From: Candidatus Saccharibacteria bacterium CG_4_10_14_0_2_um_filter_52_9
GTDB taxonomy: Bacteria; Actinomycetota; Acidimicrobiia; Acidimicrobiales; RAAP-2
Direction of reading: 5' to 3'
DNA length: 64,000 nucleotides
NCBI GenBank assembly: GCA_903970515.1
Contig: CAJCJA010000014.1
Span: 1-64,000 of the forward strand
Shown here in pieces: positions 1 through 64,000 of this stretch; the stretch's first letter is position 1, and each line of letters opens with the position of its first letter. The notes beneath the pieces were generated by a model. It searched no databases. It had not been told where the DNA came from and worked only from the letters and a program-made list of their open reading frames with translations. A program made the translations under genes and the position numbers.

Positions 1-1
1 T

Positions 2-154
2 GTTGACAACGTCGGCGACGTCGAAATGGATCAACTCGAGATCACGATTCGCGCCGTCGATAGCAAACTACGACCGCTCGTAATCCGCAGTCTCGACCGT
101 GACGATGGACGACCTCTGGCCGCGCATCGGATCTACAGCGCCCAATCCACTTAG
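2..154 (+). CDS. C-terminal end of an unidentified protein (5' truncated by window edge)
   Basis: An open frame runs in from the window edge through 50 codons to a TAG at 152-154. Codon use is like the rest of the genome: GC-rich third positions and many Asp, Arg and Val codons. The visible tail is hydrophilic, ends in SAQST, and shows no motif I can assign. Frame and composition say it is the real 3' end of a gene, but 50 residues are too few for a function. No terminator hairpin follows it. Confidence 0.55.
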   Translation, partial: VDNVGDVEMDQLEITIRAVDSKLRPLVIRSLDRDDGRPLAAHRIYSAQST

Positions 155-307
155 CGGTTAATCGGAGTGTGACGCGAAAAGTTTTGCTGGTATTTCAACG
201 CTTAGTTCCACTTATTCGAAGTGTTGGCGTAGGAACTTTAAATTCTGATAGTTATAGTTTCATGCCATTGTCAAGTGACGGAAGAAAAGTTACCCTCGGT
301 CGCTCCA

Positions 308-451
308 TTAGTTTCGAAGATTTTCCGGATCTCGTAAACGCCCACCTTGACTGGTGCAGAGACACTCCACTTCCGTGACCGTGAAACCATCTCTGATGAC
401 GCCCAGCACGGCGTCGTAACGCTGCTCCATTTTGCTTAACTCCCACAACAT
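308..451 (-). pseudogene. Remnant of an IS481-like transposase (N-terminal end only)
   Basis: On the minus strand an ATG at 451 opens a 47-codon frame. Its first ~27 residues (MLWELSKMEQRYDAVLGVIR, then DGFTVTEV) read like the usual N-terminus of IS481-family DDE transposases, where the 'VMEQRYxAVLxVIxDGxxVTEVA' segment begins the helix-turn-helix. After TEV the frame loses similarity and stops at 308-310, so the second helix and the DDE domain are absent. This is a dead fragment, not an active element. The family call rests on recalled similarity over about 27 residues. Confidence 0.5.
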
Positions 452-497
452 GGCCACCTCCCTCAACCTCAGCCAAGGTCAGTGGCGGCCGAGTGTC

Positions 498-560
498 AAG
501 GAGGTCCTGAAGGTCTGTCAAGCAGGTGTCGACGTTCCGTAAAGGAGGTCCCGAAGGTCT
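498..560. repeat. Pair of 19-nt direct repeats, 44 nt apart
   Basis: AAGGAGGTCCTGAAGGTCT at 498-516 recurs at 542-560 with a single T-to-C change. The pair lies just upstream of the transposase fragment, on the side where the element's end would be. The repeats may be subterminal transposase-binding repeats of the decayed element; that role is inference. Confidence 0.6.
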
Positions 561-596
561 TTTGTCCAGTAGGAACCGAAGCAATACATTATGCAG

Positions 597-669
597 TGCG
601 CCGGCCGGGACTTGAACCCGGAACCTGTTGATTAAGAGTCAAATGCTCTGCCAATTGAGCTACCGGCGC
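597..669 (-). tRNA. tRNA-Lys (anticodon CTT)
   Basis: Read on the minus strand, a complete cloverleaf is visible. The 7-bp acceptor stem is GCGCCGG/CCGGCGC, followed by a D arm GCTC...GAGC, an anticodon stem TTGA/TCAA around loop CTCTTAA (anticodon CTT), and a T arm with GTTCAAG. The discriminator is A (complement of T597). The 3' CCA is not encoded. Confidence 0.95.
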
Positions 670-709
670 GTGACGAGTCTATACCGGTGTGCAACGGCTC
701 AATTGACGC

Positions 710-2134
710 CTATCCGTGTTGGATGGCTTTCACTTCGAGAAATTCTTCGAAGCCGTACTGACCGAGTTCGCGTCCGATGCCCGACTGCTTGTAGCCGCCG
801 AACGGCGCGAAGACGTTGAACGCACCGCCATTGATCTCTACTTGACCAGTGCGAATCTTTCGCGCGACTTCGAACGCTTTCTCGTCGGTCGACGCCCAGA
901 CTCCGCCCGCGAGTCCGTAGTTCGAATCGTTCGCAATCGCGACGGCTTCGTCTTCGGTGTCGTAGGGGATGATCGAGAGCACCGGACCAAAAATCTCCTC
1001 TTGTGCGATGGTCATGTCGTTGGTGACGTCGGAGAAGATCGTCGGGGTCACGTAGTAACCCTTCTCGAGTCCTTCGGGAGGAGTGACGCCGCCACAAATG
1101 ATCCGCGCGCCTTCGTCGATGCCCTTGTTGATGTAGTCGCGCACGCGTTGTTGCTGAGTGGCGCTGACGAGTGGTCCGAGGAAACTCGTACCCGTGATGG
1201 GATCTGCCGGCGCGAACGCGGCTGCGGTCGCGACCGCGATGTCCTCGACTTCGGCGAGGCGCGAGCGCGGTACCAGCATGCGCGTGAGAGCGGAGCAGGT
1301 TTGTCCAGAGTTGAGGTAGCACTTGAAGACGCCGTCGCCGACTGCCTTGGCGATGTCGGCGTCTTCGAGGATGATGTTGGCGGACTTACCACCGAGTTCA
1401 AGCGACACGCGCTTGACCATCTCGGCGGCAATCTGCATCACGCGCTTTCCCGCGCGGGTCGAGCCCGTAAAGGACACCATGTCGGTCTTGGGGTGTGCCA
1501 CGATGGCTTCGCCCACGACGGGACCGAGACCGGTGACCATGTTGAAGACGCCCTTAGGTAGTCCGACCTCGTGGATAATGTCGGCGAGGAGATATGCGTT
1601 GATCGGAGCTACTTCGCTGGGCTTCAAGACCACGGTGCACCCGGCCGCGAGCGACGCGGCGACCTTGTTGGCGATTTGGTGCAGTGGGTAGTTCCACGGC
1701 GTGATAGCGGCGACGACACCCACGGGTTCGCGCACCAGCGTCGAGTTGCCAACCTCTTCTTCCCAAGTGAATTCCGCCGCACGTTTCGCGTTGTCGGCGA
1801 AGGTCATGGTCGGGATTCCCGCCTGGATTCCCTTGGCGAGCATGAGTGGCATGCCAACTTCATTGGCGATGTCGAGGGCAATCTCGTCGGCACGCTCAGC
1901 GAGCTTCTCGGAGATGCGGGTGAGGAATTCGCCGCGCTCCTTGGGACTCGTGTTCGACCACGCCGCGAAGGCCCCCGCCGCTGCTTCCACCGCCCGGTTC
2001 GCTTCTTCGACGGTGCCGACAGGAATTGTCGCGTAAAGTTCGCCGGTTCCCGAACTGGTGACCTCGAGTGTCTCGGGCGATGATGCCTTTACCCACTCGC
2101 CGTTGATGTAGAAAGAGTCTCGAACAATTGTCAT
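710..2134 (-). CDS. NAD(P)-dependent aldehyde dehydrogenase
   Basis: A 474-residue cytosolic enzyme of the aldehyde dehydrogenase superfamily, oxidising an aldehyde to the acid with NAD(P)+. The family features are intact: the coenzyme-site TPWNYP near 145-150, KPSE near 171-174, FTGST near 222-226, the general base Glu246 in LELGGK, and the catalytic Cys280 in NSGQTCS. A late GPVLS segment ([10 protein letters not shown]) is also present. The length is usual for single-domain ALDHs. A purine-rich GGGGGAAACC lies directly before the ATG at 2134. It stands alone between tRNA-Lys and tRNA-His, so context gives no clue to the substrate. Confidence 0.92.
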
Positions 2135-2217
2135 GGTTTCCCCCTTGCGACGCCGTTGAGGTCGCCCAAGCGAAATCTAGTCGTCGAAATGGCGAAATCG
2201 TTCAAAAGGTCAGTGCT

Positions 2218-2295
2218 TGGGGTGAGCGACGGGGGTCGAACCCGCGACCTCCAGGACCACAACCTGGCGCTCTAACCAACTGAGCTACGCCCACC
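2218..2295 (-). tRNA. tRNA-His (anticodon GTG), 3' CCA encoded
   Basis: On the minus strand the acceptor stem GTGGGCG pairs with CGCTCAC. A genomic G at position -1 (complement of C2295) faces the discriminator C (G2221), the identity pair of tRNA-His. The anticodon stem CCAGG/CCTGG encloses TTGTGGT, giving anticodon GTG. CCA follows directly in the DNA (2218-2220). The other three tRNAs of this window lack an encoded CCA. Confidence 0.95.
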
Positions 2296-2369
2296 AAGAA
2301 CTTCAAGTATGACACAACGGTGGCGAAGTGAGGTAGTCGTCGCGGGCGCGTTCGGTACGATTAGGAGAG

Positions 2370-2443
2370 GCCCCTGTAGCTCAACTGGATAGAGCAGACG
2401 GTTTCTACCCGTCAGGCTGCGGGTTCGACTCCTGCCGGGGGCG
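2370..2443 (+). tRNA. tRNA-Arg (anticodon TCT)
   Basis: The cloverleaf has acceptor GCCCCTG paired with CGGGGGC (one T-G pair), D arm GCTC...GAGC, and anticodon stem GACGG/CCGTC around TTTCTAC (anticodon TCT, reading AGA/AGG). The T arm is GCGGG-TTCGACT-CCTGC, and the discriminator is G2443. No CCA is encoded. Confidence 0.95.
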
Positions 2444-2577
2444 CTTTTCGTTACTCCCCAACGCCGCGAGGTGACCGTGCTGCCTGTGTTTGTTCATCGC
2501 AATTTCATCGTGGGCCGGTGGAAATGTTGAGTGCGAAGGGCTAGGTTTCCATGCAAATTTAAAGGGGATGGGTAACC

Positions 2578-4134
2578 GTGGCCTTGATCGTTGAACCAGC
2601 CAATCGAGCGTCGGAAAAAGGTCTGAAGACAGGCGCACTGGGATTGATCTCGAGCGTGGTCATTGGGATCGCCTCGACCGCGCCGGCGTACAGCTTGGCA
2701 GCGACGCTCGGTTTCGTCGTCGTCGCGATAGGCATCCAGGCACCCGTCGTCACAATCCTCGCCTTCATCCCGATGTTCTTCGTGTCGATTGCCTTCCAAC
2801 AGATGAACAAGGCCGACCCGGACTGCGGGGCGACCTTTACCTGGTCGACGCGAGCGTTCTCACCGCGCGTGGGTTGGATGGGCGGTTGGGGTGTGTTGGG
2901 CGCGGACGTCATCGTCATGGCGAGTCTCGCCCAAATCGCCGGACAGTACGTCTTTGATTTCGTGAACGCCAAGGGCATCGGTGCTGACGCCTCGAGCCCT
3001 TGGGTGCTACTGGTCGGCGTCGCCTGGATCATCTCGATGACGTGGATCTGTTACATCGGTATCGAAGTGTCGGCCAACTTTCAAAAGGCCCTGCTCGGCA
3101 TCGAGTTGACGATGTTGACCGTCTTGTCGGTCTGGGCGCTCATTCGTGTGGGCGACGGGAGTGCCCCCGTGGGTCACCTCGTGCCGTCGATCTCGTGGTT
3201 CAATCCCTTCGCGGTGAAACACTTCAGCGACTTCATCGTTGGCCTCGCGGACATGCTCTTCATCTACTGGGGATGGGACACGGCCCTTAACCTCAACGAA
3301 GAAACCGCCGACGCCGAGACCGTACCGGGGAAGGCGGGCGTGATCTCGACGTTCTTCTTGCTTGGGATCTACGCGTTGGTGATACTCGCCGTGCAGTCGT
3401 TTGCGGGAATTGGCTCGAAGGGAATTGGTCTCGGTAACGCCTCGCACGCGAATGACGTGTTGTCGATCCTCGGTCCCGCGATCTTTGGATCATCGACCTT
3501 TGCGACGATCCTCTCGCACCTCTTGTTGTTGATGGTGTTGTCATCGGCGGCCGCTTCGACGCAGACGACGATCTTGCCGACCGCGCGCACGGTGCTGTCG
3601 ATGGCGGTGCACAAGGCAGTGCCCCAGGTCTTTGCGAAAATGCACCGTCGTTTCCTCACGCCGACGGTGGCGACGGTCACCTTTGGCGTCGTGTCTATTG
3701 GTCTCTACGTGGTGATGAACTTCCTCTCCGCCGGTCACGTGATCGCGGACTCGGTGAGTGCGCTCGGCGTGATGATCGCGTTCTATTACGGGCTCACTGG
3801 TTTCGCGTGTGCGTGGTACTACCGGCACGAACTGACCGCGAGCGTGAAGAACTTCTTCGTCCAAGGGGTCATGCCGCTGATTGGTGGGCTCATCTTGTAT
3901 TTCATCCTCGGATGGTCCTTCTGGTACTACTGGAACCCCGTTAACAGTTACACGCACCTCAAAGTCTTCGGTCGCGAGATCGGCGGCACGTTCACCCTCG
4001 ACGTTGGCACCATTCTTATAGGTCTCATCTTGATGTTCACGATGGAGGCCTTTCGTCCCGCGTTCTTTCGAGGTGAGACGTTGAACCGCTCAACGCCGAC
4101 CTTGGTGACCGAGCATTTCGGTGCTGAACAATGA
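2578..4134 (+). CDS. APC-superfamily amino acid permease
   Basis: A 518-residue integral membrane transporter with about 12-14 hydrophobic segments. The N-terminal half carries the APC signature region: SSVVIGIASTAPAYSLA at about 25-41, followed by the GCGATFTW-like 'DCGATFTWSTRAF' turn near 81-93. Such proteins import amino acids or related amines, usually by proton symport; the substrate cannot be read from sequence. The GTG at 2578 is preceded by AAAGGGG (2561-2567). It is followed at 64 nt by a universal stress protein gene on the same strand, a common pairing. Confidence 0.88.
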   Translation: MALIVEPANRASEKGLKTGALGLISSVVIGIASTAPAYSLAATLGFVVVAIGIQAPVVTILAFIPMFFVSIAFQQMNKADPDCGATFTWSTRAFSPRVGWMGGWGVLGADVIVMASLAQIAGQYVFDFVNAKGIGADASSPWVLLVGVAWIISMTWICYIGIEVSANFQKALLGIELTMLTVLSVWALIRVGDGSAPVGHLVPSISWFNPFAVKHFSDFIVGLADMLFIYWGWDTALNLNEETADAETVPGKAGVISTFFLLGIYALVILAVQSFAGIGSKGIGLGNASHANDVLSILGPAIFGSSTFATILSHLLLLMVLSSAAASTQTTILPTARTVLSMAVHKAVPQVFAKMHRRFLTPTVATVTFGVVSIGLYVVMNFLSAGHVIADSVSALGVMIAFYYGLTGFACAWYYRHELTASVKNFFVQGVMPLIGGLILYFILGWSFWYYWNPVNSYTHLKVFGREIGGTFTLDVGTILIGLILMFTMEAFRPAFFRGETLNRSTPTLVTEHFGAEQ

Positions 4135-4198
4135 GACGCACTAGTTTTGGGACACTTCGCGCACGACACCTCGGTGCCCAACAAGGAGTTGCGAAATT

Positions 4199-4639
4199 AT
4201 GAGTGACGACCACTCGAGTCCACTGATCGTCGTTGGTATTGATGGTTCACCGCTCTCCGAGACCGCCTTGGGCTTCGCAATAGAAGAAGCACGGCTGCGT
4301 CACGCCGCACTTCACGTCACCTACGCCTATCCCGTCCTCGCGTCGGTACTCACGGGATCGACTGGCAATGACTACTACGAGCAAGTCGAGAGTGAGGCGA
4401 AGACGTTTCTCCAGGGCATCGTCGAGCACGCGCCCGCGAGCGAAGGCGTGAACGTCACCTGGCTCGCGGTCCCCGGCAATCCGTCCGAGGTGCTCATCGA
4501 AGCGAGTCGCGAAGCGACGTTGCTCGTGATTGGCTCTAGGGGAGTAGGGGGCTTCTTGGGGCTCTTGATGGGCTCGGTCTCGACCCAATGCGTGCACTAT
4601 TCGCACTGCCCGGTGCTCGTGGTGCGCGAGGAACACTGA
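4199..4639 (+). CDS. Universal stress protein (UspA family), ATP-binding type
   Basis: A 146-residue single-domain USP. The N-terminal strand ends in VVGIDGS (11-17). The C-terminal nucleotide loop G112-x2-G115-x9-G125-S126 is complete, so it should be of the ATP-binding MJ0577-like class. It ends with the usual CPVLVVR strand. The ATG at 4199 has AAGGAG about 10 nt upstream. It lies downstream of the amino-acid permease on the same strand and may share its transcript. A 6-bp GGCGCC hairpin (4657-4672) lies between it and the convergent SDR gene. Confidence 0.92.
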   Translation: MSDDHSSPLIVVGIDGSPLSETALGFAIEEARLRHAALHVTYAYPVLASVLTGSTGNDYYEQVESEAKTFLQGIVEHAPASEGVNVTWLAVPGNPSEVLIEASREATLLVIGSRGVGGFLGLLMGSVSTQCVHYSHCPVLVVREEH

Positions 4640-4678
4640 GTCCTTCGCGTCTCGACGGCGCCGTGCGGCGCCTCCTCG

Positions 4679-5581
4679 CTAGTGCTTGTCGAAGTAGAAA
4701 CCTTCGTTGATGTCCTCGATGAGCCCGGGGTGGGTGGGCGTCCACGCCATTCGCTCGCGAGTCAACTCGTTGGACGTTGGATTGTCGAACGCGACGAACA
4801 TGGCGAGAAAACTGAAGTGCTCGCCGGCCTCGTCGGGCTCGATGCTCTTGACCGGTAGGTCGAGTCCTTGGCCGATTGCCGTGGCGATGTCCTTGAACGC
4901 AATGCCGTACTCGGCGGCACCGTGGAGCCGCGTTCCCGCGGGAGCGGATTCGAGCGCGAGTCGATACAAGAGTGCGGCGTCCAGTCGATGCACACCAGGC
5001 CAGCGATTGGCACCGTCGCCGACGTAGGCAGAGAAGCCCTTGGTTCGTGCCATGTCGATGAGCGATGGTACGAAACCGTGGAGGTCACCGCGACCATGCA
5101 CTGAAGGGGCGAGACGAACGACCGACGAACGCACACCGCGTTGCGCTGAGTCAATCGTGACATTCTCACCGCCGACGCGCGGAAGCGAGGAATCCAAGAC
5201 GTCGTCCTCCGTTCCCTCGCGACCGAGGAAGGAGAGCAGGAGAGTGCCCGACGTGTTGACGAACGGTTTGTTGGTGTGTTCGAGCACCGAAGCCATCGCC
5301 TGGACCGCCGCGAGGTCCTGCGCTGCTGCTGCCATGAAGTCAGTCTGTGGCCCAATATTCTGGAACGCTAGATGGATGACACCATCGGCATTCAGCGCAC
5401 CTCGTTGCAGGCTGTCGAGGTCCTCGAGTGAGCCTCGATGCACCTCAATACCTGCGCCATCCAACACGGCTGCGTTTTGATCGGACCTCGCGAGACCAAC
5501 AACCTCGTGGCCGTGTCCCAAGAGTTCGGCACAGACTGCCGAGCCAATGTAGCCCGCTGCTCCAGTAACAAAGACGCGCAT
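4679..5581 (-). CDS. NAD-dependent epimerase/dehydratase-type SDR protein
   Basis: 300 residues with an N-terminal Rossmann fold: GAAGYIGS at 7-14 gives the GxxGxxG dinucleotide motif, and the chain then follows the extended or atypical SDR pattern. A classical YxxxK active-site pair is not obvious, so it may be a reductase of the atypical class. The ATG at 5581 has GGAGG with a 6-nt spacer. It is divergently transcribed from the TetR gene, and the 9-bp palindromic operator between them suggests control by that regulator. The substrate is unknown. Confidence 0.82.
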   Translation of the reverse strand: MRVFVTGAAGYIGSAVCAELLGHGHEVVGLARSDQNAAVLDGAGIEVHRGSLEDLDSLQRGALNADGVIHLAFQNIGPQTDFMAAAAQDLAAVQAMASVLEHTNKPFVNTSGTLLLSFLGREGTEDDVLDSSLPRVGGENVTIDSAQRGVRSSVVRLAPSVHGRGDLHGFVPSLIDMARTKGFSAYVGDGANRWPGVHRLDAALLYRLALESAPAGTRLHGAAEYGIAFKDIATAIGQGLDLPVKSIEPDEAGEHFSFLAMFVAFDNPTSNELTRERMAWTPTHPGLIEDINEGFYFDKH

Positions 5582-5640
5582 AAGTATCCTCCGGGTGATG
5601 TTCGCACGCCGTTCTTGGTGCGAAGTAGGTCATGTCTTGA

Positions 5641-5681
5641 ACTGACATCACAATAGCATGTGATGTCGTCTACTGACATCA
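5641..5681. promoter_or_regulatory. Operator cluster in the SDR/TetR divergent promoter
   Basis: A perfect inverted repeat GACATCACA (5644-5652) - 6 nt - TGTGATGTC (5659-5667) sits between the two divergent genes. The 10-mer ACTGACATCA occurs at 5641-5650 and again at 5672-5681. A further TGACATCA half-site lies at 6345-6352, downstream of the TetR gene. The shape and position are those of a TetR-family operator, probably bound by the adjacent regulator. Confidence 0.75.
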
Positions 5682-5695
5682 AGTACGATGCGCTC

Positions 5696-6262
5696 ATGGG
5701 ACGATGGGAGCCAGACGCACGTGGTCGGCTCATGCAGGCGGCCTTCGAGCTCTACGTCGAACGCGGTTTCGACGAGACGACGGTCGCCGAGATCTCCGAG
5801 GCCGCGGGACTTACTGAGCGGACGTTTTTTCGCCACTTTGCCGACAAGCGTGAGGTCCTCTTCGCGGGCGCAGGCGAACTTCACTCGTTCCTCGTGAGTG
5901 CCGTCCTTGACGCCCCCGCGAGTTTGTCGCCCATCGCGACGGTGCGCGCGGCGTTCGTTGAATCAGCGACGTTCTTTGGCGAGCGGCCCGACTTTGCCCG
6001 TCAACGACAGCGCATCATTGTCTCGAGCACCGAACTTCAAGAACGAGAACTCATCAAATTGGCGAACCTCGCTGCGGCAATGGCCGAGGCGCTTCGCCAA
6101 CGTGGCGTCAAGGATCCCGCCGCGAGTCTCGCCGCCGAAGCGGGGGTGGCGGCGTTTCGTGTGAGTTTTGAACGCTGGGTGGGCGCTGCGACGAATCAGA
6201 AGCTCACTCGCATCATGTCTGACGTATTTGATGAACTGCGAAGCGTAACCGCGGCGTCCTAG
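5696..6262 (+). CDS. TetR-family transcriptional regulator
   Basis: From ATG 5696 it is 188 residues. It begins MGRWEPDARGRL, the usual start of this subfamily, with a helix-turn-helix at about 28-47 (TTVAEISEAAGLTERTFFRH). The rest is an all-helical ligand domain. The frame is open to GTG 5660 and ATG 5663, but those starts lie inside the operator palindrome, so I prefer 5696. It probably represses itself and the divergent SDR gene. The inducer is unknown. Confidence 0.88.
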   Translation: MGRWEPDARGRLMQAAFELYVERGFDETTVAEISEAAGLTERTFFRHFADKREVLFAGAGELHSFLVSAVLDAPASLSPIATVRAAFVESATFFGERPDFARQRQRIIVSSTELQERELIKLANLAAAMAEALRQRGVKDPAASLAAEAGVAAFRVSFERWVGAATNQKLTRIMSDVFDELRSVTAAS

Positions 6263-6344
6263 CAATGATCTTGGCTACTCCGCGGAGCGACTTCGAATGA
6301 CGAGGGGGGCACCGTCGCGCGGAAGCGAAGCGGGTACGTACGTC

Positions 6345-6352
6345 TGACATCA
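6345..6352. promoter_or_regulatory. Isolated TGACATCA half-site downstream of the TetR gene
   Basis: The 8-mer core of the 5641-5681 operator recurs here in the non-coding stretch after the TetR gene, 366 nt before the methyltransferase start. It may bring a second target under the same regulator. A single half-site is weak evidence. Confidence 0.35.
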
Positions 6353-6404
6353 ATATTTCGTCATCGGCAACGTGTCGCGGCGAGGAGAGCACTCGGTGGG
6401 CACG

Positions 6405-6482
6405 ATGTTTCTCGAGAGTCACCGCGACCTCGTTGAACGTCCCCCTTTTGCTCATCTGGCGTCGATTCGACCCGACGGAGGT
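6405..6482 (+). pseudogene. N-terminal remnant of a PPOX-class (pyridoxamine-oxidase-fold) enzyme
   Basis: From an ATG at 6405 the frame reads MFLESHRDLVERPPFAHLAS then IRPDGG. This closely resembles the opening of PPOX-class F420- or FMN-dependent enzymes ('ESHRDLLERPxFAHLATxRPDGSPQ'). After about codon 26 the similarity ends and neither this nor other frames continue the split-barrel fold. The open frame runs on by chance into the downstream methyltransferase. I read it as a broken 5' end of a lost gene; the 6483-6710 stretch has no recognisable coding content. Confidence 0.5.
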
Positions 6483-6710
6483 ACGACCGAGTCAGAGGTG
6501 TTTGCCCTGGGCAATCTGCTCGACGCAATCAAGAAAGATGATTCAACACATTCTTCGTGCCGTGAGAATCATCCAACGCTGCAGAACGATGGTTGCGGCA
6601 CGGGTCGAAATGGAATCTCTCGGTATGAGTTAACGGAGCGACCTTCGGCAAAATCATTTTCCGAGATCCCTGTTTCGTCGATGGCATCTCTGTCGACGGT
6701 AGTTTTGATC

Positions 6711-7475
6711 ATGCGCGAACGTCCAGCGGGCGATTTTGACTACGAAGTAAAAGGTCAGGTGTACTCCTCGGTGCGCCAGCCCGAGCCCCGCTTTGGTGCG
6801 GCGATACGCAACGCTTTCGGTGATGCCCAGCGGATTTTGAACGTCGGCGCGGGCGCGGGATCGTACGAACCCGATGACCTCGACGTCGTCGCCGTTGAAC
6901 CGTCAGCAACAATGAGGGCGCAACGCCCCAAGCATCTCACCGAGGCAATCGACGCCGTCGCCGAAGATCTCCCCTTCGCGGACAACTCCTTTGACGCGTC
7001 ACTGGCGTCGATCACCATCCATCAGTGGAAGGACTTGGGCGAGGGGCTCAAGGAAATGCGGCGCGTCACGAAAGGGCCGGTGGTGATCCTCACCTTCGAA
7101 CCCGTTGCCCTCAAGAAATTTTGGCTCTCCGACTACGCCCCGGAGATGATGGAGTACGAGAGCGGACGAATGCCCTCGCTCGACGTAGTGGCGGGGCACC
7201 TTGGAGGTCGCGTCGACGTAAGTGTGATCCCGATTCCGCACGACTGTCTCGACGGTTTCGCGGAGGCGTTCTTCGGTCGGCCAGAAGCATTTCTTGATGA
7301 ACGAGTGCGGAGTTCACAATCGGCCTGGGGCTTCGTCACGTCTGATGTCGAACGCTCGTCAGTGGCTCACCTCAAGGAGTCCCTCGACGATGGTTCCTGG
7401 GATAGACGGCACGAACGACTGCGCAGTATCCCTTCGTACGATGGTTCACTGAGACTGCTCGTAGCGAACCCTTAA
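6711..7475 (+). CDS. Class I SAM-dependent methyltransferase
   Basis: 254 residues from ATG 6711. The SAM-binding motif I is LNVGAGAGSYE near 44-54. An acidic VVAVEPS end of strand 2 follows, then a DLPFADNSFDASLAS post-motif, as in methyltransf_11-type enzymes. The frame is open upstream to 6372, but those codons are unrelated debris. A TAGTTT box at 6700-6705 ends 5 nt before the ATG, suggesting a leaderless mRNA. The acceptor substrate is unknown. It stands alone before tRNA-Pro. Confidence 0.83.
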   Translation: MRERPAGDFDYEVKGQVYSSVRQPEPRFGAAIRNAFGDAQRILNVGAGAGSYEPDDLDVVAVEPSATMRAQRPKHLTEAIDAVAEDLPFADNSFDASLASITIHQWKDLGEGLKEMRRVTKGPVVILTFEPVALKKFWLSDYAPEMMEYESGRMPSLDVVAGHLGGRVDVSVIPIPHDCLDGFAEAFFGRPEAFLDERVRSSQSAWGFVTSDVERSSVAHLKESLDDGSWDRRHERLRSIPSYDGSLRLLVANP

Positions 7476-7504
7476 ATTGTTGCCCAGTGACGATACCGAT
7501 TGCG

Positions 7505-7579
7505 TCGGGAAGGCGGGATTCGAACCCGCGGCCTCCTGGTCCCAAACCAGGCGCGCTAACCAAGCTGCGCTACTTCCCG
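7505..7579 (-). tRNA. tRNA-Pro (anticodon TGG)
   Basis: On the minus strand the acceptor CGGGAAG pairs with CTTCCCG. The D arm GCGC...GCGC follows, then an anticodon stem CCTGG/CCAGG around TTTGGGA (anticodon TGG) and a T arm with GTTCGAA. The discriminator is A (T7505). CCA is not encoded. Confidence 0.95.
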
Positions 7580-7663
7580 TCGAACCATCGTGACACATTT
7601 CAACTCTCGTCACGAAAGTGGGTGCGGACTTCGTAATATGCGTCTTGACGGCGAAGGGGGATA

Positions 7664-8476
7664 ATGGCGTACGAATGGATTATCGATGCGCTCGATGAGA
7701 CGTGGAGCGCGATTGATCGGCTGGTGCGTCCTCAACCGCCGTCCGCCTACGACGCAGCGACGCCGTGTCCCGGTTGGAGTGTGCGCGACGTGCTCAGCCA
7801 TTTACTCGGATTCGAATTGATGCTGCGCGGTGCGCCGGCGCCGAGCTTCGAGGGCCCGTGGCCCTCGTACGTGCACAACCCGATTGGCGAAATGAATGAA
7901 GCGTTCGTGCATGCGCATCGCCACGATCCTGGCATCGACGTTTTGAATCTCCTTCGTGACGCGTGCGACGAATCGTTATCGGCGCTTCGAGCCCTCAGCG
8001 AGGAGCAGTGGGAAAACATCGGTTGGAGTCCCGAGGGCGAGCGTCCTTACCATCGCTTTCAAGAGACGCGAGTACTCGATAGTTGGATCCACCTCCAAGA
8101 CATCAGAGACGCGTTGTTGCAGCCTGAAGACGACCACGGACCCGGCGAGGAAATCGTCCTCAACCGCTTTGAGGCGGCGCTGCCCTACGTGTGGGGCAAG
8201 AAGATGAAGGCGCCCGAGGGAGCGACGCTCCAGGTGAACCTGAGCGGTCGCCACGCGCGCACCATCCAACTCGCCACGAGAGAGGGGAGGGCGGTACCAG
8301 CGCCGACGTTGTCCGAACCCGCGACCCTCGAGGTCACGACGCCCGTGGCCCTGTACTGGCGTCGATGCGCGGGCAGAATCAGCGCCGACGCGTTCCTCGG
8401 CGCCTCGGCGACCGACGTGCGAGGCGACAAGGGACTCGCTCGCGCTCTCGCTGAAGAGCTCAGCATCATGATTTAG
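7664..8476 (+). CDS. Maleylpyruvate isomerase-family mycothiol-dependent enzyme (TIGR03083 type)
   Basis: 270 residues with the DinB-like four-helix MDMPI N-domain. It starts with an amphipathic helix, then CPGWSVRDVLSHL near 43-55, where the conserved His binds the metal. A second His-containing motif, HLQDIRD (~143-149), supports the same fold. The C-terminal part resembles the SCP2-like domain of this group. Family members are mycothiol-dependent metalloenzymes found mostly in Actinobacteria; the reaction of this one is unknown. AAGGGG precedes ATG 7664. Confidence 0.85.
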   Translation: MAYEWIIDALDETWSAIDRLVRPQPPSAYDAATPCPGWSVRDVLSHLLGFELMLRGAPAPSFEGPWPSYVHNPIGEMNEAFVHAHRHDPGIDVLNLLRDACDESLSALRALSEEQWENIGWSPEGERPYHRFQETRVLDSWIHLQDIRDALLQPEDDHGPGEEIVLNRFEAALPYVWGKKMKAPEGATLQVNLSGRHARTIQLATREGRAVPAPTLSEPATLEVTTPVALYWRRCAGRISADAFLGASATDVRGDKGLARALAEELSIMI

Positions 8477-8512
8477 AAGAGAAGGATGCAAGCCGGTAGG
8501 CTGGATTTTCCT

Positions 8513-9847
8513 ATGCGCGCGACTCCCACGGTTTTAGAGAACAATCGAATCAAGTTGATCGTCGAGGTCGACGAAGACGAGATGAACGAAGCGCTCGACG
8601 CCGCCGCGGCGTCACTCGCCAAACAGGTGAGCGTCAAGGGCTTTCGAAAGGGCAAAGTCCCAAAGAACGTGCTGATCGCCAACATCGGCGGACTCGGCGC
8701 GCTGCGATCCGAAGCGATTCGCGAGTCGGTGCCTGATTTCTACGCTCGCGCGGTCGCCGACACGCTGAGTGACCCCATTGGTCAGCCCGAAATCAACATC
8801 ACCTCAGGAGAGGACGATGGTCCGCTGACCTTCGAGGCCGAAGTCGAGGTCCGCCCCGAAGTTGAGATCAGGGGTCAGGACGAGCTGCGCGTGACGATCC
8901 CCTCGCCCAACGTGCGCGACGAAGAGGTCGACGCGCAGATCGACCGACTCCGCGAGACCGATGCGACGCTCCAGGATGTCGATCGCCCGATCGTAACGGG
9001 TGACCTCGTGACGATGGACTTGCACGTTCAAAAGGTCGCGAGCGAGGAAGCTCCCTTGGAGATGAACGACTACATGTACACGGTGGGCTCGGGCACCATC
9101 ACCGAAGGCGTCGACGAACTCATCCTCGGGCTAAAGGCTGGCGAAGAGCTGAAGGTCAATGGCAACCTGCGGGCGGCGGAAGTAGCGACCTTCACGATGC
9201 AATTGAAGCAAGTCAAGGAACGAGTCTTGCCCGAATTGAGCGATGAGTGGGTTGAAGAGAACACCGAGTGGAAGAGCGTTGACGAGATGCGCGACGCCGT
9301 CCTCACGCAGATGCGTCGCCGCAAGGTCGTCGAGGCGCAGATGTCCCAGCGCGACGCGATGCTCGTTGCGCTTGGTGACCTTGTGAGCGCGGACGCCGTG
9401 CCAGAGTTGTTAGTCGACGCGGAAACGAACGAACGACTGCACGATCTCGGACATCGACTCGCCGAGCAGAAGATGAATCTCGAGATGTTCCTCCAGGTGA
9501 CGAACCAGGCCCCCGAGCAATTGCTCGAGACGTTGCGTGAGGACGCCGTGCGCGCGGTGCGCATCGACCTCGCCATGCGTGCGCTCGTCAGGGCCGAGCA
9601 TCTTGAACCGACGCAAGAAGAAATTGACAAGGAACTCGAGGACACGGCTCAAGCAATGAGCGTCGAGGCAGACGTACTTCGAAAGAATCTGCGCGACACG
9701 GGACGCGCGGCGTCCTTTAACGCCGAGGTCGCCAAAATGAAGGCGTCGCGGTGGTTGAACGACAACGTCACCTTCGTCGACCCCGACGGCGTTGAGATTG
9801 ACCGCGAGTTATTGCGGACGGATCAATCAGCCGATGACGACGCCTAG
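8513..9847 (+). CDS. tig: Trigger factor, ribosome-associated chaperone/peptidyl-prolyl isomerase
   Basis: 444 residues. The N-terminal ribosome-binding domain has the signature GFRKGKVPKNV (~45-55), which docks on L23. The FKBP-type PPIase domain (about 150-240) and a long helical C-terminal chaperone domain follow. I take ATG 8513 (MRATPTVLENN) rather than the upstream ATG 8486, whose GAAGG abuts the codon with no spacer. TAGGCT lies just before 8513. It is followed directly by clpP and clpX, the standard tig-clpP-clpX order linking folding and degradation. Confidence 0.95.
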   Translation: MRATPTVLENNRIKLIVEVDEDEMNEALDAAAASLAKQVSVKGFRKGKVPKNVLIANIGGLGALRSEAIRESVPDFYARAVADTLSDPIGQPEINITSGEDDGPLTFEAEVEVRPEVEIRGQDELRVTIPSPNVRDEEVDAQIDRLRETDATLQDVDRPIVTGDLVTMDLHVQKVASEEAPLEMNDYMYTVGSGTITEGVDELILGLKAGEELKVNGNLRAAEVATFTMQLKQVKERVLPELSDEWVEENTEWKSVDEMRDAVLTQMRRRKVVEAQMSQRDAMLVALGDLVSADAVPELLVDAETNERLHDLGHRLAEQKMNLEMFLQVTNQAPEQLLETLREDAVRAVRIDLAMRALVRAEHLEPTQEEIDKELEDTAQAMSVEADVLRKNLRDTGRAASFNAEVAKMKASRWLNDNVTFVDPDGVEIDRELLRTDQSADDDA

Positions 9848-9856
9848 GCTGGGCAC

Positions 9857-10465
9857 GTGAACGAACACTTCAACGCACAGAACTATCTCGTCCCAACGGT
9901 CGTGGAATCATCGAACCGTGGGGAACGGGCCTACGACCTCTACAGTCGACTCCTTCGCGAGCGCATCATCTTTTTGGGCACGCCGATTGACGACACGATC
10001 GCGAACCTCATCTGCGCCCAGATGCTGTTTCTCGAGTCGGAGGACCCCGAAAAGGACATCAATCTCTACATCAATTCGCCCGGCGGCGACATTACGGGAC
10101 TCCTCGCCATTTACGACACGATGAAGTACATCAAGCCCGACGTGTCGACCTTCTGTTTTGGTCAGGCGGCGTCCGCGGCGGCCGTGTTGCTCGCGGCGGG
10201 CACCAAGGGAAAGCGCTTTGCGCTGCCTCACGCGAGGGTCTTGTTGCACCAGCCCTGGGGCGGCGTAGGTGGCCAGGCGTCCGACATCGAGATTCAAGCG
10301 CGCGAGATACTTCGCATGAAGGACATGTTGAACTCAATGCTCGCGACCGACACTGGTCAAACGGTCGATCGAATTACCAAGGACACCGACCGTGATTTCA
10401 TCATCGGCGCGTCAGAAGCCGTGGAATACGGCCTCATTGACGACGTACTCTCCGCGCGCCCGTAA
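9857..10465 (+). CDS. clpP: ATP-dependent Clp protease proteolytic subunit
   Basis: 202 residues, the barrel-forming serine peptidase that degrades substrates fed by ClpX. The catalytic triad is visible as Ser106 (FGQAASAAA), His131 (LLHQPWGG) and Asp180 (TDRDF). The oligomerisation segment INSPGGD (72-78) is standard. The usual ASMGA around the nucleophile is changed to ASAAA. TAGGCT at 9845-9850 overlaps the tig stop, and 6 nt separate it from GTG 9857, so a leaderless internal promoter is likely. Confidence 0.96.
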
Positions 10466-10492
10466 GTACCCCTTTTTGCAGGCACCGCCTCC

Positions 10493-10498
10493 TAGGAT
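10493..10498 (+). promoter_or_regulatory. Candidate -10 box (TAGGAT) for the mini-ZBD-clpX transcript
   Basis: TAGGAT lies in the only non-coding gap of the tig-clpX block, 32 nt before the mini zinc-finger gene. It leaves room for a short leader carrying the GGAGG at 10519-10523. No convincing -35 is seen. Confidence 0.45.
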
Positions 10499-10529
10499 GT
10501 TCGAGCGGAGGTCGTGTCGGAGGATCAAC

Positions 10530-10680
10530 ATGAAAAGTGCGACGGAATCGAACGACCCCGTTGACTGCAGTTTCTGCGCCCAGCGTCAAGATCAGGTCCG
10601 CACGATCGTGGAGGGTCCAAACGTGTGGTTGTGTGACGATTGCGTGCACCAATGCAGCGCACTGATTCTGGAGGAGAGCC

Positions 10681-10688
<8 letters not shown>
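10530..10688 (+). CDS. Free-standing ClpX-type zinc-binding domain protein, 52 aa
   Basis: A small gene encoding only a ClpX-like C4 zinc finger (zf-C4_ClpX fold). Cys13, Cys16, Cys35 and Cys38 occupy exactly the positions of the four cysteines in the neighbouring ClpX. Over residues 13-43 I count 15 of 31 identities, including CSFCA, QV, GP and CD. GGAGG lies 6 nt before ATG 10530. The stop TAA (10686-10688) overlaps the clpX start in GTGGCTAA, so the two are translationally coupled. It has no AAA+ domain. In ClpX this domain dimerises and binds adaptors and substrates, so a free copy could modulate ClpX assembly or adaptor choice; that is inference. Confidence 0.85.
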
Positions 10689-11937
<1,249 letters not shown>

Positions 11938-11940
11938 ACG

Positions 11941-13269
11941 GTGCGGTTTCGCTCGTACGTTGAAGCACTGACCTGGCTCGAAGCCCACGTGGACTTCGAA
12001 CGTGTCGCGCCGAATAGACAAGACGTTCCCACGCTGCAGCCAATTCGCGACACCCTGGCGCTACTCGCCGATCCCCAGGTCGATTATCCGAGCGTGCACA
12101 TCACCGGCACCAACGGCAAGGGGACGACGACGACCCTCACGAGCGCGCTGCTCTCGGGCACGGGACTACGCGTGGGGACCTTCACGAGTCCCGACCTGCA
12201 CTCGATCAATGAACGCATCGCCATCAACGCCGAGCCCCTCGACGACGAGAGTCTCGTGGGTCTGCTCTCGCGCCTCGCCGACGTCGAATCCGTGAGCGGC
12301 GTCGCCTTGACGCGATTTGAATTGTTGACCGTGGCGGCGCTCCTGCATTTCTCCGACGAAGGCGTCGACGTCGCGGTGATTGAAGTCGGCATGGGGGGCA
12401 CGTGGGACTCGACCAATGTGATCAATTCTGACGTTGCGGTACTGACCAACGTGGACCTCGATCACACCGCGGTCCTGGGTCCGACGATCAGTGCGATCGC
12501 GAAGGACAAGGTGGGCATCTTTCGCCACCAGGCATTGAGCATCGTCGCGACGACCAACGCCATCGTCGTCGAAATCGCGCAGAACAAGGCGAAGGAACTC
12601 GCGAGCCAACTGTGGCTGCTCGACGACCAGTTCGTCCTCGAGAGCAACGAGTTGGCCCTCGGGGGGCGCGCCATCAGTGTGCGCACGCCCTACGCCTACT
12701 ACGAAGACGTGCTCGTCACACTGCACGGCATTCACCAGGGCGTCAACGCCGCCACCGCCATCGTGGCGGCGGAGGCGTTCTTGGGTCGAGCGCTCGGTGA
12801 CGACGTCGTCACGAACACCCTCGCGAAGGCGCGCATGCCGGGGCGAATGGAACTCATCTCGAGAAAACCAATGATCGTCGTCGACGGGGCGCACAATCCC
12901 GCGGGGATACAGGCGCTGTGTGCGACGCTCGACGGCGCGTTCCACGTATCGGGTGATCGGCGATGCGTGCTCGGCATGTTGAGCGGTCGCGACCTTGACG
13001 ACATGATCGAGCCGCTGGTGAGTCTCGGCTTCACCGAGTTCCACTGTTGTCCTCCGCAGTCACCTCGCGCGGTATCCGCCCGCGACGTCGCCTTGACGGT
13101 ACGTCGACACGGCGGTGTCGCGTTCGAACATCCGAGCGGGACCGTCGCGTTAGCGCACGCCAGGGAGCGATCGACCGATGACGATCTCATCGTCGTCGCG
13201 GGGAGTCTCTATTTGGTCGCCGAGGTGCGCGGTGAGATCTTGCACGTCGAATCTCGACATATTCACTAG
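11941..13269 (+). CDS. folC: Folylpolyglutamate synthase/dihydrofolate synthase
   Basis: 442 residues, a Mur-ligase-like ATPase that adds glutamate to folates. The P-loop ITGTNGKGTTTTL lies near 54-66, the LTNVDLDH metal-site segment near 168-175, and DGAHNPAG near 314-321. The start GTG 11941 is 3 nt after the clpX stop, so it is in the same transcript. It is followed by ndk, giving the frequent clpX-folC-ndk order of Actinobacteria. Confidence 0.94.
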   Translation: MRFRSYVEALTWLEAHVDFERVAPNRQDVPTLQPIRDTLALLADPQVDYPSVHITGTNGKGTTTTLTSALLSGTGLRVGTFTSPDLHSINERIAINAEPLDDESLVGLLSRLADVESVSGVALTRFELLTVAALLHFSDEGVDVAVIEVGMGGTWDSTNVINSDVAVLTNVDLDHTAVLGPTISAIAKDKVGIFRHQALSIVATTNAIVVEIAQNKAKELASQLWLLDDQFVLESNELALGGRAISVRTPYAYYEDVLVTLHGIHQGVNAATAIVAAEAFLGRALGDDVVTNTLAKARMPGRMELISRKPMIVVDGAHNPAGIQALCATLDGAFHVSGDRRCVLGMLSGRDLDDMIEPLVSLGFTEFHCCPPQSPRAVSARDVALTVRRHGGVAFEHPSGTVALAHARERSTDDDLIVVAGSLYLVAEVRGEILHVESRHIH

Positions 13270-13289
13270 CCCTGTTAGATTGCCTTCTC

Positions 13290-13700
13290 GTGGATAGAAC
13301 CCTCGTCATCGTGAAACCAGACGCCGTCGAGCGAGGTTTGATCGGTGTCATCCTTGCCCGACTCGAAGCGAAACAGCTCCGAATCGTCGCGAGTGAACTT
13401 CGAACGATCAATGCGGCGACCGCCGCACGTCACTACGCCGAGCACGAAGGAAAGCCCTTTTATCCGAACCTGGTCGCCTTCATCACGAGCGGTCCGTCGC
13501 TCCTGTGCGTGGTCGAAGGCCCGCAAGACACCTGGAAAGTCGTGCGAGGGCTCATGGGATCGACGAATCCCAAGGATGCGGCGCCCGGCACCATTCGAGG
13601 GGACCTCGCGATCGAGATGTCCAAGAACCTCATCCACGGCTCCGATTCTCAGGAAGCGGCGGAGCGTGAAATGGCGATTTTCTTCCCAAATCTAAGTTAA
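13290..13700 (+). CDS. ndk: Nucleoside diphosphate kinase
   Basis: 136 residues, full length for the family. It transfers a phosphate from ATP to NDPs through the phosphohistidine His116 in NLIHGSD. The N-terminal TLVIVKPDAV strand and the later GTIRGD loop are typical. The GTG start at 13290 follows folC by 20 nt. A TAGATT-like box lies a few bases upstream. Confidence 0.96.
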   Translation: MDRTLVIVKPDAVERGLIGVILARLEAKQLRIVASELRTINAATAARHYAEHEGKPFYPNLVAFITSGPSLLCVVEGPQDTWKVVRGLMGSTNPKDAAPGTIRGDLAIEMSKNLIHGSDSQEAAEREMAIFFPNLS

Positions 13701-13734
13701 GTAAGAATTCCAGTTCTGAGGGCCTCGCGTGGCC

Positions 13735-13740
13735 TAGCCT
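13735..13740 (+). promoter_or_regulatory. Candidate -10 box (TAGCCT) for the mreB operon
   Basis: TAGCCT lies 44 nt before mreB ATG 13785. The predicted leader contains a 6-bp hairpin, GAGGGC (13751-13756) with GCCCTC (13765-13770), just upstream of the start codon. Confidence 0.45.
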
Positions 13741-13784
13741 TGAAGCCAAAGAGGGCGTGCGTCGGCCCTCGTTAAAGGGCTCCC

Positions 13785-14816
13785 ATGGTAGATTCTCGGT
13801 TTTCATTGCTTGGTCGCGACATGGCCGTCGACCTCGGAACGGCCAACACGCTCGTCTACGTAAGGGGTCGCGGCATCATTTTGAACGAGCCCTCCGTGGT
13901 GGCCGTCGACGTCAAAGACGGCAAACCGCTCGCCGTTGGCGCGGAAGCCAAGCGAATGATCGGGCGCACCCCGAGCAATATTCAAGCAATCCGTCCACTA
14001 AAGGACGGGGTCATCGCCGACTTCGAGATTTGCGAGAAGATGCTTCGCTACTTCATTCACCGCGTACACCAGCGCCGTTTCGCGAAGCCCCGCATGATCA
14101 TTTGTGTTCCCTCGGGCATCACCGGGGTGGAGCAGCGTGCGGTCATGGAAGCGGCCGAATTCGCCGGTGCCCGAAAGGCCTACATCATCGAAGAACCGAT
14201 GGCTGCCGCCATTGGGGCGGGGCTGCCCATTCACGAACCCACCGGTAACATGGTCGTCGACATTGGAGGCGGTACCACCGAAGTCGCCGTGATCTCACTG
14301 GGTGGCATCGTGACGAGCCAGTCAATCCGCGTCGGGGGTGACGAACTCGACGAGGCACTCGTCGCGTACGTGAAAAAAGAGTTCCAGCTCGCCCTCGGTG
14401 AACGAACGGCCGAGGAAATCAAGATTCAGCTCGGTTCGGCCTACCCCCTAGAGGAAGAACTTCGCGCCGAGATCCGAGGACGCGACCTGGTGACAGGACT
14501 ACCCAAGACCGTTGTGATATCGACCGAGCAGATTCGCCAAGCCATCGAAGAACCGATGCAGGCAATCATCGACGCCGTCAAGGTGACCCTCGACCGCACG
14601 CCACCGGAATTGTCGTCGGACCTTATGGAGCAAGGCGTTGTCTTAACGGGTGGTGGCGCGTTATTGAACGGCATCGCGGCGCGACTCGAAGCCGAGTGCA
14701 ACATGCCCTTCATTGTGGCGGCCGACCCGCTCAACTGTGTTGCCTTAGGAAGTGGGATGTGCCTCGAAGAGCTCGACACATTCGCACGTTTGTTGAAGAC
14801 CACACCCACGCGCTAA
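13785..14816 (+). CDS. mreB: Rod shape-determining actin homologue MreB
   Basis: 343 residues with the actin/Hsp70 ATPase fold. Phosphate loop 1 is AVDLGTANT (~10-18), phosphate loop 2 is VVDIGGGTTE near 156-165, and a late GGGALLNG adenosine loop is present. MreB forms short membrane-bound filaments that organise wall synthesis. It is first gene of mreB-mreC-mreD-mrdA, the elongasome operon, which argues for a rod-shaped cell. Confidence 0.96.
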   Translation: MVDSRFSLLGRDMAVDLGTANTLVYVRGRGIILNEPSVVAVDVKDGKPLAVGAEAKRMIGRTPSNIQAIRPLKDGVIADFEICEKMLRYFIHRVHQRRFAKPRMIICVPSGITGVEQRAVMEAAEFAGARKAYIIEEPMAAAIGAGLPIHEPTGNMVVDIGGGTTEVAVISLGGIVTSQSIRVGGDELDEALVAYVKKEFQLALGERTAEEIKIQLGSAYPLEEELRAEIRGRDLVTGLPKTVVISTEQIRQAIEEPMQAIIDAVKVTLDRTPPELSSDLMEQGVVLTGGGALLNGIAARLEAECNMPFIVAADPLNCVALGSGMCLEELDTFARLLKTTPTR

Positions 14817-14819
14817 GTC

Positions 14820-15638
14820 GTGGCCACCGATCGTACGCGACGCAGGGCGCTCTTTGCGGGCGCTGCGCTCAGCGTCGTCATCGTCGTCTTGTACTCGACG
14901 GGTGGCGTGTTCTCGGGCCTACGATCCGCAGCGAACACGGTGGTGAATCCATTTAGTTGGAGCGTTAACGAAGTGGCGCGTCCCATTGGTCACTTCTTCG
15001 CGGGTGCGGTCAACTACGGCGACGTCGTCGCGCAGAATCAGAAACTTCGCTACGAACTCGGTGAGGCCGAATTGAAGTCGAACGAAGAGTGGTCCTTTGA
15101 GCGACAGTTAGAACAGATCTCCACGAGGCTCGACGTCCCCTTCGTGGGGAGCTTGCCCACCGTGGCGGCCCAAGTCACCACGCTGTCGCCCACCAACTTC
15201 GCCGCGACGATCGACATCGACAGGGGTCGCAATCAAGGAATCCTCGAGGGCATGCCGGTCGTCGCCAACGGTGGATTGATTGGCAGCGTGCTCTCGACGA
15301 CGCCCAACGGAGCCACCGTTCGTCTCATCAGTGACACCAGTTCCATCATCGGCGTCACGTTCGGCAAGGGGACGACGGACCTCCTGCTCAGCGGGCGTGG
15401 CGTCAACAATGGCTTGAGCGCGACGTCAATTCCGCTCTCGACGTCGCTCAGCCCCGGCACGCTCCTCGCGACGGACGGTCTCGAAGGCGGACTCTTCCCC
15501 GCCGGGCTGCCCGTCGCGCGCGTGAGCAAGGTGACCTTGACCCCCGGAGCCGCGACGTACAACTTGACCTTGGAGCCCACGGCCGATCTTCGCCATATCT
15601 CTTACGTCGACGTGGTGCTGTGGGAGCCCTCGACGTGA
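14820..15638 (+). CDS. mreC: Rod shape-determining protein MreC
   Basis: 272 residues. There is one N-terminal membrane segment (about 10-32), then a helical region around 65-105, then the beta-rich periplasmic/extracellular MreC domain containing the typical 'DRGRNQGILEGMPVVANGGL' turn. It links MreB filaments to penicillin-binding proteins. GTG 14820 lies 3 nt after mreB, and the gene overlaps mreD by 4 nt (GTGA). Confidence 0.93.
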   Translation: MATDRTRRRALFAGAALSVVIVVLYSTGGVFSGLRSAANTVVNPFSWSVNEVARPIGHFFAGAVNYGDVVAQNQKLRYELGEAELKSNEEWSFERQLEQISTRLDVPFVGSLPTVAAQVTTLSPTNFAATIDIDRGRNQGILEGMPVVANGGLIGSVLSTTPNGATVRLISDTSSIIGVTFGKGTTDLLLSGRGVNNGLSATSIPLSTSLSPGTLLATDGLEGGLFPAGLPVARVSKVTLTPGAATYNLTLEPTADLRHISYVDVVLWEPST

Positions 15639-16147
15639 GAAGGACGATTGTCCCCGCGACGATTCTCACCTTGTTGATTGTCGCCATCCAACTAGAGATC
15701 CTCTCGTCGCTGCGATTTGCCGGCGTGGTCGTGATGCTCGTGTGGTTGTGGCCCGTTGCGATGGGACTGGCGGGCTACACCGGACTCGCGATGTGGGTGG
15801 CTCTGGTGGGTGGTGTCTTGTTCGACACGCACGCGACGACGCCCTTTGGACTCACCGCGATCGTCGCGATGATCTTCGCCTACGGGGCGTCCTTGTTGGG
15901 TCGAGAAGGGGTGGGTGACCTCGATTCGGCGGCGATCTGGGTCACGCCCTCGCTCGCGACGATCGCGGGTTTCTTCGCCCCCCTCGTCTACACCTTCGGG
16001 GGCGTGTTCGTATTTAACTTTGAACTTTGGCGCGGGAGTCTGGGCGCGATGATGCTCGTGAACGCGGTGGCGTTCTTCGTACTGGCGAGACCGGTCACTC
16101 GCCTCGCGCGAACGGTGGGCTCGGTGGGCGAACGAGTGCGTCGGTGA
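15635..16147 (+). CDS. mreD: Rod shape-determining membrane protein MreD
   Basis: 170 residues, almost entirely hydrophobic, with about five membrane segments. I chose GTG 15635, which overlaps the mreC stop as GTGA, over the open GTG 15620. Sequence similarity in this family is low. Identification rests on hydrophobicity, length and position between mreC and mrdA. Confidence 0.85.
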   Translation: MRRTIVPATILTLLIVAIQLEILSSLRFAGVVVMLVWLWPVAMGLAGYTGLAMWVALVGGVLFDTHATTPFGLTAIVAMIFAYGASLLGREGVGDLDSAAIWVTPSLATIAGFFAPLVYTFGGVFVFNFELWRGSLGAMMLVNAVAFFVLARPVTRLARTVGSVGERVRR

Positions 16148-18264
16148 AGAACAATTGGCGCGATCGCCCTACGGGCTCGTGGTACTCGCGCCTGTGGCGC
16201 CCCTGGGAAACCCTTAACCCTTTCCGAGGCAGAGGGCGGGTCATCAACGAATCAAAACCCGTCGGGATTAGGGACCTCGTCGCGGGCCCCGAACACGTGC
16301 GCCATCGCCCTCATCTTCGTTGGCTCGTGATCGGTGGTTTCTTTCTCATCTTGTTCTCGATCCTCGTGGGACGACTCTTCATCTTGCAAGTCGTGGAGTA
16401 CAAGACGTCCGTCGCCATCGTTGATCAAAATTCGCTTCGCGTCACCAACATCCCCGCGACGCGGGGGCTCATCCTCGCGCGCGACGGCGTGCCGTTGGTG
16501 TCGAACGTGACGACGGTCGAACTGCGACTTTCGCGAGCCGAAGCGGCGCTCTATCCGCCCATCAAAGGTGCGCTCGCGTCCTTGACCGGACTTAGCGTGA
16601 ACCAGATTAATCAGGACCTTTCGAATCCCCAGTACGACCCGTACCAACCAGCACCGATACTCTCGAACGCACCCGCGAGCGAGGTCGAATTCATCAAGTT
16701 GCACCCCAAGGAATTCCCCGGCGTCTCGGTGCTCCCGGTGTCGACGCGTACGTATCCCAACGGCGGTTCGCTCGGCGCCCAGATACTTGGCTACGTCGGG
16801 CCCATCACGGGTAAAGAGATTGCGGCGAATCCTGGCGCGGACTATCAGACCAACTCAGAAATCGGTAAGACCGGTATCGAGGCGTACTACGAGCAGTACT
16901 TGCGCGGACACGACGGCACGAGCACGCTCGAGGTGAACGCCTTCGGGAACATCCTCGGAGCGGTCAAGACCACCGCGCCGACCGTGGGTGACTCCGTCGT
17001 GCTCAACATCGACACCGGTTTGCAAAGGGCACTCGACGGGTATCTCGCGAGCGACATCCTCGCGGTGCGCGCGTCGATTGACCCGACCACGAAGAAGCAC
17101 CCCCCGGCGCCGAACGGTGCGGCGGTCGTGCTCGATCCCAACACCGGTGCGGTGCTCGCGATGTCGAGTTATCCGTCGTTCAACCTGGAATCGTTCGTCA
17201 ACGGATTATCCAACCAGGCCTACAAGCAACTCATCGACGAGGGCGCGTTCAACAACTACGCGATTCAGGGTCTCTACACCCCAGGCAGTACCTTCAAGAT
17301 GATCACCGCCACCGCGCAATTGCAAACGGGCATCTATCCCGCGAGCGACTACATCGACGACACCGGCACCTTCAAGGTGCCCGGTTGTTTGCAGGGTGGC
17401 CACGGTTGCGTGTTCCACGACGATGACAACCAAGGTGCGGGACTCGTGAACCTGCCCCTCGCGCTCACCGTGTCGTCGGACTACTACTTCTACAACCTGG
17501 GTTATCTCTTCTGGGACAACCAGGCGAAGTACGGACAGACGCCGATCCAGAACGTGGCGAGCGAGTACGGTCTCGACCAGTACACGAATGTCGACCTACC
17601 CAACGAGGCGCAGGGCCGCGTCGATTCGCCCGCGGTGCGAAAGATCTTGCACGCAGAGGCGCCCTCCGCGTTTCCCACGGTCGCCTGGTACACCGGTGAC
17701 AACATCGAGATGGCCTTCGGACAGGGCACGACCGCGGTGACGCCGATCGAGATGGCGAACGCGTACGCCACGTTCGCGAATGGTGGTACTCGCTTCGAGC
17801 CCGAGGTCGCCGCCGCGATCATCAACGCGCATAATCAAGTCGTCGTTCGTTACCAACCTCGCGTGCTGGGCCACGTGAGCTTGCCGGCGAGCATTCGCGA
17901 TCCGATTCTCCAAGGTCTCGAGGGCGTGGTGGAGAACCCTCGAGGTACCGCGAGTGGAACCTTCGCACGCATCGTGAACTTCTCGCTCGCGTCCTATCCC
18001 ATTGCGGGCAAGACCGGCACCGCGAGCAACGCGCCCGGGCTCGAGCCGAACTCGTGGTTCGTTGGCTTCGGACCCGCGACGCATCCTCAGTACGTGGTGC
18101 TGTGCGTCGTCGCCGAGGGCGGTTACGGTGCCGATGCCGCGGCACCGGTCGTCGCCGAGACATTCAATTATCTGGTGGCGCACCCCGTGGGCCCGGTGGT
18201 GTTGAAGGCGCAACTCAGCGTGCCCGGCGCACGCACGACGGCGGGCACGAAAGCGTCAGGGTAA
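16144..18264 (+). CDS. mrdA: Penicillin-binding protein 2 (elongasome transpeptidase)
   Basis: 706 residues. After a basic N-terminus there is one membrane segment (about 65-85), a PBP dimerisation domain, then the transpeptidase domain. The acyl-enzyme Ser382 lies in GSTFK (SxxK). SSD at 444-446 occupies the SxN position, with Asp for Asn, a substitution also seen in other class B PBPs. The KTG triad is at 623-625 (IAGKTGTAS). GTG 16144 overlaps the mreD stop as GTGA, and 117 nt of open frame upstream is ignored. The partner rodA is not next to it here. Confidence 0.93.
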   Translation: MKNNWRDRPTGSWYSRLWRPWETLNPFRGRGRVINESKPVGIRDLVAGPEHVRHRPHLRWLVIGGFFLILFSILVGRLFILQVVEYKTSVAIVDQNSLRVTNIPATRGLILARDGVPLVSNVTTVELRLSRAEAALYPPIKGALASLTGLSVNQINQDLSNPQYDPYQPAPILSNAPASEVEFIKLHPKEFPGVSVLPVSTRTYPNGGSLGAQILGYVGPITGKEIAANPGADYQTNSEIGKTGIEAYYEQYLRGHDGTSTLEVNAFGNILGAVKTTAPTVGDSVVLNIDTGLQRALDGYLASDILAVRASIDPTTKKHPPAPNGAAVVLDPNTGAVLAMSSYPSFNLESFVNGLSNQAYKQLIDEGAFNNYAIQGLYTPGSTFKMITATAQLQTGIYPASDYIDDTGTFKVPGCLQGGHGCVFHDDDNQGAGLVNLPLALTVSSDYYFYNLGYLFWDNQAKYGQTPIQNVASEYGLDQYTNVDLPNEAQGRVDSPAVRKILHAEAPSAFPTVAWYTGDNIEMAFGQGTTAVTPIEMANAYATFANGGTRFEPEVAAAIINAHNQVVVRYQPRVLGHVSLPASIRDPILQGLEGVVENPRGTASGTFARIVNFSLASYPIAGKTGTASNAPGLEPNSWFVGFGPATHPQYVVLCVVAEGGYGADAAAPVVAETFNYLVAHPVGPVVLKAQLSVPGARTTAGTKASG

Positions 18265-18558
18265 GTCCGCCGGGCGAGTAGCCTTAGGGGTGTTGGGCGC
18301 AGGTGTGCAAAATGTACAGTGCGCGATGAGAACGCAGTAGAGGCGCGGTGCGACCCCGTCTTTGCAAGCATTGAGGATACGACGTGGTACACGAGAGCGA
18401 AATGATCCGAATTATTTGGTTTGTCGCCTCTCTCCTCGCCCTTTTTTCGGCCCAACGTGCCCTTCCCCTTTCCCGAGTTGACGCGCTGACGTTACGTCGC
18501 GCCAGCTCAGTCACCCCCGGTGGTCTGACCACCCCCAAGAACTCAAGGAGTACCCGTC
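18265..18558 (+). promoter_or_regulatory. Long leader of rne: promoter, pyrimidine-rich tract and hairpin
   Basis: This is a 294-nt gap without a credible gene. TAGCCT at 18279-18284 could be a -10 box, giving a leader of about 270 nt. A pyrimidine-rich, G-poor tract spans about 18424-18475, including a run of six T. A perfect palindrome GGTGGTC-T-GACCACC (18519-18533) can fold to a 5-bp hairpin about 26 nt before the rne start. Long structured leaders of rne are known to mediate autoregulation in E. coli; the parallel here is inference. Confidence 0.4.
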
Positions 18559-20145
18559 GTGAGCGACGAATCCAGCAACCAGTCAGTACCTTCGTCTAGT
18601 CCTCGTATAGGCGATACCCGTCCCGCACCCCAGATTGGCGACACCCGACCAGCGCAGGTGAGCCATAGCGCTCCCGGTACGAGTTCCCAGGGCCAGGGGA
18701 ACCGTCGACGCCGTGGCGGGCGAGGTCGTGGGGGACAAGGTAACCAACCCCGACGGGAGGCGCCCGCACGAAGCTTCGACGCACCTGTGGAGGCGTCCGC
18801 GCCGGACGCGAGCACGGAATCGAACGCCAATCGCAACCGTTCTAAGCGCCGACGCGGCAGCGAACGCCGCACGCGTGCACAGGGTCGCTACCTCATGTGC
18901 GTGCACACGACCAAAGAAGCGACGCACATCGCGACCCTCGAAGGCCGTTCCATGGTCGAGTACACCGTCGCCAAAGCGGCCGACGAGACCAATCAGATCG
19001 ACGGCAACATCTACGTGGGTCGAATCCAGAACGTCTTGCCCGGCATGGAGCTCGCCTTCGTCGACATCGGGATTCCCAAGAATGCGGTGCTCTATCGAGG
19101 TGACATTTCCTTTGACGTTGAAGATGTCGAGGGACCGACGCACAACGACAAGCGCATCGAAGAGATGATCCGCGCTGGTCAAGTCGTCGTGTGCCAGGTC
19201 ACGAAGAACGCCATTGGCGCCAAGGGTGCACGGCTCACCCAAGAGGTCTCGATCCCGGGACGTTTCGCGGTGCTCGTGCCCAACTCCTCAACGATTGGCA
19301 TCTCCAAGCGCCTGCCCGACGGGGAACGACGCCGCCTTCGAAAGATAATCGACGACGTCAAGCCCGAGCGCCACGGCATCATCATTCGCACCGCCGCCGA
19401 GGGGGTCAGTGCCGAGGATCTCGCGCGCGACGTGTCCTCACTCGCGGAGAAGTGGGCCGCCATCGAAGCAGAGGTCGCCAAGTCCAATCAGCCGCGACTC
19501 GTTTATCGCGACCTCGACCTCGCGGTGCGCGTGTTGCGCGAAGAGCTCAACGACGACTATCGCGGCGTACTCATAGACGACCGCGATCTCTATGAAAAGG
19601 TGCTCGAGTACGTGATCGCGGTCAACCCTGAATTGGCGGACCGCATTGAGTACTACGACCGCTCGAGCGAGGAGCTACCTCTTTTCGAGCGCTACTTCGT
19701 GCACGAACAACTCCACCGCGCCCTCGATCGCAAGGTGTTCTTGCCTTCTGGTGGGTCCTTGATCATTGAACGGACCGAGGCGCTGACCGTCATCGACGTC
19801 AATACCGGCAAGAACGTCGGTACGACCAACCTCGAAGAAACCGTGTTTCGCAACAACCTCGAAGCGGCTGAGGAGGTCGCCCGCCAACTTCGCCTGCGCG
19901 ACATTGGCGGCATCATCGTGATCGACTTCATCGACATGGAGACGAAGGCCAACCGCGAGGCGGTCGCTTCGGCCCTGCGCCAAGCCCTTTCGCGCGACAA
20001 GACCCGTACGCAGGTCTTTGACATCTCGGAGTTGGGTCTCGTCGAAATGACCCGCAAACGAGTGAACGAGGGCCTGTTGGAGTCGGTCTCGAGCGTCTGT
20101 GCGGTATGCGATGGACGCGGTTTCGTCGTCGCGACCGGTCTTTAG
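18559..20145 (+). CDS. rne: Ribonuclease E/G family endoribonuclease
   Basis: 528 residues. A low-complexity N-terminus has a doubled IGDTRPAPQ/IGDTRPAQ motif (about 15-31) and an Arg-Gly tract. An S1 domain follows (about 115-210, with NIYVGRIQNVLPGMELAFVD), then the RNase H-like catalytic half. Two acidic metal sites are visible, LTVIDVNTGK and GIIVIDFIDM, and the zinc-link CAVC near the end. RNase E/G makes 5'-sensing cuts in mRNA and rRNA. The length is RNase G-like, with the extra sequence at the N-terminus rather than a long C-terminal scaffold. AAGGAG precedes GTG 18559. Confidence 0.93.
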   Translation: MSDESSNQSVPSSSPRIGDTRPAPQIGDTRPAQVSHSAPGTSSQGQGNRRRRGGRGRGGQGNQPRREAPARSFDAPVEASAPDASTESNANRNRSKRRRGSERRTRAQGRYLMCVHTTKEATHIATLEGRSMVEYTVAKAADETNQIDGNIYVGRIQNVLPGMELAFVDIGIPKNAVLYRGDISFDVEDVEGPTHNDKRIEEMIRAGQVVVCQVTKNAIGAKGARLTQEVSIPGRFAVLVPNSSTIGISKRLPDGERRRLRKIIDDVKPERHGIIIRTAAEGVSAEDLARDVSSLAEKWAAIEAEVAKSNQPRLVYRDLDLAVRVLREELNDDYRGVLIDDRDLYEKVLEYVIAVNPELADRIEYYDRSSEELPLFERYFVHEQLHRALDRKVFLPSGGSLIIERTEALTVIDVNTGKNVGTTNLEETVFRNNLEAAEEVARQLRLRDIGGIIVIDFIDMETKANREAVASALRQALSRDKTRTQVFDISELGLVEMTRKRVNEGLLESVSSVCAVCDGRGFVVATGL

Positions 20146-20179
20146 ATCCTGCCAGTCGACTTGCTAGTATGGAACCCTT

Positions 20180-20494
20180 ATGTACGCCGTCATCCGAGTA
20201 GGAACATCCCAAGAGCGCGTCAGCGAAGGTCAAGTCCTTCGCGTTGACCTACGTCCCGAAGAAGTCGGTGCCACGGTGAATTTCGTGCCCGTATTGCTCG
20301 TCGATGGTGACAGCGTCGTCGCGGGACCCGCTCTCAAGGGCGCCAACGTCAGCGCCACGATCATCGGGGACGAGAAGGGGCCGAAGATTCGAGCCCTGAC
20401 GTACAAGGCAAAGTCCATTCAGCGCAAGCGTTGGGGGCACCGCCAAAAGTATTCGACGGTCGAGATCACGAAGATTTCGCCACAAAAGGCATAA
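20180..20494 (+). CDS. rplU: Large ribosomal subunit protein bL21
   Basis: 104 residues, full length. It begins MYAVIRVGTSQERVSEGQ and ends with a basic KSIQRKRWGHRQKYSTVEI segment that contacts 23S rRNA. TAGTAT lies 9 nt before ATG 20180. rpmA follows after 9 nt, the universal rplU-rpmA pair, downstream of rne as in many bacteria. Confidence 0.97.
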   Translation: MYAVIRVGTSQERVSEGQVLRVDLRPEEVGATVNFVPVLLVDGDSVVAGPALKGANVSATIIGDEKGPKIRALTYKAKSIQRKRWGHRQKYSTVEITKISPQKA

Positions 20495-20503
20495 GGAGTC
20501 CAC

Positions 20504-20755
20504 ATGTCAAAGACGAAAGGTGGCGGTTCTACTCGCAACGGTCGCGACTCGAACGCTCAGCGTCTCGGGGTAAAGACCTTTGACGGTACCGCCGTGAAGA
20601 CTGGGAACATCATCATCCGTCAGCGTGGGACCCTGTTTCATCCGGGTAAGAACGTGGGGATTGGCAAAGATGACACCCTTTTTGCGCTCGCTGAAGGAAC
20701 CGTGAAATTCGGATACCGAGGCGGCAGAAAGCTGGTCGACGTTCTCGTCGATTGA
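20504..20755 (+). CDS. rpmA: Large ribosomal subunit protein bL27
   Basis: 83 residues. The N-terminus [20 protein letters not shown] is the flexible tail that reaches the peptidyl-transferase centre, and [13 protein letters not shown] and the FHPGKNVG loop are typical. It is the last gene before a bidirectional terminator. AAGGAG precedes ATG 20504. Confidence 0.97.
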
Positions 20756-20768
20756 GCTTTCCTCCTAA

Positions 20769-20807
20769 AACGAAAAATCCCCCGGGTTCGCCCGGGGGTT
20801 TTTCGTT
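20769..20807. terminator. Bidirectional intrinsic terminator between rpmA and hup
   Basis: CCCCCGGG (20779-20786), a TTCG tetraloop (20787-20790) and CCCGGGGG (20791-20798) form an 8-bp GC stem. It is flanked by AACGAAAAA (20769-20777) and the complementary TTTTTCGTT (20799-20807). A T-run therefore follows the hairpin on either strand, stopping both the rpmA transcript and the convergent hup transcript. Confidence 0.95.
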
Positions 20808-20818
20808 CGAAGCGATGC

Positions 20819-21100
20819 TTACATGGCGCTTTTGACTGACTTCTTGAACGTCGAGCCAATCGAAACCTTGGGAGCCCTTGAGGCGGCCACCTGGATTGCC
20901 TCGCCGGTCTGCGGGTTACGCGCGGTGCGAGCTTTGCGTTCTACACGCTCGAACGAAAGAAAGCCTGAAAGTACGATCTTCTCCCCACCCGTCACACCCT
21001 TCACGACGACATCTTCAAACGCCTTGAGGACCTCGGCTACCGTGTTTTTGGCTGCGCCACTCTCGGCAACAATTGCATCTACTAACTCGGCCTTGTTCAC
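20819..21100 (-). CDS. hup: DNA-binding protein HU
   Basis: 93 residues, the small nucleoid protein that bends DNA as a dimer. It starts MNKAELVDAIVAESG and has the GFLSFERVERKARTARNPQTG beta arm, with the RNPQTGE tip of the HU/IHF family. It lacks the long Lys/Ala-rich tail of mycobacterial HupB. GTG 21100 is preceded by AAGGAG, 7 nt away. It is transcribed toward rpmA with a shared terminator. Confidence 0.95.
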   Translation of the reverse strand: MNKAELVDAIVAESGAAKNTVAEVLKAFEDVVVKGVTGGEKIVLSGFLSFERVERKARTARNPQTGEAIQVAASRAPKVSIGSTFKKSVKSAM

Positions 21101-23912
<2,812 letters not shown>

Positions 23913-23934
23913 GCCGCTCCATTACGCTGTTCGC

Positions 23935-25170
23935 ATGACGGTCGATGATCTGGCGGCGCAGGGTCGCAGCGTACGCGAGGCATCAAAGGCCCTGGCCCAG
24001 GCATCCAACGAACAACGCCAGGCGGTCTTAGAACGAGTGGCGGACCTGCTCGAGGAACTCCAGGACGAACTCCTCGCCGTGAATGCGACTGAAGTTGACG
24101 CCTACGTCGAGTCGGGCGCGGGGCGCGACCGTTTGCTGTTGACGCCCGCGCGCGTGCAGGCAATGGCGTCGGCCCTGCGAGAGATCGCAGCGGCACCTGA
24201 CCCACTCTTCGAAGTGCTCGACCGCAACGTGCGACCGAACGGGCTGCGCGTCGAGCGGATGCGGGTGCCCCTCGGCGTTATCGGCGTCGTCTACGAGAAC
24301 CGACCGAACGTCACGAGCGACGTCGCGGGGCTGTGCGTGCGAAGCGGGAACGCCGCGTACTTACGCGGATCGTCCTCAGCGATGCGCACCAATAGGTTCA
24401 TCGTCGGTCTCTGGAACGAGGCACTCGCGAAAGAGGGCTTGCCCGAGCACGCGGTCGCGTTAGTGGAGGATCCGAGTCACGAGGCCGCCGTCGCGTTCAT
24501 GCAGATGAACGACGTGCTTGATTGCCTGATCCCGCGCGGCGGGCCCAGCTTGATTAAGGCGATGCGAGAGCATGCGCGTGTGCCCTACGTGCTCGACGGC
24601 GACGGCAACTGTCACGTCTACGTCGACGAATTTGCCGACCTGGAAAAGGCCCTCGCGATCGTCCACAACGCGAAGACCTCACGTCCTGGAGTGTGCAACG
24701 CCGCCGAGACACTGCTGGTGCACGAAAGTGTCGCTCCGGTGTTCCTCCCCGCGCTCGCCGACGTGATGGCGGACGTGGAGTTCCGATGTGACGACGAAGC
24801 ACTCGCGTTGCTGCCGCGAGGCGTGAAGGCGAGTGAGTCGGACTTCGAGGATGAGTTTCTCGACTTGATCCTGACGGTGAGGGTCGTGCACTCGCTCGAC
24901 GAGGCGGTCGCGCACGTGGCGCGCTACGGCACCGGTCACAGCGAAGCCATCGTGAGCGAGGACGTCGCTCGCGGCGAAGCCTGGATTCGCCGCGTCGATG
25001 CGGCGGCAGTACTCGTGAACGCGTCGACGCGATTCATTGACGGTGGCGAATTGGGCTTGGGGGGCGAAGTGGGAATCTCCACCCAGAAGCTGCACGCGAG
25101 GGGACCCATGGGGTTGCGCGAATTGACGTGTCTCAAGTGGGTCGTGCGAGGCGAGGGTCAGATTCGATGA
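23935..25170 (+). CDS. proA: Gamma-glutamyl phosphate reductase
   Basis: 411 residues, an ALDH-fold enzyme reducing glutamyl-5-phosphate to the semialdehyde. Visible landmarks are GVIGVVYENRPNVTSD (~114-129), LRGSSSAMRTN, and the catalytic Cys in SRPGVCNAAET (~245-255). ATG 23935 is placed by TACGCT at 23923-23928, with exactly 6 nt between; the longer open frame from 23761 is discarded. The proA stop overlaps the MoxR start (ATGA at 25167). Confidence 0.95.
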   Translation: MTVDDLAAQGRSVREASKALAQASNEQRQAVLERVADLLEELQDELLAVNATEVDAYVESGAGRDRLLLTPARVQAMASALREIAAAPDPLFEVLDRNVRPNGLRVERMRVPLGVIGVVYENRPNVTSDVAGLCVRSGNAAYLRGSSSAMRTNRFIVGLWNEALAKEGLPEHAVALVEDPSHEAAVAFMQMNDVLDCLIPRGGPSLIKAMREHARVPYVLDGDGNCHVYVDEFADLEKALAIVHNAKTSRPGVCNAAETLLVHESVAPVFLPALADVMADVEFRCDDEALALLPRGVKASESDFEDEFLDLILTVRVVHSLDEAVAHVARYGTGHSEAIVSEDVARGEAWIRRVDAAAVLVNASTRFIDGGELGLGGEVGISTQKLHARGPMGLRELTCLKWVVRGEGQIR

Positions 25171-26111
25171 CCGCCCTCGATCCCCGACAAGAACTCGCGA
25201 AGCGATTGGGTCTCTTGCACGTGCCGCCGCCACGGTTCGAATCTCCGCTCGAGGTGCAGAAGTTGCTCGCGGAGAACGATTATCTGAGCGACGAGTCAAT
25301 TGCGTCAGTGACGTTCCTGGCGGACCGACTGGCGAAGCCGGTCCTCGTCGAGGGACCCGCGGGCACCGGAAAGACGGCCCTCGCCAAAGCCGTCGCCGAC
25401 TCGACCGGTGCGCGTTTGATCCGACTGCAGTGTTACGAGGGCCTCGATGAGTCAAAGGCGCTCTACGAGTGGAATTACCGCAAGCAGCTGCTGCGCATCC
25501 AGGCGGGTCGCCCCGAAGGCGCCGCCGAGGAATGGGCGCATCTCGAAGAGGACATCTTCGCCGAAGAGTTCCTCCTCACGCGCCCACTGCTCGAAGCCAT
25601 CAGTGCGACCGATCCCGTCGTGTTGTTAATCGACGAAGTGGACCGCGTCGAACTCGAGACCGAGGCGCTGTTGCTCGAGATTCTCTCGGAATACCAGGTC
25701 TCGATCCCCGAACTCGGAACCGTGCGTGCCAAGCAGATCCCGATGGTCTTTCTGACGTCGAACAACACACGCGAACTCTCCGAGGCACTCAAGCGACGTT
25801 GTTTGTACCTCTACGTTGGCTACCCCACGATCGAACGCGAGCGCGACATCATCTTGAGTCGGGTGCCCGGAATCTCGGCGGTGCTCGCCGAACAAATTGC
25901 CCAGGTCGTTCGCTCCCTTCGCACAATGGACTTGAAGAAAGCGCCGTCGGTCTCAGAGACCCTCGACTGGGCTCGCACGCTTGTCGTGCTCGGGCGCGAC
26001 GAGATTGGTGAGAAGGACGCGGCCGAGACGCTGCACATCTTGCTCAAGTACCAGTCGGACATCGAGCGCGCGACCAAAGAGCTCCTCGGCCGCTCGAAGC
26101 CCGTTGCTTAA
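25167..26111 (+). CDS. MoxR-family AAA+ ATPase
   Basis: 314 residues. Walker A GPAGTGKTALAKAV is near 67-80, Walker B VVLLIDEVDRVE near 152-163, and sensor 1 FLTSNNTRELSEAL near 190-203. MoxR ATPases act as chaperones that activate partner enzymes, usually with a von Willebrand A protein encoded next door, as here. ATG 25167 overlaps the proA stop. It resembles the CoxD type, but no CO-dehydrogenase genes are present in the window. Confidence 0.88.
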   Translation: MTALDPRQELAKRLGLLHVPPPRFESPLEVQKLLAENDYLSDESIASVTFLADRLAKPVLVEGPAGTGKTALAKAVADSTGARLIRLQCYEGLDESKALYEWNYRKQLLRIQAGRPEGAAEEWAHLEEDIFAEEFLLTRPLLEAISATDPVVLLIDEVDRVELETEALLLEILSEYQVSIPELGTVRAKQIPMVFLTSNNTRELSEALKRRCLYLYVGYPTIERERDIILSRVPGISAVLAEQIAQVVRSLRTMDLKKAPSVSETLDWARTLVVLGRDEIGEKDAAETLHILLKYQSDIERATKELLGRSKPVA

Positions 26112-27537
26112 CCTGCTCGGCGATTTCATCGGCGAACTTCGCGCCGCGGGCATACCGGTGTCCATGAGCGAACACGTCGATGCGGCAAGGGCCATGGAAG
26201 CGATCGACATGTCGGACCGTGCGCTCATGAAGAGTTCGCTGGCCGCGACCCTCGTGAAAGACGGCGACCACCTGGCCGTCTTCTCCAACGCGTTCGAGGT
26301 CTACTTCTCGTCGCGTTCGTTCGAATCGCTCGAGGACCTGCTCGATGAGTTGGGCGAGAGCGACGACGCGCGGGGCGCCTCGGGCGCGACGGGACCTGGA
26401 CAATCGCGAGGCGAAGGCGGGGGAGCGTCGTCCTCGATGTCCGCCCAGGAACTCGCGGACCTCCTTTTTCGTGCGCTTCGCGAGCAGAATCGCGACGCGA
26501 TGCGTCTCGCTGCGAGCGAAGCGGTCACGCGCTACGCGGGCATGGAGCCGGGTCGTCCGGTGGGGGGTACGTACTACCTGTATCGCACGCTGCGAAACCT
26601 CGAGCTCGACGCCCTCGAACAACGACTCAGTCAGAGCCTCGGTGAGACGAACAACGACGACGCCCTCCTCGAACGCCTCAGTCACGACGAAGCGCACGCG
26701 CGAATCGAATCACTCAAGTCCGAGATCGAACGAGAGATCAGAGAGCGCCTCGTCCAGGACCGTGGCGCTGAGGCGCTCGCCAAGTCGGTACGCAAACCGT
26801 TACCCGAGGATCTCGACGTCATGCACGCCAATCGCGACGAGATGGCGCAGTTGGAGCGTGCCCTTCGTCCCTTAAGTCGCAAGTTGGCCGTTCGCCTGGC
26901 TCGGCGTCGCCGTCGGCGTCGCCGCGGGCCCGTGGACCTGCGCGCCACCGTGCGGCGCAGTCTCTCGACCGGCGGCGTGCCAATCGACCTTCGCTTCAAG
27001 CCGCCGCGTCCCGCCAAACCCGAGATCATCGTCATCGCGGACATCTCGGGGTCCGTCGCGTCCTTCGCGCGCTTCACGTTGCACCTGGTGCACGCGATCA
27101 GTTCGCAGTTCTCCAAGGTTCGCAGTTTCGTGTTCGTCGACGGGCTCGACGAAGTGAGCCACCTCTTCGAAGGAGTCGACGATCCCGCCGAAGCGGTCGC
27201 GCGAATCAACGCCGAAGCCGACGTGATTGCCTTTGACGGTCACTCGGACTACGGTCGGGCGTTCCTTACGTTTCACGAGCGCTTCGCCGACCAGATCACG
27301 CGTCGTTCGACCATCCTCATCCTTGGTGACGCGCGCAACAACTATCACCAAGCCCACGCCGAGATCATCGCGGACTTGCGTTATCGCGCGAAGGCTGTCT
27401 ACTGGTTGAATCCCGAACCGACGAGCTACTGGAACAGCGGTGATTCGATCGTCAACCAGTACGCCCCCTACTGCGAGCGCGTCATCGAGTGTCGCACGCT
27501 TCGCCAACTCGAGGCGTTCGTTGGTGAACTCTCGTGA
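26104..27537 (+). CDS. VWA domain protein, CoxE-like, partner of the MoxR ATPase
   Basis: About 477 residues. An N-terminal helical region (FIGELRAAGIPVSMSEHVDA) is followed by an acidic/Gly-rich linker, an Arg-rich stretch ([16 protein letters not shown]), and a VWA domain whose metal site reads VIADISGSVA (DxSxS). The probable start is TTG 26104, overlapping the MoxR stop, because homologous CoxE-like proteins keep the helix encoded before ATG 26164. It probably forms a MoxR-VWA metal-centre or complex maturation pair. The target is unknown. Confidence 0.82.
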   Translation: MLNLLGDFIGELRAAGIPVSMSEHVDAARAMEAIDMSDRALMKSSLAATLVKDGDHLAVFSNAFEVYFSSRSFESLEDLLDELGESDDARGASGATGPGQSRGEGGGASSSMSAQELADLLFRALREQNRDAMRLAASEAVTRYAGMEPGRPVGGTYYLYRTLRNLELDALEQRLSQSLGETNNDDALLERLSHDEAHARIESLKSEIEREIRERLVQDRGAEALAKSVRKPLPEDLDVMHANRDEMAQLERALRPLSRKLAVRLARRRRRRRRGPVDLRATVRRSLSTGGVPIDLRFKPPRPAKPEIIVIADISGSVASFARFTLHLVHAISSQFSKVRSFVFVDGLDEVSHLFEGVDDPAEAVARINAEADVIAFDGHSDYGRAFLTFHERFADQITRRSTILILGDARNNYHQAHAEIIADLRYRAKAVYWLNPEPTSYWNSGDSIVNQYAPYCERVIECRTLRQLEAFVGELS

Positions 27538-28214
27538 GCGTGCATCCCGAACCCCCCGAAGGTTTTCGCACGTCCGGGGTGCCCGCGTCGGGAACGAGAC
27601 TTTTGATGATTCGTCACGGCGAGGCGGTCTGTAACAAGGAGGGTATCTTCGGCGGCGAGTTCGGTTGCCACGGACTCACCGACCTTGGTCGCAAGCAATC
27701 CTTCGCGTTGCTCCACCGCCTGCTTATGACCCGTGAACTGATGACGGCGAGCGCGCTGTATTCCTCGACGCTTCCTCGAGCCATCGAAACCGCCGACATC
27801 CTCACGCCCGGGCTCGCCAGTCTTCGTGTTCGCCGCGACGGACAACTATGCGAGCTCCAACCTGGCGAGGCCGACGGCATGTCCTGGGAACAGGTGATCG
27901 CCACCTACGGCGAGCCGGATTGGGACACCGATCCCGGGCGCGTCGTCGCCCCAGGCGGCGAATCCTGGCTCGGGTTTTACGAACGTTGCAAAGGAGCACT
28001 CGAGCGGATCATCGACGAGCATCGCGGTGAACTCGTGGTGATCGTCGCCCACGGCGGCGTCATCGAACAGGCGATGAAGTTGCTCTTTCGCCTCGCGCCC
28101 GAGACCCGAATGCGCCTTCGCACGGAGAATTGCTCGATGACCGAGATCGAGTTCTCCGAGCGCGGACAGCGACTGCTTCGCTACAACGATCGTGCGCCGT
28201 TGGCGGCCGAGTAG
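27534..28214 (+). CDS. Histidine phosphatase (phosphoglycerate mutase-like) family protein
   Basis: 226 residues. The phosphohistidine motif [10 protein letters not shown] lies at about 25-34, [13 protein letters not shown] gives the second Arg, and a C-terminal [11 protein letters not shown] gives the second His. The family includes phosphoglycerate mutases and small-molecule phosphatases; the presence of GEADG suggests a broad phosphatase. GTG 27534 overlaps the VWA stop (GTGA). Its 3' end overlaps the convergent aroF by 34 nt. Confidence 0.85.
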
Positions 28215-29563
28215 TTCTGGAGGAACTCCGCGACGTGAAAGGCCATGTCCAGGCTCTGGGTCGCGTTGAGGCGTGGGTCACAAATACTCGTGTAGTTCGT
28301 CGAGAGGTCGCTCTCGCTCAGTCGCGATCCGCCCCCGAGGCATTCGGTGACGTTGTCACCGGTCAGTTCGATGTGGAGTCCGCCCGGCCAGGTGCCCAGT
28401 GACTGGTGCACCGAGAAGAAGTGTGCGACCTCGGAGAGGATGTCGTCGAAGCGACGCGTCTTTTGACCGCCCGACGCCTTGAACGTGTTGCCGTGCATCG
28501 GGTCACACGTCCAGAGCACGTTCTTTCCTTCGCGACGCAGCGTCTCGATGAGGGGCGGCAGTTTCTCCTCGACGAGCTCGTGACCCATGCGCGAGATAAG
28601 GGTCAATCGACCCGGCGTGTTCTCGGGGTTGAGCACCTCGACGAGGCGGACGAGTTCTTCGCTGGTGACCCGTGGTCCAACCTTGAGTCCGAGGGGATTG
28701 GCGACGCCTCGAAGGAACTCGACGTGTGCGCCGTCGAGTTGGTGCGTGCGGTCCCCGATCCACAGCATGTGTGCCGAGCAGTCGTACCAGTCGCCCGTGA
28801 GTGAGTCTTGGCGGGTGAGGGCTTGTTCGTACGGCAAGATGAGCGCCTCGTGGCTCGTGTAGAACTCGACCGACTGCAGTGCGTTGTCGTCGTGCAGGTC
28901 GATGCCACAGGCCCTCATGAACTGCAGGGCGCGTTCGATGTCGTCGGCGACGACTTCGTAGCGTTTGCCCTCGAGGGAGTTGGCGACGAATTCCTGGTTC
29001 CAGGCGTGCACGCGACTGAGTGCGGCGAAGCCGCCGGTCGTAAACGCACGCAACAAGTTGAGTGTCGCGACGCTCTGGTGATAGGCGCCGAGCAGCCGTT
29101 CGGGGTCCGGACGCCGCGAGTCGGCGTCGGGTTTCTCGTCATTGACGATGTGTCCGCGAAAGATGTCGAGGCGAACGCCGTTGTAGTCTTCAAACTCCTC
29201 GGAGCGAGGTTTGGCGAACTGGCCCGCGATACGACCCACCTTGATGACCGGCACGCCCGCCGCGTAGGTGAGGGCGACCGCCATCTGCAAGATGACCTTC
29301 AATTTGTCGCGAATGGCGTCAGCGGAACCGTCGTGGAACGACTCGGCGCAGTCGCCCGCCTGCAGGAGGAAGGCGTCGCCGTGAGCGACGTGGGCGAGAT
29401 TGGTCTGGAGGCGACGCGCCTCGCCCGCAAAGACGAGAGGTGGTTTGCTCGAGAGCTCGGCTTCGACGCGCGCGAGATGTGCAGCGTCAGGCCACGTGGG
29501 GTTCTGGCGGATCGGACGTGACCGCCACGAACTCACGTTCCAGTCATGGTTCGGCGTCGACAT
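28181..29563 (-). CDS. aroF: Class II 3-deoxy-7-phosphoheptulonate synthase
   Basis: 460 residues, the plant/actinobacterial class II DAHP synthase that condenses PEP with erythrose 4-phosphate, first step of the shikimate pathway. Landmarks are [11 protein letters not shown] (~81-91), [12 protein letters not shown] (PEP/metal region) and TCDPMHGNT with the metal-binding residues. TAGAAT on the minus strand (29570-29575) is separated by 6 nt from ATG 29563, predicting a leaderless mRNA. It is divergent from nadD and convergent with the phosphatase gene. The gene symbol follows actinobacterial usage (aroF/aroG). Confidence 0.94.
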
Positions 29564-29626
29564 TTCCCAATTCTACTAGCGGAGGGCTTTTACGTTGAGC
29601 TCGGCGTCGACACGTAGTCTCTAGTG

Positions 29627-30196
29627 GTGACCCCCAGGCGTCTTGGTCTCTTCGGAGGCACCTTCGACCCGCCGCATTTCGGGCACGTCGCCGCCCTTCG
29701 CGCCGCCGCGGCGACGCAGTACTTCGAGTGCATCGAGGTGACCGTGGCGGGAAACCCGTATCTGAAGAGTGCGACGGGTCCCGTGCGCCCGGCGGCACTG
29801 CGCCTCGCGATGGCCCGGGCGGCCTTCTCCGGACTCGACCTGGTGAGGGTGTCGGATCGTGAGATCACCCGCGAGGGCCCCAGCTACACGATCGACACCG
29901 TCCGCGAACTCTTGGAAGAGTGCGACGCGCTGGACGTCATCGTGGGCGCCGACCTCGTCGGCCAGATTGACTCCTGGCACGACGCCAAGCAGCTCCAGCG
30001 CCTCGTTCGGGTGGGCGTCGTTCCTCGACCCGGCGGATCGGGCGTGATTTCGTCCGGGTGGGATTGTTACGAGATTGCAATGGAACCGGTCGATCTCTCG
30101 AGTTCGTTCATCCGCGAGATACCCAATACCCTTGAAAACCTAAGGGAATTCGTCCCGGAAGCGGTCATTCCGCTCTACGAAAGCTTCCAGGGATAG
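29627..30196 (+). CDS. nadD: Nicotinate-nucleotide adenylyltransferase
   Basis: 189 residues. It has the nucleotidyltransferase signature GLFGGTFDPPHFGH (~6-19) and a late SSSFIREI motif matching (I/V)SSTxIR. It adenylates nicotinate mononucleotide in NAD synthesis. GTG 29627 is chosen over GTG 29624 because TAGTCT (29615-29620) then lies exactly 6 nt upstream. A small membrane-protein gene and rsfS follow, close to the common nadD-rsfS pairing. Confidence 0.93.
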   Translation: MTPRRLGLFGGTFDPPHFGHVAALRAAAATQYFECIEVTVAGNPYLKSATGPVRPAALRLAMARAAFSGLDLVRVSDREITREGPSYTIDTVRELLEECDALDVIVGADLVGQIDSWHDAKQLQRLVRVGVVPRPGGSGVISSGWDCYEIAMEPVDLSSSFIREIPNTLENLREFVPEAVIPLYESFQG

Positions 30197-30208
30197 AGTT
30201 TTGGTTCA

Positions 30209-30388
30209 ATGGCAGTTCGCATCTTCGAAGCGTCCGAATCGCAGTCGGCACGACTGACGGTCCTGGAGCCGGCGCCCCTCAGGCGTCAGGACGTGCGACG
30301 GCTGAAGCAACGCTACGCAATTGTCGGGGTCGCGTCGTTGGCGGTGCCCTTTGCCGCGGCGCTCGTCGTGCTCGGAGTGGTCCACTGA
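30209..30388 (+). CDS. Small single-span membrane protein, 59 aa
   Basis: ATG 30209 opens a 59-codon frame to TGA 30386-30388. The N-terminal 38 residues are charged (FEASESQSARL, LRRQDVRRLKQRY). The last ~20 are a clear membrane helix (AIVGVASLAVPFAAALVVLG) ending VVH. The positive residues just before the helix predict a cytoplasmic N-terminus. It fills the nadD-rsfS gap with tight spacing on both sides, so it is probably a real gene of this operon. Similar small proteins sit here in some Actinobacteria. No function can be assigned. Confidence 0.65.
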   Translation: MAVRIFEASESQSARLTVLEPAPLRRQDVRRLKQRYAIVGVASLAVPFAAALVVLGVVH

Positions 30389-30393
30389 GCGAA

Positions 30394-30786
30394 TTGCGCG
30401 CGAGCGGCGAGTTCTCTCGCGGCCCCTACAACACCTTCGTCGCCCAGCTCGTGGACGCGTGCCTCGAGGGCGCCGACGAGAAGTTAGGCCTTGACACGGT
30501 GGTGTTGGATCTACGCGATTTCGTCGACTCCTTCGACGCCCTCGTCATCGTCGCGGGACGCACCGACCGCCACGTGCGTGCCCTGGCTGAAGAGATTGAA
30601 CGGCGCTGTTCCCTGCACCCGGGCACGTCACCCGTGCACGTCGAGGGCTGGGACGACGCCCAGTGGATCGCACTCGACTACGGCGACGTGATCGTGCACG
30701 TGTTCGATGAGTACACGCGTGACTACTACGACCTCGAGCACCTTTGGAGTGCCGCGCCGTCCTTTCGTCCCGAACGGCTTCGTTAA
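30394..30786 (+). CDS. rsfS: Ribosome silencing factor RsfS
   Basis: 130 residues from TTG 30394, a YbeB/Iojap protein that binds uL14 and blocks subunit joining under starvation. DTVVLDLRDFVDSFDALVIV, the TDRHVRALAEEIE helix and the terminal VHVFDEYTRDYYDLEHLW are typical. The start is uncertain: CTG 30385 in frame overlaps the preceding stop, and GTG 30451 would give a shorter form. Its stop overlaps the convergent lipoprotein stop in TTAA (30783-30786). Confidence 0.9.
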   Translation: MRASGEFSRGPYNTFVAQLVDACLEGADEKLGLDTVVLDLRDFVDSFDALVIVAGRTDRHVRALAEEIERRCSLHPGTSPVHVEGWDDAQWIALDYGDVIVHVFDEYTRDYYDLEHLWSAAPSFRPERLR

Positions 30787-31361
30787 GCGTTGAGCAGTGA
30801 CGCGAAGTCACTTCGCGTGATGATGAGCGACCTCGTACCGTTGGGCAGGAGCGACGCGGTAGGCAGCCCCGCGACGGTGATCTCGATGCCCGATGTGGCA
30901 CCCGCGTTATAGGCCGTCAAGACCAACTGACCGAGGGCGAGTAGTTGGTTCTTTCTCGAGAGTGAACTCAGTGGGGTCGCGATATCGAGCACCCCGAGCT
31001 TGTTGGTGACGGTCGCGTTCACGAGTACGAAGTCCTTGGGCAGCGCGCTCGTGTACCCGGCCGAACTCTCGATGAGCGTCGGGCCGAGCAGCAATTCACG
31101 TAATACCGACCCGAGGGTCACGGGCGAGGCGACGAGGCGACTCGACGGCGCGACGTGCCCGGAGGCGTCGACGAAGTACACCGGCTGGGTGATGAAACGC
31201 ACGCGACCGTTGTCGGTACCCGGGATGGTCTTACCTTGGAGTCCGAAGGCCACTTGACTCCTCGCGATCGTCGAGGGCGACTGGGCGGTGGGCACGAGGG
31301 TGCAGCCCGCGAGCACGAGTGCCGCGCCCACACCAAGGCTGAAGGTCCAGAGCCGCTTCAC
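30783..31361 (-). CDS. GerMN-domain lipoprotein, short LpqB-like
   Basis: 192 residues. A signal peptide with lipobox LVLAGC gives a lipidated Cys at about residue 19, so it is anchored on the outer face of the membrane. A GerMN domain follows (about 85-180: 'LGSVLRELLLGPT', 'VNATVTNKLGVLDI'). It is third in the operon after the MtrA-like regulator and MtrB-like kinase, where LpqB sits in other Actinobacteria, but it lacks the beta-propeller of full LpqB. GTG 31361 overlaps the kinase stop (GTGA). Confidence 0.82.
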   Translation of the reverse strand: MKRLWTFSLGVGAALVLAGCTLVPTAQSPSTIARSQVAFGLQGKTIPGTDNGRVRFITQPVYFVDASGHVAPSSRLVASPVTLGSVLRELLLGPTLIESSAGYTSALPKDFVLVNATVTNKLGVLDIATPLSSLSRKNQLLALGQLVLTAYNAGATSGIEITVAGLPTASLLPNGTRSLIITRSDFASLLNA

Positions 31362-32746
31362 CCGTGCTCGCTCACGATGGGTAGCAAGATCTGGAAGCGA
31401 GCGCCACCTTCGGGACTTTCGAGGATCGAGATGGTCCCGCCGATCGCGATGACGTGGTCACGCACGAGCGCGAGCCCCAGCCCCGTGCCACGAGCGATGC
31501 CCCGGTCGTGGGCGGCTCGACCGCGAAAGAATCGCTCGAAGACCTGTTCGCGCTCTTCGGGGACGATGCCCGAGCCGTCGTCGTCGACGCTGACGGCGAA
31601 TTGGGCGCCCAGGACACTGAGCCGCACGGCGACCGCGCCGTTCGCGTAGCGGTGCGCGTTATCGATGAGGTTCGTCATGACGCGCTCGAAGCGACGGCGG
31701 TCCACCTTGACCAGAGGTTCGCCAAGGCCACTCTCGAGCAGGACGGGCGGCTCGTCGAGTCCGTGACGGCGTGCGGCGGAGCGCACGGACTGTCGCACGA
31801 GTTCGACGCCCTGGACGGTTTCGATCGTGAGTGGCACCGCGTCCGCGTCACTTCGCGCCATCTCGAGCAGATCTTCGACGAGGGCTTGGAAGATCGATAG
31901 GTCGGCGAGCAAGAGATTGAGACTCTCTTGACCCGCGGGGGAGAGTTCGTCGCGGTGCTGTTGGAGCACTGACGCGGTGGTCGCGAGCGTGGTGAGCGGT
32001 GAGCGCAGTTCGTGGCTGACGTCGCTCGCGAAGCGCGCGTCGCGCTCGAGGCGCTCGACGAGTCTCGTGACCATCAAGTTGAAGGATTCGGTGAGTTGCT
32101 GGACTTCTTCGTCGGCGCGCGTGACGACGAGTCGCGTGGAGAGTTCACCCTGGGCGATTAGCGCCGCCGCTTCGGAGACTTCGAGCAAGGGCCGAATGGC
32201 GCGTCGCGTCACCCACAGTCCTCCACCCATGCCGATCAAGGTCGTGATGATCGCACCCGCTCCCATGTAGAGCAGTAGCACGCTCAACGTGTGCTCGAGG
32301 TTCTTTAGTTGGAACACCTCGTAGACCTGCGTCTCGACCGCCGGTACGGGAATCCCTACGACGAAGATGATCTGGCGGTCGAGTTCGATTGACTGATCGG
32401 TCGCGTGTCCCGCGTCGACGCTCGCAATGATGGCGCTCGAGACATCGTCGGTTGCCGCGTTGGAGCTCTTCGAGAGCCACTGGTGGTGCGTTTGGACGAG
32501 GACGTTGGACTGGGTGGCGCTTTGGATCGAGTTCAAGAGCTTCGGTAGTTCGGGGGGCGAGGTGTAGAGCGTGGAGCGAATGAGGGCCGCATTCTCGTAA
32601 CTCTGCTGGAGGTCGGCTTGTTGTTGGTTGTTGACGAGCACGTGGCGCACCCCGAGGTAGGTGAGGGAGGCGAAGATGGAACTAAGGAGAAATGCACCTA
32701 GACCGAAGGTCACGAGCAGGCGAAGTCGAAGACTTCGACGACGCAT
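31358..32746 (-). CDS. mtrB: MtrB-like sensor histidine kinase
   Basis: 462 residues. There are two membrane segments (about 8-30 and 155-178) around a ~125-residue external sensor region, then a HAMP domain. HisKA carries the phospho-His in FASDVSHELRSPL. The HATPase has an N box NLIDNAHRY, a G1 box SVDDDGSGIV, and a G2 box GTGLGLALV. ATG 32746 shares one base with the regulator stop (TGATG); open frame upstream to 32884 is ignored. By homology and order it is the kinase of the MtrAB system, which coordinates envelope homeostasis and division. Confidence 0.85.
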   Translation of the reverse strand: MRRRSLRLRLLVTFGLGAFLLSSIFASLTYLGVRHVLVNNQQQADLQQSYENAALIRSTLYTSPPELPKLLNSIQSATQSNVLVQTHHQWLSKSSNAATDDVSSAIIASVDAGHATDQSIELDRQIIFVVGIPVPAVETQVYEVFQLKNLEHTLSVLLLYMGAGAIITTLIGMGGGLWVTRRAIRPLLEVSEAAALIAQGELSTRLVVTRADEEVQQLTESFNLMVTRLVERLERDARFASDVSHELRSPLTTLATTASVLQQHRDELSPAGQESLNLLLADLSIFQALVEDLLEMARSDADAVPLTIETVQGVELVRQSVRSAARRHGLDEPPVLLESGLGEPLVKVDRRRFERVMTNLIDNAHRYANGAVAVRLSVLGAQFAVSVDDDGSGIVPEEREQVFERFFRGRAAHDRGIARGTGLGLALVRDHVIAIGGTISILESPEGGARFQILLPIVSEHG

Positions 32747-33420
32747 CAAAGAACCAACTTGTATCCGGCGCCTCGTACCGTGACGAGATAGGTGGGATTG
32801 GCGGGATCGGGTTCGATCTTGGTGCGCAGTCGTCGAATGTGCACGTCGACGAGGCGACTGTCGCCGAAGTAGTCGTAGCCCCACACCCGTTCGAGAAGGT
32901 CCTCGCGCGACAGCACCTTGCCGTTCATCGAGGCGAGATCGGTGAGCAGGCGAAATTCGGTCGAGGTGAGGTGCAGTTCGGTGCCGTCACGGTGACGCAC
33001 GACCCCCTCGTCGGGCACCACCTGCAGCTCGCCCAGGGTGAACGCCTTGGCGCTCTTGTCGGGACGGCGTCGAAGGTGCGCCTTCACGCGCGCGAGCAGT
33101 TCTTCGGGTACGAATGGTTTGGTCACGTAGTCGTCGGCTCCGGACTCGAGACCGAGCACCACGTCGACGGTCTCGTCGCGCGCCGAGACGATCACGATTG
33201 GCAAATCGCTCGCGTCGCGCAGTTGCTGACACGTCTCGAAGCCGGACATGCCGGGCAGCATCACGTCGACGATCGCGACGTCGGCCGCCATGCGTGCGAA
33301 GAGTGCGACGCCCACCTCGCCCGTTGGCGCGTCGTCGACGTCGAAGCCCTCACCTTCGAACATGAGACGAAGGGCCGTGCGAATGTGGTCGTCGTCTTCC
33401 ACAATCAGTATTCGAGCCAT
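32746..33420 (-). CDS. mtrA: MtrA-like OmpR-family response regulator
   Basis: 224 residues. The receiver domain has the acidic pocket EDD at 8-10 and phospho-acceptor Asp52 in VDVMLPGMSG. A winged-helix OmpR/PhoB domain follows, with a late VDVHIRRLRTKIEPDPANPT recognition region and RGAGYKL end. GGGAGG precedes ATG 33420. It is first gene of the regulator-kinase-lipoprotein operon and divergent from the Xer recombinase. The MtrA assignment rests on order and strong C-terminal similarity. Confidence 0.87.
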   Translation of the reverse strand: MARILIVEDDDHIRTALRLMFEGEGFDVDDAPTGEVGVALFARMAADVAIVDVMLPGMSGFETCQQLRDASDLPIVIVSARDETVDVVLGLESGADDYVTKPFVPEELLARVKAHLRRRPDKSAKAFTLGELQVVPDEGVVRHRDGTELHLTSTEFRLLTDLASMNGKVLSREDLLERVWGYDYFGDSRLVDVHIRRLRTKIEPDPANPTYLVTVRGAGYKLVL

Positions 33421-33481
33421 CGAGCCTCCCTTCGAACCATGACCAACACTACTGAGGTACTCAATCGTTGCCCGTGACGTC

Positions 33482-33487
33482 TAGCCT
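33482..33487 (+). promoter_or_regulatory. -10 box (TAGCCT) for leaderless xerD mRNA
   Basis: TAGCCT ends 6 nt before ATG 33494. The spacer is TGGGGG, but there is no room for a Shine-Dalgarno sequence at proper distance if transcription starts at +7. Confidence 0.55.
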
Positions 33488-33493
33488 TGGGGG

Positions 33494-34399
33494 ATGCAGC
33501 CCGAGGGACCGGCGCACGACGTCAGCCAGTGGCGGCTCGACGCCTACGCGTCGACGCTGCTCGTCGACAATCGAAGCCCGGCGACGATTCGCGCGTACCT
33601 GAGCGACCTTGACGCCTTCGTGCGATGGTCGGCTGCTCGATCACTGGGGGGTCCTAGTGACGTGACGACCAAGACCTTGCGCGAGTATCTCGCCCACATG
33701 ACCACGAAGGGCGACCAACGCACCTCGATCATCCGCCGGCGCGCCTCGTTGCGAAGTTACTTCGCGTGGCTGGTCGAACGCGGGGCGTTGAGCGAGAGTC
33801 CCGCGCAGCGACTCTCCGCGCCGAGTGCGAAATCGAAACTTCCGACGATCGTCGTACGTGAGCAACTGGACCACCTGCTGGACGAGGACTGGGGCGAGGA
33901 CGAGTGGGCGCTGCTGGACCGGGCGGTCTGTGAAGTGCTCTACGGCGCGGGACTGCGCGTGAGCGAGCTCTGCGATCTCGACCTCGCCAGCGTGGACTTT
34001 CGCCAGGGATTGTTGCGCGTCATGGGCAAGGGCCGCAAAGAACGGCTCGTACCGTTGCATCGAAAGGGCCTCCAAGCCTTGCGCGAGTGGATCAAGGACG
34101 CGAGAGACGACGTGATGGTGAGCACGTCGCCCACCGGGGCGCTGTTCTTCAACCGGCGAGGACACCGTCTCGGGCCCCGCGACGTGCGCCGGATTTTGGA
34201 CAATCGAGTGGCGAGGGGTCATGTACACCCTCACGCATTACGCCATACCTTTGCGACGCACCTTTTAGAGGGTGGGGCGGACCTTCGCGTGGTCCAAGAA
34301 CTCCTCGGGCACGAGAGTTTGAACACGACCCAGCTCTACACCCACGTGTCCAAGTCCCGACTGCAAAAGGTGCACCGCGAGACCCACCCTCGGGGCTAG
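33494..34399 (+). CDS. xerD: Tyrosine recombinase XerC/XerD
   Basis: 301 residues. A SAM-like core-binding domain (about 10-100) is followed by the catalytic domain with all six residues: Arg155 (GLRVSEL), Lys179 (MGKGRKER), His247 and Arg250 (HPHALRHTF), His273 (LGHES) and nucleophile Tyr282 (QLYTHVS). It resolves chromosome dimers at dif with a partner and FtsK. Whether it is XerC or XerD cannot be settled from sequence alone. It lies between the mtrA divergent promoter and rpsB. Confidence 0.9.
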   Translation: MQPEGPAHDVSQWRLDAYASTLLVDNRSPATIRAYLSDLDAFVRWSAARSLGGPSDVTTKTLREYLAHMTTKGDQRTSIIRRRASLRSYFAWLVERGALSESPAQRLSAPSAKSKLPTIVVREQLDHLLDEDWGEDEWALLDRAVCEVLYGAGLRVSELCDLDLASVDFRQGLLRVMGKGRKERLVPLHRKGLQALREWIKDARDDVMVSTSPTGALFFNRRGHRLGPRDVRRILDNRVARGHVHPHALRHTFATHLLEGGADLRVVQELLGHESLNTTQLYTHVSKSRLQKVHRETHPRG

Positions 34400-34413
34400 G
34401 GCCGCGAAACGAC

Positions 34414-34498
34414 TAACATGGACTGGCTCTCCCACGTCGGGTGAGTTTTCAAAATATCCCTGTGGTTTCGTGCGGTCGCCTTCGGGTGCACCACAGGG
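34414..34498 (+). promoter_or_regulatory. rpsB-tsf promoter and leader hairpin
   Basis: TAACAT (34414-34419) is a plausible -10 box. The leader carries a perfect 9-bp inverted repeat CCCTGTGGT (34458-34466) / ACCACAGGG (34490-34498) with an internal GC-rich loop of 23 nt. rpsB operons of other bacteria are autoregulated by S2 through a 5' leader; this hairpin is a candidate for such a site. The GGAAGGA ribosome site follows at about 34514-34520. Confidence 0.6.
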
Positions 34499-34527
34499 TT
34501 CTCGCAACCGAACGGAAGGAAATTAGC

Positions 34528-35427
34528 GTGGCACTCGTCACTTTGCAGGAATTATTGGACTCGGGCGTGCACTTCGGGCACCAGACCCGACGTTGGAATC
34601 CCAAAATGCGTCGCTTCATCCTTGGCGAACGCAACGGCATCTATCTCATCGACCTACGAAAGACCCTCGCGGGCATCGAGCAGAGTTACGCCTACGTGCG
34701 CGACCTGGTCGCCGAGGGCGGCATCATCTTGTTCGTCGGCACGAAGAAGCAGACCCAAGGTCCCATTGCGGACTACGCCCAGGCGTGCGGCATGCCCTTC
34801 GTGAATCAGCGCTGGCTGGGCGGGATGCTTACGAACTTCTCGACCGTCGCGGGGCGCGTGCAGCGCATGGTGGAGCTTCGCGGTATGCAGCGTGCGGGTG
34901 ACTTTGACAACATGCCCAAGCGCGAGGCGCTGCGCCACAGTCGCGAGCTCGAAAAGCTTGACCGCAACTTGAGCGGTATCTCGAACCTGGACCGCGTTCC
35001 CGACGCCATCTTCGTCATCGACACGAAGAAGGAACACATCGCCGTGACCGAAGCGCGCAAGTTGGGCCTGCCGGTTGTCGCGGTCGTCGACACCAACTGC
35101 GACCCCGACGTTATTGACTACGTGATCCCCGGCAACGACGACGCGATTCGTTCGGGCGCTTTGTTGTGCCGACTCATCGCCGACGCCGTGAGTGAAGGAC
35201 GCTTCATTCGCGCCAATCGTCCGGTCATCACGAAGAACGTCAGCGCGGTTGCCCCGACACCAACCCCTGCACCAAGTGTCGCCCCGACGCCCGCCGCCGC
35301 GCCGACTCCCGAAGCCTTCGTGGCACCTGAGGTGCCCGTGAGCGTTCCAGACGTGGCGAGCATCGTCGAACCCGAACCCGAGCCGGTGGGGTCAGTGCCC
35401 GCCGCGACCGAGAGCGCCGCTCTCTAA
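34528..35427 (+). CDS. rpsB: Small ribosomal subunit protein uS2
   Basis: 299 residues. The core has the family opening [20 protein letters not shown], the NPKM and TNFSTV segments and [14 protein letters not shown]-terminal extension from about 245 is rich in Pro, Ala, Thr and Glu and is probably disordered. GTG 34528 with an upstream GGAAGGA is chosen; the open frame back to 34441 lies in the leader hairpin. It is followed by tsf, the conserved rpsB-tsf-pyrH-frr order. Confidence 0.96.
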
Positions 35428-35460
35428 TTCGTTCGTATCAGATTTAATGAGGAGATCAAG

Positions 35461-36252
35461 GTGAGCATCACCGCCAAAGACGTACAGACCCTTCGCCAGC
35501 TCACGGGCGTGGGCATGATGGATGCCAAGAAGGCACTCGAAGCCAATGACGGCGACATGGAAGCTTCCACGCAATGGTTGCGCGTACAGGGTCTTGCGTC
35601 GGCGGCCAAACGCGCCGAGCGCGAAGCGGGCGAGGGCGCGGTCGCGGTCGTGCGAAATGCCAACGTCGCCGCCATTGTCGAGATGCGTTGTGAGACCGAC
35701 TTCGTGGCGAAGTCCGAAGAGTTCGTGAGCCTGGTCGATGAGATCGCCGCACGCGTGTGCGCCGACGGCGAAGGGGCGACCGCCCAGTTTCAAGAGAACA
35801 TTGAAAAGATGCTCACCACGCTCAAGGAGAACATCTCGATTGGACGCGTCTACCGTCTCGAAGCCGCCGCGGGCGAAGTTGTCGAAACCTACAACCACTA
35901 TCAAGCGGGGCGCGGCGTTAATGCGGTCGCGGTCGTGGTGCAAGGCGCCAATGAGGAAGTCGCCCACGAAATTGCGGTGCACATTGCCTTCGCGAAGCCG
36001 CTCTACTTATCGCGTGACGACGTACCGAGTGGCGAAGTGGACGCCGAGCGCAAAACGGTAGAGGAGATCTCGCGCAACGAGGGCAAACCAGACGCCGCGT
36101 TGCCCAAGATCATCGAGGGTCGACTCAACGGTTGGTTCAAGGAGCGGGTCCTGCTCGAGCAGCCCTACGTGAAGGACGAGAAGCAGTCCATTCAGCAATT
36201 CTTGAATGGAGCCACCATTCGCGCGTTCGCCCAAGTGGTCATCGGCGGATAG
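35461..36252 (+). CDS. tsf: Elongation factor Ts
   Basis: 263 residues, the nucleotide-exchange factor of EF-Tu. The N-terminal UBA-like domain has LRQLTGVGMMDAKKAL. The core has VEMRCETDFVAKSEEF, the TDFV motif that displaces Mg in EF-Tu. Its C-terminal LLEQPYVKDEKQSI is typical. GTG 35461 has GAGGAG about 8 nt upstream. The gene follows rpsB by 33 nt. Confidence 0.97.
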   Translation: MSITAKDVQTLRQLTGVGMMDAKKALEANDGDMEASTQWLRVQGLASAAKRAEREAGEGAVAVVRNANVAAIVEMRCETDFVAKSEEFVSLVDEIAARVCADGEGATAQFQENIEKMLTTLKENISIGRVYRLEAAAGEVVETYNHYQAGRGVNAVAVVVQGANEEVAHEIAVHIAFAKPLYLSRDDVPSGEVDAERKTVEEISRNEGKPDAALPKIIEGRLNGWFKERVLLEQPYVKDEKQSIQQFLNGATIRAFAQVVIGG

Positions 36253-36259
36253 GCGAATC

Positions 36260-36970
36260 GTGCGTCGAGTCGTCCTGAAGCTCTCGGGCGAGGCACTCGC
36301 TTCTGCCGCAAGCGACGAGACTATCGACGCCTCCACCGTTGACTTCCTGGCTCGCGAAATCGCCAACGCCATGGAGCGCGGTGGTCTCGAGCTCGCGGTC
36401 GTCGTGGGTGGTGGCAACATCTGGCGCGGCGCGACGGGCGCCATGGCGGGGATGAATCGAGCCAACTCCGATCTCATGGGCATGCTCGGCACCGTCATCA
36501 ACGCCCTCGCGCTCCAAGACGCCATCGAGTCCCACGGTCGCGCCACGCGCGTCATGTCCGCAATTGGCATGGATCAAGTCGCGGAGCCGTATATTCGACG
36601 CCGTGCCGTACGCCACCTCGAAAAGGGTCGCGTCGTCATCTTCGCCGCCGGTATGGGCAATCCCTACTTCACGACCGACACTCCCGCCGCCCAACGCGCC
36701 GCGGAGATCGAAGCATCCATCGTTCTCAAGGGCACTCACGGGGGCGTCGACGGCGTCTACACCGAGGACCCGCGCACGAACCTCTCGGCGACCAAATTCG
36801 AGGAGATTTCCTTTGACGAGGTGATCGCGCGCGATCTTCGCGTCATGGACATGACCGCGATCACGTTCTGTAAGGACAACCACCTGCCGTTGCGAGTCTT
36901 TGACCTGATGGCTGAGGGAAACCTCGGGCGCGCCCTCGACGGAGCCCCCGTCGGTACGCTGGTGAAGTAA
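36260..36970 (+). CDS. pyrH: Uridylate kinase (UMP kinase)
   Basis: 236 residues, a hexameric amino-acid-kinase-fold enzyme making UDP. Landmarks are VVLKLSGEAL at the N-terminus, VVGGGNIWRG near 50-59, and the acceptor region LKGTHGGVDGVYTEDPR. GTG 36260 lies 7 nt after the tsf stop; earlier codons overlap tsf and lack similarity. The stop shares one base with frr (TAATG). Confidence 0.96.
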   Translation: MRRVVLKLSGEALASAASDETIDASTVDFLAREIANAMERGGLELAVVVGGGNIWRGATGAMAGMNRANSDLMGMLGTVINALALQDAIESHGRATRVMSAIGMDQVAEPYIRRRAVRHLEKGRVVIFAAGMGNPYFTTDTPAAQRAAEIEASIVLKGTHGGVDGVYTEDPRTNLSATKFEEISFDEVIARDLRVMDMTAITFCKDNHLPLRVFDLMAEGNLGRALDGAPVGTLVK

Positions 36971-37539
36971 TGGAGAATGAATTAGTGGACCTGGTGATGG
37001 AGGACACGCGCGAACGCATGGCTCGCGCCCTCGAGCACGTGAAGGCCGAATTCGCCGCGGTACGCACCGGTCGGGCGTCGTCCTCGCTGATCGAGAACCT
37101 CATGATCGACTACTACGGGGTTGAATCCGCCCTCAAGAGCCTCGCCAATTTCTCGGTACCGGAGCCTCGACTCCTCGTCGTCTCGCCCTTTGACAAGGGC
37201 GCAATAGCCGCCATCGAGAAGGCAATAGGCAACGCGGACCTCGGCCTGACCCCGTCCAACGACGGTCAGGTGATCCGCTTGGGCTTTCCCGCACTCACCG
37301 AGGAGCGTCGAAAGTCCTTCGTCAAAATCGTCAGGACCAAGGCTGAGGAAGGCAAGGTCGCGCTTCGCGGGGTGCGTCGCCACGCTCGACAAGAACTCGA
37401 GAACCTCGAGAAGGAAGAAGGATTGTCGAGCGACGAGATCGAGCGTCTCGAGAAGATATTGGACAAGATGACCCAGGACGAAGTGGCGGCCGTTGACGCG
37501 CTGCTCGCGCACAAGGAGCATGAGCTTCTTGAAGTCTAA
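36970..37539 (+). CDS. frr: Ribosome recycling factor
   Basis: 189 residues. It has the tRNA-like two-domain fold with TRERMARALEHVKAEFAAVRTGRAS at the start of the long helices, and a C-terminal helix with TEERRKSFVKIVRTKAEEGKVALR. It splits post-termination ribosomes with EF-G. It starts at ATG 36970 overlapping the pyrH stop. The 3' end overlaps cdsA by 20 nt. Confidence 0.97.
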   Translation: MENELVDLVMEDTRERMARALEHVKAEFAAVRTGRASSSLIENLMIDYYGVESALKSLANFSVPEPRLLVVSPFDKGAIAAIEKAIGNADLGLTPSNDGQVIRLGFPALTEERRKSFVKIVRTKAEEGKVALRGVRRHARQELENLEKEEGLSSDEIERLEKILDKMTQDEVAAVDALLAHKEHELLEV

Positions 37540-38830
37540 GAAACCCGACACGAAGGGCGAGCCGACCGGTCAACTGCCCGTGGTGAGCAAGGCGGACTCG
37601 CGCGTCACGATCACCGGTGCCGAAAAGGCGGCCGACGTCGTTCACGACGTTGCGCCGGTCGATCCCGCCACGTTGCTTCCGCACTGGACCGACGCGCCCA
37701 CGGGGCAGGTGCCGATTGTCGTCGCTCGCGAGGCGGCCGATCGCGATGATCCGTGGTCGGCGATTCCCGCGCCCGCGTGGCGCGAAGGTGAAGCGGACTG
37801 GGTTGCTCACGAGGAACAGTTCGACGCGTCGATCCTCGCGAGCGAGACGCGAGAGGACGATTCTCGTCCGTGGGAGTTTACGCTGAACGAAGTGGCGCTT
37901 CTCGAAGAGGAAATCCTCGACGAAGCGCCCCGCCCCGCCCCGGTTCGTGCCGAGCGCACGCGTCGAAGTCCGAGCGTCGATCCGCTTGCCGGACGCGCCG
38001 TTCGCCAAAGCGCGCAGCGCAGCATCACGCTCGCAACATTTACTGGTCTCGCTCTCGCGGCCGTCGTGGTTGCGGTGTTTCTTGCGGGCACGTTGCCGGT
38101 GGCGGCGATGGTGCTCGTGGTGCTTGGTTTCGCCGCCGGTGAGGCGTACGCCGGATTCCGCGAAGTCGGGGCTCATCCTGCCACGATCTTGGGCATCGTC
38201 GGTGTCTTAACACTTGGTGTCGCGGCGTACAACAAGGGTGCGGGTGCCGTGGGGGCCGTGACGGTGCTGATGTTGATCTTCGGTTTCGTGTGGTATCTCA
38301 GCGCGCACGCGAAGATCGACGTGCTCGACGGGTTGGGGGCGACGATCTTCGTCTACGTATGGGTTGGCGTCCTCGGTTCCTATGCGCTGCTTCTCATCTC
38401 GCCCAACACCTTTGCCAACAAACATGGTCTCGCCTACCTCATGGGCGCGATCATCTTGACGGTCGCGAACGACTCCGGCGCGCTCTTCGTCGGCAAGTGG
38501 CTCGGGCGCCATCCGCTCAACAAGGCGCTGTCGCCCAACAAAACCATCGAAGGTTCCCTCGGGGGAGCGTTGCTCACCTTCACGGTCGCGATCCTGGCAT
38601 TGCCGCATATGTATCCCTGGACCGACAAGCGGGCCCTGGTCTTCGCCCTCGCCATCTGTATCGTCGTCCCCCTGGGCGACCTGTTCGAGTCGATGGTGAA
38701 GCGAACCCTCGGGGTCAAAGATCTCGGACACCTGTTACCCGGGCACGGGGGCATTCTCGATCGCGTCGACGGACTGCTCTTTGCGCTGCCCACGACGTAC
38801 TACCTGGCACACTTCCTCAAACTGGGCTAG
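37520..38830 (+). CDS. cdsA: Phosphatidate cytidylyltransferase with long N-terminal extension
   Basis: 436 residues. The C-terminal ~270 have about eight membrane segments and the CDP-diglyceride synthase signature SMVKRTLGVKDLG...PGHGGILDRVD near 392-418. It makes CDP-diacylglycerol for phospholipids. The first ~155 residues are acidic and probably disordered, with two copies of a PTGQ(L/V)P(V/I)V motif (about 13-20 and 58-65). ATG 37520 lies inside frr; AAGGAG (37513-37518) is only 1 nt away, so translation probably depends on coupling. Confidence 0.92.
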   Translation: MSFLKSKKPDTKGEPTGQLPVVSKADSRVTITGAEKAADVVHDVAPVDPATLLPHWTDAPTGQVPIVVAREAADRDDPWSAIPAPAWREGEADWVAHEEQFDASILASETREDDSRPWEFTLNEVALLEEEILDEAPRPAPVRAERTRRSPSVDPLAGRAVRQSAQRSITLATFTGLALAAVVVAVFLAGTLPVAAMVLVVLGFAAGEAYAGFREVGAHPATILGIVGVLTLGVAAYNKGAGAVGAVTVLMLIFGFVWYLSAHAKIDVLDGLGATIFVYVWVGVLGSYALLLISPNTFANKHGLAYLMGAIILTVANDSGALFVGKWLGRHPLNKALSPNKTIEGSLGGALLTFTVAILALPHMYPWTDKRALVFALAICIVVPLGDLFESMVKRTLGVKDLGHLLPGHGGILDRVDGLLFALPTTYYLAHFLKLG

Positions 38831-38832
38831 AC

Positions 38833-39996
38833 GTGTCTCCCTCGCGCACTCGAGTCGCGCTGCTCGGAGCTACTGGCTCCATTGGTACCCAGACCCTTGA
38901 GGTCCTTCGCGAGGCGGGTGACGCTTTCGAACTCGTCGCGATCGCCGGTGGACAGCGACTCGCGGAATTGAGCGCCATCGCCAAAGAATTCAACGTCGCG
39001 CACGTGGGCGTCGTGAGTGATCGCGACGCGGAGGAACTTCGTGGTCTCATGGGACGCGACGAAACGATCGTCGTCGGTGCCCCAGGACTCAGCGAACTCG
39101 CGACCCTCGGTGACGTCGTCGTGAACGCGGTCGTTGGTTTTGCGGGGTTGCCCGTCACCTTGAGCGCGCTCAGTGCGGGCAAGCGCCTGGCGCTCGCCAA
39201 CAAGGAGTCCTTAATCGCCGCGGCGCCACTCGTTCAACTGGTCCGTGACACGCCAGGCGCGAGCATCCTTCCGATTGACTCTGAGCATTGTGCAATTCAC
39301 CAATGCCTCGCGGGCTCGACGCTGCCTGGTCATCCCGACGTGCGCACCATCCACCTCACGGCGTCCGGTGGGCCGTTTCGGGGGATGACGAGAGAGCAAC
39401 TCGCGCACGTGAGCAAACACGACGCCCTGCGGCACCCGACCTGGTCCATGGGCCCCAAGATCACCGTCGATTCTTCGACATTGATGAACAAGGGTCTCGA
39501 AGTGCTCGAGGCGTCAGCGCTGTTTGGTATCGAAGCCCAGCGCGTCGACGTCGTCGTGCACCCCCAGTCCATCGTCCATTCAATGGTCGAGTACGTCGAC
39601 GGCGCCGTGCTCGCGCAACTTTCGCTCCCCGACATGCGCCTGCCAATCGCCTACTGTCTCGGTGCGCCGGTGCGACTCGACCAGGGTTGGGGGCGAATGG
39701 ACTTCACCTCAAATCTCCAACTGGACTTTGAGGCACCCGATCGTCTCGCGTTTCCCGCCCTCGACCTCGCCTACGAGGCGGCGCGTCTCGGAGGTGCCGC
39801 GCCCGCGTGGTTATCAGCGGCGAACGAAATCGCGGTCGAGGCGTTCCTCAACGATCAGATCTCGTGGTCGCGCATCGTCGAGGTCGTCGCGCGGGTCCTC
39901 GACCGCTACGTCGCGTGCGAGCTTTCGAGCATCGAGGAGCTGTTCGAGAACGACGCGACGGCGCGTCGACTCGCGCACGGTATGGTCACTGCTTGA
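38833..39996 (+). CDS. dxr: 1-deoxy-D-xylulose 5-phosphate reductoisomerase
   Basis: 387 residues, the committed NADPH-dependent step of the MEP isoprenoid pathway. The Rossmann motif LLGATGSIGTQT lies near 9-20. The metal and substrate sites include LANKESLI, LPIDSEHCAI and STLMNKGLE. GTG 38833 is 2 nt after the cdsA stop; the open frame from 38290 is the shadow of cdsA. It is followed by rseP (TGATG overlap) and ispG, so two MEP enzymes flank the protease. Confidence 0.96.
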   Translation: MSPSRTRVALLGATGSIGTQTLEVLREAGDAFELVAIAGGQRLAELSAIAKEFNVAHVGVVSDRDAEELRGLMGRDETIVVGAPGLSELATLGDVVVNAVVGFAGLPVTLSALSAGKRLALANKESLIAAAPLVQLVRDTPGASILPIDSEHCAIHQCLAGSTLPGHPDVRTIHLTASGGPFRGMTREQLAHVSKHDALRHPTWSMGPKITVDSSTLMNKGLEVLEASALFGIEAQRVDVVVHPQSIVHSMVEYVDGAVLAQLSLPDMRLPIAYCLGAPVRLDQGWGRMDFTSNLQLDFEAPDRLAFPALDLAYEAARLGGAAPAWLSAANEIAVEAFLNDQISWSRIVEVVARVLDRYVACELSSIEELFENDATARRLAHGMVTA

Positions 39997-41249
39997 TGAA
40001 CGATCGCGCGAATTCCGACGCTCGCTCACTGGTGTTTTTCCTCGTGGGCGTCGTGGCGGTGGTCGCACTATTGACGCTCTGGGGCGGCTGGGCGCTCCCG
40101 GTCGTGATCGCGGCGATCTTCGTGATGGTGATGGGCCACGAGTTCGGTCACTACATCACCGCCAAACGCGCGGGCATGAAAGTCACGGATTTCTTCGTCG
40201 GCTTCGGGCCCGTTATCTGGTCGACGACCCGCGGGGAAACCCGTTACGGCGTGCGTGCATTGTTGCTCGGCGGCTACGTGAAGGTGCCCGGGATGACGTG
40301 GGGCGAGTCGCTGCCCGCGGCACAAGAGAAGCGTACGTACCGCTCGGCGACCTACCCGCGCAAAGTACTTTTCGCGTCGGCGGGGTCCCTCATGCATCTC
40401 GTGATGGCGTTGATCCTCGCCTACGCGTCACTCGCGTTCATCGGTTCGTTCTCCTCGAGCGCGGTGGGCGTCTCGGCGTTCACCACGTGGCAGGGCCACA
40501 AGGAGAACGCGGCGCAACTCGCCGGACTAAAGATTGGCGACCAGATCGAGGCAATCGACGGCGAGCGCGTCACGAGTCCTGAAGAACTGGTGAACAAAGT
40601 GCACCACAGCGTGGGCGATCGGCTCACGCTCACGGTGTTGCGCGACGGTCGGACGCTCACGTTGCACGCGACGCCGGTCGCGGGTGGATCTCTCAAGGTC
40701 CAAGGTGGAGCGTTGTCGAAGAACGCGGGCTACATCGGCGTCGGCCTACAAGAGTTGAGCGTTCGCAAATCGTGGTACGCGGCGTTCCCCGACGCGTTCA
40801 GCCAAATCGGGTCAACCGTCTCGCTCGCGGTGCAAGCAATGGTGCACGTCTTTTCGCCCGGCGAGTTTTCGAGTCTCTTTCATCAAGTGGCGTCCACCTC
40901 AGCGGCGGAGAATACCCATAACCAGTTGAATCGCCCCGAGTCCATCGTCGGCGTCGTGCGTCTCGCCGTGCAGGGTTCCCAATCGGGACCGTCGGTGTTG
41001 CTCGAGATCTTGATGATCGTCAACATCTTCGTCGGCGTGCTCAACATGTTGCCGATGTTGCCGCTCGACGGCGGGTACGTGGCGATCGCGACCTACGAAC
41101 GACTGCGCAGCCACCGCGGCACGAGCTACCACGCCAATCTCAATCTCATGGCGCCGTTCGTCTATATGTTCATGACCGTACTGCTCGTACTCTTTGCGAG
41201 CACGCTGTACTTGGACATCGTGCACCCCATCGCGAACCCTTTTCAGTAG
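39996..41249 (+). CDS. rseP: RseP-type site-2 intramembrane metalloprotease
   Basis: 417 residues. An N-terminal membrane segment is followed by the zinc motif HEFGH in MGHEFGHYITAKRAG (~47-61), then a PDZ domain (about 160-240, AGLKIGDQIEAIDGERV). The C-terminal NMLPMLPLDGG brings the third zinc ligand Asp. Such proteases cut anti-sigma factors or clear signal peptides. ATG 39996 overlaps the dxr stop. The dxr-rseP-ispG order is widespread in Actinobacteria. Confidence 0.94.
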   Translation: MNDRANSDARSLVFFLVGVVAVVALLTLWGGWALPVVIAAIFVMVMGHEFGHYITAKRAGMKVTDFFVGFGPVIWSTTRGETRYGVRALLLGGYVKVPGMTWGESLPAAQEKRTYRSATYPRKVLFASAGSLMHLVMALILAYASLAFIGSFSSSAVGVSAFTTWQGHKENAAQLAGLKIGDQIEAIDGERVTSPEELVNKVHHSVGDRLTLTVLRDGRTLTLHATPVAGGSLKVQGGALSKNAGYIGVGLQELSVRKSWYAAFPDAFSQIGSTVSLAVQAMVHVFSPGEFSSLFHQVASTSAAENTHNQLNRPESIVGVVRLAVQGSQSGPSVLLEILMIVNIFVGVLNMLPMLPLDGGYVAIATYERLRSHRGTSYHANLNLMAPFVYMFMTVLLVLFASTLYLDIVHPIANPFQ

Positions 41250-41289
41250 GGGCGATTGTGGGGGTGCTCCCACACGGCAGAATGGTGGC

Positions 41290-42519
41290 GTGGACGTCAC
41301 GGCAACCTCTCTCAGCCCTCGTAAGAAGACTCATCAAATAAGCGTGGGAACGGTGAAGGTGGGCGGCGACGCTCCCATCTCCGTCCAGTCCATGACGACG
41401 ACCAAGACCGCCGACGTCGAGGGCACGCTCCAGCAGATTTACGCGCTCGCGGCGAACGGCGCCGACATCGTGCGATGTACCTGCAACGACCAAGCCGCCG
41501 CCGAGGGTCTCGCCCAAATCGTGCCTCGCTCCCCGGTACCGATCGTCGCGGACATCCATTTTCACGTGGAGATGGCCCTCGCCGCACTCGAGGCGGGCGT
41601 GCAGGGCCTTCGTCTCAACCCGGGCAATCTTCGAAAGCCCGAAGAGATCAAACTCGTCGCGAGCGAGGCGAAGGACCGAGGCGTACCGATTCGCATTGGC
41701 GTGAACGCCGGAAGTTTGCACCCGGCAATCTACGAGCAGTTCGGTGGCGCGACGCCCGAAGCGCTCGTCGAATCCGCACGGCTGGAGCTCGCGTACTTCG
41801 AGGAGGTCGACTTTCACGACGTGAAAATCTCCGTGAAGGCGTCCTCGGTCGCGACGATGATCGCGGCGTATCGACTGGCGTCAGAAACCTTCGATCACCC
41901 GCTGCACCTCGGCGTCACCGAAGCGGGACCGCTTCCCGGGGGACTCTTGAAGGGGACGGCCGGAATCGCGACGCTGCTCGCCGAAGGCATAGGTGACACC
42001 CTTCGTTACTCGCTCACCGCCGACCCGGTGGAAGAAGCGCGCGCGGGTCGACAGCTCCTCGAGGCGCTCGGACTTCGCGAGCGAAAGGGGCTTGACCTCA
42101 TTGCGTGTCCCAGTTGCGGTCGTGCGGAAGTCGACGTCATCAAGGTCGCCAACGAGGCACAGACGGCGCTCGGCGAGCTCAACATCCCCATCCAGGTGGC
42201 GGTGATGGGGTGCGTCGTCAACGGACCCGGTGAGGCGCGCCACGCCGACTTAGGCATCGCCGCCGGCAAGAAGCGCGGACACCTCTTTATTCGCGGTGAA
42301 ATCATCCGCGTCGTGCCCGAGGATGAAATGGTCGAGGCGCTCGTTGACGAAGCGAAGAAGATCGCGGCCGAGGGTGTCGATGCGCGACTCGCCGCGAAGG
42401 ACCTCAGTGCCGAAGCCGAAGCCGCCGCCGACCGCGCACTGCTGCTCGACGAGAAGGGCCTCGACGCGAATCGCGCGAACGCACGTATCGAAAAGATCCG
42501 TCACCGCTCAGGGAGTTAA
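41290..42519 (+). CDS. ispG: 4-hydroxy-3-methylbut-2-enyl diphosphate synthase (flavodoxin/ferredoxin)
   Basis: 409 residues, the 4Fe-4S enzyme of the MEP pathway. The TIM-barrel half starts VKVGGDAPISVQSMTTTKTAD. Cluster ligands are in IACPSCGR and GCVVNGPGE. GTG 41290 is supported by CAGAAT (41278-41283) exactly 6 nt upstream, predicting a leaderless transcript of its own besides read-through from rseP. Confidence 0.96.
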   Translation: MDVTATSLSPRKKTHQISVGTVKVGGDAPISVQSMTTTKTADVEGTLQQIYALAANGADIVRCTCNDQAAAEGLAQIVPRSPVPIVADIHFHVEMALAALEAGVQGLRLNPGNLRKPEEIKLVASEAKDRGVPIRIGVNAGSLHPAIYEQFGGATPEALVESARLELAYFEEVDFHDVKISVKASSVATMIAAYRLASETFDHPLHLGVTEAGPLPGGLLKGTAGIATLLAEGIGDTLRYSLTADPVEEARAGRQLLEALGLRERKGLDLIACPSCGRAEVDVIKVANEAQTALGELNIPIQVAVMGCVVNGPGEARHADLGIAAGKKRGHLFIRGEIIRVVPEDEMVEALVDEAKKIAAEGVDARLAAKDLSAEAEAAADRALLLDEKGLDANRANARIEKIRHRSGS

Positions 42520-42532
42520 CGCGGGCCTTCGA

Positions 42533-42560
42533 TAGGCTGGCGCCACGCATCGAAGGAGAA
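42533..42560 (+). promoter_or_regulatory. proS promoter box and ribosome binding site
   Basis: TAGGCT (42533-42538) is followed by GAAGGAGAA (42552-42560) and GTG 42563. Unlike the leaderless genes of the window, this one has the same -10 type but a leader with a Shine-Dalgarno sequence. Confidence 0.5.
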
Positions 42561-42562
42561 TC

Positions 42563-43972
42563 GTGGCACCACCAAGCGTCCTCACCCCGCAAGCAGAGGA
42601 CTTTCCGCGTTGGTACCAGGACGTCGTCGCGAAAGCGGAGATGGCGGACAACGGTCCCGTGCGAGGCACGATGGTGATTCGACCCTACGGCTACGCGATC
42701 TGGGAGAGGATCCAATCCTCAATCGACGCGCGCATCAAGGAGGCGGGCGCCCAGAACGCGTATTTCCCGCTTTTCATCCCTGAGAGTTATCTCTCGAAAG
42801 AAGCCGAACACGTCGAAGGGTTCAGTCCCGAACTCGCAGTCGTGACGCACGCGGGGGGCGAAAAGCTCGCCGAACCAATCGTCTTGCGGCCAACGAGTGA
42901 GACGGTGATCGGCGAATTCATGGCGAAGTGGATCCAGAGTTACCGTGATCTGCCGTTGCTGCTCAATCAATGGGCGAACGTCGTGCGCTGGGAACTGCGC
43001 CCTCGTTTGTTCCTGCGTTCCTCGGAATTCTTGTGGCAGGAAGGTCACACCGCGCACGCGACGCAGGCTGATGCGTCGGCCTACGCGATGAAGATCCATC
43101 TCGAGGTCTACAACGATTTTCTCTTGTCGGTGCTCGGTGTCCCGACGTATCTCGGCATCAAGCCGCCGCGTGAACGTTTCGCGGGTGCGGTCAACACGAT
43201 GACGTGCGAAGGCATGATGCGCGACGGCAAGGCACTGCAGATGGCGACGAGTCACGAGCTCGGTCAGAACTTCGCGCGCGCGTTCGACATCTTCTACCAA
43301 AGCGAAGAAGGACAAGCCGAGCTTTGCTTCACCACGTCGTGGGGCGCGTCGACGCGACTCGTCGGTGGACTGATCATGGCGCACGGCGACGATCGTGGAC
43401 TGATTCTGCCGCCCGAAGTCGCGCCGTATCAAGTTGTCGTGATTGCCGTGCGCGATGAACCCGAGGTCAACAAGGCGTGTGCGACGATCCAACAACTACT
43501 AAAGGGCCATGGCGTTCGTTCGTTCGTCGACGTGGCGAGGGGTTCCTTCGGCCGTCGGGTAACGGACTGGGAGATCAAGGGTGTCCCCGTGCGCGTCGAA
43601 GTGGGACCTCGCGACCTGAAGGAGGGCGTCGTTACCGTGTCGAGGCGCGACCACGACGAAAAGCAGACCTGGCCGCTCGACGACGTGGCGACGAAGATCC
43701 CCGCCCTGCTCGCGATGATGCAACAAGACCTCTACGAGCGAGCTCTGGCGTGGCGCGACGCGAACACCTTGGACGTGGCGTCGGTCGTCGATGCCATTGA
43801 GGTCGCCCAATCGGGATTCGCGCGGCTGTCCTGGGACTTGGTGGGGGCGGGCGAGGAAGCCGAACTCAACAACCAGGCAGTCACGGTGCGCTGTTTGCAG
43901 CGCGCCGACGGTTCGATTCCCGAAAGTGAACTCGAGAACGATTTGGTGTGTATCGTGGCAAAGTCGTATTAG
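42563..43972 (+). CDS. proS: Prolyl-tRNA synthetase, short (archaeal/eukaryal-like) type
   Basis: 469 residues, a class II synthetase. Motif 2 lies in NVVRWELRPRLFLRSSEFLWQEGHTAH, after the RPTSETVI proline-site segment. Motif 3-like sequence and an anticodon domain (VVVIAVRDEPEVNKAC) follow, with the type-specific C-terminus ending VAKSY. It lacks the ~180-residue INS editing insertion of the E. coli-type enzyme, as in archaeal-like ProRS found in many bacteria. It stands between ispG and the rimP leader. Confidence 0.93.
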   Translation: MAPPSVLTPQAEDFPRWYQDVVAKAEMADNGPVRGTMVIRPYGYAIWERIQSSIDARIKEAGAQNAYFPLFIPESYLSKEAEHVEGFSPELAVVTHAGGEKLAEPIVLRPTSETVIGEFMAKWIQSYRDLPLLLNQWANVVRWELRPRLFLRSSEFLWQEGHTAHATQADASAYAMKIHLEVYNDFLLSVLGVPTYLGIKPPRERFAGAVNTMTCEGMMRDGKALQMATSHELGQNFARAFDIFYQSEEGQAELCFTTSWGASTRLVGGLIMAHGDDRGLILPPEVAPYQVVVIAVRDEPEVNKACATIQQLLKGHGVRSFVDVARGSFGRRVTDWEIKGVPVRVEVGPRDLKEGVVTVSRRDHDEKQTWPLDDVATKIPALLAMMQQDLYERALAWRDANTLDVASVVDAIEVAQSGFARLSWDLVGAGEEAELNNQAVTVRCLQRADGSIPESELENDLVCIVAKSY

Positions 43973-44031
43973 TTTTCACTGAGGTTTCGTTGAAAAAATA
44001 GACACTGAAGGTCAAATGACCCCGCACGCCC

Positions 44032-44061
44032 TTGGTGAGCGGCACGCGAAACTGCTATAAT
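44032..44061 (+). promoter_or_regulatory. Promoter of the rimP-nusA-infB operon
   Basis: TTGGTG (44032-44037) and TATAAT (44056-44061) are separated by 18 nt, the best -35/-10 pair seen in the window. Transcription would begin near 44068 and give a leader of about 100 nt. Confidence 0.8.
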
Positions 44062-44077
44062 TGTCTGCGACAGTCCG

Positions 44078-44124
44078 CAAAGGACGTTTGGACTCGTTTA
44101 AGCGCGGGCCTCGGGCCCGCGCTT
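44078..44124 (+). promoter_or_regulatory. Attenuator-like leader before rimP-nusA
   Basis: AAGCGCGGGCC (44100-44110), TCG, GGCCCGCGCTT (44114-44124) form a perfect 11-bp stem followed by a pyrimidine-rich TCTCATT. Upstream, GTCC-GCAAA-GGAC can pair, or AGTCC can pair alternatively with the later GGACT, so two local folds compete. A terminator-like hairpin 42 nt before rimP could be the target of NusA feedback; that role is inference. Confidence 0.6.
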
Positions 44125-44165
44125 TCTCATTGTCTGGCGTCCCCTGGGACATAGAGAGGAGCGTG

Positions 44166-44666
44166 ATGGCCATGGATTTCGAGACACCGCTCCGCTCGCT
44201 GTTATCTCCTCTTGGCCTCGCGCTCTATGACGTCGAGCTTGAGCGTGGCACGTTGAACGTGGTCGTGACCAAGGAAGGTGGCGTCGATCTCGAGAGTCTG
44301 ACCAAGGCGAATCGGTCGATTTCTGAATGGCTCGACGAGACTGACCCGATTCCTGGACGTTTCACCTTGGACGTCTCGAGTCCCGGTTTGGAGCGCCGCC
44401 TTCGCGTCCCCGAACACTTCATCTCAGCGATTGGTGAATCCGTCACCTTGCGCGAGCGTCGCGACGGCGAGTCGACTCGCCGCCTCGAGGGCACGCTGCT
44501 CGAGGCCAACGACACGACGCTCACCATCAACGACGAACAGAGTGGACGCGTCGTCGTCGAGATTTCATCCATCGAACGTGCGCGCACCGTCTTTCGATGG
44601 GGTGCTGAAGCGAAGCCCACACCATCACGGGCAAAGACGAGCTCCTCGACGAGCAAGAAAGGCTAG
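44166..44666 (+). CDS. rimP: Ribosome maturation factor RimP
   Basis: 166 residues. It has the alpha/beta N-domain (LGLALYDVELERGTLNVVV, then LTKANRSISEWLDETDP and SPGLERRL) and an SH3-like C-domain (LEGTLLEANDTTLTI). It assists 30S assembly. The ATG at 44166 is preceded by GAGGAG; GTG 44163 and ATG 44172 are alternatives. The open frame back to 44061 is leader. nusA follows after 2 nt, the standard rimP-nusA order. Confidence 0.93.
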   Translation: MAMDFETPLRSLLSPLGLALYDVELERGTLNVVVTKEGGVDLESLTKANRSISEWLDETDPIPGRFTLDVSSPGLERRLRVPEHFISAIGESVTLRERRDGESTRRLEGTLLEANDTTLTINDEQSGRVVVEISSIERARTVFRWGAEAKPTPSRAKTSSSTSKKG

Positions 44667-44668
44667 AC

Positions 44669-45832
44669 ATGGCGAACTTCGAGTTTCTAGAGGCGCTGGG
44701 ACAGATCGCCCGCGACCAGAACATCGACGAAGGTGAATTGCTGATCGCGCTGGCGAACGCGTTGCTCGCTGCCTACAAGCGTCGTCCCGACTCCGCCGAG
44801 GACGCGGAAGTTGAGATCAATCCCGAGACCGGCGAGATCAAGGTGTGGGGCCTCGAGCTCGACCTCGAGGGCAACGTGACGCGCGAGTGGGACGCGACGC
44901 CGGAGGACTTTGGGCGCATTGCCGCACAAACTGCCAAACAAGTGCTGATGCAACTCATCCGCGATATTCAACGTCGTCAGATGTACGAGGAGTTCGCGAA
45001 TCGCGAGGGCGACATCGTTTCGGGAACCGTGCAGCAAAACGACAATCGTTACACATTGCTCGATCTCGGACGAGTCGAAGCGTTACTGCCCCAAGCCGAG
45101 CAGATTGCCTTCGAACGCTACGAGCACGGCGCGCGAATCAAGGTCTACATCGTTGAGGTGCGCAAGACCAATAAGGGTCCCCAGATCGTGGTGAGTCGCA
45201 CACACCCCGCACTCGTCGCGAAACTCTTCGAGATTGAGGTACCCGAGATCGCCAACGGCATCGTTGAGATCAAGGCGCTCGCGCGCGAACCCGGTCACCG
45301 CTCCAAGATCGCGGTCGCGTCCAACGACACGATGGTCGACCCTGTGGGCGCCTGCGTGGGCGCGCGCGGAAGTCGTGTGCGCAACATCACGAACGAACTG
45401 CGCAGCGAGCGCATCGACGTCGTGCCCTACAGCGAGGACCCCATTGCGTTCATCCAAGCCGCCCTGCAGCCCGCTCGGGTCCGCGAGGTGCAATTGAATG
45501 AGGAAGAGGGCATCGCGACGGTCATCGTGCACGACCAGCAGCTTTCGCTCGCCATTGGTAAAGAGGGGCAGAACGCTCGATTGGCGGCCCGTCTCACCGG
45601 TTGGCGTATCGATATTCGCTCCGAGAACGAAGGCGAAGAGCCTGAGGTCGTCGAAGAGGTGTGGACCGAGGGTGACGTCGTGATCGACGAGAGCGCCGCA
45701 CTCGTGAGCGACGCCGATGGCAACGTCGTGCTCGTCGAAGATGTCGTACTCAGCGACGCCGACGGTAACGTCGAAGAGGTCATCGAGGTCGTGAATCTCG
45801 CGGGCGCGCCAGAGTCGGAGGACCAGGCATAA
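44669..45832 (+). CDS. nusA: Transcription termination/antitermination protein NusA
   Basis: 387 residues. It has an N-terminal RNAP-binding domain (about 1-130), S1 (about 131-200, GDIVSGTVQQNDNRYTLLDLG) and two KH domains (GACVGARGSRVRNITNELRSERIDV, then LAIGKEGQNARLAARLTGWRIDI). The C-terminus is an acidic tail of about 55 residues with two SDADGNV repeats, instead of the helical AR repeats of E. coli. Its stop overlaps the presumed ATA start of ylxR. Confidence 0.96.
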   Translation: MANFEFLEALGQIARDQNIDEGELLIALANALLAAYKRRPDSAEDAEVEINPETGEIKVWGLELDLEGNVTREWDATPEDFGRIAAQTAKQVLMQLIRDIQRRQMYEEFANREGDIVSGTVQQNDNRYTLLDLGRVEALLPQAEQIAFERYEHGARIKVYIVEVRKTNKGPQIVVSRTHPALVAKLFEIEVPEIANGIVEIKALAREPGHRSKIAVASNDTMVDPVGACVGARGSRVRNITNELRSERIDVVPYSEDPIAFIQAALQPARVREVQLNEEEGIATVIVHDQQLSLAIGKEGQNARLAARLTGWRIDIRSENEGEEPEVVEEVWTEGDVVIDESAALVSDADGNVVLVEDVVLSDADGNVEEVIEVVNLAGAPESEDQA

Positions 45833-46086
45833 CCCCGGAACGCACGTGTGTCGTCTGTCGGAGTCGACGTGAGGACGCATTGTTGAGACGCGCAGGACTA
45901 GGTGCTGACGGACAGTGGTACAGGGGTCGCGGAGATGGACGAGGAGTGTGGTGGTGTGCGAATGGTGAGTGTGGAGACGCGTTACAGGTCGCGCACGTGG
46001 CGCGAGCCCTACGCCGGTCGGTGAGTGAGCTCGACGTGCAGACACTGCGAGTGATTGGTCGGGCCAGTAAATGGCCCGAGTTGTGA
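45829..46086 (+). CDS. ylxR: YlxR-family nucleic-acid-binding protein, apparent ATA start
   Basis: 85 residues. The conserved opening TPERTCVVCRSRR is the YlxR (DUF448) signature with its Cys pair, and the remainder is basic. The frame is open back only to a TAA at 45766-45768 and has no ATG, GTG, TTG or CTG before the signature. ATA at 45829-45831 overlaps the nusA stop (ATAA) and has GGAGGA (45817-45822) with a 6-nt spacer, so initiation at AUA is the simplest reading. A start at TTG 45880 would delete the signature. YlxR is always near nusA-infB and has been linked to regulation and RNase P RNA. Confidence 0.8.
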   Translation: MTPERTCVVCRSRREDALLRRAGLGADGQWYRGRGDGRGVWWCANGECGDALQVAHVARALRRSVSELDVQTLRVIGRASKWPEL

Positions 46087-46140
46087 AAGAATACGTAACT
46101 GTGTTCGTGAAGGTGCGAGCACACAAAGTAAGGGAACGTT

Positions 46141-48855
46141 TTGGCGCAAAAGAAGATCCGGGTCCACGAGCTCTCCAAGGAGCTCGGGTTGACGAGCAAG
46201 GAGTTGCTCGCGCTCGCCCAAAAACTGGGTATCGGCGCCACCAGTCCTTCTGCGTCGATCGAGGACGCCCAGGCTGACCGCATCCGGCGTCGCGCGGACG
46301 CTGACGGCCTACGTCGCGAGGTACAACCTGAGGAGGCGACCAAAGTCGCCAAGGCTACCAAGGCCCCCGCGAAGGCCACGAGCACGGCGACGACGACGCC
46401 GAGCGCGGTGCGCGACGCTCCCGCAGCGAACCCGGTCGCCTCGGACGTCAGGGTCCCTTCCGCGCCCGCACCTAGTCGCGATCGCGCGCCTGAAATCGCG
46501 CCGGCACCGACGAGTGAACCGACCAAGGTCGTTCGTTCGCGTGTCGCTGCTCCCAAGCCAGTTCCCACGAGGGCGGCCTCACCTGATGGCCCCACCACCA
46601 TTCGTCCCACGCAGCGCGGCACCGGCGCCGATGGTGACGGTGGGGCGGGCACTCGACCCCCCTTAAGTTCGTCGGGGCGTCCAATCCCGCCGCCTCCCGG
46701 TCGTCCAATGTCAGCGACCGGGCGTCCGATCCCACCGCCTCCCGGCGCGCGCCGGGCCATGCCGGGCGGCTCGACCAGTCGACCCCCGGGGGCGGGTACG
46801 TCGCGTCCCATGAGCGCTCGCCCCTCGTCGGGTGCACCGAGGACCGGGGCGCCGTCGCGACCCGGCGGTCCGACCAGTGGCTTTGGCGGACCACGGACCA
46901 GTGGTGGAGCGACGAGCGCGCCGGCTGGTGCGGGAAGAGGAGCGCCGTCAGGACGCGGCACCGGTGGACCTCGTGGGTCACAACGTAAGACCACTCGACG
47001 TCGGCGTCGCAACGTTGAAGAACTCGAACCGACCCAGATGACGACGTGGCAACCCAGTAGCGCGCCCGTACCCGACGGTGAAGTGATCATCGAGCGCGGT
47101 TCCACCGCGAAGGACGTCGGTCCCAAGCTCAACCGAAGCGCGGCGGACATTATTCGTTTCTTGTTCCTGCAAGGTGAGATCGTCACCGCCGTCCAAGGCC
47201 TCAGTGACGACATGATTGAGTTGTATGCCGCCGAAGTGGGCGCGTCGGTTCGACTCGTTGACCCCGGCGAGCAACAAGAGGCCGCATTGCTCGCCAAGTT
47301 CTTCGACGAAGAAGACGCCGATGACGATATCGAGGCGACGCCGCGCCCCCCCGTCGTGACCGTGATGGGTCACGTCGACCACGGCAAGACGTTGCTGCTC
47401 GACAAGATTCGAAAGGCCAACGTCGTCGCGGGCGAAGCGGGCGGCATTACCCAACACATTGGTGCCTATCAAGTCCAGTGGAAAGGAAAGCCAATTGCCT
47501 TCCTCGATACTCCCGGGCACGAAGCGTTCACCGCGATGCGTGCTCGTGGCGCCAAGGTCACTGACATCGTCATCCTCGTCGTCGCCGCCGACGACGGCGT
47601 CATGCCCCAGACGATTGAGGCGATCAATCACGCCAAAGCCGCCAACGTGCCGCTCGTCGTCGCGGTCAACAAGATGGACAAGGCGGACGCCAACCCTGAC
47701 CGCGTCCTCCAACAGATCAGTGAGTACGGACTGGTTCCCGAAAAATGGGGCGGCGACACGATTGTCGTTGAGATCTCCGCTTTACAGGGCACCGGCATTG
47801 ACGAACTACTCGAGCAGGTCCTCCTGGTCGCCGAGCTCGCCGAACTTAAGGCACGACCCACGGGTCGCGCCGTGGGCACCGTCCTCGAAGCGAACCTCGA
47901 GGTGGGACGCGGACCGGTCGCGACCGTCATGGTCCAACAAGGGATGCTCAACGTCGGCGACCCCGTGGTCGCAGGGGCCGCGTTCGGGAAGGTGAAGGCG
48001 CTCATCAACGACCAGGGACAGCAGATCAAGTCCGCGGGTCCTTCGACGCCGGTGCAAATCCTTGGCTTCAGCGAACCACCCTTCGCGGGCGACGAGATGC
48101 GCGTCGCGCACGACCTCGCCCACGCCCGTTCGCTCGCCGAAGCGCGCGCGCATCGAGCGCGACTCATTGGCCACCAACCCGTCGCCTCGACCAGTGGTGC
48201 TCGACTCGAGGACCTCTTCGAGCAGATTCAACGAGGCGAGACGGCGACGCTCAATGTCGTGCTCAAGGCCGACGTCCAGGGATCACTCGAAGCATGCACT
48301 GAATCGCTACGAAAGCTCGAACGCGACGACGTCAAGCTCGTCATCGTGCACCGAGGCGTGGGCGGCATCACCGAGAATGACGTGCAGTTAGCGAAGGCAT
48401 CAAACGCAACAATTATTGGCTTCAACGTCCGCCCCGACAAGCGCGCGCGTGAACTCGCCGAAACCGAGGGCGTCGAGGTTCGAACCTACGAGATCATCTA
48501 CAAGTTGATCGAGGAGATTGAGGCCGCGATGCTCGGTCTGTTGTCGCCGGTATTCGAAGAGATCGTCACGGGCGAGGCAGAAGTGCGAGAGGTCTTTCGC
48601 GTGCCCAAGATCGGTGCGATCGCGGGTTGCTTCGTGCGCGATGGCGTCATCACCCGCGGCTCAAAGGTTCGCTTCTTGCGCGAGGGCACCATCATCTGGA
48701 AGGGCTCGATCACGTCGCTTCGTCGTTTCAAGGACGACGCGCGCGAAGTGCAAGCGGGTTTCGAGTGCGGGATTGGTCTGTCGGACTACCAGGACCTCAA
48801 GGAAGGCGACATCATCGAAACGTTCGAAGAGCGCGAGATTCCACGAACGGCCTAG
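46141..48855 (+). CDS. infB: Translation initiation factor IF-2
   Basis: 904 residues. A short N-terminal IF2_N module ([25 protein letters not shown]) is followed by a ~230-residue low-complexity Pro/Arg/Gly/Thr linker containing [20 protein letters not shown] repeats and an Arg-rich segment. The G domain has G1 GHVDHGKT, G3 DTPGHE and G4 NKMDKAD. The EF-Tu-like and C-terminal fMet-tRNA-binding domains complete it. The start is TTG 46141 with AAGGGA upstream. Confidence 0.96.
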
Positions 48856-48858
48856 GAC

Positions 48859-49221
48859 ATGGCCCATTCGACCGGCGGTCGCCATCCCTATCCACGCAGC
48901 GCGCGAGTCAATCAGATCCTGCGCGAAGTGATCTCTGACGAACTCCTACGAATTTCGGACATCGACGAGCGACTGGGACTTCTCACGGTCACCGGCGTCG
49001 AGACGACGCCCGATATGCGCCAAGCCATGGTGTACCTAGATTCATTGAGCGAGGAATCGCGCGTCGTCCTTAGCGAGCGACGCGCACAGATTCAAGGTGC
49101 GGTCAACGCCCAGACGCGCCTGAAGCGAACTCCGATCCTCTCGTTCATGGCCGACCCCGCGGTGGCGAGCGGTACCGCGGTGGAGGACATCTTGCGCCGT
49201 CAACGCCATGATGACGAGTAA
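48859..49221 (+). CDS. rbfA: Ribosome-binding factor A
   Basis: 120 residues, a KH-like cold-shock factor for 16S maturation. It starts with a basic segment RHPYPRSARVNQILREVISDEL and has LLTVTGVETTPDMRQAMVYLD. It follows infB by 3 nt. Its end overlaps truB by 14 nt. Confidence 0.94.
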   Translation: MAHSTGGRHPYPRSARVNQILREVISDELLRISDIDERLGLLTVTGVETTPDMRQAMVYLDSLSEESRVVLSERRAQIQGAVNAQTRLKRTPILSFMADPAVASGTAVEDILRRQRHDDE

Positions 49222-50110
49222 CGGCCTCCTGCTCGTCGACAAACCAAAGGGCGTCACGAGCCATGACGTCGTCGCACGCGTGCGCGCACTGCTCAACGAA
49301 CGTCGCGTGGGTCACGCCGGCACCCTCGATCCTATGGCGACGGGTCTGCTCGTGCTGGGCGTGGGTCCGAGCACGCGACTCTTGCGTTTCGCCCAGTCCC
49401 AGGTGAAGCGATACGTCGGGGCGGTCACGTTGGGGGTCGCGACCGATTCACTCGACGCCGACGGGGTGGTTGTCGAACGCTGCGCCGTACCCACGCTGAC
49501 GTCCGCTGTCGTCAATGACGTCGCCCTTGCGATGACGGGTGACCAACAACAGATCCCACCGATGGTCTCTGCACTCAAGGTGGACGGCCGTCGACTGCAC
49601 GCCATGGCGCGCCAGGGCATTGAAGTCGAACGCGACGCTCGTGCCGTGAACGTCCGCGTCTTTTCGTTGACGCCAAGTGAGGAGGAGAACGTCTGGCATT
49701 TCGACGTGACGTGCAGTGTCGGCACGTACGTGCGAGTGCTCTTGAGCGACCTCGCGAAACGACTCGGCACCGTCGGACACCTGTCCTCACTTCGGCGCCT
49801 CTCGAGCGGCGCCTATGACGTCTCGAACGCGTGGTCACTAGAGCAGATCGAGGCACGAGTCGCGCTCGCTCACAGCGTCCTGCTCGCGCCGCGCGAATTC
49901 GTCGTCGACCTCGAACACGTGACGCTTGGTCTCGATGAGGAGCGTCGAATGCGCATGGGCCAGCATTTGGTGATCAGCGAGAGTTTCAACCACGAGGAGA
50001 TCGCGGCCCTTGACCATGAGGGCGCGTTGATTGGCGTGCTTCGTCGTCGGGGCGACAAATGGAAGCCGGAGATCGTGCTCGTGCGCGATGACGCGCAAGA
50101 ACAACGCTAG
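49208..50110 (+). CDS. truB: tRNA pseudouridine(55) synthase
   Basis: 300 residues. The catalytic Asp41 is in GHAGTLDPMATGLL. Other family segments are KGVTSHDVVARVR, QIPPMVSALKVDGRRLHAMAR and a C-terminal PUA-like part. It makes psi55 in the T loop of tRNAs. ATG 49208 (or 49211) lies inside rbfA. ribF follows closely. Confidence 0.95.
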   Translation: MMTSNGLLLVDKPKGVTSHDVVARVRALLNERRVGHAGTLDPMATGLLVLGVGPSTRLLRFAQSQVKRYVGAVTLGVATDSLDADGVVVERCAVPTLTSAVVNDVALAMTGDQQQIPPMVSALKVDGRRLHAMARQGIEVERDARAVNVRVFSLTPSEEENVWHFDVTCSVGTYVRVLLSDLAKRLGTVGHLSSLRRLSSGAYDVSNAWSLEQIEARVALAHSVLLAPREFVVDLEHVTLGLDEERRMRMGQHLVISESFNHEEIAALDHEGALIGVLRRRGDKWKPEIVLVRDDAQEQR

Positions 50111-50113
50111 GTT
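50108..50113 (+). promoter_or_regulatory. Candidate -10 box (TAGGTT) for ribF
   Basis: TAGGTT overlaps the truB stop and lies 7 nt before ATG 50121, so ribF probably has its own near-leaderless transcript. Confidence 0.45.
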
Positions 50114-50120
50114 GTCGCCG

Positions 50121-51074
50121 ATGCTGATTCTCGACGAGGAAAATCCGCGCTCGGAGCGAGCGACCGCGGTCGCAATCGGGGTCTTTGATGGTCTGCACCT
50201 CGGTCACCAGAAGGTGATTGAGAATCTCTGTGCGATTGCTCATCGCCATCACGTCGCCTCGACGGTGCTGACCTTTGATCCGCATCCCGCGCTCGTGCTC
50301 GCCCCCGAACGCGCGCCGCTTTTGATCGCGACGCTGTCCCAGCGCCTCGAAGGCCTCGAGCGTCTCGGCGTGCAGCAGGTGCGCGTGCTCCGATTCGATG
50401 AAGGACTCGCGAAGGAGAGCGCGCGGTCCTTCGTCGAGCGGGTCTTGTCGAACGAACTTCGAGCTGAGCACGTCGTGGTGGGTGAGGATTTCCATTTCGG
50501 CCACGATCGCAAGGGCAACGTCGCGTTACTCGAAGAAGAAGGGGAGCGGTGGAACTTCAAGGTGCACCCCGCCGCGATATTCGCCGAGCGAGAACGCTAC
50601 AGCTCCACCCTGGTTCGCGAGGCACTGCAACGAGGCGACGTCGAACTGGCCGCGCACGTACTCGGGCGCGCGTTCTGTCTTCGGGCGCGCGTCGTGCACG
50701 GTGACGCCCGGGGACGCGAGCTCGGGTATCGCACGGCGAATCTGTCCTTCTCTGAGCGCCAGGTCGAACCCGCGCTCGGTATCTACGCGGGGGCGGTGAT
50801 GTTGGGCGAGGCCGGCTGGTTGGCGGGAGCAATCTCGGTGGGTACCCGACCGCAGTTCTACGACCAAGGCGAGGTGCTCGTCGAGGTACATATTCCCGAT
50901 TTCGACGCCGATATCTACGACGAGGAGCTCGACGTGGCGTTCTTACAACGCTTGCGCGCAGAGCAGACCTTCGCGACAGTGGAGGAACTGACGACGCAAA
51001 TTGAGAGTGACGTCGAGCAAACCGTCGCCCTTTTCAAGGATTTTTCGCCAAATGCCTCAGTACTGCTAAGATAG
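50121..51074 (+). CDS. ribF: Bifunctional riboflavin kinase/FAD synthetase
   Basis: 317 residues. An N-terminal FAD synthetase nucleotidyltransferase has IGVFDGLHLGHQKVI (~19-33) and a YSSTLVREAL motif. A C-terminal flavokinase barrel has GDARGRELGYRTANL and the metal-site TxN. It turns riboflavin into FMN and FAD. ATG 50121 is chosen over the open frame from 50031, which overlaps truB. truB-ribF-rpsO-pnp is a conserved order. Confidence 0.95.
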   Translation: MLILDEENPRSERATAVAIGVFDGLHLGHQKVIENLCAIAHRHHVASTVLTFDPHPALVLAPERAPLLIATLSQRLEGLERLGVQQVRVLRFDEGLAKESARSFVERVLSNELRAEHVVVGEDFHFGHDRKGNVALLEEEGERWNFKVHPAAIFAERERYSSTLVREALQRGDVELAAHVLGRAFCLRARVVHGDARGRELGYRTANLSFSERQVEPALGIYAGAVMLGEAGWLAGAISVGTRPQFYDQGEVLVEVHIPDFDADIYDEELDVAFLQRLRAEQTFATVEELTTQIESDVEQTVALFKDFSPNASVLLR

Positions 51075-51097
51075 GTACTCGGTCAGCGACGCTGATC
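51067..51097 (+). promoter_or_regulatory. rpsO promoter box and leader hairpin
   Basis: TAAGAT (51067-51072), overlapping the ribF end, is a candidate -10 box. GGTCAG (51081-51086) and CTGATC (51092-51097) form a 6-bp hairpin with loop CGACG at the expected 5' end of the leader. rpsO leaders are regulatory targets of S15 in several bacteria. Confidence 0.45.
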
Positions 51098-51157
51098 ACG
51101 TGGGTCGTCAAGTGGGCGGCTCGCTCCAAGACCCCCGATTCATAAGGCAACGACGTT

Positions 51158-51415
51158 ATGGCTGAGAAGCAGCAGATCATCAAGGACTTTCAGACTCACG
51201 AGACGGACACGGGTTCGCCCGAAGTGCAAATCGCGATTCTGACGGACCGCATCTCGCATCTCACCGAGCACCTCAAGATCCACAAGGGTGATCATCACAC
51301 CCGCCGCGGACTCATGAAGCTCATTGGCCAACGCCGCCGACTCCTCGACTACGTCCAGCGTGGCAACGTCGAGCGCTATCGCGCCCTCATCGGTCGTCTC
51401 GGCATTCGTCGCTAG
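51158..51415 (+). CDS. rpsO: Small ribosomal subunit protein uS15
   Basis: 85 residues, slightly shorter than the usual 88-89. Family landmarks are [41 protein letters not shown] and the terminal [10 protein letters not shown]. It binds the 16S central domain. pnp lies 133 nt downstream behind a hairpin. Confidence 0.97.
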
Positions 51416-51421
51416 CCGAAG

Positions 51422-51444
51422 CTGCGTCGACGCCGTCGACGCAG
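51422..51444 (+). promoter_or_regulatory. Hairpin in the rpsO-pnp spacer
   Basis: CTGCGTCGAC (51422-51431), GCC, GTCGACGCAG (51435-51444) form a perfect 10-bp stem 8 nt after the rpsO stop. A second palindrome CCGAGGCCTCGG lies at about 51454-51465. There is no T-run, so it is more likely an RNA-processing site (RNase III-type, as in the E. coli pnp leader) than a terminator. Confidence 0.6.
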
Positions 51445-51548
51445 TCAACACATCCGAGGCCTCGGAGGCCAGTGGAGAACTTTCGCGAGACGCGAGGGTT
51501 GCCCACTGGGATCCGGGCGGAGTGTTGCTAAGCACAAGGAGTATTCCC

Positions 51549-54011
51549 ATGACTGACGCAATCCGCGTAAGTAGCCCAATCACGGGCACCGACAAAACCA
51601 TGAGTTTCGAAGCTGGCCATTTGGCCCAACTCGCCGACGGGGCAGTTCTTGCTCGCATTGGTGACACGGTCCTACTGGCGACGGTTGCCGCCGCACGATC
51701 CGTTCGCGAGGGCACCGACTTCTTTCCTCTCACCGTCGACATTGAAGAGCGGGCCTACGCCGCCGGAAAAATCCCCGGGGCGTTTTTTCGCCGCGAGGGC
51801 AAACTCTCGGACCAGGCGATCCTCATCTGTCGATTGATTGACCGTCCGCTTCGTCCTTCGTTCCCGAAGGGCTTTCGCAACGAGGTCCAGGTCGTTGGCA
51901 CGATCTTCAGCGCCGACCAGGAGAACCCGCACGACATCCTCGCGATCAACGCGGCGTCCGCCGCACTGATGATTTCGGGTATTCCCTTCGACGGCCCCAT
52001 TGGCGCCGTGCGCATGGCCTACACCACCGATGGTGAGTGGGCGCCGCACCCGACCTTCCAGGAAGGTGATGCCGCGACGTTCGAGCTCGTCGTCGCGGGG
52101 CGTGCGCTCAGCGACTCGGTCGAGTCAGAAATCGCGATCATGATGGTCGAAGCCGGAGGGACCGAAGGTTCATTCGAGAAGTACGCCGATGGTGCGCCCA
52201 AGGTGAGCGAAGACGTCCTCGCCGCGGGACTCGAAGCGTCGAAGCTGTGGATCCGTGAAGCGATCAACTTGCAGCGTGAACTCGTCAAGGAGTTCGTCAA
52301 GGCGCGCGGTCCGCTCAAGGCCCTCGCCTTCGAACCCCAACTCGACTACAAGGACGACGTGTACTCACGCGTCGAAGAACTCGGGACCGCGTCGCTCAGC
52401 GACGCGAACAAGCTCACGACCAAGACCGAGCGCAACAACGCCCTCGACGCCGCGACCGCGTCGCTCATCGAGCAACTCTCCGTCGAGTTCGAGGGACGCA
52501 CCGGTGAGATCAAGGCGGCCGTCAAGTCAGTGACGAAGAAGTTGGTGCGTCGACGCATTGTCGACGATGGCGTGAGAATCGACGGTCGCGGGATCAGCGA
52601 CATTCGTCCACTCTCCGCGGAGATCGACCTCTTTCCCATGACCCACGGCTCGGCCTTGTTCCAGCGCGGTGAGACCCAAGTCGTGAACGTGACAACGCTC
52701 GGCATGCCGCGAATGAAGCAGCAGATCGACTCGATCACACCCGACGAGTTCCGTCGCTACATGCACCACTACAACTTCCCTCCCTACTCAACGGGCGAGA
52801 CAGGTCGCGTGGGTGCGCCCAAGCGTCGCGAAGTCGGTCACGGCATGCTCGCCGAGCGCGCGCTCGTGCCGGTGTTGCCGAGCGAGCAGGAATTTGCGTA
52901 TACGCTGCGCGTCGTCTCGGACGTGATGGCGTCGAACGGTTCGACGTCAATGGCGTCAGTGTGTGGTTCGACGTTGTCACTGATGGCGGCGGGCGTGCCG
53001 ATCAAGGCGCCAGTCGCGGGTATTGCGATGGGCCTCGTCTACGACGAAGGTACCTACGTGACCCTCACCGACATCCTCGGTGCCGAAGACGCCTTTGGCG
53101 ACATGGACTTCAAGGTGGCCGGTACCGCCGACGCCGTCACGGCGTTGCAGTTGGACACGAAGATCGACGGGTTGCCCGCCGACGTGCTCTCCAAGGCCTT
53201 GCATCAAGCGAAGGAAGCGCGCCTGAGCATCTTGAACGTGATCACGAACACGATTGCCGAGCCGCGTAGCGAAGTCGCTGCGGTCGCTCCCAAGATCGTG
53301 TCGATGGAGATTCCGATCGACAAGATCGGCGAGGTCATCGGTCCGAAAGGCAAGGTCATCAATACCTTGCAGCAAGAGACCGGCGCGGACATCGCGGTCG
53401 ACGACGATGGTGTCGTGGGCACGGTCACGATAGGTGCGAAGGACGGCCGAGCGGTCGAAGAGGCTCGTCGACGTATCTCGTTGATCCTCGATCCTCCGAC
53501 AGCCGAAGTGGGCGCGACGTATCAGGGTCGTGTTGTCAACATCGCGAAGTTTGGTGCGTTCATCAGCATCATGCCGGGACGCGATGGACTCTTGCACATC
53601 TCGAAGATGTCACCTCTCAATGGCGGTAAGCGCATTGGTCAAGTCGAAGACGTCGTCGAACTCGGTCAAGCGCTCGAGGTGAAGGTCGACGACATCGATC
53701 CTCAGGGCAAAGTCTCGCTGTCACTCGCCGGCGAGTATGCCTCGGCCGCCAGCGACGACGAGGCGCCACGCCAGCGCCCCGCGCGCGATCATGCGGATCG
53801 TCCCGCACGCGAGCACACCGAGCGTCCTGATCGCGAGAGCGATCGACCACGTCGTGAGCGGGAGACCAACTCGCGAAGCACGCCCACCTCGAGTTTCGAA
53901 GCCGTGTTTGAGGCGGAACTGGCCGATGATCTCGGCGACCTCGGTCCCGGTGGCCCGTCGTTCAGCGATGGAGATGGAGGGCGTCGTAGTCCTCGACCGC
54001 GACGTCGCTAA
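51549..54011 (+). CDS. pnp: Polyribonucleotide nucleotidyltransferase (PNPase)
   Basis: 820 residues. Two RNase PH domains are joined by a helical linker, followed by KH (IPIDKIGEVIGPKGKVINTL near 590-610) and S1 (YQGRVVNIAKFGAFISIMPG) domains. It degrades RNA phosphorolytically. The C-terminus adds a charged, probably disordered Arg/Asp/Pro-rich tail of about 80 residues. ATG 51549 has AAGGAG upstream; the earlier open frame from 51324 is the shadow of rpsO. Confidence 0.95.
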   Translation: MTDAIRVSSPITGTDKTMSFEAGHLAQLADGAVLARIGDTVLLATVAAARSVREGTDFFPLTVDIEERAYAAGKIPGAFFRREGKLSDQAILICRLIDRPLRPSFPKGFRNEVQVVGTIFSADQENPHDILAINAASAALMISGIPFDGPIGAVRMAYTTDGEWAPHPTFQEGDAATFELVVAGRALSDSVESEIAIMMVEAGGTEGSFEKYADGAPKVSEDVLAAGLEASKLWIREAINLQRELVKEFVKARGPLKALAFEPQLDYKDDVYSRVEELGTASLSDANKLTTKTERNNALDAATASLIEQLSVEFEGRTGEIKAAVKSVTKKLVRRRIVDDGVRIDGRGISDIRPLSAEIDLFPMTHGSALFQRGETQVVNVTTLGMPRMKQQIDSITPDEFRRYMHHYNFPPYSTGETGRVGAPKRREVGHGMLAERALVPVLPSEQEFAYTLRVVSDVMASNGSTSMASVCGSTLSLMAAGVPIKAPVAGIAMGLVYDEGTYVTLTDILGAEDAFGDMDFKVAGTADAVTALQLDTKIDGLPADVLSKALHQAKEARLSILNVITNTIAEPRSEVAAVAPKIVSMEIPIDKIGEVIGPKGKVINTLQQETGADIAVDDDGVVGTVTIGAKDGRAVEEARRRISLILDPPTAEVGATYQGRVVNIAKFGAFISIMPGRDGLLHISKMSPLNGGKRIGQVEDVVELGQALEVKVDDIDPQGKVSLSLAGEYASAASDDEAPRQRPARDHADRPAREHTERPDRESDRPRRERETNSRSTPTSSFEAVFEAELADDLGDLGPGGPSFSDGDGGRRSPRPRRR

Positions 54012-54204
54012 GCGGTAGGTGCCGTGCCGCGCAGTCATCGCGACTGGGTGGCACGGGCTTGCCGTATTTCCTGGGCTAGAGCGGGGGCCCTGTTTCGTGG
54101 CCTCCGCGGGTTCAGCCCCGCTTGGATCTACCGGCCCTTCAGTAGAGGCCAGCGTTGCCCTGTTACATTCGTGAGTCAGTCACATCATTCTTAGCCTGGT
54201 GAAA
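54012..54204 (+). other. Structured pnp 3' region without a clear gene
   Basis: CCGTGCC (54022-54028) pairs with GGCACGG (54050-54056), with AGTC/GACT inside, and a GCGGGG...CCCCGC pairing lies further down. No T-run follows either stem. TAGCCT (54192-54197) lies 7 nt before the next ATG. The stems may stabilise or end the pnp transcript. Confidence 0.4.
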
Positions 54205-56904
54205 ATGGATACCCAGACGCGTTACCCCTCGACTCGCTGGTGGCGGTCCCTTTCCAAGGCTGACCGTTGGGCTCTGCTCATCATTCTCGGATTGCCGATC
54301 GTCATCTTTGCGATACCGGCGATGTTGGGTTATCCCGCGATTGCCCAGGACAACTTGATTCAAAACTTCCCGCTTCGCGTCTTGGTGGGCCGCGACATCG
54401 ATAGTGGGCACTTGCCGTTGTTCAACGCCCTCGCCGATTCGGGTACGCCGTTGTTGGGTGGCATGAACGCGGGAGCCTTCTTTCCGCTGACGTGGCTCTT
54501 TGCGTTTCTGCCCGCGATTCTCTCGTGGGTGCTCAACTTGATCGCGGTGTACGCGAGCGCCGCACTGGGCGTGTTCGTGTTGCTTCGCTGGCACCGACTG
54601 GGAACGTTCGCGTCGTTGGTTCCCTCGCTGGTCTACGCGTGGTCGGGCGCGATGATTGGCCAGATGGTGCACCTGGGCGTCATCCAGGGATACGCGTTCT
54701 TGCCGTGGGCGTTGCTGTCGATGTTGTGCATGGCCACAGCAGTCGAGCGCACTCGCGATGATCCGTTTCGCACTCGCGTGCGCGCGCTCGCACCGAGCGT
54801 CCTCGGCTTGAGTTTCATGTGGGCCCTCGCCGACTTGAGCGGTGAACCCCGCGGAATCGCCGAGATGCAACTGTTGGTCCTGGTCGTTGGGCCGTCGGTC
54901 CTGTTGTTGCGCAGCGCGTGGCAACCTTCGACGTGGAAGAACCGCGCGATCTACGTAGGGGGGATCGTCAGCGCCACCGTGTGGGGGACGATTATTGGAC
55001 TCGGTCAATTGCTGCCGGGCTATTCCTTCATCAAACAGTCCCAGAGGACCGACCTGACCTATCAGTGGTTCGGGGCGGGGTCGCTGTACGTGAAGTGGTC
55101 CAGTCTCCTGTTCATCCCCGACATTTTCGGCGGCAACGGTCTACTTCATCAACCGGGCTTCTACGTCAACTACAACTTGCCCGAGGTGACGGGGTACGTG
55201 GGTGTGCTCGCACTCGTCGCCCTCTTTGCCTACGTCAGTCAGTTGACGCGACGTGGATGGCGCGGCGAGGACCGCCAATGGATCCTGTACGTGGTGCTCC
55301 TGGTTGTCGGACTCTTCGCCGCGTGGGGCAGTTATACGCCTCTCGGTCACCTCTTTCGCGCCATTCCCCTCTACGGCAGCACGCGTCTGCAGAGTCGCAG
55401 CATCATCATTGTCGACTTGGCTCTCGTGGTGTTACTCGGATGGTTCCTCCAAAAGATCAAGGACCGTGACTTTGCCGGGGCCGGCTTGACGGGTGCGAAG
55501 AAATGGCTCACGCTCGCTCCCGCCATGCTTACCGGCGTGTTGTCGCTCTCCCTGCTCTTCTTCGGTCGAGAGATTGTCAATTGGATGGTGCACGGGAACT
55601 ACGACACGAGTCTCGTCGACTATCAGCGCCCCACGTTTCTCGTGCACTTGGGAATCGCGTGCGCGTTCGTCGCGCTGCTGCTCTGGGGACTCAAGAGTCG
55701 CCAACTCCTTCGTTGGATCAGCGCCTTCGTCGCCCTTGACGTGTTGGTGTTCTTGTTGTTCTGCTCGACGGGATTCCTTCCGGGTCGGGTAAACACTGAA
55801 CCGTCGCGACAATTCGCCGTGCACAACATCGATCCCAACGGCCGCTTCGCGATGGTCGATCCGACCGGCGAGAGCCACTATACGTTCGAGGACCTTGGTT
55901 CGACCAACATGAACGTCTTTACGCAATTGCCTAGCGTCCAAGGTTACGGGTCCCTGATCGACGAACTCTACGGCAACGTCACCGACACGCATCCGCTCTT
56001 TGGACTCGACGGCTGCCAATTGGCCCGCGGCGTGTATCACCAACTACGACTCTCGACGGTCATCGTCGCGCAGAACAAACTGTCGATACTGGTGAAACCT
56101 TCGATGGTCCCCCCACCACAGTGCGTTGCTCCCCAGTCACGGGCGACGGTGTCGCGATACTTTGGCACCATGATGCCCGTCGATCGGGTGAATGTGCGAG
56201 GCGTTGACGGGGCGACGATCGCGAGCGGTGACGTGAGCGCCCAGTTGCTCAACACCAAAGGTGCGCCGTTCGGCCAATCGATCAGCGAAGCCAGCGCTCC
56301 GTCGCTGACGTTTCACTTCACGGGAAAGAACATTGAAGCTGCGGGCGTGCGCATCAGTGCGAGCGGTGGCGCACTGGTGTCTTCGGTGCAAGTACGCGAA
56401 CCCGGCAAGAACGCGCCGACCTACGCCCTCAATACCCAATTCCAGCAAGCGTTGTCCACGTCAGCGTGGGAACTCGTACAGACCAGGGGATTGCTGTCGT
56501 ACTTCCGGGCTACGACGATCCGCGCGGGTGACTGGCTCGGGACGAACGCGAGGACGTCCAAGATCACCAACATCCGCAACTCCGTCTGGGGTGACTCGTG
56601 GGTCAGCGTGGTCGCGACCCATCCAACCATCCTCAAGCGCTCCATGTCGTGGATACCGGGATGGCACGCGACGGCTCGAAATGAGACGACGGGCAAGCTC
56701 GTGGACTTACACGTCGTGCGCTCGGGACTCATTCAACAGGTGATCGTCCCGCCGGGACACTGGACTGTGCACTTCCACTATCACGCCCCGTTCATCACGA
56801 TTGGCCTCATCGCATCGCTCGGTGGCGGTATTGCGCTGTTGGGCGCCTTCGCGGTGCTGCGCGGCTGGGTACCGAAAAGACGAAAAGGTAAGGTGAACGC
56901 ATGA
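54205..56904 (+). CDS. Large YfhO-like multi-pass membrane protein
   Basis: 899 residues. About 12-13 membrane segments occupy the first ~535, including the N-terminal LIILGLPIVIFAIPAMLGYP and a DNLIQNFPLRVLV segment like the conserved acceptor loop of YfhO/GT-C-type proteins. A ~300-residue external domain and a final membrane helix with a KRRKGK tail follow. YfhO-type proteins act in glycosylation of lipid-linked or wall polymers. I prefer ATG 54205, 7 nt after TAGCCT, to GTG 54199. It overlaps dapB by 4 nt, and its substrate is unknown. Confidence 0.78.
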   Translation: MDTQTRYPSTRWWRSLSKADRWALLIILGLPIVIFAIPAMLGYPAIAQDNLIQNFPLRVLVGRDIDSGHLPLFNALADSGTPLLGGMNAGAFFPLTWLFAFLPAILSWVLNLIAVYASAALGVFVLLRWHRLGTFASLVPSLVYAWSGAMIGQMVHLGVIQGYAFLPWALLSMLCMATAVERTRDDPFRTRVRALAPSVLGLSFMWALADLSGEPRGIAEMQLLVLVVGPSVLLLRSAWQPSTWKNRAIYVGGIVSATVWGTIIGLGQLLPGYSFIKQSQRTDLTYQWFGAGSLYVKWSSLLFIPDIFGGNGLLHQPGFYVNYNLPEVTGYVGVLALVALFAYVSQLTRRGWRGEDRQWILYVVLLVVGLFAAWGSYTPLGHLFRAIPLYGSTRLQSRSIIIVDLALVVLLGWFLQKIKDRDFAGAGLTGAKKWLTLAPAMLTGVLSLSLLFFGREIVNWMVHGNYDTSLVDYQRPTFLVHLGIACAFVALLLWGLKSRQLLRWISAFVALDVLVFLLFCSTGFLPGRVNTEPSRQFAVHNIDPNGRFAMVDPTGESHYTFEDLGSTNMNVFTQLPSVQGYGSLIDELYGNVTDTHPLFGLDGCQLARGVYHQLRLSTVIVAQNKLSILVKPSMVPPPQCVAPQSRATVSRYFGTMMPVDRVNVRGVDGATIASGDVSAQLLNTKGAPFGQSISEASAPSLTFHFTGKNIEAAGVRISASGGALVSSVQVREPGKNAPTYALNTQFQQALSTSAWELVQTRGLLSYFRATTIRAGDWLGTNARTSKITNIRNSVWGDSWVSVVATHPTILKRSMSWIPGWHATARNETTGKLVDLHVVRSGLIQQVIVPPGHWTVHFHYHAPFITIGLIASLGGGIALLGAFAVLRGWVPKRRKGKVNA

Positions 56905-57671
56905 AACGTGTCGTCATCGTCGGGGGAGCGGGCCGCATGGGCCAAGCGCTCGCGTCCGGGCTCGGTGCGATGGAGGACCTCAAGGTCGTCACGCTGATCG
57001 ACGTGAAGGAACCCGAGAACCTCTTCGGTGCCTCCTACGCGAAATCACTCAGTGACAATGACGGACTCGGGGTCGACGTCGTCGTCGATTTCTCCGCGCC
57101 CGAGAACGTCGTGCAGACAGCCTCATGGTGCGCAACGCATCGAGTGGCCCTCGTCACTGGAACGACCGGACTGAGTGCCGAGCAACGAAGTGCGCTCGAC
57201 GAAGCGAGCACGAAGACGGGCGTCGTGATGGCGTCGAATTTTGCGCTCGGGGCCGTGCTCTCGGAACGCTTCGCCGCGATGGCGGCGCCGTATTTCGATC
57301 GAGTCGAGATCATTGAACTGCATCACGATCGCAAGGCGGACGCCCCCTCGGGGACGTCACTCACGACGGCGCGCGCCATCATTGAGGCGAGAAAGCGCGC
57401 CGGCAAGGACCCGCTGGTCGATCCGACCACGCACCACAGCGTCGAGGGAGCACGCGGCGCTGACGCCGGTGACGGCGTGAAGATACATTCAGTGCGCCTC
57501 CCCGGACTCGTCTCGCACCAAGAAGTCCTCTTTGGCGCTCTCGGTGAAGGGCTCGCCATCCGTCACGACTCGTTCGATCGTCAGAGCTATGTCCAGGGCG
57601 TTGCCTTGGCGGTGCGCGCGGTGAGCAACGTGCCCAAGCTCACCATCGGTCTCGACGCGTTGCTCGCGTAA
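56901..57671 (+). CDS. dapB: 4-hydroxy-tetrahydrodipicolinate reductase
   Basis: 256 residues. The dinucleotide motif VIVGGAGRMGQ lies at 5-15, the active-site ELHHDRKADAPSGTSL near 139-154. It reduces HTPA in lysine/diaminopimelate synthesis. ATG 56901 overlaps the YfhO-like stop (ATGA). dapA follows after 54 nt with its own promoter box. Confidence 0.96.
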   Translation: MKRVVIVGGAGRMGQALASGLGAMEDLKVVTLIDVKEPENLFGASYAKSLSDNDGLGVDVVVDFSAPENVVQTASWCATHRVALVTGTTGLSAEQRSALDEASTKTGVVMASNFALGAVLSERFAAMAAPYFDRVEIIELHHDRKADAPSGTSLTTARAIIEARKRAGKDPLVDPTTHHSVEGARGADAGDGVKIHSVRLPGLVSHQEVLFGALGEGLAIRHDSFDRQSYVQGVALAVRAVSNVPKLTIGLDALLA

Positions 57672-57713
57672 TGAGAAAGCGAAGTCTGGAAAAGAAATTC
57701 CAGGAATCACTGG

Positions 57714-57719
57714 TAACTT
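57714..57719 (+). promoter_or_regulatory. -10 box (TAACTT) for leaderless dapA mRNA
   Basis: TAACTT ends 6 nt before ATG 57726 with no Shine-Dalgarno sequence between. Confidence 0.55.
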
Positions 57720-57725
57720 CGTGGT

Positions 57726-58622
57726 ATGGGTACCACGCGCTTTGGAACAGTTCTCACTGCCATGGTGACCCCTTTCGCTCCTGACGGCGCCGTCGATTTT
57801 GACGTGGCGGCCCAGGTCGCGCGATTTCTCGTTGACGAAGGGAGCGACGGACTTGTCGTTGCGGGTTCGACGGGTGAGGGTTCGTCACTGAGCGACGAGG
57901 AGAAGTTGGAGCTTTTTCGATGCGTGGTTGAGGCAGTCAACGTGCCGGTCATCGCGGGTACGACCAGCGCGAACACCTCGGAGTCCGTGGCGTTGACGAG
58001 TCGGGTTCACGAAACTGGCGTCGCGGGCGTGCTCGCGACGACGCCCGAATACTCGCGACCAAGTCAACGCGGCATCAGCGCGCACCTCGCCGCGATCGCG
58101 GGTTCGACGAAGCTACCCATCATGCTCTATGACATACCGGTGCGCACCGGTCGCAAGATCGCGAGCGCCACGACAATCGACCTCGTGCGGCACAACCCCA
58201 ACATCGCCGCGCTGAAGGACGCGTCGGGCGACTTGGTCAGCGCCGCGCATACCAAGGCCGTGTTGGGCGATGACCTTGATCTCTACAGCGGGGACGACAG
58301 TCTCCTTCTTCCCTTCCTCAGCATCGGCGCGACGGGCATCGTCTCGGTGGCGGCGCACTGGGCGTGCCGTGAGTTCGTCGCCCTCGTGCGTTGCGTCGAG
58401 AAGGGCGACTTCGTGAAGGCCCAAATGTATAACGAGCGTCTCGCGCCGAGCTACACCTTCGAGAGCAGCGACGCGTATCCCAACCCTCTTCCCGCCAAAG
58501 CTGCGCTTCGAGCCCTGGGTCTGGGCGTTGGTCAGTGTCGCCTACCCCTTGGAGAGGCCGACGAGACACTCGATGCAGCCGCCGCGGAAGTAGTGGCGTC
58601 GCTGCGGGCACAGCGTGGCTAA
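57726..58622 (+). CDS. dapA: 4-hydroxy-tetrahydrodipicolinate synthase
   Basis: 298 residues, a class I aldolase TIM barrel. The Schiff-base Lys164 is in AALKDASGD, and Tyr135 in LYDIPVRTG is the proton relay. AGSTGEGSSL (46-55) binds pyruvate, and TPEYSRPSQ keeps the second Tyr of the triad motif. It condenses pyruvate with aspartate semialdehyde. Its stop overlaps the rnj start in GTGGCTAA. Confidence 0.96.
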   Translation: MGTTRFGTVLTAMVTPFAPDGAVDFDVAAQVARFLVDEGSDGLVVAGSTGEGSSLSDEEKLELFRCVVEAVNVPVIAGTTSANTSESVALTSRVHETGVAGVLATTPEYSRPSQRGISAHLAAIAGSTKLPIMLYDIPVRTGRKIASATTIDLVRHNPNIAALKDASGDLVSAAHTKAVLGDDLDLYSGDDSLLLPFLSIGATGIVSVAAHWACREFVALVRCVEKGDFVKAQMYNERLAPSYTFESSDAYPNPLPAKAALRALGLGVGQCRLPLGEADETLDAAAAEVVASLRAQRG

Positions 58623-60276
58623 GGAGTCGATTCGAGTCACGTTCCTCGGAGGTCTCGGCGAAATTGGCCGCAACTGTCTCGCGCTGGAGCAAAACGGTCG
58701 CATCGTCGTGGTCGATGCCGGTCTCATGTTCCCCGAACCCACGATGTATGGCGTCGACATCATCCTGCCCGACTTTCGCTGGCTGATTGAGCGTCGCGAC
58801 CGCGTGGACGCAATCGTCTTAACCCACGGCCACGAGGACCACACCGGTGCTCTGCGCTACCTAGTGAAGGACGTCAATGTCCCCATCTACGGATCGGCGT
58901 TGACGCTCGGATTCGCTCGGCATCGTCTCAGCGAGGCGAAGGTCGCCCACGACCTCACCTTCATCGAGGTCGAGGACCACGAGCGGCGCCGCATCGGGCC
59001 CTTCGAAGTGGAGTTCATTCCGGTGACGCACTCGGTGCCCAGCGCGCACGCGCTCGCCTTTCACACGAGCGTCGGCATCGTACTTCACTCGGGCGATTTC
59101 AAACTCGACCTCACGCCAATCGATGGACGACGCACCGACGTCACCCGGCTCGCCGCGATTGGCGAGGAGGGTGTGGCGTTATTGCTGTGCGACTCGACCA
59201 ACGCCGAGGAACCCGGCTTCACCGCGTCGGAGCGTTCAGTCGGCGCCGCGCTGCGTCGGCTCTTCCTCGAGCGACCCGAGCGACGGATGGTGGTGGCGTG
59301 TTTCGCAAGCCATATCCACCGCGTCCAACAGATCATTAACGTGGCGCTCGAACAGAAGCGAAAAGTGGTGCTCATGGGTCGCTCCATGGAGGCGAACGTG
59401 AAGCTCGCGCGAAAGTTGAATTTGCTGCACGTGAGCACGGCTGACATCGTCGACGTCGAGAACATCGACCGCTATCCACCGGGGGAGATCTGCGTGATCT
59501 GCACCGGTAGCCAAGGCGAACCGCTCGCGGCACTTTCCAAATTGTCGCGCGGTGACGCGCGCTTCTTGAAGGTCGGGCCCGACGATACCGTGATCCTCAG
59601 CTCGCACCCGATCCCCGGTAATGAGTGGTCGGTGGGTCGCGTCATCGACGACTTGCATCGCGCCGGCACCGAAGTGATTCATTCGGGCAACGAGCCCGTG
59701 CACGCGTCGGGTCACGCGCGCCAAGGCGAACTTCGCACGTATCACCAATTGGTGCGGCCTCGTAATTTCGTGCCGGTGCACGGCGAGTACCGTCACATGG
59801 TCCATCACGCGGACCTGGCGATCTCGATGGGATTGAAGCACAATCACGTGCTCATCTGCGAAGACGGTGACCAGGTCGAAGTGAGTGCGACCGGGATTCG
59901 CCGTTCGGGCCAAGTGCCAGCGGGTTTTCACTACATCGACGGCAGTGCGGGCGATCTGGACGAGCGTCCGCTCGAGGAACGACGCATGCTCGCTGAGTAC
60001 GGTCTCTTGCTCATCACCGGGGGCATTGACAAGGACCGAGGCGTCATCGTCGAACCCGTTCGCGTGACCACGCGAGGATGGTTTGAGGGAGAGCGCGACT
60101 CTGAACTTTTGGAGCTCGTCACGTCCCAGGTGCGTGAGGCACTCGATAACTCGTTGCGCGACGGAGAACGCGATGCGTCGTCACTCAATAAAGTCGCTCA
60201 GCGAACGGCGGGCCGACTACTCGGCCAGAAATATCGTCGCCAGCCGGTCCTCCTCGCGGCTGTCTCGATCTTCTAG
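58615..60276 (+). CDS. rnj: Ribonuclease J
   Basis: 553 residues. It is a metallo-beta-lactamase/beta-CASP nuclease with the zinc motif His71-x-His73-x-Asp75-His76 (LTHGHEDHTGAL). The beta-CASP part has GRSMEANVKLARKL and a SSHPIPGNE segment. The C-terminal domain follows. It acts as a 5'-3' exo- and endonuclease in rRNA and mRNA processing. dapB-dapA-rnj-ftsK is a common actinobacterial order. Its stop overlaps the convergent gene's stop in CTAG (60273-60276). Confidence 0.95.
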   Translation: MAKESIRVTFLGGLGEIGRNCLALEQNGRIVVVDAGLMFPEPTMYGVDIILPDFRWLIERRDRVDAIVLTHGHEDHTGALRYLVKDVNVPIYGSALTLGFARHRLSEAKVAHDLTFIEVEDHERRRIGPFEVEFIPVTHSVPSAHALAFHTSVGIVLHSGDFKLDLTPIDGRRTDVTRLAAIGEEGVALLLCDSTNAEEPGFTASERSVGAALRRLFLERPERRMVVACFASHIHRVQQIINVALEQKRKVVLMGRSMEANVKLARKLNLLHVSTADIVDVENIDRYPPGEICVICTGSQGEPLAALSKLSRGDARFLKVGPDDTVILSSHPIPGNEWSVGRVIDDLHRAGTEVIHSGNEPVHASGHARQGELRTYHQLVRPRNFVPVHGEYRHMVHHADLAISMGLKHNHVLICEDGDQVEVSATGIRRSGQVPAGFHYIDGSAGDLDERPLEERRMLAEYGLLLITGGIDKDRGVIVEPVRVTTRGWFEGERDSELLELVTSQVREALDNSLRDGERDASSLNKVAQRTAGRLLGQKYRRQPVLLAAVSIF

Positions 60277-61040
60277 AGGTCCTTTTCGGGTTCGCCCATC
60301 TCGGCGTTGTGGCGTCCGGTCCTCCAGAACGCCTTGGTGCTGATCTGATGCTCGTCGAGCCCTCGGTCGCGCAAGGCGACCTCGATCGCCCTCATGACGT
60401 GAAATTCGCCGAACACGTAGGCGTGACCCACGTCGGGCGGAAGGGCGAAGGCGGACAATCCGTCGAGCAGGCCTGACGCGTCGTCGTGAGGGCGCGACGT
60501 GCGATCCACGAAGATGCCGGTCACGCCGAGGCCCTCGTCAAATGGTGCGGTGAGCGCGTCGTCCATCGTCGCCACTTCGACAATAAATATGGCGCGCCCG
60601 GGCGTTTCGATGCTTTGGGCCATTCGATAGAACGCCGCCAGTCCCGACGTATCACCAACAAAGAGGTGCCAGTCCGCGAGAGGGTCGAGGGTGATCTTCC
60701 CCCGTGGCCCGACGACGTCGACGAGGTCACCCGTGCGCGCGCTCGACGCCCAGGTCGAGCCCGGCCCCTCGTGCGACGTGACGATCCAGAGTGCAAAGGA
60801 CTCGCTCGTTTCGTCGACGCGGCGCACGCTGTAGCGGCGACGGACGTACCTGCCCTTGGCGTCAACCACGCGGATCATGACGTCGCTTCCGGGCGGTCCG
60901 ACGAGGTGGTGATCACCCTTGATGATGACTTCGGTAATGGACGGGCTCAGACGCGTTGTCGAGAGGATTGTCGCGAGTTCCGCGTGGGCGTTGAGTCGTG
61001 CGGCCAGTTCGATCGATGATTGGTCGGGTCCGCTTGGCAC
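60273..61040 (-). CDS. Siderophore-interacting protein-type FAD flavoprotein
   Basis: 255 residues. An N-terminal FAD-binding barrel has RRRYSVRRVDE (~68-78) and HEGPGSTWASSARTGDLVDVVGPRG. A C-terminal SIP NAD(P)H-binding domain has FVGDTSGLAAFYRM and YVFGEFHVMRAI. ViuB-like proteins reduce ferric siderophores to release iron. TAGGCT (minus strand, 61047-61052) lies exactly 6 nt before GTG 61040. It shares the upstream region with ftsK, where a palindrome is found. Confidence 0.88.
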   Translation of the reverse strand: MPSGPDQSSIELAARLNAHAELATILSTTRLSPSITEVIIKGDHHLVGPPGSDVMIRVVDAKGRYVRRRYSVRRVDETSESFALWIVTSHEGPGSTWASSARTGDLVDVVGPRGKITLDPLADWHLFVGDTSGLAAFYRMAQSIETPGRAIFIVEVATMDDALTAPFDEGLGVTGIFVDRTSRPHDDASGLLDGLSAFALPPDVGHAYVFGEFHVMRAIEVALRDRGLDEHQISTKAFWRTGRHNAEMGEPEKDL

Positions 61041-61069
61041 CGTGTAAGCCTACGGGATTGGCACCGAAA

Positions 61070-61085
61070 CCGAACTCATGTTCGG
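61070..61085. promoter_or_regulatory. LexA/SOS-like box between the SIP gene and ftsK
   Basis: CCGAAC-TCAT-GTTCGG is a perfect inverted repeat with the core CGAAC-N4-GTTCG, the form of the Gram-positive/actinobacterial SOS box. Its right end touches TAAGTT (61086-61091), a candidate -10 box of ftsK. It also lies 30 nt from the start of the divergent flavoprotein gene. LexA control of ftsK is known in E. coli; here it is inferred. Confidence 0.6.
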
Positions 61086-61093
61086 TAAGTTTG

Positions 61094-63448
61094 ATGGTTG
61101 TGAGTCCTGCTCAGCATCAAAAGAAGTCGAACCGAACATCGGCGAGGCGCGCGCCGGCGAAGAGCGACGCCTCAAGCGCGCCACCAAGTCTCTGGTCGCG
61201 CCACGAGAGAGATATCTGGATCGTCGTGCTCGTCGTTGCCGGGCTGTTCTGCACGCTCGCCGACTTCAAGGCGCTGGGTCCAGCCGGGCGCGTCGTCCTC
61301 GACGCACTCAAAGTGGCGATTGGTATTAGTCGATGGTTCTTACCGGTCATCCTTTTGGTAACGGCGGTGGCGTTGGTGTGGGGGAAATTGGCGGCGGACC
61401 GCGCGCGCTTCGCGTGGGGCATAGGCCTTTGCCTCGTGGGCATCTCGGGACTCGGTCACCTAGCGGGTGGTCGGCCCGGTTACCACGCGGGCACGAGTGC
61501 GCTCGGGCACGCGGGCGGATGGCTTGGTGTCATCGTCGGTGGGGGTCTCTATCGCACGATTGGGCTCGGGGGCGCCCTCGTGGTGTTGATCGCGGTGTTG
61601 GTCGTCGCGGCAATGGTGATCACGGGATTCGGACTGCGAGCGCTGGGCGCGGGACTGGTGCGAATGCTCCGCGCGCTCGGCCGATTTGTGGCGCACTGGT
61701 GGTCCGCGCGACCGAGGAGCAACGACGACTACGCCGACGAAGTCACGAGCGACGCCCAAGCCCCGCCAGCGCCCGCGCTCATCTCGCGGTTCGACGAGGT
61801 CCCGCTACCCGAATCAGTCGACGTTGACGAGGAGGACGATGAGGTGAGCCACGATTACGTGGGCGATTTTGTCGAACCGGAGCCCGTTGACGACGTCGAT
61901 GATCCTCCGGCATCACGGCGCCAGGTGATCGTGAGTGACTGGGAGCTGCCTCCTTTGTCGCTCCTACAGCGCACGAAGGAACAACGACAAGACCGGGCCG
62001 CCGTCGATGCGTCGGGCGAACAACTGGTTGAAGCGCTCGCGGCTCACGGTGTCGAGACCACGCTGGTGGGCTACACGGTTGGGCCGACCGTCACTCGCTA
62101 CGAGCTCGAACTTGGTCCAGGCGTCAAGGTCGCGCGTGTCACGTCACTGAATAAGGACATCGCCTACGCAATGGCGTCACCCGACGTACGAATCTTGGCG
62201 CCGATTCCCGGACGTTCGGCGATCGGCGTCGAGGTGCCCAATCGACAACGCACGCTGGTGGCGCTCGGTGACCTCCTCGCGTCCGACGAGGCACTGGTAG
62301 CGAACCACCCGCTTGACGTGCCCATTGGTCGCGACATCGCCGGGCGCACCGTCGTGGTCAATCTCGGTGAGATGCCTCACGTGCTGATCTCGGGCGCGAC
62401 GGGTGCGGGAAAGAGTTCGTGCATTAACTCGTTGATCACGTCGCTCGTAATGCGGAGCACGCCCGAGCAAGTGCGACTTCTGCTCGTCGATCCAAAGCGT
62501 GTCGAGATGGGTCAATACAATGATCTTCCTCATCTCTTGGCTCCCGTGGTCGTCGATCCAAAGAAGGCCGCCAATATTCTCAACTGGGCCGTCAAGGAGA
62601 TGGAACGGCGTTATGACCTCCTCGCCGAAAGCGGCGCGCGTGACATCACGAGCTACCAGCAAATGATTGCGCGAGGAGACGTACCAGCACCTTCCGACTC
62701 GCGTCACGACGTCGCCGACGCATTGCAGCGAGCGGTCGGGTTGGAAAGCGAGCTCGACATCGCGGGACCTGAGCAGCTTTCGTACATAGTCATCGTCGTC
62801 GATGAGCTCAACGACTTGATGATGGTCGCGGCACGTGACGTGGAAGAGTCTGTCGTGCGCATTGCGCAGATGGCTCGGGCGGTGGGTATCCACCTCGTGC
62901 TCGCGACGCAGCGCCCGAGCGTGGACGTCATCACTGGTGTCATCAAGGCGAACGTGCCAAGTCGGATGGCCTTCGCCGTCTCGTCGCTCGCGGACAGTCG
63001 CGTCATCTTGGACCAGGCCGGTGCTGAACGGTTGATTGGAAAAGGTGACATGTTGCTCGTCACCGCGTCGAGCAACATCGCCCGACGACTGCAATCACCG
63101 TGGGTCTCCGAAGAGGAAGTTCGTCGCGTTGTTGAATACTGGCGCGCGCAAGGTGGTCGTCCCGAGTCGGTCATCGCCCTCGATGTCACGTACATTCGAT
63201 CTTCGGTATCGATGAATGGAAGCGACGATGACGACGACGAGATCCTTCGCCAAGCGCGAGAACTCGTGATCAAGAACCAGTCGGGATCGACGTCGATGCT
63301 GCAGCGCAAATTGCGAATCGGCTTCGCTCGAGCGGGGCGTATAATGGACCAACTCGAAGAGGAAGGCGTGGTCGCCGCTGGCGATGGTTCAAAAGCTCGA
63401 AAGGTGTTAATTCCACCCGACGACTACGATCAGCGGTCTTCTCTCTAG
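61094..63448 (+). CDS. ftsK: FtsK/SpoIIIE DNA translocase
   Basis: 784 residues. An N-terminal membrane domain of four segments (about 45-195) is followed by an acidic linker, and the alpha domain VETTLVGYTVGPTVTRYELE. The RecA-like motor has Walker A GATGAGKS (434-441) and Walker B YIVIVVDELNDLM. A gamma winged helix (RIGFARAGRIMDQLEEEGVV) ends the chain. It pumps chromosome ends through the septum and activates XerCD at dif. ATG 61094 or GTG 61100 is the likely start; the open frame back to 60998 runs through the divergent promoter. Confidence 0.94.
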   Translation: MVVSPAQHQKKSNRTSARRAPAKSDASSAPPSLWSRHERDIWIVVLVVAGLFCTLADFKALGPAGRVVLDALKVAIGISRWFLPVILLVTAVALVWGKLAADRARFAWGIGLCLVGISGLGHLAGGRPGYHAGTSALGHAGGWLGVIVGGGLYRTIGLGGALVVLIAVLVVAAMVITGFGLRALGAGLVRMLRALGRFVAHWWSARPRSNDDYADEVTSDAQAPPAPALISRFDEVPLPESVDVDEEDDEVSHDYVGDFVEPEPVDDVDDPPASRRQVIVSDWELPPLSLLQRTKEQRQDRAAVDASGEQLVEALAAHGVETTLVGYTVGPTVTRYELELGPGVKVARVTSLNKDIAYAMASPDVRILAPIPGRSAIGVEVPNRQRTLVALGDLLASDEALVANHPLDVPIGRDIAGRTVVVNLGEMPHVLISGATGAGKSSCINSLITSLVMRSTPEQVRLLLVDPKRVEMGQYNDLPHLLAPVVVDPKKAANILNWAVKEMERRYDLLAESGARDITSYQQMIARGDVPAPSDSRHDVADALQRAVGLESELDIAGPEQLSYIVIVVDELNDLMMVAARDVEESVVRIAQMARAVGIHLVLATQRPSVDVITGVIKANVPSRMAFAVSSLADSRVILDQAGAERLIGKGDMLLVTASSNIARRLQSPWVSEEEVRRVVEYWRAQGGRPESVIALDVTYIRSSVSMNGSDDDDDEILRQARELVIKNQSGSTSMLQRKLRIGFARAGRIMDQLEEEGVVAAGDGSKARKVLIPPDDYDQRSSL

Positions 63449-63451
63449 TCA

Positions 63452-64000
63452 GTGTCGTCAGATCGCTTCTCACAACCCGTTTCGCGCGGACTCTTTTTTC
63501 GGCTCTTGGCGCTCGTCCTCGGGGCCGTACTAGCCCTCGGAGTGATCGTGGTGATGCAGGAGCCGTTGTTGCATGAGCGTGCGAACGTCGAGGTCAACGT
63601 CTCATCCCTCGATCGTCGTAACCCCGTGTCGCCGGTCGTTTGGCCCAGCGAGGGAAGCGCCGCGATCCTGATTCCCTCGCTCGATATCACACGCAGTTGG
63701 CACGACCGCGTCGTGCCCATTGCGAGCCTCACCAAGATGATGACGGCGTACGTGGTGTTACACAAGTTGCCACTGGTGAGCGGCTCGAGCGGGCCGTGCG
63801 TCACGATCAGCAACAGCGACGTCGAACAATACGACCTCATGAAGGAGTCGGACCAATCGAGCGTGCTCGTATCGAGTGGAGAATCACTCTGCGAGTTCGA
63901 TTTACTCAGTGGAATGTTGGTGCATTCGGCGAGCAACTACGCAGTCTTGCTCGCCGATATGGTCGCGGGCAACGTCACTCAGTTTGTCGCACTCATGAAT
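63452..64000 (+). CDS. D-alanyl-D-alanine carboxypeptidase (peptidase S11), 3' truncated by window edge
   Basis: 183 codons are visible from GTG 63452 to the window end. A cytoplasmic N-terminus and one hydrophobic segment (about 14-36, LFFRLLALVLGAVLALGVIV) act as signal or anchor. The penicilloyl-serine motif SLTK (in PIASLTKMMTAYVVL) and the second motif SASN (in VHSASNYAVLLADM) mark an S11 DacA-type enzyme that trims pentapeptide stems. The KTG motif lies beyond the window. It is 3 nt after the ftsK stop, so it is probably cotranscribed with ftsK. Confidence 0.85.
   Translation, partial: MSSDRFSQPVSRGLFFRLLALVLGAVLALGVIVVMQEPLLHERANVEVNVSSLDRRNPVSPVVWPSEGSAAILIPSLDITRSWHDRVVPIASLTKMMTAYVVLHKLPLVSGSSGPCVTISNSDVEQYDLMKESDQSSVLVSSGESLCEFDLLSGMLVHSASNYAVLLADMVAGNVTQFVALMN

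Follow-up and report, generated by a model that had tools for sequence, protein, structure and literature searches.

The LexA box of Escherichia coli reads CTGT-N8-ACAG. The ftsK gene of this bacterium is induced by DNA damage, under SOS control from the dinH promoter (review PMC4080785). Another type of box, CGAAC-N4-GTTCG, is given for LexA in Streptomyces venezuelae (PMC9380542) and Corynebacterium glutamicum (cited in PMC3989709), and the S. venezuelae motif is written as tCGAAC-N4-GNNCGa. In the body and reference list of the S. venezuelae article, ftsK is mentioned only in a reference title. The literature searched yielded no earlier report of a LexA box at ftsK for the Acidimicrobiia.

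We analysed a stretch of 64,000 nucleotides, hereafter the window, from the Acidimicrobiaceae-type metagenome-assembled genome of an uncultured actinobacterium. Immediately upstream of ftsK lies a palindrome that is very probably a LexA operator holding down ftsK together with its closely packed downstream genes (Table 1). We infer LexA binding, repression, induction and the purpose of this control from the sequence of the palindrome, its identity with the boxes of SOS genes, its conservation and its position. The proposed SOS control of ftsK is like that of E. coli dinH/ftsK, whereas the box is unrelated to the E. coli one and of the Gram-positive/actinobacterial type, the same type as in the LexA regulons of S. 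venezuelae and C. glutamicum.

Table 1. Features of the ftsK promoter region and its flanking genes (window positions)
Feature	Position	Strand	Basis and remarks
Predicted LexA operator (SOS box), CCGAAC-TCAT-GTTCGG, CCGAACTCATGTTCGG	61070..61085	.	Core 14-mer 61071-61084, a perfect CGAAC-N4-GTTCG match; promoter position and conservation in relatives
TAAGTT, putative ftsK promoter -10 element	61086..61091	+	Directly 3' of the box; TAAsTT near invariant, also in most box-less relatives
ftsK, 782 aa from GTG 61100	61100..63448	+	Four-transmembrane (4TM) region, FtsK alpha, motor and gamma domains (Pfam)
Divergent siderophore-interacting-protein-type flavoprotein (SIP + FAD_binding_9)	60273..61040	-	Pfam; start 30 nt from box core
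Candidate -10 (TAGGCT) for the divergent flavoprotein gene	61047..61052	-	Proposed from sequence and recurrence in relatives
D-alanyl-D-alanine carboxypeptidase (Peptidase_S11)	63452..64000, continues beyond window end	+	Pfam; 3 nt after ftsK

Direct reading of positions 61070-61091 bore out the preliminary description, which had noted a CGAAC-N4-GTTCG palindrome abutting TAAGTT. The inverted repeat reaches 18 bp (ACCGAAC-TCAT-GTTCGGT, 61069-61086), and the window contains no other perfect site. Under an order-2 Markov model, 0.30 perfect CGAACN4GTTCG sites are expected per 64 kb, or approximately 9 per genome, versus 16 observed in the genome of origin. Since this abundance is near chance, the motif by itself is weak evidence. 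A motif-only scan was set aside as uninformative: matches with at most one mismatch number 263 in the genome, and in the window they occur at chance level (10 observed versus 7.97 expected). Of the 16 perfect sites, 7 are found in SOS-type gene promoters, including that of ftsK, and 9 inside open reading frames, about the number expected by chance. The case for the ftsK box thus depends on its position and on its conservation among relatives, not on the motif alone.

In the same genome, perfect boxes precede lexA, recA, ruvCAB, imuA-imuB-dnaE2 and ftsK, and two precede a LysM gene beside nrdR. The half-sites at ftsK are identical to those of the lexA, recA, ruvC and imuA boxes. Because it is shared by the promoters of lexA, recA, ruvCAB and imuA-imuB-dnaE2, we take the motif to be the SOS box of this genome. 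The box follows the apparent -10 element at lexA, ruvC and imuA; at ftsK it is upstream of the -10, a difference that weighs against the LexA reading. The preliminary description had suggested scanning recA, lexA, dnaE2 and uvrA for the pattern, and had held that an unrelated box at recA or lexA would refute its proposal. Both of these genes carry the same perfect box, as does imuA-imuB-dnaE2, but no site with at most one mismatch was found within 400 bp upstream of uvrA. The broader proposal of that description, an E. coli-like SOS control of ftsK through a different LexA, is for the most part supported by the boxes at lexA, recA, ruvCAB and imuA-imuB-dnaE2 and by the presence of the ftsK box in most of the genus.

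The genome encodes one LexA protein above the family cut-off, with S24 and LexA_DNA_bind domains (Pfam). As judged by eye from an alignment, its Ala-Gly cleavage site is intact, as are the protease Ser and Lys residues. Thus, both a LexA of the autocleavable type and a RecA, the gene of which was recognised by its sequence (L018), are present.

The LysM gene with two perfect boxes upstream (L017:7967-8461, contig G000:C49) is near nrdR and lexA and codes for a 145-aa protein whose weak LysM match falls below the Pfam cut-off. Its product is a candidate SOS division inhibitor, and its location resembles that of mycobacterial ChiZ. It was suggested earlier that the carboxypeptidase encoded after ftsK could slow division, which is speculative; the LysM gene is the likelier SOS division brake.

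We collected the ftsK loci of relatives with FtsK identity of approximately 60% or more, oriented them and thinned them to 55 non-redundant loci. The box is found at the homologous position, directly before TAAsTT, in 32 of them (22 perfect and 10 with one mismatch); it is missing in 19 and degraded in 4. Among the 32 box-bearing loci the half-sites are nearly invariant, a conservation that is partly circular as these loci were selected for having the box; their fixed position and their 21 different 4-base spacers are free of this circularity. Its promoter location and its conservation by selection are marks of a LexA operator of the Gram-positive/actinobacterial type. In an FtsK protein tree built by a quick method, box-bearing rows are scattered over the genus from its basal to its terminal branches, and parsimony counts 8 changes; most likely the ancestor of the genus had the box and several clades have since lost it. 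Most box-less loci retain the -10 element and the start codon. Given the 19 loci without a box and the 4 with a degraded one, some clades can do without it, a point against the operator reading.

All 26 lexA promoters examined, from the genome of origin and the 25 relatives with a lexA match, harbour a perfect box 26-32 nt before the lexA start. The genus motif agrees with the S. venezuelae LexA motif (PMC9380542). The lexA box persists where the ftsK box is gone, for instance in genomes G007, G008, G021, G028, G030, G032 and G033. The ftsK spacers differ from the AACT usual in lexA boxes, so the affinity of the ftsK box may be lower. Repression at ftsK may then be weaker and partial, which would fit a gene that is also needed in normal division.

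Other features of the lexA loci were noted. A second, one-mismatch site is located 41 nt upstream of the main lexA box in 25 of the 26 promoters (L016, L134-L158), with the sequence CGAACAGATGTTTG in the genome of origin. Five genomes of the genus (G002, G012, G018, G022 and G024) gave no lexA match, and their assemblies may be incomplete; the ftsK box is also missing in G012, G018 and G022. In many relatives (G003, G005, G010, G017, G029 and others), lexA and ftsK are approximately 10-13 kb apart on one contig.

Outside the genus, 84 ftsK upstream regions (24 belonging to other families in the order and 60 sampled throughout the phylum, each scanned as far as 250 nt ahead of the open frame) contained no perfect box. 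Their 5 one-mismatch sites are at control level, with 2 and 6 for control motifs. Within this sample, an operator at the ftsK -10 thus appears to be particular to one genus. Six loci of other Acidimicrobiales (L062, L063, L064, L069, L078 and L088) have a perfect LexA-type box 100-280 nt upstream of ftsK. We rejected these as ftsK boxes, as they are near the start of a divergent radical-SAM (Rv2578c/SPL-like) gene, identified as such by Pfam in one of the six. They share with the genus a perfect LexA-type box upstream of ftsK, but unlike in the genus it is not at the ftsK -10.

The ftsK start is best placed at GTG 61100, 14 nt past the box, as relatives do not share the in-frame ATG 61094. The sequence TTGGCAC (window 61058-61064) recurs among the box-bearing relatives at approximately 22 bp before the -10, too distant for a usual -35. 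Behind ftsK come six genes separated by no more than about 10 nt: the carboxypeptidase gene, then thrB-like, EamA-like, miaB-like, miaA-like and dapF-like genes, the latter five named from sequence reading rather than family search. With such gaps, any induction of ftsK may spread to these six genes, barring internal promoters or terminators.

The main target of the operator might be the divergent flavoprotein gene, or it might serve the two genes alike, its nearness to ftsK being incidental. In 29 of the 32 box-bearing relatives, 29-36 nt separate the box from the flavoprotein start, and, given the candidate -10 TAGGCT, the box would cover the -35 region of that gene. In addition, the box is missing in one clade in which another gene separates the flavoprotein gene from ftsK (L030, L031, L032, L058 and L096), and in other Acidimicrobiales the ftsK-adjacent box belongs to a different divergent gene. 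Nevertheless, the box remains at ftsK in L028, L045 and L044, although the flavoprotein start lies at a distance of 143, 73 and 603 nt there and the flavoprotein gene has no second box of its own, and the box is gone from seven loci with the flavoprotein gene still close (L026, L029, L043, L046, L054, L059 and L125). The operator thus tracks ftsK, and we regard a primary or equal role at the flavoprotein gene as unlikely. Shared control of the divergent gene is possible. More specifically, we tentatively propose that one operator might act as a two-way switch, for ftsK and its downstream genes on one side and the flavoprotein gene on the other, having arisen in the genus independently of E. 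coli dinH.

It is highly improbable that the palindrome serves a dyad-binding regulator other than LexA. In favour of such a regulator, the ftsK spacers are unlike those of most lexA boxes, but each lexA promoter examined in the genus has these half-sites, which fit the S. venezuelae LexA motif (PMC9380542). Lastly, a chance palindrome without function, which the 16 perfect sites against approximately 9 expected might suggest, is hardly credible and is already contradicted by conservation, with its position kept in 32 of 55 relatives, conserved halves around a changing spacer, and half-sites identical to those of the SOS boxes of the genome.

With the palindrome as a LexA operator, a LexA dimer bound directly upstream of the ftsK -10 would impede RNA polymerase and keep ftsK and its downstream genes at a basal level. 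Upon DNA damage, RecA filaments would trigger LexA self-cleavage and release, and ftsK would rise alongside recA, ruvCAB, lexA and imuA-imuB-dnaE2. In other bacteria, the FtsK gamma domain reads chromosome polarity and activates XerCD. The extra FtsK would clear septum-trapped DNA and help XerCD resolve the chromosome dimers arising from recombinational repair. Joint induction with recA and ruvCAB would make sense, because the dimeric chromosomes formed by crossovers require FtsK.

The kind of element is a known one, to which the ftsK box adds a new instance. As the LexA boxes are unrelated, the recruitment of ftsK to the SOS response looks independent in this genus and in E. coli, which suggests at least two separate inventions of a rise of FtsK upon DNA damage. 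Such repeated invention argues that the coupling of FtsK to DNA damage is useful. The finding is of moderate significance, for this apparent convergence and for the natural losses of the box within one genus, which provide matched pairs for asking what the box gives the cell.
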